Assembly (NCBI GenBank): GCA_964017235.1
Contig: OZ024931.1
Span: 122,213,530-122,277,529 of the forward strand
DNA: 64,000 nt
DNA from: Sabellastarte sp. h YS-2021
Lineage: Eukaryota; Annelida; Polychaeta; Sabellida; Sabellidae
Reading direction: 5' to 3'
Numbering within the stretch: the stretch's first letter is position 1; each line of letters starts with the position of its first letter. The translations under genes were made by a program, and so were the position numbers. A model generated the notes under the pieces. The model worked only from the letters and a program-made list of their open reading frames with translations, did no database searches and was not told the origin of the DNA. Below, piece after piece: positions 1-64,000 of this stretch.

Positions 1-775
1 AATTATCTCTGTTGGAGAAACTGATGGTAAATATTTTAAAGATACTTTTCTTTGTATATGTAATGAACATACGGCAAATGATTGAATTCTGTGCATTCAT
101 TACATAAACAGGGAATCATTTAGTCAAAAGATTTGCCATGAAATTCTCCATACAGATTTTTTCTTCAAAACTTAGAATATACCAAGTCTCCCTGATTCGA
201 GGGTCTTGTAAATCTGAGTATTGACATTTTCAGAGCATCTACCTTTTACTATCTAAGACACAAAATGATGTTTTTATGTTCATAGTTTATAAAATAATTT
301 TGACTGGTACATCATAGAATATTTGGAGGTGAAATAAACTGGTAAACAAAGAGTTAAAACTTACAACCTACAAGATGCTTTTTACTTTTTATCTTTAATT
401 CAAAGGCACTATAGCATAAATATCCCATATTTAAGATTGATAGCAAAGGCTCCAAGATACACAGTTTGACTAGCACCAATCTGAAGATTAGGAAGCTCTC
501 AAGTTTGACTCCAACATAGGGACAACAGAAAAATATCTGCTTTGTGGAAAAGATTAAGGTGGATGACTCAAGCAGCTTTAAGCAGCGAGAAAAAAAAACA
601 ACAAAAAAACAAAATATGTCAACTACACAAAAAACATTGCCTCTCTACAAAGCTAAATGATTTAAACATAATCACTTCAACACTTCAGCATTTTCAGTGA
701 TTTCTAACCAATATAATGATAGTTTTATCATTTATTACGACAGACTGATATCTGCTGCATAAACTGCAGACAAAC
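1..775 (-). other. SLC15A4-like intron 6, partial
   Basis: Begins with the donor gtttgt at 775-770. AT-rich with A-runs (586-612). I see no exon, hairpin or known repeat here. Confidence 0.6.
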
Positions 776-993
776 CTGTGCATATGTACATGAATAGAAC
801 ACTCCAGTGAAGAAAATAGGTAACATTCTGAACTGTGACCTGACTCCCTCCACCTCCAACTCTGGATACAACCCTCCATGTTTCTCTGAAGCATAGTCCA
901 GAAATGAGGGCAGCTTCTGTTGTTCTTTTAAATGTTTAAATTTATGCTTTACTGCATCGATGATCAGCTTATGTTGTCTGATCATTACACTAC
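776..993 (-). CDS. SLC15A4: SLC15A4-like coding exon 6
   Basis: 218 bases. It encodes a charged cytosolic loop (SVMIRQHKLIIDAVKHKFKH... LPSFLDYASEKHGGLYPELEV) and the start of helix 7 (RMLPIFFTGVFYSCTYAQ), which corresponds to human VPVFLALIPYWTVYFQ. Acceptor tggcag, donor gtttgt after CACAG at 776. The next exon should begin with the family's MQSTY-like segment; it is not visible in bases 1-775 and so lies off the window. Confidence 0.9.
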
Positions 994-3900
994 CTGCCAG
1001 GAATAGATAACAAATGTGTAATTGCAGGATGAATGACAGTTTATGCTAAAACTTGGTGTGATATCACAATACAATGTATAAAGGTCTAGTTAACACCCAG
1101 GCCCCAGTGTGATGGCACTAAAATAAGCTTTGGTTTACCAACCTAAAAGACACTAAAAATAAGCACTGATGTCATGAAACCCTAAGGTCAGACAAATGAG
1201 TTTTAGTATGAAATGAAACAGATTAAACAGCAAATGAAATCATGACAGTTATTCTTTCAATAATCATCCTGAATAACGGGTAGTTATCCTTTCAATAATA
1301 GCACTAAATGATGGTTAGTTTTTCTTCATGTGTGTTAATAATCCTGAATAATGGATCACCACTACCATGTAACATTTACCTGTTCAATTTGTTTAATATA
1401 TACTGTTTTCAATGTCTATAAAGACTATAATCCACAGTTGCAATATTTACAAGTCTCTGTGCCGTGACCCCGATAAGTACAACTGGCTATACGACTCCAG
1501 AACAATGAGTTTGTCTTGTGCACCTTGGACTGCTTCAAAGAACAGATTAAGCACTGTCATAAAAAATACATTAAAAAAAGGAACATTAAAAAGAAAAGAT
1601 TAAGCATAATGAAAATTTGATTAGATTTTATCTGACATTACCCTGAGGTGGAGCTTTCTTGTAACTTGACCGGGGTATGACGAAGAGAACCACAGACAAA
1701 AACATGGCACAGGCAACAACCAGGTAGCCAAGAGCAAAGCTAATTTCTTGCTGGATGTAGGCGAGCAGTGTGAAAGCAAGGGCACTTCCCACATTAATAA
1801 ACCAGTAATACCTGCAAATGTACAGAAACAAATGATAATGTCTGACAGTCACATTTACATTTGTCTTGTGCTTTACATCATTTATGTATACAAATAAAAC
1901 TAGAAATATAAAGAAAAGAAAAAAAACTAATATGGACACATAGACATGATCATGCTGCAGTCAAAGCACCTTACATACAGCTCTGCCTAGTAGAAATCAC
2001 TTCACTCTTTGGTGGAAGTCAAAACCAAGGGCCAGATTCATGAACAATACTCAGACAAGATGACTTTAGATCTAAGTAAGGGAAGTTTTTTCACTTAACT
2101 AAGTACTTTTTAGCATTGGTATTCATGAAACAATACTTAGATAATGTCACCTTAGATTTTAAGTAAGGGAAAAAACCTCTAACTCTTTAGGTACGGTTGT
2201 GTCAATGAATCTGATTGGCCAAGAGCTATGGAAAATTTGGTTTATACATTTGGCTGTTTATGATAATAACCCTCTGCAAACAATGTTGGATGTAAAAGCT
2301 TTATATTACTGTGGGATTTTCAACAGTAATGCATGTTAAATTAGTGTCATGTTGAAAAAGAGGCCAAGGCCTGCTGCTTACTGGCAGCAAGCAGCAACTA
2401 GAAAAATGTTTTAGCTAACAAAAACTAAGCGTCCCAAAAAGGTTCAATGCAATATAATATATAGTAGAAAAAAGTTTTTGAAAATAAAAACATGCAGCAC
2501 TGAGAGAAGAAGTGAAAGTTAAGCAGACAGTGTGGAAGTTTATCCATTAACATGAAAGAAAAATTTAAGCTTTATTTTGTTTTCTATGGTCATAAATTGT
2601 GAAAAGTTAATTGAATAAATGCTCAGGCTCAGAATGCATAAAGCATCAATACTTATAATAGGTTGAAAGTTACACCATGACAATACTTAATTAAAGAGTA
2701 ACAGTGCTCTATAAATGCCATATATCTATTTACATTTTCGAAAAAGGCATAGTAAAATTTGAGCCTTTAGAAAGGCAAGAAGTTTATGACACAATGCTTT
2801 GAACACATCTATGCCAATGAGTAAATAAAAGGTCAATGTTCACACAAGCCTATTTATACCTTATGAATAATGCTCATTTCTATTTATATATAATTGCCAG
2901 TCTTTGATGAGTCCCCAGAGAATTAGTCCACTGGGTATATGCTGATAAGGCATAAAATCAATAGTTAATGTGTCTCCCCCAACACCCCCTCTCCCCTTGT
3001 TTTAGTCTATGCATCAAGAAATGCTCATACAAGGAGTCAGATGTTATCTTTATCTATGCTCTCTTGAAAGTGTCAATGATAATAATAATAATAATAGTAG
3101 GATTTATATAGCGCAAAATTGATACAAATCCTCTAATGCGCTTGAGTCCAAGAAGGGAGAGTCCAGGGACAGGCATGGGTCGACATCTAAAAAGCGCCCG
3201 CCAGGGTATAACTAAGGTGGGGGGGGGGGGGGTATGCCAGCCTAAACAAGTAGGTCTTTAGCTGGCTTCTGAAACCATCTATTGTTTGCTGAGATCTGAC
3301 AGTCTGTGGCAGCTTGTTCCATTCGGCTGGTGCAGCTACTGCAAAGCCACGCCTTCATATGTGCTTATTAGGGCGGGTTGAGGAGATAGATAGCCTGTTG
3401 CCATGAGTGAGACTGCTCGATCTTATTAAAGCTGAAAGATATGGGGGCTGTGAAAGATTAATAGCCTTGAATACCAAAATTGGGAGCCAGTGGAGTTTTT
3501 TCAAAAAGGGTGTAACATGATTTAACGATTACGATCTGATTTAACGATTACGATCTCTGATTTTGGCTTTCTGCGTCTTAGAGTCTATCATTAGATAGAG
3601 ATTAAGCGCTATAAAAATAAACTATGTATGAATGACTCATTTTGTCAAGTCTGAAGATGATGCGACAAAGAGCATTCTGGACTCTCTGTAGTTTGGCTAT
3701 GTTGGACTTGCTTACCCCATAGAGTAAAGAGTTACAGTAGATATGCAGATTTTATGTATAAATAAAGGACATAGTAAAGGGGGAATCCAGTAAAGAATAT
3801 GTTTGCATTGCTGAGTTATTAGTTTACTGCAGAAGAATGGAAGTCAGAAGAAATGATAATGAGCTGAAAATGGGAATTTATAAATGTGTCATTATCAAAC

Positions 3901-6900
3901 TGCTGCACTAAAATAAGTTGGTAAACATTTGGACCCAGTTTTTTACAATAAAATAAGCATAATTTGATGCATATCATAATTTTAGATAATGACAACAAAA
4001 TAGGAATGTATTTTGCCTGCTTTAATAGTATGTATAAGTCGTGAGTGCAATTTCAAAAAGTTACACCCTTTGCACTAAGATATGAAAATAACATTAAGAC
4101 AATGACATCATTAATATTGAAATATTAAAGTAGAAAATCTATTACCCCACTGTGACGAGCTATTAAGACTCTTCACATATGGGTTCCCACTACCTCTTAA
4201 AAATTGTAAAGCTGTAAAATCAATAATAAAGAAGATATGAGGCAAAAACAGAAAAAGTGATAAATTTGTCTTGCTTTCTAGACTCTCCACATATGGTTTC
4301 CTACTACATCCCAATACATTTTATGGCTCTAAATGCAATACTTAAGAAGATAATAGGGGGTTCACATGAATTTTAAGCTTTCTGGTTGTTAGGTGTGAGA
4401 AAATCGCTCAAAAATCAGTCATTTTTCATCAGATCGCTCCCAAAGTCAAATCAACTCGCGTTTTTGATATTATGAACATGTGTGTATAATTACAAGCTTC
4501 TGTGGTCAGTAGATTTTCCTGAGCGGCGATGACAGGCGGGTGTACCCAAAAAATCATATGATCATATGACCGTGATAAAGATCAAAGGTCAAATTTAAGC
4601 ATGTGGAAAACTTTTCCAACGCCTACGGTATATTACTGCCAAATATGGTTAAAAAGCTTCCAATAATAAGGGAGATATTGAGGAGAGGCCATAATGCGGC
4701 GGTGAGGAAACTGACGCGAAAACAAATAAGCGCCCTTTCAGGGATGCTAAATTATGTGGTCACCCAGTTGATATCAAATTACTTAATTTGACATCCATAA
4801 AAATAACTTAATTGCACGGTTTTCAAGATACAAGCATTTTTGTGTTTTGCAATTTTTGCGAAAAATTCGAAAATTCAAAATGGTCGCCATTTTTGGCAAG
4901 ACGAACATTTTTTGACATTTGGGTAAACTACTCTGCAGAGATACAGTATGGGTCAAAAAATTCGACTAAACTGCTCTATGTTACACAGTTTTCAAGACAC
5001 AAGTACGTATTGTTGTGTTTTACAATTTTTGAGAAAAATTCGAAAATTCAAAATGGCCACCATTTTTGGCGAGACAAAGTTTTTTGAAAATTGGAACCAC
5101 TCTGCATATACCCTGTGGATCAAAATTTCGTCGAAATCGCTCTATCTCACTCCATTTCCGAGATAAACACATTTTTGCGCTTTACGCAGAAATTCAAGAT
5201 GGCGCCAAAAGTGGCAGGAAAACGTTTTTCTGAAAAAGTCGCCAGTAGACTCTGCATATAGCCTGCGGGTCAAAAATTTCGTCAAATCGCTCTTTCTAGC
5301 TCCGTTTCCAAGATAAAAGCCTTATTGCATTTTATGCAGAAATTCAAGATGGCTGACAAAATTGACGGGAAAACGATTTTCGGGGAAAGTCGTCAGTAGA
5401 CTCTGCATATACCCTGTGGGTCAAAAATTTCGTCGAAATCACTCTATCTCGCTCCGTTTCCGAGATAAACATGTTTTTGCGTTTAACGCAGAAATTCAAG
5501 ATGGCCGCCAAAATTGGCGGGAAAATATTTTTCGGAAAAAGTCACCAGTAGACTCTGCAGATACCTTGCAGGTCAAAAATCTCGCTCCATTTCCCAGATA
5601 AACACGTTTTTGCTTTTTCAGCGTTATGAAAAATCATGGCATTTAGTTAATCGTTAATAAGTCGGCCATTTTGTGTTGGATCACTTCCAAAAGTTAATGA
5701 TTTCCAGACATTTATAAAATGACCCTACTTGCCAAATTTCATGTGAATAGGTGAAGTGCTTTTTAAGTTATCATCCAGACAAGCACACCCTTTTGAAAAA
5801 CATGTTTTGGTCATGTGACTTCTCTGATTGGTTGGGGAAAAAAAGCTCCATACCAAGTTTTAAAAAAATTGGTACAGTAGTTTCTGAGGAGAAGAGGCTG
5901 GAAAAATTGTTGATGCCGCCGCCGCCGATGATGAAGCCAACCAATGCCAATAGCTTACGGCCAGTAAGCTAAAAATGGCGGATTATTAAAAAAAAATCAC
6001 AAAATTCACATCTTTTCCTTCATACACACAAAAAAAAACAACTGACAATCGTTTCCTGTTAGGACATCCACAAACTTAATACGGTAGAAGTTGAAATTTT
6101 CACTAGGCATTAATTGTAACTATTTTATCTGATGAGTTTGGAGAGTGAAAATTAATTCCTTGTGAAAATTTAAATCTATATTTATATCTCAAGTAGAATC
6201 TAGCCATAAGTGAAAAATAATTCCAGTGAATTTAACCACTTGGATAAATAAACCTCCCCATCCCAAAACAACACCATTATTGCCCAATAGTTACAAACTA
6301 AATCATGCGATACCAACATCCTGTCCTCCCCAGGTAGCTTCAAACCTAACTTAAAAACTAAGTAGCGGTTCTAAGTTCAGCTTAGAGTTAGGGGTGTTCC
6401 TAAGGTCTATGCACATCTACATACTAATATAAACAAAATCTATTCGATATGTATAAGTTACCATCTGGAAACTAAATGCACGACAATTACAAATCAACAT
6501 GTGACTCATACATATCTGCAAGCAGGCAAGCACAAAAAATAAATAAAATACAAACCTGTACACAGACCGATAAATGTGATGGCACAATGGTTCACTTAAG
6601 CCCAGGAAAAATCAACAAATTCACATGCATATAAACTTGGTACTAACAGAAAAGGAGAAGGTTTTTATGTCTTTCCAATTACATGAACCAATCTATTATT
6701 GCCTTGACTTTGGTGATGCCCTAAAGCCGTACTTTTTTAACCAGACTGATCATAGAACAATTGTCAATGACTTTGTCACTTGAGATATAATGCATGTTCT
6801 ATGGTAGTGATTAGGTAAGTAAGCCTTTGGTCAAAGCATACACTGTACTGCTAATATATGAAATTTACCAGTTAAAGAAGGTTCTGACCATATCATTCCC

Positions 6901-9149
6901 CACATCCTCCACTTGTTGTGCACCAAATGGGCTGACATTGGACTTGATGCCAGCAGTACCTAAGGCCACCATTACAATAGATGTAATAAAATAACCCCGC
7001 TTGAAGTCCTGTTTTAGAAAACAAAGAAGTACAGTAAAAATTGCAATATTTTCTCTAAAACACAAATCAAGCATTACAACATAAGCTTTTGTCACCCTTA
7101 AGAAAGTAATAAGAAAAGTTAATGAAATATATGCTTCTTAATGTCTTAAATTGTGTTATGCATAATAAAGAATACTGTATCCAGGTTTTTAATCGGGAAT
7201 AATAAATAAATAAAATCATGTAAAACATACCAAATTTAATCCATAAAGTGGATTACCAGACAAATGTGCATAATCTATGGACACCAAAACCAACAAAAAC
7301 GTACCTAAATAAAATATATAAAATTCAAAAATGATTCAGAAGAAGTATAAATAACAGGATAACAAGATGCAAAGCATTTTTCTTGTATTATAGGAACATG
7401 CATCAACAGAGAAACAATGAACAGTTAGAGATTCGTTGATGAGGTTATAAATATGAAACCAAAACAAATAGAGTAAGAAATCTAAAATTCGCCAGGAATC
7501 TAAACTTCGCCACCTCTAAAACCTTAGTTAATTTTATGAAGAAAATGATGTTTTGTCTGAAAATTGGCATTTTTCAGTTCAAAAAGCCTTAACTTACTGT
7601 ACATTCAACAAATCTCACCTCAATTCATTTATTTTATTAGTATTTCCACATGTGGCGAATTTCAGATATGTGGCGAATTTTACATTTCTTACTCTATATT
7701 GTTTATTCATCTTATGTCCTTATTTTATAGAAACAAACAAGTGTTGCAGAGAAGTTAGCATACCCGCTGTATAAATTAGTATTCCTCCATAAATAGTATT
7801 GTATTTCCCTGCAATGGAGTCTGCTATCCATCCTCCAAAAACTGGAAGAAAATAGGACATCCCTGTGGAAAAACATGCATATGTTTATGGAACTGAATAC
7901 ACATATATTGTAATAAATACACGTTTTAAGATTGCAAAAGTATTCCTATGGTTATCGGTGGTGTTTGTCTTACAACTAATAACTGGTTATGATATTTAAA
8001 AGCAGGTGTTTCCATCATTATGAGATATTCATTTTTGTCCAAATTAATGTCAAGATATCACCAGTATACAGTCAAAGGTAAAAAAGGCTACCTATCTCTT
8101 TGTATTTGACGCAATACTAAGTTGTTTTGGCCTGGGTTAGCTTTGTCTGACAAAACTAATTTCAATATTTACCTTATTTATAGTTAATGAAGACTTTACT
8201 AAAATACATCTTAAAACTGCTTTGTAACCAGGTATTCACTGTTTTTTAAAATCAACAACCAGATTTGGAAATTGAAACTAACTGTGAATCTTACAGGTGT
8301 GGAATGGGTTTAAACTAGAGTTCATAAAACTTGCATAATATTTTAATATTTCAATATCAACAAAGTGTTCTGAGTTTCAATATCAATATAGGAATAAAAC
8401 AACTGTCAATACTCAATATTGTTTCCAAAATATCTGAAGAAAGTTCTTTAATTTATAACTACTAAACAATAAATTCACTTACTTACGGTTTACATTATTA
8501 TGTTGTTGTATAATTTGATGTGTTTACATTTTGATTTCAATGTTATATGAACACTGTATTGATTTTAATATGTTACTCAATGTATCATAACAGACCAGTA
8601 ACTTAGAATAAGTCTACTTGTGATAAATTTTACAGGCAGAATTGATTTTTCAATACCGATTGATATCAAAAGCCAAACTGAAGTTTGATATTGATGGTAA
8701 AACTCCAGAATGAAGAGACTCCTGAATGATAGATAAAAACAAAGAAATATAAATGTGGTCATGACATTCAACCTGGAAAAAAGACACTCAGGGAAAACAA
8801 AACAAAATTCTTCATAAAGACTAAATGATATATATAAAAGTTTCATAACAATCACACCTGTAAAAACCAAGCTGAAAGTGAGGGCCTCAGCACTACTATA
8901 CTGCAAGACATTGGTACAAAAGATGACCATACTTGATGCTATACAAAAGAATGCCATTCTTTCACACATCTCTGTCAGAATGATCAAAAGTATCTGAACT
9001 CTCCAAGATACCTTCTTCTTTGCCTTTTTTTCTGATTTACTTTTACTTCCAACATTGCTGCGTTGCTTTGGTTTGTCCTCACTAGCACTATTATTGTTAT
9101 AACTTCCAAGTAATGGGGTTTCTTCTGAAACTTCTGTGTGGCCTGCCAT
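776..9149 (-). CDS. SLC15A4: SLC15A4-like proton-coupled peptide/histidine transporter (six coding exons, 3' part off window)
   Basis: Six exons join in frame to give 331 residues: 9149-8858, 7862-7764, 7304-7231, 7008-6869, 1811-1642 and 993-776. Each is bounded by AG/GT sites, and the exon lengths (292, 99, 74, 140, 170, 218) keep one frame. The family is POT/PTR2, 12-helix proton symporters; the SLC15A3/A4 members move histidine, di- and tripeptides out of endolysosomes. Visible features: an acidic dileucine signal EETPLL (residues 9-14), as in endolysosomal SLC15A4; the proton-coupling motif ExxER (E60-R64) in helix 1; the PTR2 signature GGWIADSIAGKYN in exon 2; GTAGIKSNVSPFGAQQV in exon 4; and FFNWYYWFINVG across exons 4-5. 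Human SLC15A4 has the same order of blocks. The ATG at 9149 starts the only frame and directly precedes the sorting signal. The C-terminal half lies left of base 1. Family is certain; SLC15A4 rather than SLC15A3 is inference. Confidence 0.93.
994..1641 (-). other. SLC15A4-like intron 5
   Basis: 648 bases between splice sites gtaatg (1641) and tggcag (994). It contains imperfect copies of a 'tcctgaataa(t/c)gg' word at 1266-1355 and nothing else I can name. Confidence 0.6.
1642..1811 (-). CDS. SLC15A4: SLC15A4-like coding exon 5
   Basis: 170 bases, encoding YYWFINVGSALAFTLLAYIQ, QEISFALGYLVVACAMF and LSVVLFVIPRSSYKKAPPQ. It matches human SLC15A4 [20 protein letters not shown] at the same place and carries the second PTR2 signature (YYWFINVG). 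Acceptor ttgcag, donor gtaatg. Confidence 0.95.
2036..2175. repeat. 85-bp tandem duplication, dispersed family
   Basis: Two tandem units start ATTCATGAA at 2036 and 2121. Both continue with a CAATACT(T/C)AGA word and a CTTTAGAT/CTTAGAT word. A related copy is at about 13800-13875 (ATTCACGAAACAA plus GTGACCTTAGATCTAAG), so this is a dispersed family. Confidence 0.6.
3076..3520 (-). mobile_element. LINE fragment, 3' end of a reverse-transcriptase ORF plus tail
   Basis: On the minus strand this encodes LHPFLKKLHWLPILVFKAI near 3500 and then, after stops, RGFAVAAPAEWNKLPQTV, DGFRSQLKTYLFRLAYP near 3370-3230. These are the C-terminal blocks of the L2/CR1-like LINE found whole at 43677 (there LHWLPIKYRS, APMIWNDLPDEVRS, FRSKLKSYLFGKAYPP). 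It is followed by a short 3' UTR containing AAGCGC and GCGCTATATAAAT and by a (TAT)n tail at 3097-3078. It is 5'-truncated and old. A run of 17 or more G lies inside at about 3215-3232. Confidence 0.8.
3557..3630 (+). mobile_element. LINE 3'-tail fragment
   Basis: Contains CTTAGAGTCTATCATTAG, AGAGATTAAGCGCTATAAAA. This matches the 3' UTR end of the LINE at 43677-46960 (CTTAGAGTCTGTCTTTTG, GAGATTAAGCGCTATAAAA). Only the tail is left. It abuts the oppositely oriented LINE fragment and a 24-base tandem duplication (tttaacgattacgatctg) at 3518-3556. Confidence 0.7.
4375..5972 (-). mobile_element. Tandem-repeat-bearing element with terminal hairpin (TAGCTTAC family)
   Basis: Read on the minus strand, the 5' end at 5971 is a perfect hairpin (arms TAGCTTAC and GTAAGCTA, five-base loop). 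It is followed by TTGG, a GGCGGCGGCGGC run, TTTTTCC, CTCCTCAGAAAC and AAAACTTGGTATGG. The body holds about five diverged units of roughly 160 bp (4812-5620). A degenerate inverted copy of the terminal word (AAGCTTTCTGG) at 4374-4384 marks the likely other end. It lies in SLC15A4 intron 4. The layout resembles Helentron-associated/pearl elements; no protein is encoded. Confidence 0.55.
4812..5620 (-). repeat. Diverged ~160-bp tandem units related to the 169-bp repeat
   Basis: Units carry, on the plus strand, TTTTTGTGTTTTGCAATTTT, AAAATTCAAAATGG(T/C)C, ACTCTGCAGAGATAC and (TTT)CGTCGAAATCGCTCTATCT. These are the reverse complement of the key words of the 169-bp arrays at 32.8-34.1 and 42.0-42.8 kb. 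The first two units are closest; later units (5100-5620) are more diverged and have GAGATAAACAC(A/G)TTTTTGCG instead. Confidence 0.75.
5973..6868 (-). other. Rest of SLC15A4-like intron 4
   Basis: Apart from a short inverted stretch at 6350-6400 (CTAACTTAAAAACTAAG with TTAGAGTTAGG), nothing recognisable. The intron ends at the donor gtaaat below 6869. Confidence 0.5.
6869..7008 (-). CDS. SLC15A4: SLC15A4-like coding exon 4
   Basis: 140 bases, encoding DFKRGYFITSIVMVALG, then TAGIKSNVSPFGAQQVEDVG and MVRTFFNW. This is the most conserved block of SLC15A3/A4 (human: KANITPFGADQV...RRFFNW). Acceptor aaacag, donor gtaaat. The last tryptophan codon is split across the junction. Confidence 0.95.
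7231..7304 (-). CDS. SLC15A4: SLC15A4-like coding exon 3
   Basis: 74 bases, encoding GTFLLVLVSIDYAHLSGN and PLYGLNL, a transmembrane helix and following loop. Acceptor tttag, donor gtatgt. It joins exon 2 inside a glycine codon and ends in phase 0. Confidence 0.9.
7469..7696. mobile_element. Short inverted-repeat element with double 18-bp units
   Basis: Terminal inverted repeats of about 46 bp pair 7471-7516 with 7649-7694. Each arm contains two tandem 18-bp units: AATCTAAAATTCGCCAGG then AATCTAAACTTCGCCACC on the left, with matching units on the right. About 130 bp lies between, without coding. It sits in SLC15A4 intron 2. A TA dinucleotide flanks both ends (TA|GAGTAAG ... CTTACTC|TA), compatible with a TA target duplication. 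Confidence 0.8.
7764..7862 (-). CDS. SLC15A4: SLC15A4-like coding exon 2
   Basis: 99 bases, phase 1 to phase 1. It encodes MSYFLPVFGGWIADSIAG and on to GGILIYTA. This contains the first PTR2-family signature (GGWIAD..AGKY). Acceptor ccacag, donor gtatgc. Confidence 0.93.
7863..8857 (-). other. SLC15A4-like intron 1
   Basis: 995 bases between donor gtgtga and acceptor ccacag. AT-rich; nothing recognisable. Confidence 0.6.
8858..9149 (-). CDS. SLC15A4: SLC15A4-like coding exon 1
   Basis: Encodes residues 1-97: the cytosolic N-terminus with the dileucine signal, a lysine-rich stretch (KSKSEKKAKKKVSWR), helix 1 with ExxER, and helix 2 up to LVFTG. The donor follows ACAG at 8858 (gtgtga) and leaves phase 1. 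A possible 3' splice site (ttgtag) lies about 12 bases upstream of the ATG, so the 5' leader may begin in a separate non-coding exon that I could not place. Confidence 0.93.
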
Positions 9150-9977
9150 TGGAAGTAAAGCTACAACAAAATGTGTGTAATAACTACATGTACTTCAATA
9201 GTTAAATACAGCACGCAGCTATGTACATTGTTACTAAACATAAATAATTGTTTTACGTGAGAGATGAAGTTTGATCTTTCGGAATCAGATGAAATGCATG
9301 TATCTGTTTTGAAAAAGATTAAACACAAAAAAATTCACCACAATTAAAACTTCATCAAAACATTCAATATTGAATCCATATTAAGCTGAAATATATGTTT
9401 TTAGATTCTATCATAAAACTTTGACCAAAAAGTAACCATGCCACACTACCTAATTAAAAAGGCTAAAACAAATAAAACAAGATGCACTCAGAGAGAGCAA
9501 AATGCTTGACTCCATGTGACCAGTCTCTAAAGTGATATAAAGTATTGTAAGGAAGACAATAAAATAAAACCAAACATGTAAATTAATTTTTGAAGAAATA
9601 TCAAGTAGAAAGCCAAATTCATTAAAAATACATTGAAATGGGACCTTTGAAAATTCTTTAATTTTTGTATCCAAAATAAGATCCAGATCTTTCTTTTAGT
9701 AACTTCTTCCTTTGGCCAGGTCCTACCCACAAAAATTTATTAATAAAGATCTGTTCATTAATTCTTGAGTACTCTAAACACCAAAAAAAACAGACAAATA
9801 TACAAACAATTTGCACCCAAAAACATAAACTGCTGGTGGAGGTAAAATATAGCTTAAAAGTCACTTCTTGGTGAAAATCACTCATGGTAAATTTTTGTGA
9901 TGGACTGTCAAGGAATTGAAAGAAAAAAAGAGAAAATAAAAACAGAAATAATAATTAATAAAAGTGATGACTATACC
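9150..9977. other. Upstream of the SLC15A4-like start codon
   Basis: Should contain 5' leader or first-intron sequence of the minus-strand gene. I could not identify a promoter or a convincing first exon. AT-rich, no repeats seen. Confidence 0.4.
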
Positions 9978-10008
9978 ACACACACACACACACACACCCC
10001 CCCCCCCT
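9978..10008. repeat. (CA)n microsatellite followed by C-run
   Basis: About ten CA units followed by ten C and CTCT. Confidence 0.9.
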
Positions 10009-10439
10009 CTTTATTATCTTTGTGTCAATTTCAAGACATAAAATGAGAAGAAATATTTTTACTTAAAGACAGCAAGTATCACAAGCTAGGTTTGTGACCT
10101 CACAATAAGAATTGCATTGTGACATCATTAAGTATAATGACATCAGAAAGCAAAATATTGATTTTTTTTACGTATGTGATGAAGAGATGCAGTTTCACTG
10201 TGTATTCCCAATTAAAAATAAGAAAAACTCTCTCCTGACTTTAATTTTTAAACAAATTACACCAAATTTGGAAGAATCCGTCTGTACCCCATGAAATACC
10301 TGCCCACCAAATTTGAGAGAGATTGAGGTCATAGTTTTTGAGCTATGAGGGCAAAATGGTGCACAGACAGACAGAAACAAACTGATTACAATAACCCTCT
10401 CCTCGAGCGTTAATAAGTGAAATCACTATTTTAACTAGA

Positions 10440-11330
10440 GAATGCATCTTGACGCAGTGTATCCCCGGACGGGACATGGTTGAAGCGTTACATACAGAAT
10501 ATTATGTCAATGTGACCCAACCAAAAGATTTGTCTTCACATCCAAAACCTCTACGACCAATAATAAGGGAGATATAGACCATTAGAGGTATCAAGGACCA
10601 CACTCGACCTTGACAGAGAGATCGAAGGTCAAATCTGAGCCCACCAAAAGATTTGCGGCACATTATTTCCTATAGGTTGTCTTCACATCCAAAACCTCTA
10701 TGACCAATAACAAGGGAGATATAGGCCATAATAGGTACAAAGAACCGTATTTGACCTTGAAGGAGGGGTCCAAGGTCAAATCTGAAACCAGCAAAAGATT
10801 AGGGACACATGATTTCCTAGAAGTTGTCTTCACATCCAAAACCTCTACGACCAATAATAAGGGAGATATATAGGCTCCTTTAAGTTTGGTCACCTCAGAT
10901 TTTCAATTTTGTTGCCATAGCAACCAACCAAATTGAACAAACTGGACCAAATTTTAGCCAGGCAAGATTTCATAGCAGGGAAGATATCTTGAAACCTTGG
11001 TAAGGATAGGTGCAACAGATTTCCAGCTATAAGTGATTTATGCAATGGTGAACTGTCAAAGTAGCTATTACTCAGTTAGCTATGGACCTACAGCTCTGAA
11101 AATTTGTCATGGCAGAATACATTTAAAAGTGCATGAACAACATATTTGACAAAAAAACCTCTAAATTTAATAGGTTTGCAAATATAAGTGATTTACACAA
11201 TGGTGAACTGTCAAGGTAGCTATTACTCAGTCAGCTATGGACCTACAGCTCTGGAAATTTGCCATGACACTGGGCATGAAAAGGTAGCTAAACAACATAT
11301 TTGACAAAATTATTGTAACTGTAACAGTTA
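10440..11330. repeat. Two tandem repeats in a diverged transposon-like region
   Basis: Three units of about 146 bp carry CTTCACATCCAAAACCTCTA and ACAAGGGAGATAT (starting near 10541, 10679 and 10825). They are followed by two units of about 160 bp containing AACTGTCAA(A/G)GTAGC and AGCTATGGACCTACAGCTCT (11040 and 11195). Both arrays carry AAGGTCAAAT(T/C)TGA or GACCTTGA words. No coding. Probably the core repeats of decayed non-autonomous elements. Confidence 0.6.
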
Positions 11331-11364
11331 TGAAGAAAAATATCATTTACTCATTTTGGTCATG

Positions 11365-12100
11365 GTTAAAAATAGCCAGCCTCGGCAGGCAAGAACCCCA
11401 GCCCACAGGTACAGCTAAATAGCCAACAACATTGAGATTTGGGAAAATCTTAGGAACAACTTCTGTTGTATGAAGTATAAAGAACGCACGAGATGTTCTA
11501 CAAAACATTCACTGGCCATAATTTCTTACAAGTAGTTTTCATATTTTGAGGCAAAAGAAACAATTATAAGGGAGATATAAGGCCTTTTTGATATGATGAC
11601 CCTCCTATTTGGCATTAAAAATGTGATGTGGCAGCCATTTTGTTTCCAAAACAAGGACACAATTACTCTTGGGCAAGCATTCCTATCCATTTACATTTTG
11701 TGCAAATCTGATGAAGCTACCTGAAATATTTTAGGTTACAGAAACATTAAAGATTTTAGAACAAAATTTGAGATCCGAACATTTTAAAAGTTCTGCCATG
11801 GCAACAGTTGCCGCTGGATACCCCCAAAACCTAATCAGCTTTAAATCCTCTTAGGGTAAACATAACCTGAAAATTTGGTGAAAATCCGTGCAGGGGTTTT
11901 GTCTGTGGAACACCCACAATCTTTAAGACTTGAAAATATGAAAAGTGTTGCCATGGCAACAGTTGTTACCGGATACCCCCGAAAGCCTAATCAGCTGTAG
12001 ATCCTTTTGGGGTAAACATCCCCTGAAAATTTGGTGGATATCTGTGCAAGGGTTCAGGCTGTGGAATAACCACAAGCTTTATGCCTCACAGTCATATATA
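11365..12100 (-). mobile_element. Tandem-repeat element of the GCCAGCC family
   Basis: One end at 11370 reads TAGCCAGCCTCGGCAGGCAA; the matching end of the copy at 31230-32275 reads, in reverse, TAGCCAGCCTTGGTGGGCAA. Two units of about 150 bp with GCCATGGCAACAGTTG and CTAATCAGCT start near 11797 and 11947. A stretch at 11517-11760 (TTATAAGGGAGATATAAGGC, TGGCAGCCATTTTGTTT) is shared with the 26.5-29.2 kb element. Confidence 0.6.
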
Positions 12101-13571
12101 GGCATATATATGCAGTAAAAGGTACCACTTTGAGTCATTTTAGCAGGCCTAAAGTGACCTTCAAAACAATAGCCAAGGTCTACAAACTGGATGCTGGTAC
12201 TCCATCATGTACTCAACCTCCAAAGCCATTTTCAATAGTTTCCATGCAATATAGGCAACATTAAGTGTGAAAATATCTCCAAAAAGGCCAAAAATAGCCC
12301 CGGTGAGGTACTTTGGCAGTCTGTGGATGACCTTCAATGGAAAGCTTCAAGGTCAAATTTCTACATGATTACAGAGGACCTTTATTGAAGCTTATGTTAT
12401 AAACACAAAATATTGTCAGTGCATGATTTTTTTTCAGCTGAAATGAATACTTGCAATGGCTTTGGGCACTACATTTAAGATACACAATCTCATACATGTC
12501 TTACATTTGAGCAAATATTATAAATACTGGGAATCTGGACATTAACATTTAACATAACACCCAAAGCATAACATACCTCTTGCTAATCTTAACGCAATAG
12601 TAAACAAAAAATTATGGATGCCAGCATGTCTTATGCATGATTTTTGATAAAGTCTTATAGGAAAAAGAAATATAGTTACCTTTATAAAATAAATATTTGT
12701 TACTATTGTAAATGGCTTCATGACAAAAATATTTCACATTTACCTTAAGGTTTAGACAGCCTGGAAGACCAGGCTAGTTTACAAGTGGTTTTTGAAGTAA
12801 ATATTGTGGTTATATTCCCGGTTGTAAATAAAAAGTCAGTTATATACTGAGTGCTATTTTTCGTAAGATATACACTTACTGTTTCAGTGATTCAGTGCAT
12901 ATCATAAATAAAATAGTTACAGTTATTGATGTTTCTGTCACTATTTACTGAAAATCACAGATATATTAACACTATTGAACCGTGAAAACACTACACATAT
13001 TGATAGACTGTTAAGCTATTGAACCGCGAAACACGGATTGATAGCCACAGTGTATTTTCAAAGGTATATTCAATCACACTGAATCAGCGACTTTGTGGAT
13101 TTAATTTTTTGTAATATTTCTGATAACTTTGGTTGCACTGCATGGTTTTGATACTTGACATTATCCATATACGCTGTCATATCGAAAACCTGTCCATTGA
13201 GGATACCATGGATGTTATTTTCTTTTAGCTTTTGTTGACAGCGGAATTACATTTTATCATGTTCATAATTCTTCAAATCATCTGCTAATGATGTAACATA
13301 CCTTAATTTCAAAAATAGGGTTGGCCAAGGCCAGTAGGGTATGTAACGGTATCCAAGGACTGTATTCCGCTGGTCCAATGGTGGTTGTCCGCAGTGGTCT
13401 GGTAGAGGTCTTTGTCAATCTGTGGTAGAATGTTCAACTGGCATGGATGGTTCCTGAGAGTTTCATTGATGATTACATAGCTGGTTCTCCTATTGGTGTA
13501 GTTCAAAAGAGGGATGTATATCTTGGCTGCAGGGTACTTCTTTTCCCCCCGTATTCTACAACAATACACGG
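12101..13571. other. Intergenic, mostly unassigned
   Basis: No gene seen. There is a short direct repeat CTATTGAACCG(T/C)GAAA at 12972 and 13015, and facing words GATTCAGTG (12889) and CACTGAATC (13079) that could be the ends of a small decayed inverted-repeat element. Confidence 0.4.
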
Positions 13572-13794
13572 GTTGTCACAATTCCGTGCATGTCATAATA
13601 CCGTGTGTTTTGGTTTAGAAATCTATCCAGCAATACACTGGCTTTTATCATGTGATATTTTGTTGAATTTTCATTTAACTGATCATTATTTCTGCTCCAG
13701 TTCTTTATTTTCTGTCATAGGAATGTGTAGGTTTCAGAATTAGTTTGCTCAATACTGACGCACGGAATTATGACATGCATGGAATTGTGACAAC
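13572..13794. mobile_element. Short inverted-repeat element with double 17-bp units
   Basis: A terminal inverted repeat of 36-38 bp pairs 13572-13607 (GTTGTCACAATTCCGTGC, ATGTCATAATACCGTG) with 13757-13794, with few mismatches. The arm is two tandem 17-bp units, GTCACAATTCCGTGCAT and GTCATAATACCGTGTGT. No coding capacity. Confidence 0.8.
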
Positions 13795-14033
13795 TTGTGT
13801 ACTTAGATAAGGTGACCTTAGATCTAAGGGATGGTTTTTCACTTAAGCCTTTCTTGCACATTGTATTCACGAAACAAAGGTTGGGAATGTTCAGTTTCAT
13901 CATTTCTTACTTGAAATCTAACAAAAAACTTGAAATCTAAGTTAGAAATGATCTAAGTATTGTTGTAGAAAACGGCCACAGATCTCTTCGACTAGCGCAC
14001 GATAATACGAAGCACACGATACAGTACACGGGT

Positions 14034-14221
14034 GGACACAAAGATAAACGGTCCTCAGAATTTTTTAAATAAAAGTAGTCTAAGCAACAAAATTGCATGA
14101 ACTAAGTAACAGAATATGCTTAAATTAAGCTTATCAAGACATTTGTTATATATTTTGTGAAATTTAATTATTTAATCCACTAAGATAAGCCAAACTCTGA
14201 AGACCATTTATCTTCGTGTCC
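14034..14221. mobile_element. Short inverted-repeat element
   Basis: 29-bp inverted repeats: GGACACAAAGATAAACGG at 14034 against the reverse complement of 14193-14221 (GGACACGAAGATAAATGG). The left arm overlaps a second inverted match, to 14819-14850 (TATCTTTGTGTCCA, TGTGTACTGTA), suggesting a larger enclosing element of about 830 bp. Confidence 0.65.
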
Positions 14222-14225
14222 GTTT

Positions 14226-14818
14226 ACAGCCACAATTCGGCCGTCATATGATATAACCACTTTCATGAACTACAATTATGCTGCTTTTCTGTGTTACTGT
14301 AAGGTCATGATATAATACAAACAACTAACTGTTATTTTCGAAATGTTTTTTGTTCAAAAATTTGTTTTATTTATATTTAATGGGGTCAATTATTATGTCA
14401 CCTGAAGAGTAAAATTTTCAAACTAAGGGATCCAACTTTTGGCCCCCTATATCAAAATTAAGGTACAATTAAAAATAATGTGTTTTGAGTTATTTTTTTC
14501 CAACGTTTCACTTAATAGACCTGAAAGCATGTTTGATGGTACATTTGATGGGCAAGATCTTTGTAAATTGTACATTTATAAACCAAATGCTTGTCACAGC
14601 CTGCTGCCTGTTTGAAAAAACAGTTTATAACAAATGATGTAAGATAAAACAAATAATAATATGCACAGGGACCGCAAACATGATAATTATTATCCTAATT
14701 GTGACACTTTACTCATGAATAATCACGACATAGGCTTATGAAGATTGATGTCATGATCATGTGATAAATCTCACTAGGTGGCCAAATCGTGGCTCCCGGC
14801 CGAATTGTGGCTCCCCGG
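14226..14818. mobile_element. Short inverted-repeat element (GCCACAATTCGGCC ends)
   Basis: The left word AGCCACAATTCGGCCG at 14228 is inverted at 14797-14813 (GGCCGAATTGTGGCTCC). The right end has two tandem 18-bp units, CCAAATCGTGGCTCCCGG and CCGAATTGTGGCTCCCCGG-like. The interior is AT-rich and has no coding. Confidence 0.6.
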
Positions 14819-14860
14819 TGTATCTTTGTGTCCATCTGTGTACTGTAGAGAGTGTGATCA

Positions 14861-14980
14861 CAGTAACTAGAGACCATTGTGAGTCGGTGATAGTGGAAAA
14901 ATTCCCGATTGTATATATATAGAAAGAAGTATACATGGGGAGGTTTCTCCACTATCACCGACGCACAACGGTCCCTACTG
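14861..14980. repeat. Foldback hairpin, ~45-bp arms
   Basis: Arms 14861-14906 and 14937-14980 are inverted copies (left GTCGGTGATAGTGGA, right TCCACTATCACCGAC, both starting from CAGTA), with a 30-base loop containing (TA)n. Either a tiny foldback element or a hairpin-forming transcript; no evidence decides. Confidence 0.7.
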
Positions 14981-14990
14981 CTCCTACGCA

Positions 14991-15189
14991 TAAGTTAGCC
15001 GCAGTCATAAGTTGGCCGCCACTAATTTAATTGGGCCAAACAGACAAATAAATCTTTGTACAGTGTTTAAAACGAATAAAAAGCATAAATGTAATAATAA
15101 TGCACCATTTACGATTGCAATCAGCTTTTAAATTTGTAGTAATTTCAAGATTTGGTGATGGCGGCCAACTTATGACCGCGGCCAACTAG
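14991..15189. mobile_element. Short inverted-repeat element with double 17-bp units
   Basis: 31-bp inverted repeats at 14991-15021 and 15159-15189 have about three mismatches. The left arm is two tandem 17-bp units, TAAGTTAGCCGCAGTCA and TAAGTTGGCCGCCACTA; the right arm mirrors them. The interior is about 140 bp and non-coding. Confidence 0.85.
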
Positions 15190-15911
15190 TGGCTTTCTAG
15201 CAGTGAACGCCCGCCTACCAGTGAACGCCCGCCTTATATATCTTTGTTAGAGGTCAAGGACAAATGCTTCTATAAGTCTACAAAATGGGTGTTCACTGGT
15301 ATTTCCGGTTTGCGATAAAAACGGCCGATAAAAGAGATAAATTATGAAAATATGAAGCTTTGAAACAAATAAAACAACATGCGCCTAAGTTATTAATTGT
15401 AGTGTATACTGCCTGGCGCCATAACTTGGCACACCTTGGATACAAAATCCTTATTTTTGTTTGTTTTAAGTGAAGTTCCGTGGGTTTCTTTTTATTAAAA
15501 GCTGTATTGACACAAGCGCAAGTGATAAAAATACTTTACTGACATAAAGTACACAAAATAAACTGTTTAGAATCGTTTTTAAGGGGCGATAATATAATTT
15601 CTGCATGAAATCAGCGCCTCAAATTGGCATAATTTGCATACGGAAATTGCCGAAGATATTTAAATTATTTCTATCGTCACTTCCACTTCCTTATTTGTTA
15701 AGCAGAAATGCACGAGTGTGGGCGATAAAGAAGCATTGTTATTAAATATTTTAACTTCCGTTTTGTGCCAATTTGAGGTGTGTGCCATTATATGGCACCA
15801 AGCAGTATCATTTGAAAATCTGTTCTTAGAAGAATAAAATATAAAGCTGTAAATCTAATTTAAATTTAATATATTAACTTCAACATGGGCGTTTACTGGT
15901 AGAATGCCACT
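15188..15911. mobile_element. Inverted-repeat element with double 18-bp units, containing a nested one
   Basis: The left end (15188-15234) has AGTGGCTTTCTAG, then two tandem 18-bp units CTAGCAGTGAACGCCCGC / CTACCAGTGAACGCCCGC. The right end (15886-15911) inverts one unit (GGGCGTTTACTGGTAG, AATGCCACT). A further inverted unit at 15287-15301 (GGTGTTCACTGGTA) implies a smaller derivative spanning 15216-15301. It abuts the previous element with no gap. Confidence 0.7.
15405..15808. mobile_element. Nested inverted-repeat element (GGCACACC ends)
   Basis: The left arm, TACTGCCTGGCGCCATAA and CTTGGCACACC (15406-15435), matches the reverse complement of 15778-15808 (TACTGCTTGGTGCCATAT, AATGGCACACC). 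The right end contains two tandem 17-bp units TGTGCCAATTTGAGGTG / TGTGCCATTATATGGCA. It lies wholly inside the 15188-15911 element. Confidence 0.75.
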
Positions 15912-16140
15912 AATATGCCTAGAAGCAGTATATATCCTTGCGTTGCCGGTTTTGACGCTCATATGCATTTTAATTAATTTTCGTTTCTTTCATCAGTCCT
16001 TGCAATATTTTAAACTTAAAATTTAAAAAAATATTTTTTGCTTAACAAGTACAAATATGATAGGAAAAATATTTTAAGTTATTTTACTTTATTTTATTTG
16101 ATTCAGTTCATGTGTGTTTGGTGTTGTTATTTTAGAAATG

Positions 16141-16944
16141 GTTGTCTGTTATCGACGGTAAAATAAAATCAATATTAAAGGTCTATAAAATATATTCTAA
16201 ACTTTTATTTTTTTTCCTTTGTCCTCTTTAATCGATAATTTAATAAATAAACTGAATAACTGTTGTAATTCTATGATAAAAATAGCAAATAACATTCCTT
16301 TTTGAAGGTGTGCACATAAAATTATTTTCGTAGAGAATTACATCATTAAGTTTTAAAGTTGTTTCTGAAAGCTGTTTCTTCCATTTTGTGTCGAAATAAA
16401 TCACGTGGTTTTTATGTTAATGACCACAGGCATGGTTAATTTATTTTATAACCTCAAAAAATCAAATTATTTTATGGTATATTTTTCTTTTATTGGCTGC
16501 TGAACTAACGCATGCTGTCCGTGACAATAGATTACATAAAATTCAATTTAGTAAAATAAGTAATGTTTTTTATTGCAAAATAAATAACAAAAATCTATTT
16601 GCCTTTTACAAAATATCTAATAACTGTATTTTATTAGGATAAAATTTGCATATTTAACGGCAATTCATGAGCGTTGCCAATGACAACCATATATAATTTT
16701 GCTTTAAAAATGATATATTACTTCACGTTAAAAATCGTGATTTTAATGCATCATGCATAAATTAACTTTATGTTAAGAAATTCAAAAGAATATTTGTACT
16801 TAAAGCCATGCCTTATATTTTAAATAAAGGATGATATTGTTATTTTATTTGATTTTTACTGAGATGAAAAGCACGTGCACAGACCTATTATGTATTAATG
16901 CGCAGCCGTCGATAATGGACGACCGTCGATAATAGACGACACAA
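16141..16944. mobile_element. Inverted-repeat element (CCGTCGATAA ends)
   Basis: The left end GTTGTCTGTTATCGACGGT (16141-16159) is inverted at the right end (16921-16944). There two tandem 17-bp units occur: CCGTCGATAATGGACGA, CCGTCGATAATAGACGA. The interior is about 760 bp, very AT-rich, with no ORF. Confidence 0.7.
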
Positions 16945-17436
16945 CGATAGTGCTAGTGACGATACCCGTGTGGAGTCACAATAATGAAAACAAATGACGC
17001 TAAAGTGAAAAAAACCTAGCCTATTATACTATCAATTCAACATGTTAGAGTAACATGATGATCACTGTTAGCATGATTAGTACAGTTACCTTAAACTGAA
17101 AAAAAAAGAAAAGGTTTATTTACCTTTGTACTCCCGAAGAACATACCGGTCACATGATTTTAGTCGCTTACTTACGGCTTGTTATCAGGATGCCTATGAT
17201 TTTATGCAGGGATGTGACATGTAGGAATTTAAATGCCACTGCACATTTACATTGTAAAGATAATTTCTATACATCACCTTAGACTGACCGTCCCTTAAAG
17301 CATAGTTATCTTTTTGTTTGTGATTAATTTCTCATTCTTCTTTATCTTTGAGCACTTGATCTGTTACCTGAAAACTTTTCAGTCTACCCCCATTGATAAT
17401 TTCTGTAAAGGTCAGAGGCCAAACCGTTGTATATGT

Positions 17437-18243
17437 TGTATTGAATGTGGATAACCATTGAATGTATAGATTCAATGGGTTAGTCATTGAATATGTACAT
17501 TCAATGGCTTGACCATTGAATATACATATTCAATAGCAAGCAGTCATTGAATGTGTACATTCAATAGATTAACTGTGGAATGGACACATTCCACGACCAT
17601 AGTCACTGAATATGTATATGAACTTTAGAAATAGACATAAGTAATTGATATTGTGTGAAAAGTAACTTATGTATTATAACATAACCCGTTTTGTTTTCTA
17701 AAAAAATATTTATCTTAATCTGTTTTCTAATTATATTGTCTGATTATTATAAACCAGTTAACATTATGGGATGCCACTATGGGGCTAATTACAATTCAAT
17801 CCCCAAATATCACATTTAATTGGGTTACTTAATTGATATCATTTTTACAATCATACACTTAAAGACCATGAAATAACTACTCAGGTTTGAACTGTTTCTC
17901 TTTCATTCTTTCATTGAGAGGCCAAATATTTTAATATTTGTGGATTAAGGAAGAGCTTATAATAGAGCTTTTATAATGGCTTTGATCAGAAAGGCTTGAT
18001 GCATCATTTAAGAATTTCCCAGAAATAATAATGTGATGAAGTATATGAAATTTATGTCATTGCATGCATATTGATTAATTTTAATGTTATAGACTGATCC
18101 TCTTTATGCCAAGTCCTGAAATACAACACTTTTATAGCTCAGCTATTGAATGTATACATTCAATGATTTGCCCATTGAATGTACACATTCAATAGTTTCA
18201 CCCATTGAATGTACACATTCAATGGTTATCCACATTCAATACA
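17437..18243. mobile_element. Inverted-repeat element with arrays of palindromes at both ends
   Basis: Both ends start, inward, with TGTATTGAATGTGGATAACC. Each end then carries several short palindromes of the type CCATTGAATGT.TACATTCAATGG, spaced 25-35 bp (left end 17457-17640, right end 18140-18233). The interior of about 500 bp has no coding. Confidence 0.8.
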
Positions 18244-19557
18244 CATATATATCTGAAGCCCCCTAACTAAACATTTATCTACTGTACTATAGCCAGGCAA
18301 TGATAAGAAAAATGTTCAAAGAACAACATAAAAGTTAGAATATTCTAACTTCCACAAATTACATTTTATTACCGTTAAAGTACTCTTGACATTCAGTCAG
18401 CAGCAAATATAAAAGGTGAAGGATTTGAACCCAAATCACATTTTATTAATTTAAAGCCAGTTGAAATTCAAAGCAGAAGTAAAATCGAAAGTGTAAGATA
18501 TGAACCCAGATCATACCAGAAAAGATTCCCAAACCCAAGTTTTTTTATAGAATGTAAAGATAAATTAGAAAGTAAGAGTGCCTTCCAGTGATTGATTCAG
18601 ATATGAAGCATAAGATGTGATGCTACCAAGGTCATGGAAAGGTCAAACATAGACAATTTATAGTTAACCATCAATGTGTAAACCACCAAAATTGCTAAAA
18701 TAAAATATATAGTTTATTTTGTGCCATTTATTTCTACCATTCAACATGATCAGACATTTGAATATTATTTGTAATAACCATAGAATAATAACATATTTAC
18801 AACAATGATACAGAAATAAATGGGGCTGTCCCCAATAATAGAATACAATTACTAAAAATATGGATTGAGGGTGTGGGTCAATCTTCAACACGTGTCTGAA
18901 TAGAATGACTTTCCTTCATACAGCTATCATCATTTATACACCCAACATAAACTACTCAGGCCACTAACCAGCCAGTACTTCATGAATATTCATTAGATCA
19001 TCCGATTCAATCAATACCTTGACATTAGCCAGTAACTCAAGAATAATAAAATCTGTTCCAAAGAACACTGGTGAATATATATGTACTGACCAAAAACACA
19101 GATAAAATTATTACCAAAAAACATTACAACTTTGTATTCTATGACATGACTGTCATCAACTGAACATAATTGCCACAATTCTGTCACACTTTTCTCAAAA
19201 CTGCACTGGGACAAATTTTATACATGTAATGTATACTGTAATTATTATAACTGTGGACATTTGCAGATTTGTACTGTTTTTTTTTTCCTGCACCACTTCA
19301 ATAGCAATATACATTTATTAGTTCAACAAATTAACACACAAATGCACATATATTATAAAAAAAATGTTGAATGCAAATGTTGCAATAGTTGAGCTATTTA
19401 ACATGCCAATATTTGTCACTAATCTATATCAATATAAACCATTATCCTAACAATGAACTTTCAAAAAATGAAAGATTTACAGGTATTCAAAAAGTCCCAC
19501 CATTTTAATGATAAACTATGGAAGCCTATAAGGGTTATATATGAGTGAAGTAAAAAT
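18244..19557. other. Intergenic, nothing recognised
   Basis: AT-rich, no ORF of note, no repeat structure seen. Confidence 0.5.
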
Positions 19558-22239
19558 AATTTCATCAGACTTAATTACGACATACTATCTCGTATTTACA
19601 CAACATATGTCATCTCATATTTACAAGATACTATCCTGTAAGTACAACATAGAATTTCTTGTAATTGCTATCTTGCATTTACAACTTGTAATTACAAATC
19701 GTTATCTTGTAATTATGACTTATGCTATGTCATTATTACAAGATACTATTATGTAATTACAACTTAGACTATATGGTGTAATTATAACTTATCTACTGTA
19801 AATTATGGCACATCATGGTGTAGCTAATAATATTCACTTTTGTCCTTTTTAAATGAAATTTCATGTACATTAAAATATTGGTGAGGATTTAGCAGAAATT
19901 TGAATTGAAGTTCTGTGCAGTATGAATCTATCAAATCCATGGTATCTATTTTAAACAGTTTTCCCCACCAAAATCATGTAAACTGGTGCTTGAGTGTGGC
20001 ATCAGATATCCCTGTTGGAGCCAATCTTAAGATGGGCTATAGGCCAACTTAGGATCCTAAGTTGGGTAGCCTATCTTAAGATGGGCTTAGTCCATCTTAA
20101 GATGGGTTAGAACATATTAGCCCAACTTAGGATAATAAAATTCAAGAAGGTTTTTTAAATCTAAAATTTAGTATTACAGATAGAATGTCTGTATCTTATT
20201 TTAGGATGAATTCACAGATATTAGCAAAACATTATATGTCATACCCCATGGACTGTTTAATGAACAAGTTTATTTAAGTACTGAAATTTTAATTAAACAG
20301 CCTATGATTGTGAATTGCTATTTTTTTCTTATCCTTCCTAAATATTTGCTTACACATTTTAGCCTAACTTATAATTTACACAGGTAGTTTTTATTCTCAA
20401 ACTGAAATAATTTTAATTAACTATTTTACCTATATTTTTATCTCTTTTATTTACTTCAGTATGCATTGATAGGATTAGTCTGAATTCATTTATCATTCCA
20501 AGACAGTTAATATGTTTGACAATGGGAGGGTCATTAGCTGAAAAGATGTCTATTGTTCAACCACTCCTTTGAACTTGATTGTTTTACTTCTGGGGAGTAA
20601 TTCCGCAACTGGATTACATTGTGATTTATCTATTGTTTCAAGATTATTTTTAAGTTGATTGGTTTGACTATGTGAGTGACTTGTTGTAAGATTCTTTTTA
20701 GGTATTTTTAAATGTTTAAAGCAAAACAATTAACGTAATCATAATTTTGAAAAGCTAGATTCTCTGTTGTTTAACCAAATACATAAGATTATCTTGTTTG
20801 ATTTAATTACATTTTAGTAATAATTAGTGTAATTTTAAAAGGATAATTTGCATTTTTTGTGAAAATAAAGTGCTGTTTATAAAACTTAGTTAAATTTATA
20901 ATATTACTCACCCATAAGATACATATGGGTTGTCCCCCTTAAAGGTTTGAAAGGATTAAGCCTCTTTGTATTTTGATATTACTTTGATGATGATTTGTTT
21001 CACTTTATGACTGAGGTATTCCTATTATGCACTTCACCCACCTCAAGTAAAACAAATCAACATCAATAGAATGTTAAAACAATAGCCACAAATCCAATTA
21101 AGAAATCATCCCAATACAGAAAAACAAATCAACATCAAAGGAATATGGTAATGATTTTCAGGGCTCAGGAAACACAATTCATTTTAGTTTCTATACAATT
21201 AAACACTGTTGAGCTTTGATAAAATTTAACATATTTTTTTCAAAATAAAAAAGAATTTTTAGGCAAAAATACTTCTGTACAAGGGACAGTCAAGGAGACC
21301 AATGATAATGTCATCTTTTACAAGATAATGTTGTAAAATTTCCTTTCATTTGCACATGCTTGTAAATATTTCTTATTATACCCGCAAAGTAATAATCTAC
21401 TTGAATTTTAGGATCCTAAGTTGGGCTATAGCTCATCTTAAGATGGACTGACTCCTAAGTTGGGCTCCAACATCCCTTTAAACCAAGGGGTTAAATACAG
21501 AACTGAACAAATCAAAATCCTTGAGTGCATATGAGACTGATTTCCCTAATAAAATAAATAATAATAAGAAATGTTTTACAGACACTCGAGTATTACCTCT
21601 AAACTTAACTCAAGTCAGTTTGCAATACACTTTAGAATTTGGCATTATGACTAGAAATTATAGAAACACGTAACAGATTATTCTGTAGCAATAGATGTCA
21701 CTTAATATATTTCTGAACTGATACTTTAAATAGTTTCTCTTTTTTCCAGTTCACCTAGAATATCCATGTCCCATATACATGTGCTGAAAAGTTTCCATAA
21801 TTTCGGACAGTATATCTCACTAAAAGCTGTGCAATTTTTTCGATAATGAAATTTGTGATCCACAGTATATCAGGTCGACTCCCTAACCACCACACCTCAC
21901 CTCTGGAAGTCTGGGGAATAAAATTATTAACCTAATATAATAAACCCTAATATTTCTGGAATTATTCTTTGCGTGGAAATTAGTGTTGGTTAAAATAGCA
22001 AGCATAATTGCCCCCAGATTGTATACATCGTTGTTCTTCTTTATCCCACATATATAGCAAAGTATTTTGTAAGTACAAGATACTTCTCATAATTACATGA
22101 TAATATCTTGTAATTACAAGATAGCATATGTTGTAATTACGAGATATTATCTTGTACTTACAAGATAGTATATTGTAATTATGAGATAACATATGTTGTA
22201 ATTACAAAATAGTTTGTCATAATTACGCCTTATGAAATT
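19558..22239. mobile_element. 2.7-kb inverted-repeat element with palindrome arrays (CTTGTAATTACAAG)
   Basis: Both ends begin AATTTCAT, then TAATTA(C/T)GACA(T/A)ACTAT on the inward strand. They continue with many copies of palindromes such as ATCTTGTAATTACAAGAT (left 19575-19800, right 22060-22230). A second element (20014-21471) is inserted in the middle. No transposase ORF remains, so it is non-autonomous. Confidence 0.75.
20014..21471. mobile_element. 1458-bp inverted-repeat element with exact 6-bp target duplication
   Basis: Ends are GTTGGAGCC...GGCTCCAAC, flanked on both sides by ATCCCT (20008-20013 and 21472-21477). The inward arms alternate two palindromes, CCATCTTAAGATGG and CCAACTTAGGATCCTAAGTT (left 20019-20135, right 21405-21471). 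The interior is AT-rich and non-coding. It is nested inside the 19558-22239 element and so is younger. The family is not identified; a 6-bp duplication excludes hAT (8) and Tc1/mariner (TA). Confidence 0.85.
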
Positions 22240-24120
22240 TTTTTTAGTTAATTTGCTGACGTGATCCTTGTAGGTTCCTGTATTAAAACTAATACAATAT
22301 ATTAATTCAGCAGTGTTAAACTGTTTAAACAATCATTATGGTTAAATAAATATAATGTTATTACAAGAGCGCTTGGAGAGTGCATACCTTTGCACTGGCA
22401 TGTAATATATAGAAATTGCATCAATTCGATGCATAGTCTCCCAAGATTGAACATGGTGTAGTACAATAAAACTCAGGGATCAATAAGAGAGATGTGAAGT
22501 AAATGGCAGTAAATGGTAGTGGATTAGATGTATAGTTTAGGAGGTCGGCTTTTTTAAAAGGCTTACTAACAAGTAAATGGGTATACCCATATTTTGATAT
22601 TTTTAGTATGCAGGCAGTGATATGGATCAGTCTCAAAATTTAACTTGATCCAAGTACGACTAATTAAAAGCTATAACCTGAACAGTAACTGCATGGGTTA
22701 GACTCTAAGTTACAACAAGTAAAACAATATCAAAACAATATTCACTCTCAAAGTCAAAGTCATTATTATGAAAGGGAGCATTAATCAGGGGATGGCTATG
22801 TGGAGGGATGTACTTTATAAAGCTATCTTTTGTTTGCTTCTAGACCATCAATAATATGTAGGTCTGTGATAGTCTTGGGGAGTATGTTCTATTTAGATGT
22901 TGGCATTAAGATGTGTTAAATTTGGGAATGGTGTTAAAACTAATACTGCATCTTTTTTACATGGCATTGTGCAAAATTGTCAAAAGCAAGTAGAAAGATC
23001 AAATCATAACATACTAAATTATTACATCCCATCAGTGATGGAGATTAAGCGCTATAAAAGTCCACATTAGATTAGATTAGATTAGACTAACCAAGGATAA
23101 TTGAGTTTGGCCCATTTGTTTGCATCATTGAGCACCTTTCTGTTGTATTGAAAGAAAGAAACAGCTGAACACCTTTTTGAATGTTTGTTCTCCCATACAG
23201 GGACGAAAAAAAGAACAAATACAAAAAGACAAATTATGAAAGCCGTAATATACAGACAGTTTACTATTTATGGGCTTAACTGTTCGCAATCATTCCTTTT
23301 GCATGTGTTACAGAAATATACTCCTTTTCTGAAACAAATGTTTATCTGAAATGTTAAATGTTGGTGTGGATCACTAAAATTTGAATCATTGAATGCTTCA
23401 AAGTGTATAGCCTTTTTTTTCAATAATGATAATGTCCATTAAGTGTAATCCATTATATTTAATTATTATAGGGGTGGATCCAGCTTTATTTCTTTTTTTT
23501 TGTAAATTTAACACTTCTTTCAAAAATATTTCTCTGAGTTCTCCTTTTAGCATAAATTCAATATGTGCATTTTTTTCGCTAAAACTAAAAATCAGCCAAG
23601 ATTCCATGTGTGCATGGATTACATTATCATCTAGCTTTGTTTTACATACCAGTAATTTTGGGCTTATTTCAATGCAAAATTTTGTTTCCAGAAAATAAGG
23701 GTTGTAAGTCTGATTGAACATCAGCAACATTGGATCATAACAGAAGATTTTGAAATAGTATAACTATTGTAATAATTTGGGATGAATCTGGATCAAGTGC
23801 AGTATCTTTCAACAGTTGAATGCTGACATATTTCCACATACCCGAAAGGGGATAGGAATACTAAATGTTATCACCCTGCCATTACATGTACTTTGGAATC
23901 AGATAAAGTGAAAAATTCAAAAGAATTTGGTCAGCTGAAATTTTAAAAGAAAGCCATGTCTAAATTATCTATATTGTGTTACTTCTTGTACGTTTTTCCA
24001 CCTTCTACCAAATTTTATGTTTATATTCATTTTTACAGCCCTGGAAAAAAAATAAAAATTTGATCAATTTCACTCTGACTCGTGTAATCTTTATACTTTT
24101 AAATAATTTATCACGACCTT
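22240..24120. other. Intergenic, largely unassigned
   Basis: Apart from the LINE tail at 23036-23089, I see no feature. Open frames near 23400-23730 occur on both strands of the same AT-rich stretch and show no domain. Confidence 0.5.
23036..23089 (+). mobile_element. LINE 3'-tail fragment
   Basis: GATGGAGATTAAGCGCTATA and AAAGTCC, followed by about four ATTAG units. This is the same 3' end as the LINE at 43677-46960 and is a severely 5'-truncated insertion. Confidence 0.75.
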
Positions 24121-24163
24121 TTTTTCTTTTAACAGAGCGACCAGCCACACCTCCAATTTTAAA

Positions 24164-24254
24164 CCAATCAAACACAGTGTGACAAAACGTTCTCCCGGAA
24201 ATCAGTACATGACGTCACAACAAACTCCTTGGAAAGTCTGTTTGAAACGGTCAG
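24164..24254 (+). promoter_or_regulatory. OGDH: Putative OGDH promoter and non-coding first exon
   Basis: A CCAATCA box (24164-24170), an ETS/GABP-type CCGGAA (24195-24200) and a perfect CRE TGACGTCA (24210-24217) cluster within 55 bases. They are followed by a good 5' splice site TCAG|gtaaag at 24254/24255. GABP/NRF-2 and CREB sites are common in nuclear genes for mitochondrial enzymes. The next 3' splice site before the OGDH start codon is at 29775. The assignment is inference; no transcript evidence is available here. Confidence 0.5.
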
Positions 24255-26214
24255 GTAAAGTTTTATGAATGGTTATGTTTACTACACAGTTTTAGGTGCA
24301 GTAGTTCATATCAAAACGATTTTGTGGCCAGTTTTGTAGTTTTGTTGTGGGAGACATCGTAATTTAGCAGTTTATTCTGTCATTTACAATTCGTTTATTT
24401 CTTACAGATGACCTTGCAAGAAATATTTTTCAGTTACTACTCGGTACAGTAGATTCGGAGAGTTGTACAGTATCACAGTCGTCAAACACACTATAACTGA
24501 TGTTCACATCCGGCAGCTCTCTCCAACATGTTTAACATATATACACAACAAAAAATATCAATTAAATTCCATTATTATAAAAGTAGGGAATGTTTTAGAA
24601 TTACAAGGTCTGAAATATATGGTCGATGGTCCAGTTTTCGTGCTAGCACTAGTTTTCCTGTGTTTGCTGCATATTTAACAATATCTCAGCCAATATAAAA
24701 CGAACTTTCTTCAAATAAAACTGACAAAATCTACTGTAATTTTTCTTTAAAATGATACATTTATCATTTCTGTAGTTGAATCAAGTACTTGGATATCACT
24801 TGTCAAACTCTTTTAGTCTTTATTTTGGGTTCATGCAATGGTTTGTTTGAAATTAAATTTTTATCCATGCAATGTAAAATTCTGTTTATCTTTAATTACT
24901 TGTAAATCTGTCAATACATAACCAATTTTTACAATTAAAACACCATTGGAATGTTTATTGTGTTGAGTTCAACGGTTATGTCTTTGTTTTGTATAGTATT
25001 GTGCAAAAATTATTTAATTTTTAAAGTTTCTGAAATAACCAAATGATAGCATGAAAACTGGGTCAGTAACCCTGTGACATAACCTGTGACATTCTAAATT
25101 AAATGAATCCCAACAAATATTTTTTAGCATTTTTTGTGGACATTTTCTTCATAATTCAGCATAAATAATGCCTGAAGTATTTTATAGTTGTGGAGAACTT
25201 AATGTAAACTTGTTTTATCACATACTTTATTGATATATTTTATTAAGTAGCATGATTACTGGTGCAACTGACATACGACAAATTAATGAAGGGATACTTG
25301 AGAAACAGTCACAATTTGAAATATTTTCATGAATACGAATTATAGCATTTTCAAACATTGTGTATCAATACTAGTTCAATGTGTGTACTAAACAATATGA
25401 ATATCTGTCCAATGCATGATTTTCAGGCTTGTTTAAGGGTTTAAGTACATATTTTGTCAACATACACAATTAACTTTCTTGAAGGAAAAAAAAAACCCAC
25501 TAGATTTAACAATAAAGACTAACTTAACAAAAAGTAACTTATTGGAGTTTTAATTTTTTTTTTTTTTTTTTGAATGGATGAAATTATTAATTTTAAAAGT
25601 TACATATGCTAACAAAATATGTGCTGCAACCCTCAAAAACAAGGCTACAAATTATGCATTGTACAGGTATTCATAGCATTTTGATCACACATTGAACTAG
25701 TATTTTTACTAACTCTGTGAAAATGTTATAATTCGAATATAACAAAACATTTTAACATGTAGATGCTTGTTAAATATCCCTTCATAATTTTATTATATAT
25801 TTCAGGACTTGCCACTCTACAACATTTACTACCCTTAAAATTACGGAATTTAATTGATTTTTGTTGTTGTTTATGTCTTAAACAAGTGTGTGGGAGTTGC
25901 TGGAAGTGGACATTTTGTTCAGTGTCGATTGACAACTGTGAGTATGTACAATGCGTGGTATACTGTACTGTATAGCTTAATCGCATAAACAAATTTGTCA
26001 TTACAACCGGGCATTCGTTTTGTCGCCCATTCTGGACTCGTCAAAACACAAAAATTTTTTTTTTAAATGAAACCTTAATTAAAGGTATTTTCTGTTATAC
26101 TTGTGTTGCTTGCATACTGGCAGTCTACCAGTGAACACTGTGCTACAGGCATTATTGTTATTGAAGTGGTTATTTACCCAAGGATGTGTACACTGGTAGT
26201 GATGTCAGTCTACA
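24255..26214 (+). other. OGDH intron 1, left part
   Basis: AT-rich with a T-run at 25552-25570. No coding or repeat signature seen. Confidence 0.45.
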
Positions 26215-26310
26215 GCGTGCCCAACTGCTGTGTATGTAAGATCTAGATCACTACATGCGTACCCAATGGCAGTATGTACACAAGATCTATATCACTGCCA
26301 GCATACCCAA
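26215..26310. repeat. ~43-bp tandem repeat, two and a fraction units
   Basis: Units start GCGTGCCCAACTGC (26215), GCGTACCCAATGGC (26257) and GCATACCCAAAT (26301). Each contains AAGATCTA(G/T)ATCACT. Facing words CTACCAGTGAAC (26127) and CACTGGTAGTG (26190) look like the double-unit ends seen near 15.2 kb. Confidence 0.6.
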
Positions 26311-26503
26311 ATTTCCACTTCTTCCTTAACTCATTTCTGACATGCTCTTTAAATTTTGTCAAAATGTAACAATAACCTAGTAGTTCTGCCCATAAACAGC
26401 TAGAGCTGCTTCCCAGTGCAACCTATGGCAAGCCCAATAATTTTTACATCGAGAGTAGTGGTGGTATCACAAACTCGTAATACCAGTGACTGCCCATTTT
26501 GTT

Positions 26504-26739
26504 AGTGTATTTATTTATTTGAGGTTTTACGTCGCTTTCAACACTGTACAGGTCATATCATGACGGGTAGTTGGAAGGGCAGAGGAAACTAGTACATGCA
26601 GTTGGTCAATGTTCTGTACTGTGAACTGCCGACCAACGGCAAGCAACTACCAGCTTTCCCACTTGAGGTAAAGCTGTGAACCAAACCCCGGCCTCAGAGG
26701 TGGGAGGGGAGAGTGTTACCACTCTGCCACTGTGGCCCC
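26504..26739 (-). mobile_element. tRNA-derived SINE
   Basis: Minus-strand copy of the SINE at 28743. It starts GGGGCCACAGTGGCAGAG and ends in TTGAAAGCGACGTAAAACC with an A-rich tail. It is flanked by ATTTTGTT at 26496-26503 and 26740-26747, the target duplication. The tRNA-like head is decayed in its B box. Confidence 0.85.
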
Positions 26740-27054
26740 ATTTTGTTCCCCTAGTAGCAATGATAAGGGATATAAGGCCTTTTTAATAGGATAATCCCAT
26801 TTAATATGTAATATGATGGCCATTTTGTTTTTGAAACTAGGCTAAATTACTATCAGGCTAACTTTCCTGGCCATATATATGTTGTAGTGGTAAACCGGTT
26901 TTTCGTTCGTTTCTGGCAAAAATAATGAAATTCGCAAAGAATATTTGGGAACCAGTAATTGAATGCGTCACCATTTTGGACCACTTAATGGCTGATACTT
27001 CTTCAAAATGACAAAAAAATATACATATTTTGAAAAATATGTCACATTTTTATT

Positions 27055-28037
27055 ACCCCACAGCCCTTAAGGGCTGTCAGGGTATTGTTTTCACCCATGG
27101 TGTCCGGATGGGCGGGCGGCGGGAAATTGTTTGTCCGGGCTGTATCTCAGAAACCGTAAGGTGTAGGAAGTTGATACTTGGTAGGGACATTGGTTAGGGG
27201 GTGTAGTTGTGCAACGTCATGGTGTGACCTTGATTTGACCTTTGACCTTGCCGTAGTGACCTTGACCTATAAAATCTTGTCCGGGCTATATCTCGGAAAC
27301 CGTAAGGTGTAGGAAGTTGATATTTGGTAGGGACATTTGTAGGTCCTAAATAACGGAAACAAAGTGTCATGAGTTATATCACAAACATGCTCATAGCAAT
27401 GCCAAACTTGAAAAACTTTAATTTTTGCTCAAGAACATAGGAAGTTGATATTTGGTAGAGACATTGGTTAGGGGGTGTAGGTGTGCAGCATCATGGTGTG
27501 ACCTTGATTTGACCTTTTACCTTGTCATAGTGACCTTGACCTTTAAAATCTTTATGGACCTTTGGGTCTGTCTTTTGATGCAGATTAAGCAAAAGTCATA
27601 TTAGAATTTATTAAGAATTTTACTGTCATAACTTCCCATTGTAAGAGATAGAATTTCATCAAGTGAGCCACAGATTTTGCTCCAACACCACAATAAGCAT
27701 TCATTAAATGTATTACCACTTCTGTATGCATGGTAATATTCAAACCATCTAAACCATAATTCGACCATGCAGATGTAGATAAAGAGTGTTGAATTTTAGT
27801 TTACTGATTAATGCTGTCATCTTGTTATTGAATTATCTTGTTTTAATACTTCATCTTTTTATACGCATTATCTTTCTTTTAAACATTATTTCTCCATTTA
27901 AACATTGTTTGGACCTTTATATAACTGACAGTGCTCTGAAAGTATCCTGAAGTTTGTACTGGTACAGTACTTCTATATCTCATGGTGTTGAAAATATTTC
28001 CCTAGGCTGTGGGGTACGGGCATCTCTGATGCTATTT
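27055..28037 (+). mobile_element. Helentron-like tandem-repeat element (ACCCCACAGCC family)
   Basis: The 5' end ACCCCACAGCCCTTAAGGGC forms a hairpin. It is followed by GGGTATTG, GTCCGGATGGGCGGGCGG and TATCTCAGAAACCGTAAG. The body has units of about 146 bp with AGGAAGTTGATA(C/T)(T)TGG and repeated TGACCTTGA words. The 3' end has GGCTGTGGGGTA, an inverted copy of the 5' terminus, then a small hairpin GCATC/GATGC and TATTT. An inverted 5' word lying some 25 bases inside the 3' end, followed by a hairpin, is the asymmetric layout of Helitron2/Helentron ends. Copies: 52090-53551, and a broken one at 57590-58255. Confidence 0.7.
27236..27248 (-). promoter_or_regulatory. DR1 nuclear-receptor-type site in a repeat
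   Basis: TGACCTTTGACCT is a perfect direct repeat of AGGTCA with one spacer base (minus strand AGGTCAAAGGTCA), the form bound by RXR heterodimers, HNF4 and COUP-TF. It belongs to the tandem unit of the 27055 element and recurs in diverged form in each unit. Confidence 0.5.
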
Positions 28038-28742
28038 TATTTTATTGAGCAAAAATCATGTTTACATACTTATTAATATCTCGCGAAAGCCATTTCCAGT
28101 TTCGAGTTCTGCCCCATGTACGCTCTGCGGATAATTTTACTGCACATTATAAGGCATACAAAATACCGGATTTCGTTCGTTTCAAAGCCCCTGTAACCGG
28201 TTTTGATTTCTGTAAACGGTCCCACCACTAATATGTTGCCCATCTTTGATAAACCTAGCTGCAATATTTCAAATTTTAGAGCATCTTAATGATTTTTAAG
28301 TAATTGGCTATGGCAGCCATTTTGTTTTTCAAAATAAGGCCAAAATTTTTCTCAGGCAAAACATTTGAAGGCCAGGACTTTTGATGGTCAGTCTTTATAT
28401 TCTGAAGCCATAGCACCAATAATAAGGGAGAAATTAGAATGTTTTAGTGTGATGACCTCATTTAACCTTGAAGCAGGGGTCAAAGGTCAAATTCAACACC
28501 TGGAAAAGATTCCCAGGCCATGACTTCCTACAAGCTGTTTTCACATTCTGAACCTCTAGGAGCAATATTTTGGGAGATATAAGGCCTTTTTAATAGGATA
28601 ACCCTGTTTGACATTAAACATGTGATATGGCGGCCATTTGGTTTTTTGAACTAAGCCAAAAAAACTATCAGGGTAGCTTTTCTAGCCATATAGCTTTTGT
28701 GCAAATTTGATGAAACTAACTGGAATATTTCAAGATTTAGAG

Positions 28743-28973
28743 GGGGCCACGGTGGCAGAGTGGTAACACTCGCGCCTCCCACCTCTGCGGCCGGGGATCG
28801 ATCCCCGTCATGGCCGTAAGTGGGAAAGCTGGTAGTTGCTTGCCGTTGGTCGGCAGTTTACAGTACACAACCCTAGCGAACTCTATGTACTGGTTTCCTC
28901 TGCCCTTCCAACTACCCGTCGTGATATGACCTGTACAGTGTTGAAAGCGACGTTAAACCCCAAATAAACAAAA
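28743..28973 (+). mobile_element. tRNA-derived SINE with 13-bp target duplication
   Basis: The head has a Pol III A box TGGCAGAGTGG (28753-28763) and a B box GGATCGATCCC (28795-28805). The body is followed by GTTGAAAGCGACGTTAAACC and the tail CAAATAAACAAAA. The flanking duplication is TCAAGATTTAGAG (28730-28742 and 28974-28986). 231 bp, little decayed and so young. The body and tail resemble bivalve SINEs, but I could not compare with a library. Confidence 0.92.
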
Positions 28974-29222
28974 TCAAGATTTAGAGCACCTTTATGATTT
29001 TCAAACAATTAGCTAGGGGCGGCCATTTTGTTTTTCAAAATGAGGCTAAAATTTTGCAGACAGGTTTTGATAGCCTTAAACATTCCCTGCTAATTTGGTG
29101 AAGATATCTTTATAAATGAATAAGATATTAAGGTTTATGCAAAAACATAACGGCCGCACGCACATACAGAAGGCGTTTTATAATCTCCCGACCACGGCCT
29201 TCGGCTGCAGGCAGGAGATAAT

Positions 29223-29775
29223 ATGGGAAATTTGTCTTTCAACGTTACCTGGTATGGTACATTCTTTGAAGTGTAGAACTATTGCTGAGGACAATAAACT
29301 AGTGATTTGTTTTCTACAAAGCCAAACAAGAAATAAGTTGTGGTACTGCTCAGCTATAGAAGTTTAAATTCTCACCCAGTGAAGGTCATTTGTATACCCT
29401 AAAAACGTGCATGGACAAACAATACATATTTTTTAAACATACAGGGAAAATGCTTGCAGCATCAACCAAATTGAATGTTATTTCCCTGTATCAAGACAAA
29501 CTGTTACATTTTGTGGGTAAAAGGGGCGGTAATATTGAAAATTTTGTTCCAAATAAAATCACAAAAGTGATTGTGAGTTTGATTTAAATAAAGATGAAAG
29601 TTAAGCTACATATGTTAAAAAATTTCTGTTGTCACTTTACCAGTAATTATTTGCTCAGAACTATATGCGTAAAAAAACGCAACAACCTCCGTTTTGAAGA
29701 GATTTTAATGATGTTGCAAGTTGCAACAGTTAAATTGTCATTTGTGTAATTTGATATATATGTATATGATTTCAG
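29223..29775 (+). other. OGDH intron 1, right end
   Basis: No feature seen between the 29183-29219 hairpin and the 3' splice site at 29775. Confidence 0.5.
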
Positions 29776-30118
29776 AAAGAGTTTGAAGAAGACTTTTTTA
29801 ACATCAAAAGAAGAATCAATCTGGCTCCTCCTGGAAATCACACACTGATTATTCATAAAAGACATTTACATACATTAAAGACTAAAGATGCTCCAATCAA
29901 AGACGTTTTTTAGGACTATTAAACCCCTTGTGAGTGCAACAGTCGGAAATTTACAAAAGAAACGTGCAGTTCCCAATCCCAAGCAATGGCTCAATATAGC
30001 CTTTTTGAGACAATCAGCATCAGCGGTTTCAGCCGAACCCTTTCTCAATGGAAGTTCAGCTGTCTATGTGGAAGAAATGTACAATTCATGGTTAGAAGAT
30101 CCCAGGAGTGTCCACAAG
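29776..30118 (+). CDS. OGDH: OGDH exon with start codon: mitochondrial 2-oxoglutarate dehydrogenase E1, N-terminus
   Basis: OGDH is the thiamine-diphosphate E1 subunit of the 2-oxoglutarate dehydrogenase complex in the mitochondrial matrix; it decarboxylates 2-oxoglutarate in the TCA cycle. Coding is 29888-30118 (77 codons). Bases 29776-29887 are probable 5' leader after the acceptor ttcag at 29771-29775. The peptide starts with a basic, hydroxyl-rich mitochondrial presequence (MLQSKTFFRTIKPLVSATVG). It then reads AEPFLNGSSAVYVEEMYNSW and LEDPRSVHK, against human [29 protein letters not shown]. The donor gtttgt follows AAG, phase 0. The ThDP-binding core lies beyond the window. Confidence 0.95.
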
Positions 30119-31229
30119 GTTTGTTCTCTGTTATTTCAAATATATTGTAATTGAGCCTCCCTTTGCAAAGGGGGCGCTTATAGGTTTCTGCCTCTGTTTT
30201 TTATAGTCTGCACCAATGCTGCAGTATTTTCTAACTTGAATATCCCCCTTTTATATAAGGCCTTTCAGAATGATTTTTGCAGTTTTCTATTAGTATGGGA
30301 GAATTTTTGATGTAGTAATTTGGTCTCTATCAAAGTCATGTGATCAATAACAGCTTGTCATTGGTATGCAGAAAACAGGCAGATTCCTAAAATGTCAAAT
30401 GTGTCTCTATTTTGGGATGTAGAGCTTGGGAATGTATAGGGAGGTAATAGTAACCATAAGTTACCATAGCCCAGGATTCCAAAAACCCCATCAAATGTGC
30501 CCCACTGAGGCCACCCAACTCCCGCTCCTCCATGTACAAGCTTGATTTATAAAGATGATTTTTCTTGTATTTTGTGGTGTATCTAAAAATATTGCCTGGA
30601 ATCCTATAAGACATCATTGATATATGCTTCAGGGCTAATCACGCTTAGTTGATATTGCTCTTTTCTTGCCTTTCAAGGTCAATTCAATGATTCTAAGTCG
30701 ATCTGTTTTTCAGTTAATAATATTATTTAATGTCTCTTTTACAATTACAATACAGCTTCTAAATGTATTGAGGGGTATCAGGAAAAAAGTTTCCTGGGAT
30801 TTAGAAAACACTAATAAATTTCCCCCTAATTCCCCCTCATGGTAAAATTGGGGTCAAATTTTTCCCAGCCCCTCTCCCATCAAGGTCAGAATGGACTTGT
30901 AAAGTTTTTTTTTTCATTTTTTAAACATGTAATACACCTGTATAAAAGACTGTTGGCAGAATTTATATATTTTACTAACTTTTATCTTTTCTTTTTTACC
31001 ATTATACACCTAATATGCAAAATCTTCTTGATTTATGTCATAATTATATCATAAACTTAGAAAATATGATATCACTATTAGCTGTAAGGGATGACACAGA
31101 AAATGTAGAAAAAACTACCATGTTCACAAACAAGATATTGATATAATTCTAGAATACTTTTGTGTCATGTAGCATTTGTCTACTTACTTGCTGTGTTAGA
31201 ATGTACATAATCACTGAAATACTTTTTAC
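30119..31229 (+). other. OGDH intron 2, left end
   Basis: Begins the 21.7-kb intron. AT-rich, no feature recognised. Confidence 0.55.
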
Positions 31230-32275
31230 GCCAGCCCATAAAGGGCACCTATACCGTCAGGGCGGTGGCGGCAGGCATAAAGCTTGGTGTTCCATAGCCT
31301 AAACCCATGCACAGATTTTCACCAAATTTTCAGGGTATGTTTACCCCAAGACAGTCTAGAGCTGATTAGGTTTTGGGGGGTATCTGGCAACAACTGTTGC
31401 CATGGCAACACTTTTAAGATTTTTGGGTCTTAAACTTTGTGTGTATTCCATAACCTAAACCCATGCATGGTTTTAAACCAAATTTTCAGGATATGTTTAC
31501 GCCAAGGGGATCTAGAGCTGATTAGTTTTTTTGGGGTATCTAGCAACAACTCTTGCTATGCCAACACTTTTCAATATTTTAGGGTTTTAACGTTTGTGGG
31601 TGTTTCACAGCCTAAACCAGTGCATGGATTTTCAGGATATGTTAACCTAAACTGGATCTACAGATGAGTAGGTTTGGGAGGGTGTCAGACAATACCTGTT
31701 GCCACAGCAATGCTTAAAATAATTTCGGTTTTAAAATTCTTAATTTAGAAAGGGGCGCTATTAAACCGATGTTACCACCAAATTTGCAGAGCATGTTTAT
31801 GACTGTGAAAACAACATGGCCACTATAGCTGATTTGCTCGAAAATCATTAATATGTTTTAAAATTTAAAATATTGCCGCTAGCTGCGTCAGATTTGCACA
31901 AAATGTAAAAGGCTAGGAAAGCTTGCCTGAGAGTTATTTTGGCCTTGTTTTGAAAACAAAACGGCTGCCTTATCTCCCTTATTGAAATGACAAAACAACT
32001 TCTTGGAAATCGTGGTCTGCAAATCTTTTGCAAGTGTCAAAGTGTCAAGTGTCATCGTGCTTTATATCTCCCTTATAATTGGATCTAGGGCATCAAAATA
32101 TGGAAACAACTTGTAAGAAATCATGGCCTGTGAATCTTACATCTGAGAACATTTCGTGGATTCTGTATACTTCTTACAACTGAAGTTGTTCCTAAGATTT
32201 TCCCAAATCTCAATGTTGTTGCCTATTTAGTTATACCTGCGGGCTAGGGTTCTTGCCCACCAAGGCTGGCTATTT
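31230..32275 (+). mobile_element. Tandem-repeat element of the GCCAGCC family
   Basis: The left end GCCAGCCCATAAAGGGC forms a small hairpin. About three units of roughly 150 bp with CCTAAACCCATGCA, TTTTCAGG(G/A)TATGTTTA and GTTGCCATGGCAACA follow (31300-31700). The right end is GGGCTAGGGTTCTTGCCC then AAGGCTGGC, an inverted copy of the left terminus. It is the same family as 11365-12100 in the opposite orientation. Confidence 0.65.
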
Positions 32276-32829
32276 TTTTTCCTCTTTTGTTTTTCTGTTT
32301 GTAAACTCTGTATATCTCTATGTACAAGCAATAAATAAATAAATATACCAGTACATTTGTTGTGAGAAACTTTGCTTTTGTCCATACCTTTTGTTTAGTA
32401 AGAATGGCATTATAATTAAGCGTCCCGCAAGGGACGCTTGTTTGTGTATGGGAGAGCTTCAGGCTCCGCCGGCTCCGGCGGCTCCGCCGGCTCCGCATTT
32501 TGTTTTCCTTATAACTCTGTAACCGTTAGGCGGATTCTTTTCAAATTTGGCAGGTTTAGGCAGTAGCCTTGGGGAATTTTTTTGAATATGCTGCAGTGAC
32601 ATTTCAACCAATCAGAGAGGTCACATGACCAAAAATGTCTTTTTTCGATGGGGAAGCTTGTCCGGATGATAACTTGAAAGGAATTTTATCAATTCACCTG
32701 AAACTTGGCAAATACATTCATTCTATTAAAATCTGGAAATCATTAGATTTTGGCATTGATTGGTCAAGAAATGGCCGAGTAATTAATGATTAATTAATCA
32801 TTACGAATTTTCCAAATAAGGAAAACACA

Positions 32830-34085
32830 AAAATGTTTATATCTCGAAAACCGTGCTAGATAGAGCGATTTCGGCGAAATTTTTGACCCGCAGGGTATCT
32901 CTGCGGAGTAGTTTTCCCAATTTTCAAAAAATTTTTGTCTCGCCCAAAATGGCGGCCATTTTGAATTTTCGAAATTTTCGCAAAAATTGCAAAACACAAA
33001 AATGCTTATATCTCGAAAACCCTGCTAGATAGAGCGATTTCGACGAAATTTTTGACCCAAAGGGTATCTCTGCAGAGTAGTTATCCCAATTTTGAAAAAA
33101 ATTTTGTCTCGCCAAAAATGGCGGCCATTTTGAATTTTCGAATTTTTCGCAAAAATTGCAAAACACAAAAATGCTTATATCTCGAAAACCGTGCTAGATA
33201 GAGTGATTTCGACGAAATTTTTGACCCACAGGGTATCTCTGCAGAGTAGCCATGCCAATTTTGAAAAAAATTTTATCTCGCCAAAAATGGCGGCCATTTT
33301 GAATTTTTGAATTTTTCGCAAAAATTGCAAAACATAAAAATGCTTATATCTCGAAAACCGTGCTAGATAGAGCGATTTCGACGAAATTTTTGACCCACAG
33401 GGTATCTCTGCAGAGTAGCCATGCCAATTTTCAAAAAAATTTTGTCTCGCCAAAAATGGCGGCCATTTTGAATTTTCGAATTTTTCGCAAAATTGCAAAA
33501 CACAAAAATGCTTATATCTCGAAAACCGTGCTAGATAGAGCGATTTCGACGAAATTTTTGACCCAAAGGGTATCTCTGCAGAGTAGTTATCCCAATTTTG
33601 AAAAAAATTTTGTCTCGCCAAAAATGGCGGCCATTTTGAATTTTCGAATTTTTCGCAAAAATTGCAAAACACAAAAATGCTTATATCTCGAAAACCGTGC
33701 TAGATAGAGCGATTTCGACGAAATTTTTGACCCAAAGGGTATCTCTGCAGAGTAGCCATGCCAATTTTGAAAAAAATTTTGTCTCGCCAAAAATGGCGGC
33801 CATTTTGAATTTTCGAATTTTTCGCAAAAATTGCAAAACATAAAAATGCTTATATCTCGAAAACCGTGCTAGATAGAGCGATTTCGACGAAATTTTTGAC
33901 CCACAGGGTATCTCTGCAGAGTAGCCATGCCAATTTTCAAAAAAATTTTGTCTTGCCAAAAATGGCGGCCATTTTGAATTTTCGAATTTTTGCGCAAAAA
34001 TTGCAAAACACAAAAATGCTAATATTTGGAAAACCATGCTACATAGAGCGATTTCCACGAAATTTTTTATCTTCAGGGTATCTCT
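32830..34085. repeat. 169-bp tandem array, ~7.5 units
   Basis: Unit words ATGCTTATATCTCGAAAACC, GCTAGATAGAGCGATTTCG, GGGTATCTCTGCAGAGTAG and AAAATGGCGGCCATTTTGAA. The spacing is exactly 169 between 33002, 33171 and 33340, and then 168 after a single-base loss. Open frames through it exist only because the units lack stops in some frames. Confidence 0.95.
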
Positions 34086-37000
34086 GCAGAGCAGCTATCC
34101 CAAAGAGCTTTCACTTTGTGAAGTTTCAGACCCATAGCTAATTACTCACCTACTCAAAATGAGTAAATGCGAATTATCTCTAAAAGTATTGCAGATAGCC
34201 AATTTTTCTCAAATAACTCATTCACCTACTTTTGGGAGAGCTTTCACTCTGTGAAGTTTCAGACCCATAGCTAATTACTCACCTACTCAAAATGAGTAAA
34301 TGCGAATTATCTCTAAAAGTATTGCAGATAGCCAATTTTTCTCAAATAACTCATTCACCTACTTTTGGCAGAGCTTTCACTTGGTGAAGTTTCAGACCCA
34401 TAGCTAATTACTCACCTACTGAAAATGAGTAAATGCGAATTATCTCTAAAAGTATTGCAGATAGCCAATTTTTCTCAAATAACTCATTCACCTACTTTTG
34501 GGAGAGCTTTCACTCTGTGAAGTTTCAGACCCATAGCTAATTACTCACCTACTCAAAATGAGTAAATGCGAATTATCTCTAAAAGTATTGCAGATAGCCA
34601 ATTTTTCTCAAATAACTCATTCACCTACTTTTGGGAGAGCTTTCACTTGGTGAAGTTTCAGACCCATAGCTAATTACTCACCTACTCAAAATGAGTAAAT
34701 GCGAATTATCTCTAAAAGTATTGCAGATAGCCAATTTTTCTCAAATTAATCATTCACCTACTTTTGGGAGAGCTTTCACTTGGTGAAGTTTCAGACCCAT
34801 AGCTAATTACTCACCTACTCAAAATGAGTAAATGCGAATTATCTCTAAAAGTATTGCAGATAGCCAATTTTTCTCAAATAACTCATTCACCTACTTTTGG
34901 GAGAGCTTTCACTCTGTGAAGTTTCAGACCCATAGCTAATTACTCACCTACTCAAAATGAGTAAATGCGAATTATCTCTAAAAGTATTGCAGATAGCCAA
35001 TTTTTCTCAAATAACTCATTCACCTACTTTTGTGAGAGCTTTCACTTGGTGAAGTTTCAGACCCATAGCTAATTACTCACCTACTCAAAATGAGTAAATG
35101 CGAATTATCTCTAAAAGTATTGCAGATAGCCAATTTTTCTCAAATTAATCATTCACCTACTTTTGGGAGAGCTTTCACTTGGTGAAGTTTCAGACCCATA
35201 GCTAATTACTCACCTACTCAAAATGAGTAAATGCGAATTATCTCTAAAAGTATTGCAGATAGCCAATTTTTCTCAAATTAATCATTCACCTACTTTTGGG
35301 AGAGCTTTCACTTGGTGAAGTTTCAGACCCATAGCTAATTACTCACCTACTCAAAATGAGTAAATGCGAATTATCTCTAAAAGTATTGCAGATAGCCAAT
35401 TTTTCTCAAATAACTCATTCACCTACTTTTGGGAGAGCTTTCACTCTGTGAAGTTTCAGACCCATAGCTAATTACTCACCTACTCAAAATGAGTAAATGC
35501 GAATTATCTCTAAAAGTATTGCAGATAGCCAATTTTTCTCAAATAACTCATTCACCTACTTTTGTGAGAGCTTTCACTTGGTGAAGTTTCAGACCCATAG
35601 CTAATTACTCACCTACTGAAAATGAGTAAATGCGAATTATCTCTAAAAGTATTGCAGATAGCCAATTTTTCTCAAATAACTCATTCACCTACTTTTGGGA
35701 GAGCTTTCACTCTGTGAAGTTTCAGACCCATAGCTAATTACTCACCTACTCAAAATGAGTAAATGCGAATTATCTCTAAAAGTATTGCAGATAGCCAATT
35801 TTTGTCAAATTAATCATTCACCTACTTTTGGGAGAGCTTTCACTTGGTGAAGTTTCAGACCCATAGCTAATTACTCACCTACTCAAAATGAGTAAATGCG
35901 AATTATCTCTAAAAGTATTGCAGATAGCCAATTTTTCTCAAATAACTCATTCACCTACTTTTGTGAGAGCTTTCACTTGGTGAAGTTTCAGACCCATAGC
36001 TAATTACTCACCTACTCAAAATGAGTAAATGCGAATTATCTCTAAAAGTATTGCAGATAGCCAATTTTTCTCAAATTAATCATTCACCTACTTTTGGGAG
36101 AGCTTTCACTTGGTGAAGTTTCAGACCCATAGCTAATTACTCACCTACTCAAAATGAGTAAATGCGAATTATCTCTAAAAGTATTGCAGATAGCCAATTT
36201 TTCTCAAATTAATCATTCACCTACTTTTGGGAGAGCTTTCACTTGGTGAAGTTTCAGACCCATAGCTAATTACTCACCTACTCAAAATGAGTAAATGCGA
36301 ATTATCTCTAAAAGTATTGCAGATAGCCAATTTTTCTCAAATAACTCATTCACCTACTTTTGGGAGAGCTTTCACTCTGTGAAGTTTCAGACCCATAGCT
36401 AATTACTCACCTACTCAAAATGAGTAAATGCGAATTATCTCTAAAAGTATTGCAGATAGCCAATTTTTCTCAAATAACTCATTCACCTACTTTTGTGAGA
36501 GCTTTCACTTGGTGAAGTTTCAGACCCATAGCTAATTACTCACCTACTCAAAATGAGTAAATGCGAATTATCTCTAAAAGTATTGCAGATAGCCAATTTT
36601 TCTCAAATAACTCATTCACCTACTTTTGGGAGAGCTTTCACTCTGTGAAGTTTCAGACCCATAGCTAATTACTCACCTACTCAAAATGAGTAAATGCGAA
36701 TTATCTCTAAAAGTATTGCAGATAGCCAATTTTTGTCAAATTAATCATTCACCTACTTTTGGGAGAGCTTTCACTTGGTGAAGTTTCAGACCCATAGCTA
36801 ATTACTCACCTACTCAAAATGAGTAAATGCGAATTATCTCTAAAAGTATTGCAGATAGCCAATTTTTCTCAAATAACTCATTCACCTACTTTTGTGAGAG
36901 CTTTCACTTGGTGAAGTTTCAGACCCATAGCTAATTACTCACCTACTCAAAATGAGTAAATGCGAATTATCTCTAAAAGTATTGCAGATAGCCAATTTTT

Positions 37001-38225
37001 CTCAAATTAATCATTCACCTACTTTTGGGAGAGCTTTCACTTGGTGAAGTTTCAGACCCATAGCTAATTACTCACCTACTCAAAATGAGTAAATGCGAAT
37101 TATCTCTAAAAGTATTGCAGATAGCCAATTTTTCTCAAATTAATCATTCACCTACTTTTGGGAGAGCTTTCACTTGGTGAAGTTTCAGACCCATAGCTAA
37201 TTACTCACCTACTCAAAATGAGTAAATGCGAATTATCTCTAAAAGTATTGCAGATAGCCAATTTTTCTCAAATAACTCATTCACCTACTTTTGGGAGAGC
37301 TTTCACTCTGTGAAGTTTCAGACCCATAGCTAATTACTCACCTACTCAAAATGAGTAAATGCGAATTATCTCTAAAAGTATTGCAGATAGCCAATTTTTC
37401 TCAAATAACTCATTCACCTACTTTTGTGAGAGCTTTCACTTGGTGAAGTTTCAGACCCATAGCTAATTACTCACCTACTCAAAATGAGTAAATGCGAATT
37501 ATCTCTAAAAGTATTGCAGATAGCCAATTTTTCTCAAATTAATCATTCACCTACTTTTGGGAGAGCTTTCACTTGAAGTTTCAGACCCATAGCTAATTAC
37601 TCACCTACTCAAAATGAGTAAATGCGAATTATCTCTAAAAGTATTGCAGATAGCCAATTGTTCTCAAATAACTCATTCACCTACTTTTGGGAGAGCTTTC
37701 ACTCTGTGAAGTTTCAGACCCATAGCTAATTACTCACCTACTCAAAATGAGTAAATGCGAATTATCTCTAAAAGTATTGCAGATAGCCAATTTTTCTCAA
37801 ATAACTCATTCACCTACTTTTGGGAGAGCTTTCACTTGTTGAAGTTTCAGACCCATAGCTAATTACTCACCTACTGAAAATGAGTAAATGTGAATTATCT
37901 CTAAAAGTATTGCAGATAGCCAATTTTTCTCAAATAACTCATTCACCTACTTTTGGGAGAGCTTTCACTTGGTGAAGTTTCAGACCCATAGCTAATTACT
38001 CACCTACTCAAAATGAGTAAATGCGAATTATCTCTAAAAGTATTGCAGATACCCAATTTTTCTCAAATAACTCATTCACCTACTTTTGGGAGAGCTTTCA
38101 CTTGAAGTTTCAGACCCATAGCTAATTATTCACCTCAACATGAGTAAATGTGAATTATCTCTTAATAGTATTGCAGATAGCCAATTTTTCTCAAATAACT
38201 CATTCACCTACTTTTGGCAGAGCTT
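34085..38225. repeat. 133-bp tandem array, ~31 units, with 931-bp higher-order period
   Basis: The unit runs from GAGCTTTCAC through GAAGTTTCAGACCCATAGC, CTCACCTACTCAAAATGAG and AAGTATTGCAGATAGCCAA to TCATTCACCTACTTTTGG. Starts at 34105, 34238, 34371 and 34504 give a 133-bp period. Units fall into variants (CTCTG or CTTGG; AATAACTC or ATTAATC; TTGGGAG or TTGTGAG). The seven-unit variant order at 35568-36498 is repeated at 36499-37429. Confidence 0.95.
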
Positions 38226-38736
38226 TCACACACGAAAATGAAAAATTGTGAATATCTCGGAAAAGCTATTTCTTTTGCTTTAATGCTCGGCGGGAGATAC
38301 ATACCGCGGCAGTGGTTTTGACAAAAATTTTTGTCTCCCCAAAAATGGTGGCCATTTTGAATTTTCAAAGTTTTTGCAAAACACAAAAATGCTTATATCT
38401 TGAGAACCGTGCTATATGGAGCGAACTCAACAAAATTTTAGACCTGCTGGGTATCTCTGCAGAGTAGCCATGCCAATTTTCAAAATATTTTTGTCTCGCC
38501 AAATATAGCGGACATTTTTAATTTTTTTATTTTTTGCAAAACACAAAAATGCTTATATCTTGAAAACCGTGCTAGATAGAGCAGACTGCGCTGACTTTGG
38601 TTGCCACAACAGTATAAGGCTAGAAACGAAGCATTTTCTTAATACTTTAGCACTCACCTTTATATCCTTTTCGGGACGCTTTGTTTTTGCTATGCAAAAA
38701 CATTATCTTTTTTTTTTGGGAGCGATCCTCTAGTTT

Positions 38737-39243
38737 GATTTTTTTTCATAACTTTAAAAAAGATATCAAGAGTATTAACTGTTGCAACTGCAGCTTGAAT
38801 TTCAGCAGAACACCTATGTGCAGTGTTCGCTCTCGAGCGCGATTTCGCGAGTTTGTACACACTCTGGGGCGAGTTGTCGCAAAACCAACTCACCAACACG
38901 TCTGTGCTGTCGCTACCAGGCGAAACACTCAAAACTGACGGAAGAAATTCGTCTATTATCGGAAGCGACGACCTACATATTTCCTCATAGAAATGGGTGA
39001 GAAAAGCATGAAAAGCAGTTTATTCTATTTTATATATTCAGCTAACAGTAATTCATGTGAGAATATGGGTATTCTCGCGAGATTTCCGTGCTTTTTGTTG
39101 ATTTTTAAACTCGTCTTCTGCTTATAGAGTCACAAGCGAAACAGTCGAAACTACTGACCAAAGAAATTCGTCTGTTATCGGAAGCGACGACGTACATATT
39201 TCCCCATAGAAATAGGTGAGAAAGACATGAAAGAGAGTTTATT
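38737..39243 (+). pseudogene. Exon-like segments, copies 1 and 2
   Basis: 38920-38996 (77 bases) and 39136-39215 (80 bases) are related and each is followed by a gtgag donor; copy 1 is preceded by ccag. They translate as AKHSKLTEEIRLLSEATTYI and AKQSKLLTKEIRLLSEATTY, both continuing IFPHRN. Copy 2 has ACAAG where an acceptor AG would be, with another AG at 39126-39127. A third copy is at 51174. The protein is not recognised. These may be remnants of a duplicated host exon, or gene fragments carried by a mobile element. Confidence 0.45.
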
Positions 39244-41589
39244 ATATCCCCAGACGAAAGTCGGGGATATATTGGATTCAGGTCCGTCGCGCCGCCGCCG
39301 CCGCCGTAGAAATTTCCTTGTGGACGCGATAACTCAAAAACAAATTAATATTTTTTTTTCAAACTTGGTACACATGTTAAGGGTGCCCAAAGGAAGATCC
39401 CTATTTTAAGGTGACCTTAAACTCCCAGTAAAAAAGAACTTATGGCCACCTTAAGGTCAGAAATTGGACTTTTGGCCACTTAGAGCCCTGTAGGTCACAA
39501 ATTATGATGCTCAGCTGGCTGAAATTTTACCTGACAACACATTAATATGTTCTTAGTACATGTGCCGAAAATCACGACTTTAAGTTGAGGAGAAAATTGT
39601 GTTTGAGGCCCATAAATACCCCCACTTAGGGATTTTTTGCTATACTTTTCACATATTTTGCCCTATAATTTGGAAGTGGTAATTCTGATGAGTCTCAAAC
39701 TGCGCTAGGTATAACTTTGATATGTAATCCTTGTCTGTAGAAAATTTTAGGGCTGTAGGTTTACCCAAAGGGGTCGACTTAAGGTCTCAAAAGTGCCCAC
39801 AGAGACCCAATTTATGCACTTTTTGCCACTTTCAAGCACTGTAGCTTTCAAACTATGTCTCTCATCTAAGTTAAATATCATCTGGGAATATATCTATGTG
39901 TTTTCTTATATGTGCCCCAACATTTAGGCCTTTAATAGACAGTTAACCTGTGTATCGGGACCATAAACACCCACCCGAGTGACCCTTATAAGACATTTTT
40001 CACATCTTTTTCCCTGTAACTTGGAAATGGTAAGTCTGAGAAGTTTCAAACTGTATTAGATATATATTCTGTGTGAATTCTTAGTATGTAACAGATTTTA
40101 AGTCTGAAGCTTTAATTTTGAAGGTCAAATTGAGGTCTCTAAAAGGCTCCCAAAGACCCAATATTTGGACTTTTTGCTACTTTTAAGCCCTGTGACTGTC
40201 AAACTATGTTACTGATAGAGCTCAAATCCTATCTGGGAAGATATTAGTATGTTATTTATATATGTGCCAAAAATTAAGGCTTTAAGAAGACATTTAACCT
40301 GTGTATGAGAACCATAAATCCCCACCTGAGTGACCGTTTTTAGACATTTTTCACATATTTTGCCCTGTAACTTGGAAATGGTAAGTCTAAGAAGTTTCAA
40401 ACTGTATTAGATGCATATTCTATGTGTAATCTTAGTATGTGACAAATTTTAAGTCTGAAGCTTTAATTTGAAGGCCACATTTAGGTCTCTAGAAGGCCCC
40501 ATAAAGACCCAGTATTTGGACTTTTTGCCAATTTTAAGGCCTGTGACTGTTAAACTATGTGACTGATAGAGCTGAAATCTCATCTGGGAATACATTATTA
40601 TGTTCTTTTTACATGTGCCAAAAATCAAGGCTTCAAGTAGACATTTAACCTGTGTATGAGGACCTTAAACACCCACCTGAGTGACCCTTTTAAGACATTT
40701 TTCACATATTTTGCTCTGTAACTTGGAAATGGTAAGTCTGAGAAGTTTCAAACTTTATTAGATACATATTCTATGTGTAATCTTAGTATGTAACAAATTT
40801 TAAGTCTGAAGCTTTAATTTGAAAGCCACATCGAGATCTCTAAAAGGCCCACAGAGACCCAATATTTGGACTTTTTACCACCTTTAAGCCCTGTGACTGT
40901 TAAACTATGTGATTGATGGAGCTGAAATCCCATCTGGGAATGCATTATTATGTCCTTTTTACATATGCCGAAAATCAAGGTTTTTAGTAGACATTTAACC
41001 TGTGTATGAGGGCCATAGACACTCGCCCAAGTGCCTTTTTGGACATTTTTTCCGTATTTTGCCCTGTTATTTTGAAATGCTTAGTGTGACAAGTCTTAAA
41101 CTGTATTATATATAATTTTTGTTTGTTATGTATGTCCCCCAAAAAGTTTCAGATCTGTAGTTTAATTGCTAAGGTCTCTTTAACAATTGTAAAATGCCCA
41201 CAGAAACCCAATTTATGGACATTATGCCAGTTTAAAGCCCAGTAACTGTCAAACTATGTGGGTTATAGAGCTGAAATCTTTGAATTTTTAAAAGGAAATG
41301 CCTGTCTATTTAAATTTTGAATATTAATAATGTTATGGCTATCTTAGTCTTTTAAGAACTTATTTTTGTGTGTTATACCTCTGCTTGCTGAGTTTTTAAC
41401 TTTTTAAAATGAGACTGGTTAAACATATTCAAGTAGATAAAATGGACACTTTAAGTGAGCTTTAAGTCCCAATATTAATGAAATTATATCCTTATGTAGT
41501 AAAACTAGGGGATTTTTAACCCTCAACTAGCCCAGTTTTATTCAACTTGCCTCAGTTAATTTTGGCACAGCTCCTACAGTTATGAACTC
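39244..41589 (+). mobile_element. Helentron-like tandem-repeat element (ATCCCCAGACG family), left part
   Basis: The 5' hairpin has arms ATCCCC-AGAC / GTC-GGGGAT, followed by ATATTGG, GTCC(G/T)CGCGCCGCCGCC, TTTCC, GATAACTCAAAAAC and TCAAACTTGGTA. The body is about five units of 351 bp (the word TTTAACCTGTGTATGAG at 40295, 40646 and 40996). The element is interrupted by copy 2 of the composite element; its right end is at about 50880-50930. Confidence 0.65.
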
Positions 41590-41984
41590 ATTAAGCGTCC
41601 CGCAAGGGACGCTTGTTTGTGTATGGGAGAGCTTCAGGCTCCGCCGGCTCCGCATTTTGTTTTCCTTATAACTCTGTAACCGTTAGGCGGATTCTTTTCA
41701 AATTTGGCAGGTTTAGGCAGTAGCCTTGGGGAATTTTTTTGAATATGCTGCAGTGACATTTCAACCAATCAGAGAGGTCACATGACCAAAAATGTCTTTT
41801 TTCGATGGGGAAGCTTGTCCGGATGATAACTTGAAAGGAATTTTATCAATTCACCTGAAACTTGGCAAATACATTCATTCTATTAAAATCTGGAAATCAT
41901 TAGATTTTGGCATTGATTGGTCAAGAAATGGCCGAGTAATTAATGATTAATTAATCATTACGAATTTTCCAAATAAGGAAAACA

Positions 41985-42795
41985 CAAAAATGCTTATATC
42001 TCAAAAACCGTGCTAGATAGAGCAATTTCGACAAAATTTTTGACCCGCAGGGTATATCTGCAGAGTAGTTTTCCCAATTTTCAAAAAATTTTTGTCTCGC
42101 CAAAAATGGCGGCCATTTTGAATTTTCGAAATTTTCGTAAAAATTGCAAAACACAAAAATGCTTATATCTCGAAAACCGTGCTAGATAGAGCGATTTCGA
42201 CGAAATTTTTGACCCACAGGTTATCTGTGCGGAGTAGTTTTCCCAATTTTCAAAAAATTTTTGTCTCGTACAAAATGGCGGCCATTTTGAATTTTCGAAA
42301 TTTTCGCAAAAATTGCAAAACACAAAAATGCTTATATCTCAAAAACCGTGCTAGATAGAGCAATTTCGACAAAATTTTTGACCCGCAGGGTATCTCTGCG
42401 GAGTACTTTTCCCAATTTTCAAAAAATTTTTGTCTCGCCAAAAATGGCGGCCATTTTGAATTTTCGAAATTTTCGTAAAAATTGCAAAACACAAAAATGC
42501 TTATATCTCGAAAACCGTGCTAGATAGAGCGATTTCGACGAAATTTTTGACCCACAGGGTATCTCTGCAGAGTAGTTATCCCAATTTTGAAAAAATTTTT
42601 GTCTCGCCAAAAATGGCGGCCATTTTGAATTTTCGAATTTTTCGCAAAAATTGCAAAACATAAAAATGCTTATATCTCGAAAACCCTGCAAGATAGAGCG
42701 ATTTCGACGAAATTTTTGATCCACAGGGTATATCTGCAGAGTAGCCATGCCAATTTTCAAAAAAATTTTCTCTTGCCAAAAATGGCGGCCATTTT
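41985..42795. repeat. 169-bp tandem array in copy 2, ~5 units
   Basis: Same unit as 32830-34085. Several units carry ATCTCAAAAACC and GCAATTTCGAC variants not seen in copy 1. It joins the 133-bp array abruptly inside the GGCGGCCATTTT word at 42785-42795. Confidence 0.93.
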
Positions 42796-43676
42796 ACTCA
42801 CCTACTCAAAATGAGTAAATGCGAATTATCTCTTAAAAGTATTGCAGATAGCCAATTTTTCTCAAATAACTCATTCACCTACTTTTGGGAGAGCTTTCAC
42901 ATGGTGAAGTTTCAGACCCATAGCTAATTATTTACCTACTCAAAATGAGTAAATGCTAATTATCTGTAAAAGTATTGCGGATACCCAATTTTTATCAAAT
43001 AACTCATTCATCTACTTGTGGGAGAGCTTTCACATGGTGAAGTTTCAGACCCATAGCTAATTACTCACCTACTCAAAATGAGTAAATGCGAATTATCTCT
43101 AAAAGTATTGCAGATAGCCAATTTTTCTCAAATAAATCATTCACCTACTTTTGGGAGAGCTTTCACTTGGTGAAGTTTCACACCCATAGCTAATTACTCA
43201 CCTACTCAAAATGAGTAAATGCGAATTATCTCTAAAAGTATTGCAGATAGCCAATTTTTCTCAAATAACTCATTCACCTACTTTTGGGAGAGCTTTCACT
43301 CTGTGAAGTTTCAGACCCATAGCTAATTACTCACCTACTCAAAATGAGTAAATGCGAATTATCTCTAAAAGTATTGCAGATAGCCAATTTTTCTCAAATT
43401 AATCATTCACCTACTTTTGGGAGAGCTTTCACTTGGTGAAGTTTCAGACCCATAGCTAATTACTCACCTACTCAAAATGAGTAAATGCGAATTATCTCTA
43501 AAAGTATTGCAGATAGCCAATTTTTCTCAAATTAATCATTCACCTACTTTTGGGAGAGCTTTCACTTGGTGAAGTTTCAGACCCATAGCTAATTACTCAC
43601 CTACTCAAAATGAGTAAATGCGAATTATCTCTAAAAGTATTGCAGATAGCCAATTTTTCTCAAATTAATCATTCAC
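42795..43676. repeat. 133-bp tandem array in copy 2, left of the LINE
   Basis: About 6.6 units. Two near 42900-43060 are more diverged (ACATGGTGAAG, TTTATCAAATAAC). It ends in ATTCAC, the LINE target duplication. Confidence 0.95.
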
Positions 43677-43727
43677 ACTGGTGTTACTCCTCACGGTCCT
43701 GTTCTTAGTTTAGGGAACTGGAGTGCA

Positions 43728-44738
43728 ATGAGTACCATCCGCTGGTTGTTCCTCTTACTGTTGTTTTGGAGAAAGTCAGTAAGCAGTGATCCTAATGTGT
43801 TTATTCCGTTGTCTGCTCATGGTCTTACTTCATTACCACGCCCCTACAGACTCCACAGCTATGTCCTGAATACACATCTTTTCCCTTGTGTGGCTAAGCG
43901 TCATGGCCTTGCGACCTTATTGTTGCTTTGTGGTGACATCTCCCTTAATCCAGGACCAATCTCGTTTGGGGTGGTAAATTGCCGATCTGTAAGAAACAAG
44001 GGACCCTGCATCGATGATACTGTAACAGTACATTCTGTCGACATTCTTGCTGTCACTGAAACACATATTCGCCAGGAGGAAACGGACAGCCTTCTACATT
44101 CCATCACCCCGACAGGCTTCAAATTCTGCCACAAACCCCGTATTCATGGCCGTGGTGGTGGTGTCGGATTTTTTATCAACAAAGCTATACAGTTTAGATC
44201 TGTGGACACACCTACTTTCAGTTCCTTTGAAAATGTTAGCATTGCAATTGGGTCGGCGGCTCAACAGCTTGTGTTGACTTGTGTTTATCGTCCACCTGGC
44301 TCATGCTCTGAAAGTTTCCTGGACCAATTTCTCAATCTTTTAGAATATTTATCCTCTGTTTCTCCCTCTTTCCTAATTTGTGGGGATTTCAATATTCATG
44401 TGGATACTTCTTCAAATGATAGTATCAAATTCCAGAACTGTTTAGAATCATGCAATATAACACAAAATGTTCAAACGGCTACCCATCTACATGGTCATAT
44501 CCTAGACCTTGTTCTTACTCCTACTGATGCTAGTGTCATCTCTAATGTACGAGTTGCTGAATTTATTTCTGATCATGCTCTTGTCCTTGCTCAGCTTGAC
44601 TCAGTTAATCCTCCTTCACATAAGGCAAAAGTTGTCACTTTCAGGAGGTATCATAAAATTGACATGGACAGTTTCCGTAAGGATTTGGGAAATAGCGCAT
44701 TCGTAAAATGCCCTGGTGATAGTCAGTGGTTTGTGTGA
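43728..44738 (+). CDS. LINE apurinic-type endonuclease frame with 2A-like motif
   Basis: 336 codons. Residues 1-20 are hydrophobic and signal-like (MSTIRWLFLLLLFWRKSVSS). Residues 69-77 are GDISLNPGP, a 2A-like ribosome-skipping motif (consensus D-V/I-E-x-N-P-G-P, here with S for E); 2A sequences are known in the same position in APE-type LINEs of sea urchins and molluscs. The endonuclease domain follows: N84, E111 (VTETHI), VYRPPG (186-191), D220/N222 (GDFNIH), D260 and SDH (281-283). It runs to a stop at 44738. The frame then changes by +1, where homologous elements continue into the reverse transcriptase. This may be a single-base indel or a read-through arrangement; I favour an indel. Confidence 0.9.
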   Translation: MSTIRWLFLLLLFWRKSVSSDPNVFIPLSAHGLTSLPRPYRLHSYVLNTHLFPCVAKRHGLATLLLLCGDISLNPGPISFGVVNCRSVRNKGPCIDDTVTVHSVDILAVTETHIRQEETDSLLHSITPTGFKFCHKPRIHGRGGGVGFFINKAIQFRSVDTPTFSSFENVSIAIGSAAQQLVLTCVYRPPGSCSESFLDQFLNLLEYLSSVSPSFLICGDFNIHVDTSSNDSIKFQNCLESCNITQNVQTATHLHGHILDLVLTPTDASVISNVRVAEFISDHALVLAQLDSVNPPSHKAKVVTFRRYHKIDMDSFRKDLGNSAFVKCPGDSQWFV

Positions 44739-46800
44739 ACAATACTTAGATGATTTGAGCAAATTGCTCAACAAGCATGCACCATTGGTTACTCGCACTT
44801 TTACTAAGCAAGCTACTGGTTGGCTATCTGACACCTACAGGCTGGCAAAAACCATCAGGCGACAGCTGGAACGAATCTGGCGTAAAGATAAATCTGCCTA
44901 TAATCGAGCTAGACTTCGAAGACAGATTGGTCGCTGCAATTCACTGGTCAACAAAGATAAGGCAAATTACTTCAGAAACCTGGTCAAAGAAAATACCAAT
45001 GACTCCAAGAAGCTATGGCAGGTCTTGCGTTCCGCACTGCACTCTAGTCCTGAAGCAGTACTCCCTTCTCATGAATCTAAGAAAGGTCTTGCTGACCGGT
45101 TTGTCACTTTCTTCAGTGACAAAATAGATAAAATCAGAAACTCATTTACCTCTAGTGACTCATTCACTCTGCCTCCTCCACCTGATGTACCCAATTTCAG
45201 CTGCTTTAAACAAGTTTCTCAAGAGGAAATTAGAAAAATTATCATGAAGTCACCCACTAAATCTTGTTTGTTAGACCCATGGCCTACATTTCTTGTTAAG
45301 GAATGTATTGATATTTTACTGCCCTCTATCACCAGGCTTGTTAACTGCTCGTTGTCAGAAGGTGTTGTACCTGATGAATTCAAGAAGGCTATTGTAACCC
45401 CATTGATTAAAAAGTCATCACTACCACCCAATGACTTAAAAAACTACAGACCTGTTTCTGGGTTGGGCTTCATATCCAAACTGGTTGAACGTGTTGTTGC
45501 TTCTCAGTTGAATGACCATGTTAGTTTGAACGGACTGGAGAATGTCAGGCAATCTGCCTACAAACTAGGTCACTCAACTGAATCTGCATTGCTTTCAATT
45601 AAGAATGATGTTCATTTGGCTTTTGCTAAAGGTGAGGCTACTGCTGTCGTTCTCTTGGATCAATCAGCAGCGTTTGATACTATTGATCATGATACGCTAC
45701 TTAATTCTCTTAGCTCCTGGTTTGGTGTGAGCGGGGTTGTCCTCGATTGGTTTAAGTCTTATCTCTCAGACCGTTTTCAGTGCATTAAGATTGGGTCAAT
45801 TTTATCTGATGCCAAAAAGTTATTGTATGGTGTGCCTCAAGGCTCTGTCCTGGGGCCAATCCTTTTTTCACTCTATACTACTCCACTGAGTAAAGTCATA
45901 CAGAATCATCCTGGTATTAGTTTCCAGTTCTACGCTGATGACACACAATTGTATGTACACCTCACACATAAAAATGTTGCCTCGGCCCTTGATAAGCTGT
46001 CACACTGCCTTGAAGACATAAAGAGATGGCTCTCTACAAATAAGCTCAAACTAAATCCAGATAAGACCGAATTCATTGTGTTTGGCTCAAAGTCTCAGCG
46101 CGAAAAACTTAATCAGTCCTTCCCGGTCAACATACTTGGTAATCTCATATCACCAACAGATGCAGTTAGGAACCTTGGTGTCTGGTTTGATTCTGATTTC
46201 TCATTCTCTTGCCATGTTAGGAAGGTCTGCAAGGCTTGTTTTGCTCATGTCCGGGATCTTAAGCGACTCCGAGGACATCTGACACATGAAGCTACTCTTA
46301 TGGCTGCCAATGCTCTGGTCGGAAGTCGACTAGATTACTGTAACTCTCTGTTCAGAGGTCTCTCAGCTCTAGATCTGCGCAAACTTCAATGTGTTCAGAA
46401 TAGCCTGGCCAGAATTGTTGCCAACACCACCAAGTACTCACACATCACTCCAGTTAGAAAAGCACTACATTGGTTGCCAATTAAGTACCGTTCTATCTTT
46501 AAGACTGCCATGTTGGTATATAAGTTCCTACACAGTGGTAACCCCAAATACTTTGAACCCATCCTCATTCCCAGACATAGTGCATATAACACTCGTCGAA
46601 GTCAATCTGATGGCATATTTCTTGAGGTTCCCCACTTTGGTTCAATTTTCAAGTCTCGAAAACATTTTGGACTCAGTTTTGCGTATGACGCACCTATGAT
46701 TTGGAATGACCTTCCTGATGAGGTCCGCTCTGCAAACTCACTTGCCTCTTTCAGGTCAAAGTTGAAGTCATACCTCTTTGGAAAAGCATACCCACCCTAA
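44716..46800 (+). CDS. LINE reverse transcriptase frame
   Basis: 694 codons, overlapping the endonuclease frame by 23 bases. The linker has GLCEQYLDDLSKLLNKHAPL, as in L2/CR1 elements. Reverse-transcriptase motifs: A, LLDQSAAFDTIDHD (D315, D321); B, GVPQGSVLGP (372-381); C, YADD (406-409); D, NKLKLNPDKTEFIVFG. The C-terminal blocks LHWLPIKYRSIF, APMIWNDLPDEVRS and FRSKLKSYLF are the family's usual end. All catalytic aspartates are present. The ATG at 44716 is only the first in the frame and need not be a real start. Confidence 0.93.
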   Translation: MIVSGLCEQYLDDLSKLLNKHAPLVTRTFTKQATGWLSDTYRLAKTIRRQLERIWRKDKSAYNRARLRRQIGRCNSLVNKDKANYFRNLVKENTNDSKKLWQVLRSALHSSPEAVLPSHESKKGLADRFVTFFSDKIDKIRNSFTSSDSFTLPPPPDVPNFSCFKQVSQEEIRKIIMKSPTKSCLLDPWPTFLVKECIDILLPSITRLVNCSLSEGVVPDEFKKAIVTPLIKKSSLPPNDLKNYRPVSGLGFISKLVERVVASQLNDHVSLNGLENVRQSAYKLGHSTESALLSIKNDVHLAFAKGEATAVVLLDQSAAFDTIDHDTLLNSLSSWFGVSGVVLDWFKSYLSDRFQCIKIGSILSDAKKLLYGVPQGSVLGPILFSLYTTPLSKVIQNHPGISFQFYADDTQLYVHLTHKNVASALDKLSHCLEDIKRWLSTNKLKLNPDKTEFIVFGSKSQREKLNQSFPVNILGNLISPTDAVRNLGVWFDSDFSFSCHVRKVCKACFAHVRDLKRLRGHLTHEATLMAANALVGSRLDYCNSLFRGLSALDLRKLQCVQNSLARIVANTTKYSHITPVRKALHWLPIKYRSIFKTAMLVYKFLHSGNPKYFEPILIPRHSAYNTRRSQSDGIFLEVPHFGSIFKSRKHFGLSFAYDAPMIWNDLPDEVRSANSLASFRSKLKSYLFGKAYPP

Positions 46801-46960
46801 ATTTCCAATCTCCTTTCTGCTTTCTCCGCGGTGCTGACCCCTGCAATGTCTCTGGTTTTTGAATATTGAACAATGTTTTTGTGTGATGCGCCTTAGAGTC
46901 TGTCTTTTGACGGAGATTAAGCGCTATAAAAGTGCTATTAGAATTAGAATTAGAATTAGA

Positions 46961-49184
46961 ATTCACCTACTTTTGGGAGAGCTTTCACTTGGTGAAGTTT
47001 GAGACCCATAGCTAATTACTCACCTACTCAAAATGAGTAAATGCGAATTATCTCTAAAAGTATTGCAGATAGCCAATTTTTCTCAAATAACTCATTCACC
47101 TACTTTTGGGAGAGCTTTCACTTGGTGAAGTTTCAGACCCATAGCTCATTATTCACCTACTCAAAATGAGTAAATGTGAATTATCTCTAAAAGTATTGCA
47201 GATAGCCAATTTTTCTCAAATAACCCATTCACCTACTTTTGGGAGAGCTTTCACTCTGTGAAGTTTCAGACCCATAGCTATTTATTCACCTACTCAAAAT
47301 GAGTAAATGCTAATTATCTGTAAAAGTATTGCGGATACCCAATTTTTATCAAATACTCATTCATCTACTTGTGGGAGAGCTTTCATATGGTGAAGTTTCA
47401 GACCCATAGCTAATTACTCACCTACTCAAAATGAGTAAATGCGAATTATCTCTAAAAGTATTGCAGATAGCCAATTTTTCTCAAATAAATCATTCACCTA
47501 CTTTTGGGAGAGCTTTCACTTGGTGAAGTTTCAGACCCATAGCTAATTACTCACCTACTCAAAATGAGTAAATGCTAATTATCTCTAAAAGTATTGCAGA
47601 CAGCCAATTTTTCTCAAATAACTCATTCACCTACTTTTGGGAGAGCTTTCACTTGGTGAAGTTTGAGACCCATAGCTAATTACTCACCTACTCAAAATGA
47701 GTAAATGCGAATTATCTCTAAAAGTATTGCAGATAGCCAATTTCTCTCAAATAACTCATTCACCTACTTTTGGGAGAGCTTTCACTCTGTGAAGTTTCAG
47801 ACCCATAGCTAATTACTCACCTACTCAAAATGAGTAAATGTGTATTATCTCTAAAAGTATTGCAGATAGCCAATTTTTCTCAAATAACTCATTCACCTAC
47901 TTTTGGCACAGCTTCACTTGGTGAAGTTTCAGACCCATACTAATTACTCACCTACTGAAAATGAGTAAATGTGAATTATCTCTAAAAGTATTGCAGATAG
48001 CCAATTTTTCTCAAATAACTCATTCACCTACTTTTGGGAGAGCTCTCACTTGGTGAAGTTTCAGACCCATAGCTAATTACTCACCTACTCAAAATGAGTA
48101 AATGCGAATTATCTCTAAAAGTATTGCAGATAGCCAATTTTTCTCAAATAACTCATTCACCTACTTTTGGGAGAGCTTTCACTCTGTGAAGTTTCAGACC
48201 CATAGCTAATTACTCACCTCAAAATGAGTAAATGCGAATTATCTCTAAAAGTATTGCAGATAGCCAATTTTTCTCAAATTAATCATTCACCTACTTTTGG
48301 GAGAGCTTTCACTTGGTGAAGTTTCAGACCCATAGCTAATTACTCACCTACTCAAAATGAGTAAATGCGAATTATCTCTAAAAGTATTGCAGATAGCCAA
48401 TTTTTCTCAAATAACTCATTCACCTACTTTTGGGAGAGCTTTCACTCTGTGAAGTTTCAGACCCATAGCTAATTACTCACCTACTCAAAATGAGTAAATG
48501 TGAATTATCTCTAAAAGTATTGCAGATAGCCAATTTTTCTCAAATTAATCATTCACCTACTTTTGGGAGAGCTTTCACTTGGTGAAGTTTCAGACCCATA
48601 GCTAATTACTCACCTACTCAAAATGAGTAAATGCGAATTATCTCTAAAAGTATTGCAGATAGCCAATTTTTCTCAAATAACTCATTCACCTACTTTTGGG
48701 AGAGCTTTCACTTGGTGAAGTTTCAGACCCATAGCTAATTACTCACCTACTCAAAATGAGTAAATGCGAATTATCTCTAAAAGTATTGCAGATAGCCAAT
48801 TTTTCTCAAATAACTCATTCACCTACTTTTGGGAGAGCTTTTCACTTGGTGAAGTTTCACACCCATAGCTAATTACTCACCTACTCAAAATGAGTAAATG
48901 CGAATTATCTCTAAAAGTATTGCAGATAGCCAATTTTTCTCAAATAACTCATTCACCTACTTTTGGGAGAGCTTTCACTTGGTGAAGTTTCAGACCCATA
49001 GCTAATTACTCACCTACTCAAAATGAGTAAATGCGAATTATCTCTAAAAGTATTGCAGATAGCCAATTTTTCTCAAATAACTCATTCACCTACTTTTGGC
49101 AGAGCTTTCACTTGGTGAAGTTTCAGACCCATAGCTCATTATTCACCTACTCAAAATGAGTAAATGTGAATTATCTCTTAATAG
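46961..49184. repeat. 133-bp tandem array in copy 2, right of the LINE
   Basis: About 16.7 units continuing the array broken by the LINE. It is more varied than copy 1 (GTTTGAGACC at 46997 and 47661; TTTCACACCC at 48857), with small deletions at 47350 and 48218. Confidence 0.95.
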
Positions 49185-49683
49185 TAGGGATGGGTCGGTA
49201 GGTCCGGTATCTCGGTGTCGAGAGCATTTTACTGAAATACCGTGATGAGATTTTACAACCGCCACTTCGCTTGTCAGCACATATAATGGAAGGAAGAGTA
49301 AAAATATCAGAAACATACCCAATATCTGAAGAAATTATAAGCTTTTATCTCATATTTTCGTCCATTTACAGACTTTTATAGTGCACTAAGCGATACGTTG
49401 AGCAGAACTGCCATGTTTTGGTTACGACACTTTATAACCTCAATTTCGCTTGTCAACTCATAAAAATAAAGGAAAACTTAAAATATTGGAAAGAAACCAG
49501 AAATATGAAGACATTATACATTTTTATCACATATTTTGTGCATTTATGAGCTTTTATTGCGATGTCGTTGAGGAAACGTCCATGTTTTTTTGGGGGTGAA
49601 CTAAAACGCGGAGTCCCGAATTCGGTACGGTTTTGCATTGGCGACATCCCGATCTACATATTTTTCATACCGACCCATCCCTA
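49185..49683. mobile_element. 499-bp non-autonomous hAT element
   Basis: The ends TAGGGATGGGTCGGTA and its inverted copy are flanked by an exact 8-bp duplication CTTAATAG (49177-49184, 49684-49691). The empty site is visible in copy 1 at 38158 (TCTCTTAATAGTATTGC). No ORF; two internal similar blocks (TTTATCACATATTTT, TTTATCTCATATTTT). Confidence 0.95.
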
Positions 49684-49744
49684 CTTAATAGTATTGCAGA
49701 TAGCCAATTTTTCTCAAATAACTCATTCACCTACTTTTGGAAGA

Positions 49745-50259
49745 GCTTTCACACACGAAAATGAAAAATTGTGAATATCTCGGAAAAGCTATTTCTTCTG
49801 CTTTAATGCTCGGCGGGAGATACACACCGCGGCAGTGGTCTTGACAAAAGTTTTGTCTCTCCAAAAATGGTGGCCATTTTTAATTTTCAAAGTTTTTGCA
49901 AAACACAAAAATGCTTATATCTCGAAAACCGTGCTATATGGAGCGAAATCAACAAAATTTTGGACCTGCTGGGTATCTCTGCAGAGTAGCCATGCCAATT
50001 TTCAAAATATTTTTGTCTCACCAAATATAGCGGACATTTTTAATTTTTTTATTTTTTTGCAAAACACAAAAATGCTTATATCTTGAAAACCGTGCTAGAT
50101 AGAGCAGACTGCGCTGACTTTGGTTGCCACAACAGTATAAGGCTAGAAACGAAGCATTTTCTTAATACTTTAGCACTCACCTTTATAGCCTTTTCAGGAC
50201 GCTTTGTTTTTGCTATGCAAAAACATTATCTTTTTTTTTTGCGAGCGATCCTCTAGTTT
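49745..50259 (+). mobile_element. 3' module of composite element copy 2
   Basis: Near-identical to 38225-38736. It contains AATGCTCGGCGGGAGATAC, one and a half diverged 169-bp-type units, GACTGCGCTGACTTTGG and GGACGCTTTG, with the hairpin GTTTTTGC/GCAAAAAC. It ends at CTCTAG followed by TTT, after which the two copies no longer match. Confidence 0.8.
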
Positions 50260-50930
50260 CAGTTGATAATCACATACTTAAAATTCTCAATTCTTTTTGT
50301 ATTTGAGTACCCCTTTTATATAGATTGTTTCTTTACCATTTATGCTGTAGCACTCCATCTCTTTGTAGTCCCAACCCACATCCCCCACCCGGATTCCCCC
50401 CACCCACCTCTGGGACCTCCAGCTATATTGAGTGACACTAAATAAACAAAGGTATTTAATGATATCAGATGAGAAACAAAGAACTCAATGGGGTTGCAGA
50501 TCTTGTGTAATAGTGAGAGAGGTGTGGAGAAGGGGAGAGGGGTGGGGGTGGGAGGTGGTGGGCTTCATTCCATATAACACAAAGGGGAGTCAGAACTGAG
50601 ATTGTGTCACATATTTAGGTTGCATATATATGGACCACATATATAGGTATAGAGGAAATGAATAACTGAAAACAATTTGCAAATTCTAAAAATAATATAA
50701 TAAAATAATAATATAAATAATTTTTTTTTAAATAATATTTTATTTGTAAACAAATATAGAAACAGATATGCGCTTTTGGGATTATGAATTTTAGAATGGA
50801 CATTGAATCATCAATCATTTAAATACTTTGAAAATAGGTTTAGAGTTATCATTGCAGGAAGATTGAAAATATAATTTGAGTTATGTATTCGGCGTCTGGG
50901 GATACACCATCTTCCTTGGGAAGATATAAA
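50260..50930 (+). mobile_element. ATCCCCAGACG-family element, right part
   Basis: Ends with GGCGTCTGGGGATA (50891-50904), an inverted copy of the family's 5' terminus at 39246. A hairpin ATCTTCC-TT-GGGAAGAT and ATAAA follow. The preceding 600 bp is AT-rich with a purine-rich stretch (GAGAGGGGTGGGGGTGG) at about 50520-50560. Confidence 0.55.
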
Positions 50931-51061
50931 CAGAGTAGATTGATGTGCAGAAGTTCATATAATAATGGGTAATTATGTTTTAAAAAATTCCCGATCAAAA
51001 CCTGTGGCGTGAGTGATGACCTGTCTGGGGATATGTTGGCGCCGAGTTGGCCCAATCTAGT

Positions 51062-51265
51062 TTTATTTGATACACCCAGCTAACAGTAATTCACGCAAGA
51101 ATTCGGGTATTCTCACGAGATTTCCATGCTTTATGTCTAATTTTTAACTCGTCTTCTGCATATTGTGTCACAGGCAAAACAGTCGAAACAACTACTGACC
51201 AAAGAAATTCATCTATTGTCGGAAGAGACAAAATATATATTTCTTCAAAGAAAAGAGAAGAAATG
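51062..51265 (+). pseudogene. Exon-like segment, copy 3
   Basis: 51174-51256 follows a good acceptor (tcacag) and reads AKQSKQLLTKEIHLLSEETK, then YIFLQRKE. About 100 bases before it (AGCTAACAGTAATTCACG, GGTATTCTCACGAGATTTCC) match the sequence before copy 2 at 39036. The donor position is AGAAG instead of GTGAG. The duplicated block is therefore about 200 bp. Confidence 0.45.
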
Positions 51266-51818
51266 CAATTTATTTATTTATTTATTTGATGAATCCAGAT
51301 AATAGTAAAATAAATAAATTAAAATTAAAAAAAAAACACCCAATAGCACCCAGCCATTAAGCCATTAAGATGTGGTTTAAAAGTGAAATTTAAAAAAAAA
51401 TAAAAGACAAATAAAAACAGCATTAAATAGTTTATTTATTTGAACTTTTAGTTTAGCATCTATTTCTTATAATTTAAATAAAGAAGATTTTATGCAGTCC
51501 CAAATTGGAACTAAATATTTCAAAATATCTTGACGCAAAACATGTCTCACATTTTTTCACAGTTGTCTCGCCTTTTCAAGTGAAGGGAGACAGTCTGTCT
51601 CGCATTCATTTTTGACGAGAGCGAACGCTGTATGTGACATCTAATAGTATTCTTGTTATATGATGTTTGCAGGGACTTTGTGGAAACCTTCACTGATTGA
51701 CTGATCGTTATTCTTTACCGCTAAACTGGTAAATTGTCCATTGTCCTTTACTTCATTTCATAAATCTGTTCAGCATAATGTTAAACTATGCATTCCAGCT
51801 TATTATTTTTTTTTTCAG
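51266..51818 (+). other. OGDH intron 2, right end
   Basis: Contains (TTTA)n-like stretches. At 51564-51600 there is a TGTCTCGCC ... GGGAGACA hairpin-like word, probably one end of another small element. No coding. Confidence 0.45.
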
Positions 51819-51888
51819 TCTTGGGATGCTTATTTCCGTAGTGCCTCACAAGGGGCTCCTCCAGGTGCAGCATATACATCACCTCCAG
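51819..51888 (+). CDS. OGDH: OGDH coding exon 2
   Basis: 70 bases after a strong T-rich acceptor, encoding SWDAYFRSASQGAPPGAAYT and SPPG. Human OGDH has [20 protein letters not shown] at this position. Phase 0 to phase 1; donor gtatac. Confidence 0.95.
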
Positions 51889-52089
51889 GTATACAAATTT
51901 TACAATTGGTGCGAGTCAAAAATCAAAATACTGTCTGAATAATTATTTTTGTAAAATTTTAGATTTAGAGTTTTAAAGAGAGCAAACCTTATGTGCTGTG
52001 TGATATTGGTCTGGGTGAAAGTTTGTGTAAATATTTAATACAACTGCTTATTATATTTGTGATTGCAGTAATTTGATTTTTCAATTTTT

Positions 52090-53551
52090 ACTCCACAGCC
52101 TTTAAGGGCTGTACGGGTATTGTTTTAACCCCTGGTGTCCTGAAGGGCGAGTGGGGTGGAAAATGTTTGTCCAGGCTGTATCTCAAAAACTGTAAGGGTT
52201 ATTAAGTTGATATGTGGTAGGGACATTGGTTGGGGGTGTAGGTGTGCATGTCATGTTGTGATCTTGATTTGACCTTGCCGTAGTGACCTTGACTTTGAAA
52301 ATCTTATCCGAGATATACCTCAGCAACCGTAAGTTGTAAGAAGTTGATACTGGTAGAGACATTGGTTGGGGTTGTAGGTGTGCAATGTCATGGTGTGACC
52401 TGTATTTGACCTTTGAGTCTTTGACCTTGTCGTAGTGACCTTGACCTTTTAAAATATTTTCTGGGCTATATCAAGGAAACCATAAGGTGTAGGAAGTTGA
52501 TACTTGGTAGGAACATTAGTTAGGGGTTATAGGTGTGCAGCATCATGGTCTGACCTTGAGTTAACGTTTGACCTTGCCGTAGTGACATTGACCGTTAAAA
52601 CCTTGTTCAGGCTATTTCTCGGTTTCCGTAATATGTAGAAGGTGACACTTGGTAAGGACATCTGTTAGGGGGTGTAGGTGTGTGACATCTTGGTGTGACC
52701 TTGATTTGACCTTGACCTTGCTGTAATGACCTTTACCTTAAAAATCTTGTCAGGGCTATATCTTGGAAACCAAAAGGTACAAGAAGTTGATACTTAGTAG
52801 GGACATTGGTTGGGGGTGTATCTGTGGAATATCATGGTGTGACCTTGATTTGACATTTGACCTTGATGTAGTGAGCTTGACCTTTAAAATCTTATCCAGG
52901 CTATGTCTCAGAAACCGTAAGGTATAGGAAGTTGACACTTGACAGGGACATTGGTTAAGGATGTAGGTGCCCAATGTGATAATTTGGCCTTGGTTTGACC
53001 TTTGACGGTGTCACAGTAACTTTGATCGTTAAAATCTTGTCTGGGCCTTATCTGGGTAACTGTAAAGTATAGGAAGTTTATACATGGTAGGGACAGTAGT
53101 TAGGTGGTGTAGGTGCATCATCATGGGGTAACCTTTGACCTTGGTTCTGCCAAAGTGTGTTCACCAGCCATTTATGAGACATATGTCTCTTATGACAAAG
53201 ATATATGGATTGCTGCCAATGATTATTATGTGAACTTTTGCTTAATTGTGCTACTTCCATTGACAGCTATACATTAATAAATATTACAGCTTCACAATTT
53301 TAGTTCACTGATTAATTCCTTGATCTTGTTATTGAATGATCTTGTTGTAATACTTTAACTTGAGTTACTTGACATGCATTTTTTCTTTCTCACAGATAAT
53401 TTTTGTCTACTTAAATATTATTTAGACCTTCATGTAACTTACACTGCTCTGAAAGTATCCCAATCTTTATACTCTTTCACTACTTCTATGTCTCATGGTG
53501 TTAAAAACTATTTCTCTGGGCCGTGGGACACGGGCATCTCCGGTGCTATTT
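52090..53551 (+). mobile_element. Helentron-like tandem-repeat element (ACCCCACAGCC family), second copy
   Basis: The 5' end ACTCCACAGCCTTTAAGGGC and 3' end GGCCGTGGGACACGGGCATC, then TCCGGTGCTATTT, match 27055-28037. The body has about seven units of roughly 146 bp (TAGGAAGTTGATACTTGGTA and GTGTGACCTTGATTTGACC types). It lies in OGDH intron 3. More diverged than the first copy. Confidence 0.75.
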
Positions 53552-53923
53552 AAAAATTAAATTGAAGAAATTGTAAGAACGGTCCTGGTAGTATTTAAGG
53601 AATAGTCAACCATCTTAGTGAGAAAAAAAACCGTTGAAGATGTTTTCTAGTGACAACCTATAATTATATAAATAATGTTTGTTTACAGGAACTAACCTGC
53701 TGTGTTATTTGTATACTGCTGTGATTTTGTCAATGTATGTCATAAAGTTTGAACTTTGAAGTAAGCTTGTCATATGTCGTTGGATTAGTCTTGACTAACT
53801 TTCTGCACATTAAACCCACCCCTTCATCATTCAGAATGTGAAAAGTGACATTAAAGTGATTAGATTTTGACGTCTTTACCATTTAAGTTTCAAGTTAGTA
53901 CTATCTGTTTCTATACTTTTCAG

Positions 53924-54039
53924 GTGTTTCTGTAGGTGTTTCTGCACCTGTTCCTGTAAGTTTACCACAAGGTGGCCTGGTAGACACCAAGGTGATTGAT
54001 GATCACTTGGCAGTACAGGCCATCATAAGATCCTATCAG
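53924..54039 (+). CDS. OGDH: OGDH coding exon 3
   Basis: 116 bases, encoding VSVGVSAPVPVSLPQGGLVD then TKVIDDHLAVQAIIRSYQ. The second part matches human KLVEDHLAVQSLIRAYQ; the first is the variable linker. Acceptor tttcag, donor gtatac, ending in phase 0. Confidence 0.95.
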
Positions 54040-56029
54040 GTATACAGTATTTACATATGGATTACCGTTTGTTGTTATTGTTCTGTTAAGTGTAGTAACT
54101 ACTTTATGATTTATTGAGCCTTGCTTTAAAATTTAACTTATTTCTGTTTTAACAAAAAATAAATAAATAAAAATTAAATGAAATAAATATCATCTAAAGG
54201 ATTATTTTAAAGGAATCGTAATAACAGAATATTGAATCAATTGTTTCAGTTTGTTTGACTTGCTAAAGTTGCATTGTCCATGAAAGTTAAATATTATGAT
54301 GAATTTTTTTGTCTCTGGATGCTGTACATTATGTATCGCTGGTTCCACACTGCAAAGTTTTGCAATGCAGTGCATTATACAATATACATGTGGATATGTT
54401 AATTCTGGTATATGTGTGTTTTTTTGTTTTTTTTTTTTTTTTTTTTGCACACTCAGTTTCAATACTCTTTTCAGAGGGGGCACACACATATAATACCACA
54501 TATTTATACAGGAGAATGACACTACAACCAAGTATTAGGAAACCATGGATAGAAAATATAAAGAAATGGGAGATTAAAGTAATCCTTCTCTGTGTTGAAT
54601 AGTGATTCTGGTAATGCCATCAAAGAAGACCTGTAAAGCTCTTTCATGTTTTTTCAATCCACATTAGTGGGAGATAACCTCTATACCAGGTAGATCTCAA
54701 ATGTTCAATATGTTGTGGGATTTACTGTGTAGTATGAATGACACAGAGATAAAACTTAGATGTTCAATTGAATGGATGAAACATAGGGTTAATCATAGTG
54801 TAAGAGATGTGTAATTAGCCAGAGCAAATGAAATTTGCCAGCCAGGAAAACCCTCCCATTATTTCCTTTGAATTGAGGAAAATTTTTTGTCTTGCGTGAC
54901 AATGGTTGTCCACCTGTTTGATCTGATGCAGATATTCCATGAATGTAACTGAAGTCTGAACGAACTGAAGGTGTTTCTCCTGTTTCTTTTACTTTAGTAT
55001 TAATAGTGTATCCACACTGTTGAAAATGCTATAATCCATACTCTTTATTCACAGGTCAAAACCGACGGACCCCCAGTTTCCTGCCCAGATTGATGGGATT
55101 ATACTTTGATTGTTTTTGTCATCAACTATGTGATCATTGTAAAGCTTTGCTGATGATGTTAAGCATATAAAACTCCCCTGACAGATACATATATATATGT
55201 CTTTAAAAGTAGGTATTCTGTATTCATTATTTTTCACAGGACAGAATTTCACCATGCCACTTGTTTCACTTGTCATATTCTAGTTAAAATTTGGGAGTAA
55301 CTTAAGTACTTAATAATTTTATCACTTTCCATTGAACAGGTTTCCAAGTGTACAGTCTTTTTAATGTGACACAATTTTTTTTACAACATCAAGTAACCTA
55401 CGACACTGAATATTTATCAAGCCCTATCGTCACTTGCCACCATGTTGTTGAACACTTATTTTGAGAATTGATTTTTTTCAGGCTTCGTATTGCTGCAGTA
55501 TTATTGCTCATCAGTATGTGAATACCATGTATATTTCTGTGTGACGTAATTTAGAGTGTCATCATTATGTCAGAAAAAAAAAAAAAGAAAAAAGAAAAAA
55601 AAAAAAAAGAATTAGTCTTTTTACAGCTATGTTGTGTACCTCTTAGTATAGCTTATTTATTGTTTGAGTTGTTTATGCATAAGCATTGAAGATGTGACTA
55701 AGTGCATCACATATACTTTTGGCTGTCTAAAGTTAAAAGTTTACGTACCTTTTCTTTTTGTGTGTTTGGTAAATTTTATGACCATGACAGAATAAATAGA
55801 TAAATAATAAATAATTTAAAATCCAGCTCTTGTATCTTTGTTTCTAATTTTTGTAAAGAACATTTCATCAGAAGTCACTTGCAGTTGTAGCTTTGCATGT
55901 AGTGTAGAATTGAAACAATATCCATGAACTCAGGTTTTTTTTTTTTTTTTTTTTTTTTGTTGTATATTCTTGTTGCTGTATATTTTGCATTAAATAACCT
56001 CACAAACTAAATTCTCAAATGATACTCAG
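54040..56029 (+). other. OGDH intron 4
   Basis: T-runs at 54420-54446 and 55937-55958 and an A/G-run at 55575-55610. No element recognised. Confidence 0.55.
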
Positions 56030-56132
56030 GTTCGGGGTCACAATATCGCAGAACTGGATCCATTGGGAATTGCATCTGCTGACCTAGATAGTACAGTTCC
56101 TCCAGAGTTATCCACTACCTCATACAATCTAG
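56030..56132 (+). CDS. OGDH: OGDH alternative exon A (acidic, ADLD-containing)
   Basis: 103 bases, phase 0 to phase 1, encoding [20 protein letters not shown] and [14 protein letters not shown]. Human OGDH has [27 protein letters not shown]. The human DADLD segment is described as part of the Ca2+-sensing site of mammalian OGDH; here it reads SADLD. Acceptor ctcag, donor gtaggt. The exon at 62712 encodes a second version of the same segment. Confidence 0.93.
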
Positions 56133-57589
56133 GTAGGTTGTGGAGACCTGGCATTTACTGGTGGTGATACTGCATTGCTATACCTGCTATTTAAGGATAA
56201 GTGAAGCAGCTTGTAAGAAAATTTCTGTTTTTCCTTTGCGTTTGAATATACACAAATTGGGCAGGGTGTTGTCGGTATGTATGAAATAGATGCAAGGTTT
56301 TTGGTTATTTATTGCTTTTGCACAACTACTTAAGTAGTAGATATAAGTAGATAGCTTGTTGGTGGTCTGGTTGAATCATATGAGGGATAACATTTTGTTT
56401 TCTGTGTATCACAATTTGTATGATCTAATCAGCAACTGTTATAACATTACACAAACACTGATTTGAGTGTACTTTCAATACCATGTTTGTACACAATTCA
56501 CATACACCCCCACAGAAAAGAAAAAATATGAAAAACAGCAATAGATGTAGTGTATATGGTGTCTTATAAATAGTGTAAAGTCTAAGAGGGATTGCACAAG
56601 TGTAGTATAGTTTCCATCAGTTTGGTACAAGTGGTTAAGGTCTTGATGTTAGCACTTATAATGGTAAGTGTAAATCGAGTTCAGGGTAGAGTAGAGGGAT
56701 TCCAAAAGACAAGTACACAGTTACATTTTGAATATTGCAAGCAATCATTCCCACAGATCCACACAAAGTAGGAAAATTACTGCATTGACATAATGTATAG
56801 AATATATTGTCTGTTTGAGTGAAAAATTTAAAAAAAAAAAAATTTGCAAGGGTTTGTTACTTTTATGATCCTCCACTTTGAATAGTTAGCAAAGTAAGTC
56901 CATAAAACTCCATATTTACCAACACATTGGCTTTCACTTTGCTTGTCTATGAAATATCAGCCCCCGCGAATATGTCCTTACAAGAGGTACCCATCAAGTA
57001 TAAAACCTTCAGTTTTAAACTTACATTTCTTCCCCATTTCTTGGTGGATTTTCATCCAACAAAAATGAGCAAAAGCTCAGGAAAAGTGCCTTTTTAGTGA
57101 TGACTACCACAAATTTGTAAGTTGTGTAGTTCTCAAAACATATATATCAAATAGACACTTATTTACGCATAATCAGAAAAAACGTATCCATAGTAAAGGG
57201 AATAAAAACTAGCATCCGAGATGCCTATGCCCAACAACCTGGGGAAATAATGTTGGACACCATGAGATATTACATAAAAAAGCACAAGGATGAGGAGTCT
57301 TTGAGAACATACAGTGTAAGTTATGTAAAGGTGCAGGAGAAATAACACTCAGGAAAGAGAAAATATGTGTAAAGACAATTTAATAGCAAAATGGTAGCAT
57401 TAATTTATAAATTAAAAGTTATAAAGATGTAAACAAATTTAGCTGTCAATGCACTCAAGAAGAGAGCACAATTAGGTGAAATCGTAAAAGTACATTTAAT
57501 CGATGCAGCCATCCATATTGCTTTTTGATTGGATATATATCTCAAATGTGGCAGTAAAAAATATTCTGAGAGACCAAGGACAAAGTTTA
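56133..57589 (+). other. OGDH intron after exon A, first part
   Basis: AT-rich; I see no exon or element. Confidence 0.5.
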
Positions 57590-58255
57590 CACAAAGGTCA
57601 CACCATGAGGTTGCACACCTACACCCTCCAACCGATATACCTACCAAGTAATAATTTCTTACACCTTCTGGTTTCTCAGATATAACCCAGATAAGATTTT
57701 AAAGGTCAAGGTCACTGCAGTAAGGTCAAAGGCCACATCAAAGTCACATGATCACATTGTATGCCAATTTTCCTTCAGCCAATGCCCCTACAAAGTAACC
57801 ATTTTCAGCATTGTAAGTAGTTGTCACTATGTTAAGGAACTTAAGGTCAAAGCTCAAATCAAGGTCATAACATGATATTGCACAGTGCACACCTAGACCC
57901 TATAACCAATATCTCTACCAAGTATTAACTTCCTACACCTTGTGGTTTCTGACATCTATCCCGGACAAGATTTTAAAGTCAGTGTCACTATTGCAAGGTC
58001 AAAACTCAAATCATGGGTCACACAGTGACGTTGCACCTCTACACCTGTGTCCCTTCAAATATCAACTAACTACACAATGTGGTTTCCAAGATATAGCCAG
58101 GAAAAGATTGTAAAGGTTGAGGTTACCACAGCAAGAATATAGGTAAGAATATAGGTCATATCAGTGTCCCACCTTGACATACTGTATGAAAAAAATTTCT
58201 CTTGCTGCCCAGCCTACCACTGATCCAGTCAGACACCATGGGTGAAAACAGTGTT
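57590..58255 (-). mobile_element. Broken minus-strand copy of the ACCCCACAGCC-family element
   Basis: Four to five diverged units of about 146 bp. On the plus strand these appear as TTACACCTTCTGGTTTCTCA, AAGGTCAAGGTCACTG and GCACACCTACACCCT words. The minus-strand 5' side keeps the TGTTTTCACCCATGGTGTC words (about 58250-58230) but has lost the terminal hairpin. Confidence 0.65.
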
Positions 58256-58646
58256 ATTTAGACTTTATTTCTTGCTGCTTAGGTTAAATACAGCACATGC
58301 TGGATTCAATCCCATGTTTTAAGTAGTTTATAAGAAAACTGAAACCTATTTACTGACTGACAGGCACTGATCCAGCTGTATTCCATTTGCATACAATTTT
58401 AAAGACCGGAAGTGCGCAGTGAACGAAAATTTGTCTGTGCGCATAGAATTAGCACGGAGTAAAACCTCCAATAACGGCCCGCTTAGAAACGGAAGTGTTG
58501 TTTCGATTGCTCGATTGTATGTCGATAGTAAAATTGTCTACTTTTACGAGAGCGATTATGCATTCAAAACAATATGGTGGCGTCCTTGTTCGTGTCACCT
58601 CGTAAAAATAAATAGATATTTCTTTCAACCAGGTAGGCCAGTCTTT

Positions 58647-58812
58647 ATAATAGTAATAAATACCTCATGCTCGGGCGTTTGTTACAGGATATACGCCCGG
58701 CAAAATTTCCTTAATATTGCCCTCGCGCCTAACGGCGCTCTGGCATTATTTGGAATTTTTGCCGGGCGTATATCCTGTAACAAACGCCCTCACACTCAGT
58801 ATTTATTACTAC
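58647..58812. repeat. Long foldback hairpin, ~75-bp stem
   Basis: The left arm GTAATAAATAC, then GGGCGTTTGTTACAGGATAT, ACGCCCGGCAAAA, is inverted at the right (TTTTGCCGGGCGTATATCC, TGTAACAAACGCCC, GTATTTATTAC), with only a few mismatches and a short GC-rich centre. This is either a small foldback element or a stem-loop RNA gene. The sequence before it (58383-58620) is richer in CpG than its surroundings and contains ACCGGAAGTG. Confidence 0.85.
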
Positions 58813-61800
58813 ATCATAGTCGGTTTCCTGACATTCACTTTTTAAACATAACGTTTCTAAAATATTCAACTACAAAAAATGTTACATAATATTTTTTATA
58901 TTCTTACAAGATTGTCATTTTGTTTAAAACAAGCTCTTCACAAAGCATATCAAGGGTCATATTTATATGAGATATATGTATTGTGCATGCGTCTTGATAA
59001 CTTGTGTCATGGCATTTGTAAATCAAACATACCCATTTTTTTCGTCAAATTTCCGTTTTCTTGGCACTAGTTCTAAAATATGCAAAAGAACCACAACACT
59101 AGTGTTAAGCCTGTTTATTTTGATGCTGCATTTTGTCTGGTGCTCTTGACAAGTACCACTTGTATCAAGTGATACAAAATGTGACAAAATGTACTCAGTA
59201 CGCGAGTACAATGTACTCTGGCCCCAACCCTGGTACACATGGGCTTCAGATAGATACCAGTAAACTTCTGTATCTCATTCTTCCATGGTCAGACAAGTAA
59301 CAGATCAAAACCATGTGACATGGTAAGGTTGTTCAGCAACAGAGCAGCAATCAATGGAGGGAAATGAATGAACACTTTAGGATAATCTTTATGCTGCTTT
59401 ATTGAGATTGAATTTTTGTGTTGTAGAAGTATTTTCTTAAATTTTAAAAGCCACCTTATGGTGTGATGGTCCATTGTCCTGATAAATTTAAAGGTGTAAA
59501 AAAATGGTAAGCCCTAAAATGTTCACTCAATTGGACTGATCGTCAATAGCTAGTGAGTTTTAAGGAAGTACAGTAAGCAAGTCATACTTAGCCACATATT
59601 ACATCCCATTGATTGTAAAGTGATCAAACAGAAAATACTGAAATTCTGTTGAAATTATGATCACAAAAATATATAATTGTAATATCAACTCTTGATAACT
59701 GTTTCATGGCCTTTGGCCCCAGTTTTTCATTGTTACACTAGAATGGAATCATTGTAGTATGTCTAAAATTTTAGAAAGGTATGTTCAGTGACATAAAAAA
59801 GTCCCTGTCAATTCAATATATTGAGTGGAACAGATATTGGTAAATGTTCATTGTATTTATGACTTTCTGAACAGACTGAATGATACTCTACACTAAGATA
59901 CGAGGGTGTTTTCCAATTCAGTTATCTTTTGTTGGTCATACGTCAATTGCCCCATTATATTTCCTAAGTTCCTCATACGCTAGTATTTGTAATGTAGCAG
60001 GTTTCTTATAGGTTAAACAGACTACTTTGTAATAGCAACAATCTTAAGTGCAGTTAGTGTTTGCTACCTTTGAGAAGGCATTTTTCATAATGGGTGAATG
60101 ATTCAGAATATACATGTAATAGTAAGGACTGTTTCTACAAAGCCCAGAGTGCTGTATTGCTGTCATTTGTCAGATGACAAAGTAGGGCAATGTTTCTTGG
60201 TTTGTGTACACAGTATCACATGGTGTGAGTGGATTGTTTTTTATCTTGCTATGTGTGTTGTGGAAGTGTGGCATGTCTGGTGTATACTTGATTGTTGTTT
60301 GTGTGAACATCCTAATCCCACACAGATAAATCTATAATTATGTATGTAATTATTTTAACCTTTAACTATTCCCTACATACTTTTATAGAGTCAGTCATAG
60401 TTAACAATAGAGCCTCTTCCTTTTTAAATATTGAAAAATTTCTGTGTTAGATTTAAATTTCAGTTGGTATTTATTTGTAGCTGATCAATTTTATTGCTAA
60501 TAAACCCAGTTTAGGTACCAAAAAATATTTCCAAAAGTGGTACAAGGTGTAATTATTTGAAACTGATGATTTCCATTTCCTCACCCTTCATCAAATTGGA
60601 AATCAATTTTCTCAATTTATATGCTTAACTAAATTTTTTTTTTGACATTTTTTGCTGGTGTACCATATATTACTTTCAACCATAAGGAAACCTGTTTTTT
60701 TTTTTTTTTTTTTTTAAGGGCAATATCCCCCTTGTCAAAAAAGAAGAAACCAATAAAATCTCATTATATATGACACATAGCACTCAATTGACATAATTCG
60801 TTTTCGAGTGAAAAGTTCAGTATTAAGGTTTACACTGGTTTACAGCTGAGTTTACAGCCTTATGGAGTAGTTTGGAATTATATTGTCTGCAGGACTGACT
60901 CTATTAGGGGCTAAAATTTCTATGTTTCCGGGGATCATGTCCCAGTAGCTTGTGTTTGCTTGGTTTGACATTGAATAAATGTTGACCTTTGGGTAACCTT
61001 TGTTTTCAAGGTTTAGTGGTCTACAAATTGTATACTTTAAGTGACCACAGGCTTAATTGACTTTGACATTTTGACTGATTTCTCTTGTGTGTAGTATAAA
61101 TGATAGACATTTTATACGGTTCGATAACATGCCCTTGGAGTGCCGAGCCTGTAGAATTAAATACCTGTACAACTGCAACAAGTAATCTGCACTCTCCAGA
61201 TAGAGAAATGCACTTGTATATTCTTACCTCTTCATGTGTGTTTTTCTTTCATTTTCAGGATCATGGGCAAAGAATCTTGTTCAGATTCTTCCTTCCACTG
61301 ACCGTAGATACTTTGCTGACTTACATTCACTTAGTGCGTGCCTAGAGCTGTATTCACAATGTACTACAGAATATATCTGATGTCATGCGTGTGTACAGAT
61401 CAAATCATATTGGAAATTTTCTTTCCTTTGTTAATGAACCAGAAGTTTGACTTTTGTGGAAGCTATATTCAGGAATTTAGTTCTTTGGTATTGAAACAGG
61501 ATTCATTTGAGATGTACCAGGCATGACACATGAAATATGTTAATGACACCAGTTTAGCTCCAGTAGATTTTCCTGTTTAATATGTCCTGTTTACTCCTCT
61601 TTTTTAGTTGTTGTATACCTGAATGTACATGTTATTATAGTTGTTTCGCTTAGTTCTTCAGTTACTTTTCCCAAAATATCTAGAACTCTTTTTCTCACTA
61701 AGAAGAAGTTAGATTGGGATTTTGCAGAGAAACAAAACCACATGACCACCTTAAAAGTAATACTCTGGCTTGGTACTGATAAACGTCTTGTAAAGAGGGC

Positions 61801-62711
61801 AGTATTCTCCTCCCGGAAGTAGATGAGCATATTCAAATTTATGATGTGAATTTTTACATTATATAGTTCTTGAAATATAGTGGTAAACAGGTAGGCAAAT
61901 TATGTACTATTACCGGTATGTATTATCAAGTAAACTTATTAGCAAGGTCAGCAGGTAGGCACATGAGGACCTTTGTTATGGTAATTTGAGTAGACAGATG
62001 AGAGGTCAGCACTTCAAGCATGAGCCAGCTGGTCAGCAAGTGGATGAATTGCTGACCTGCTGACTTCAGAGATAGGTTCCTCAAGTGTCCACCAGGCCCT
62101 CTGCTTTTAGTTATTACGGGGAGGGGAATGCTGCAATGCAGCCAATGTTTCCATATGTTTGCTTGGTGCTTGTCACAGCTTTCCCTTGACAGGCAGTGCT
62201 GCTCAAGTTTTAACCTGGTATATTTGCTGTCTGCACCTGGTCTGGCTTATTTCTGTCTGTCCTTCAGATCTCATCCGTGGGAGTGACAAAGCTGTAAAAT
62301 ACATACAATGAGTATATTTTTGATCATTGATTTCCAAATAGATTCCAAGCAACATCCGGAGATTTTGGAGTTTTATGGCTTGTTTTGCTGTCTTGAAATC
62401 TGGGTACAAATTATTGATTCCACAAACTTGAGAAGACAAAAATTTGAAGTCATAGATTTCGGCATTATCAAAATACTGGCAATGCAGGCAGTTTGTATGC
62501 CAACATAGCATTTAATTCAAAATGCAGAACAAATGAGATTTAAAGATAGGTCGTGGAATTCTATCACAATCCCTATTTTGAAGGACAGATGTTAATAACG
62601 CCTTGGTAAAATAGCCCCCCCCCCCATTTTCTGTTCACACATGTTTGCATTTGTGTGCTCATGCATTTGTTGGTGCTTTTTCTTGTTGCGTGCTGACTAA
62701 CCTTGACCTAG
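58813..62711 (+). other. OGDH intron before exon B
   Basis: T-run at 60698-60716, C-run at 62614-62623. Candidate frames with splice-like borders (for example after ttttcag at 61260) do not match OGDH. The intron ends with GCTGACTAAC, a good branch-point word, and the acceptor cctag. Confidence 0.5.
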
Positions 62712-62844
62712 ATTCGAGGTCACCTGACTGCACATCTCGACCCACTCGGCATTCAGCATGTCAGTATACACGACGGGGAGCGTGAGGCTCTTTTTCAGTC
62801 ATACAAGTACCATACACTTTTCCCCACACATCAGTTCAAGTTTG
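62712..62844 (+). CDS. OGDH: OGDH alternative exon B (lacks the ADLD segment)
   Basis: 133 bases, phase 0 to phase 1, encoding IRGHLTAHLDPLGIQHVSIH, then DGEREALFQSYKYHTLFPTH and QFKF. It opens with the same conserved IRGH..LDPLGI block as exon A and then diverges, ten residues longer. Exon A followed by exon B would shift the frame, so the two must be used alternatively. Human OGDH/OGDHL also have an alternative version here (IRGHHIAKLDPLGISCVNFD). The next OGDH exon (FYGLDE...) was not found up to base 64000. Confidence 0.9.
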
Positions 62845-63323
62845 GTAAGGCCTTCATTTAGTGTACATTTGTGTGTGTATGTGTCTCCCTGTATGTTTTG
62901 CACTAATTTTCTGTGGACCTGTAACTTGCTTGAGTCTGTTATATTTTAATGGCTCGCAGTGTGTGTGTGCTTTGCATTAATTTTCAGTGAATATTTAACT
63001 AACTTGAAAATATGATCTTTTTATTGAAACATTTGTTTATGTGAATTTTTTGGGATGGCTCACATTGTGTCACTATGTGTTTGCACTAATTTTAAATGTT
63101 TATTTTACTTGTTTCTACACAATAACATTTCCATATGTCTGACACTTTTGAAGACTATTGAATTCTATTGGTACCTCTATTTTAATTACTATGTCCATCA
63201 CAAACATATTGATATCTGAACCTTTTATGTCTCTTGATCTTCCTTGTGGAGGGAATGTGTAATATTTTGGGGAATGTAGAAAAAAATAGATAAGTATGAG
63301 TATCCCATAAGAAATACATCCCC

Positions 63324-63357
<34 letters not shown>

Positions 63358-64000
63358 ACAAAAGACAAAAAAAGAAGTAAACAGACAAGAATTTTAATAT
63401 CCACCCAAAAGTTTTCAGGAGAATTCATTTGGGATTTATGATTGATTAGTAATGATTGCACTAGTTATGTCATCAGTCATTTATACATTTTCCATCACTT
63501 AGTTTTATGTTTGGATATGCGATTTAATGTCTTTATTGACCTTTTGCATCTTGCGTCACAATGTTAGGTATTATGATTGGGACTGTAAAACATCACACTT
63601 GAATGACCATGTCTGTGTAAAACCCATGGGATATATGGGAAGATATACGTTTTTAAAATTAATTATAAAGTAACTGTGCATCGCATTGACGTCAAAATTG
63701 CAAACATAAAAGTACAAGCACTAACATATATGGTACTGTTTGCAAAATAACATTAGGATGCAGGATTGTTGAGATATCGAGCATTGAACTTTTAGTAAAA
63801 TGCAAAATATCCATTTTTCTTTTATGTGTGTTTTAAGTACAGGTAAATATAGAAATGTTAGGCCATCTAAGAATGCCTTATTTTCATTTTACCAAACTGT
63901 TGATTTCCTTCCCATCAATTTACTTTTTTACAGAACCAAAATATACAAATTATACAAAGAGAAATAATCATTTAAAAGTTGTGTATTTTCGATATATATT
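62845..64000 (+). other. OGDH intron after exon B, partial
   Basis: Contains a run of 21 C followed by (CA)n at 63320-63354. No further exon seen. Confidence 0.55.

What the first reader, a model, noticed from the sequence alone, without database searches (positions are those of the whole stretch)
56030..62844. Two mutually exclusive versions of an OGDH exon, one with and one without the Ca2+-site-like acidic segment
Exon A (56030-56132) and exon B (62712-62844) both start with (V/I)RGH...LDPLGI, both enter in phase 0 and both leave in phase 1. They differ downstream: A keeps SADLDSTVP, aligned with the mammalian DADLD Ca2+ segment, and B does not. Joining both would shift the frame. Mammalian OGDH is known to have splice variants in this very region that alter Ca2+ response. 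Seeing the same arrangement here suggests an old, conserved switch between Ca2+-sensitive and insensitive forms of the enzyme.
Basis: partly seen in the sequence, partly recalled or inferred. Interest (0 to 1): 0.75.

Follow-up and report, generated by a model that had tools for sequence, protein, structure and literature searches.

The report
Frame-locked alternative exon pair in OGDH
In this invertebrate genome the gene for a key energy-cycle enzyme carries two interchangeable exons of which only one can be used at a time, much as in vertebrates but in the opposite order, so the switch probably evolved twice; whether it controls the enzyme's response to calcium is untested.

Summary
Observation confirmed. 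One OGDH (E1o) gene runs rightward from 29888 and ends about 66 kb past the window. Exons A (56030-56132, 103 nt) and B (62712-62844, 133 nt) have AG/GT sites, enter in phase 0 and leave in phase 1; joining both or neither gives an early stop. B is open, found once in the genome and has fairly coding-like codons. A and B are alike only over 14 codons ((V/I)RGH..A.LDPLGI); behind that B is unrelated, not merely A without its acidic motif.

The same gene holds a second tandem pair beyond the window (D1/D2, 155 nt each, 35 of 51 residues identical). Exactly 4 of 16 include/skip combinations, (A or B) x (D1 or D2), stay open to the end.

Vertebrate OGDH has mutually exclusive exons 4a/4b here, but the Ca2+-insensitive exon comes first and a short intron enforces the choice; here the acidic exon is first and the intron is 6.6 kb. 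That fits an independent duplication better than one old conserved switch. A has SADLD, not DADLD; Asp-to-Ala there abolishes Ca2+ response, and the effect of Ser is called unknown. No transcript data were available. New variant of a known kind.

The parts
29888..30118 (+). OGDH exon 1, start codon and presumed mitochondrial leader
   Evidence: tblastn to OGDH and joined frame
51819..51888 (+). OGDH exon 2
53924..54039 (+). OGDH exon 3, ends in phase 0 (...IIRSYQ)
55935..56029 (+). Run of 24 T and AG-free zone (96 nt by the script's count) upstream of exon A, third longest of 19 in the gene
56030..56132 (+). Exon [35 protein letters not shown], phase 0 in, 1 out; the version closer to human OGDH
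62712..62844 (+). Exon B: IRGHLTAHLDPLGIQHVSIHDGEREALFQSYKYHTLFPTHQFKF, phase 0 in, 1 out; divergent version with a weak 3' splice site

Best explanation
A and B are a pair of mutually exclusive exons of one OGDH gene, made by an old tandem duplication that now survives as 14 shared codons. Exon A is the default, ancestral-type exon. Exon B is a derived exon with weak splice sites that would need activation in particular tissues (inferred). Exactly one must be chosen, because both or neither shifts the frame into an early stop (frame shown; decay of such messages inferred). The choice swaps the segment after RGH..LDPLGI: 20 residues with SADLD in A, 30 unrelated residues in B. By position this is the segment that sets Ca2+ response in vertebrate OGDH, so the most likely effect is on allosteric control rather than catalysis (inferred, untested). 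The reversed order and long intron suggest that it arose independently of the vertebrate pair. A second frame-locked pair, D1/D2, lies 6-11 kb after the next exon, giving four possible full-length enzymes.
For: Exon anatomy, phases and AG/GT sites. 4 of 16 combinations of A, B, D1 and D2 are open to the normal stop (1015 or 1025 aa); the other 12 stop at residue 171-300. Likeness above all 200 shuffles. B found once in the genome, and no gene or retrocopy elsewhere matched it (only best candidates are scored there). B's tail has coding-like codon use: 18 of 2190 overlapping open 30-codon windows of the two flanking introns score as high (a first run that counted part of one intron twice gave 1.1% of 449). 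5 of 10 identical residues in A/B and 21 of 35 in D1/D2 are kept by synonymous codons. A and D2 are closer to human OGDH 8i0k than B and D1: bits A/D2 269.7, A/D1 259.7, B/D2 240.9, B/D1 230.8. AG-free zones: D2 121, B 97 and A 96 nt are the three longest of 19; four alternative exons against the other 15, one-sided p 0.003. B has the weakest acceptor of 19, D2 the second weakest, D1 the weakest donor of 19 and B the third weakest. Vertebrate precedent: PMC7969005 (abstract, passages, sections 24 and 34).
Against: No transcript was seen for either exon. Only 14 codons link A and B. A's own codon-use score is near zero (0.034; tail -0.001) and exons 1 and 3 score below zero, so that measure is weak on short exons. 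The AG-zone test was chosen after reading the vertebrate paper and seeing the exons; D1 (39 nt) does not fit it, and A has a branch-point-like site at the ordinary 28 nt. Not all alternative sites are weak: D1's acceptor, D2's donor and A's donor are good, and these scores rest on 14-15 training sites. A 200-base N gap (79514-79713) lies between D1 and D2, so that pair's spacing depends on the scaffold; there is no gap between A and B. Independent origin rests on order, intron length and one published survey, not on a tree.
Confidence: 0.8

Rival explanations
1. An old bilaterian switch: the pair is homologous to vertebrate exons 4a/4b and its order was inverted later or one member was replaced.
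For: Same place in the protein and a similar contrast, acidic motif against none.
Against: Reversed order and 6,579-nt intron instead of a short one; Lottia and Amphimedon reported with DADLD and no duplication; convergent tandem exons in orthologous genes are common: common ancestry for 7 of 42 inspected human/fly events, 27 gene families with unrelated events (PMC9741552, section 15).
Confidence: 0.12
2. Exon B is a decaying or never-used exon copy; the gene makes only the A form.
For: Weakest acceptor of 19 and third weakest donor of 19 in the gene; partial exon copies lie as debris in the introns after exon F and before exon M, so small local duplications do happen in this gene.
Against: B is fully open, keeps phase, both splice sites and 10 of 14 residues with synonymous change, and its tail has coding-like codons. 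The debris copies match only about 40-50 bases each, unlike B.
Confidence: 0.12
3. Real alternative exons (this can hold together with the best explanation), but the switch concerns something other than Ca2+, such as assembly, E2/E3 binding or stability.
For: A carries SADLD, whose Ca2+ affinity is called unknown; the whole segment changes in B, not just the motif; the E. coli chain 2jgd shows an ADLD string in the same stretch, a few columns out of register in the HMMER alignment, so ADLD alone need not mean a Ca2+ site.
Against: The vertebrate pair at this position is known to set Ca2+ response; a 2026 Drosophila paper treats the fly segment as a conserved Ca2+ site, by alignment (PMC12869514, passages).
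Confidence: 0.45

Closest known systems
Vertebrate OGDH mutually exclusive exons 4a/4b (PMC7969005, 2021)
   Same: Same gene, same protein segment, alternative exons whose joint inclusion breaks the frame, one with a DADLD-type motif and one without.
   Different: Order reversed (A acidic first; vertebrate 4a Ca2+-insensitive first); 6,579-nt intron instead of a size-restricted one with branch points below a ~50-nt threshold from the 5' splice site; SADLD instead of DADLD; second exon pair D1/D2 in the same gene, not mentioned in the parts of that paper that I saw.
Tandem duplicated exon substitution events in animals (PMC9741552, 2022)
   Same: Mutually exclusive homologous exons, mostly ancient, often convergent between human and fly, with muscle and Ca2+-transport terms standing out.
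   Different: OGDH is not named in that paper's main text (find; supplements not read), and the A/B likeness here is limited to 14 codons.

Membership tests
2-oxoglutarate dehydrogenase E1o (OGDH) gene | Full-length E1o protein from one gene | tested here: met
   20-exon model, 1015/1025 aa open frame; best PDB hits of the N-terminal part are human OGDH 8i0k/7wgr
Mutually exclusive exons | Adjacent homologous exons with compatible outer phases | tested here: met
   (likeness limited to 14 codons for A/B; 35 of 51 residues for D1/D2)
Mutually exclusive exons | Both or neither gives no functional frame | tested here: met
   12 of 12 other combinations stop at residue 171-300
Mutually exclusive exons | Transcripts with exactly one exon observed | not testable with these tools
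   no RNA data; no retrocopy spanning the region was found
Vertebrate OGDH 4a/4b pair (as homologue) | Ca2+-insensitive exon upstream of the DADLD exon | tested here: not met
   A (SADLD) is upstream of B; vertebrate order as read from passages
Vertebrate OGDH 4a/4b pair (as homologue) | Short intervening intron with distant branch point near the 5' splice site | tested here: not met
   intron 6,579 nt; branch points themselves not mapped
DADLD Ca2+ site of OGDH | Asp at positions 1, 3 and 5 | tested here: not met
   A reads SADLD, first Asp is Ser; B has no such motif
DADLD Ca2+ site of OGDH | Ca2+ activation of the enzyme | not testable with these tools
   needs an enzyme assay

The most novel reading that the evidence does not exclude
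An invertebrate lineage evolved its own OGDH exon switch at the Ca2+-control segment, in the opposite order to vertebrates, and added a second frame-locked pair, so that one gene makes four differently tuned E1o enzymes: a case of convergent evolution of splicing control of the citric acid cycle.
Probability: 0.35. Interest if true: 0.7.

Novelty: new variant of a known kind. Interest (0 to 1): 0.5.

Why it matters
The vertebrate OGDH exon switch is argued (PMC7969005, abstract) to tune energy supply by tissue and to have eased the evolution of endothermy. A separately built switch at the same protein segment in an invertebrate would show that splicing control of this enzyme is a repeated solution, and the natural B, D1 and D2 segments would be new tests of what the segment does and whether Ser in SADLD supports Ca2+ binding.

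Tried and rejected
Duplicated OGDH gene or haplotig as source of B: rejected, since A, B, C, D1, D2 and E were found only on C5 (one search also listed 5 weak matches on other contigs at E 2.95-7.8, taken as chance). A Pfam search for the E1 C-terminal domain also gave two exons of a related gene on C2, perhaps DHTKD1 (recalled); those two loci do not match A, B or C above noise, but the rest of that gene was not read. Fossil transcripts: one processed OGDH copy on C14 starts in exon J, too far 3' to tell A from B; no retrocopy of the 5' part was found. U12/U2 incompatibility or steric exclusion as the enforcing device: no GTATCC/ATATCC donors, intron far above the ~50-nt limit. Shared upstream or downstream sequences: not above shuffles (15 and 199 of 200 reach the real score for A/B, 30 and 53 of 200 for D1/D2). 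Third versions of any exon: none as whole exons in the + strand scan of 184 kb at score 46; besides the two pairs and the F and M debris it listed 4 unrelated-looking matches of 47-52, not followed. Literature on this pair in molluscs or other invertebrates: 10 searches showed, in the listings and the four papers opened (PMC7969005, PMC9177970, PMC9741552, PMC12869514), only the Lottia, Nematoda, Insecta and other remarks in PMC7969005 and the fly alignment in PMC12869514; the library holds open-licence papers only, and the Denton 2016 paper is not held. Phylum: the mitochondrial contig reads under code 5 with genes on both strands (gene names recalled), which did not settle it. Structure prediction was not attempted because spliced proteins are not contiguous in the DNA.

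Full report
What is there. The window lies at C5:122213530-122277529 of a 1.79 Gb genome. An OGDH gene starts at 29888 and runs rightwards; with 120 kb fetched beyond the window it was modelled as 20 exons ending at 130431 in continued window numbering. The previous exon ends in phase 0 at 54039 and the next, at 69348-69448 (C5:122282877-122282977), takes phase 1.

Chance and coding. A's peptide against the 13.2 kb between A and the next exon finds B at score 53; the best of 200 dinucleotide shuffles is 38. In a + strand scan of 184 kb with every exon, B is the only match of 46 or more to A, though other exons gave 4 unrelated-looking matches of 47-52. Of 13 genome matches to a DNA pattern for GH..A..LDP, all 13 were read: only A and B carry (V/I)RGH..A.LDPLGI behind an AG; a repeat family with GHDVA.LDP(L) reaches 45 against A. 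Over the shared 14 codons 10 residues are identical, 5 of them through different codons. B's tail is coding-like: 18 of 2190 overlapping open 30-codon windows in the two flanking introns score as high. A's own tail scores near zero, so this test is only suggestive. B was found once in the genome and there is no assembly gap between A and B. The two tails after LDPLGI are not alike (831 of 1000 shuffles as good), and flanking introns do not align beyond chance.

A second pair. Exons D1 (75634-75788; C5:122289163-122289317) and D2 (80663-80817; C5:122294192-122294346), outside the window, are both 155 nt, phase 0 in and 2 out, identical at 35 of 51 residues with 21 of the 35 through synonymous codons; the NG86 synonymous distance was undefined, as for saturated change. 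A 200-base run of N lies between them at 79514-79713. Of 16 combinations of including or skipping A, B, D1 and D2, exactly four are open to the normal stop, 1015 or 1025 aa; 12 stop at residue 171-300.

How it probably works. All introns of the model are GT-AG and none has a U12-type donor. The 6,579-nt intron rules out the steric device described for vertebrates, where branch points sit below a threshold of about 50 nt from the 5' splice site (PMC7969005). AG-free zones before the 3' splice sites are longest for D2 (121), B (97) and A (96) among 19, with D1 at 39; alternative against other exons p 0.003, a test chosen after reading that paper. B has the weakest acceptor, D2 the second weakest and D1 the weakest donor by a small site model of this gene, while D1's acceptor, D2's donor and A's donor are good. 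Shown: frame lock and weak sites of B. Inferred: A by default, B on activation, decay of mis-joined messages.

Which copies are old. Against human OGDH 8i0k, the stretch with A and D2 scores 269.7 bits, A/D1 259.7, B/D2 240.9, B/D1 230.8. A and D2 are therefore the versions closer to human. A is upstream in its pair, D2 downstream in its own.

Comparison with what is known. In vertebrates exon 4a (Ca2+-insensitive) precedes 4b (DADLD), as read from passages on intron 4a (PMC7969005: abstract, passages, sections 24 and 34). That paper reports Lottia and Amphimedon with DADLD and no duplication, SADLD in several Nematoda, Rotifera and Insecta with unknown effect, and loss of Ca2+ response on Asp-to-Ala at that position. 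PMC9741552 (passages and section 15) finds common ancestry for 7 of 42 inspected human/fly tandem-exon events and gene families convergent. Reversed order, long intron and that record favour independent origin here. The Drosophila claim of a conserved site in PMC12869514 rests on alignment (passages). PMC9177970 was seen in passages only.

Limits. No RNA and no relatives' loci were within reach, and no structure was predicted. Human OGDH letters were recalled; make the comparison with PDB chains. The phylum was not established.

Noticed in passing
continued window numbering 75634-75788 and 80663-80817 (L010 at 1634-1788 and 6663-6817; C5:122289163-122294346): Second tandem exon pair D1/D2 in the same OGDH gene, 35 of 51 residues identical, frame-locked; a 200-base N gap lies between them.
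   Followed up: yes
L022 (C14:27509156-27512602), from locus position about 652: 5'-truncated processed copy of OGDH, 93-94% identical, spliced from exon J into the 3' UTR, with in-frame stops; it bears out the 3' exon joins.
   Followed up: partly
continued window numbering 87197-87242, 87320-87358 and 102961-103012: Partial copies of the end of exon F and of the start of exon M lie in neighbouring introns, debris of small local duplications.
   Followed up: partly
L006, L008, L050, L051 (and, more divergent, L002): A repeat family whose chance reading frame holds GHDVAQLDPL, a mimic of the OGDH motif.
   Followed up: partly
L025, L026 (C2:60.7-60.8 Mb): Two exons of another E1-type dehydrogenase gene over the Pfam PF16870 cut-off, perhaps DHTKD1 (recalled).
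   Followed up: no
window 58660-58800: Long inverted repeat, by eye a palindromic mobile element in the A-B intron.
   Followed up: no
window about 700-9200, minus strand: Stretches that look like exons of an SLC15-type peptide transporter (recalled; seen, not scanned against a family library).
   Followed up: no
L048, L049 (C647, 15,345 bases): Mitochondrial genome with protein genes on both strands under code 5; gene names recalled. Might help place the species.
   Followed up: partly
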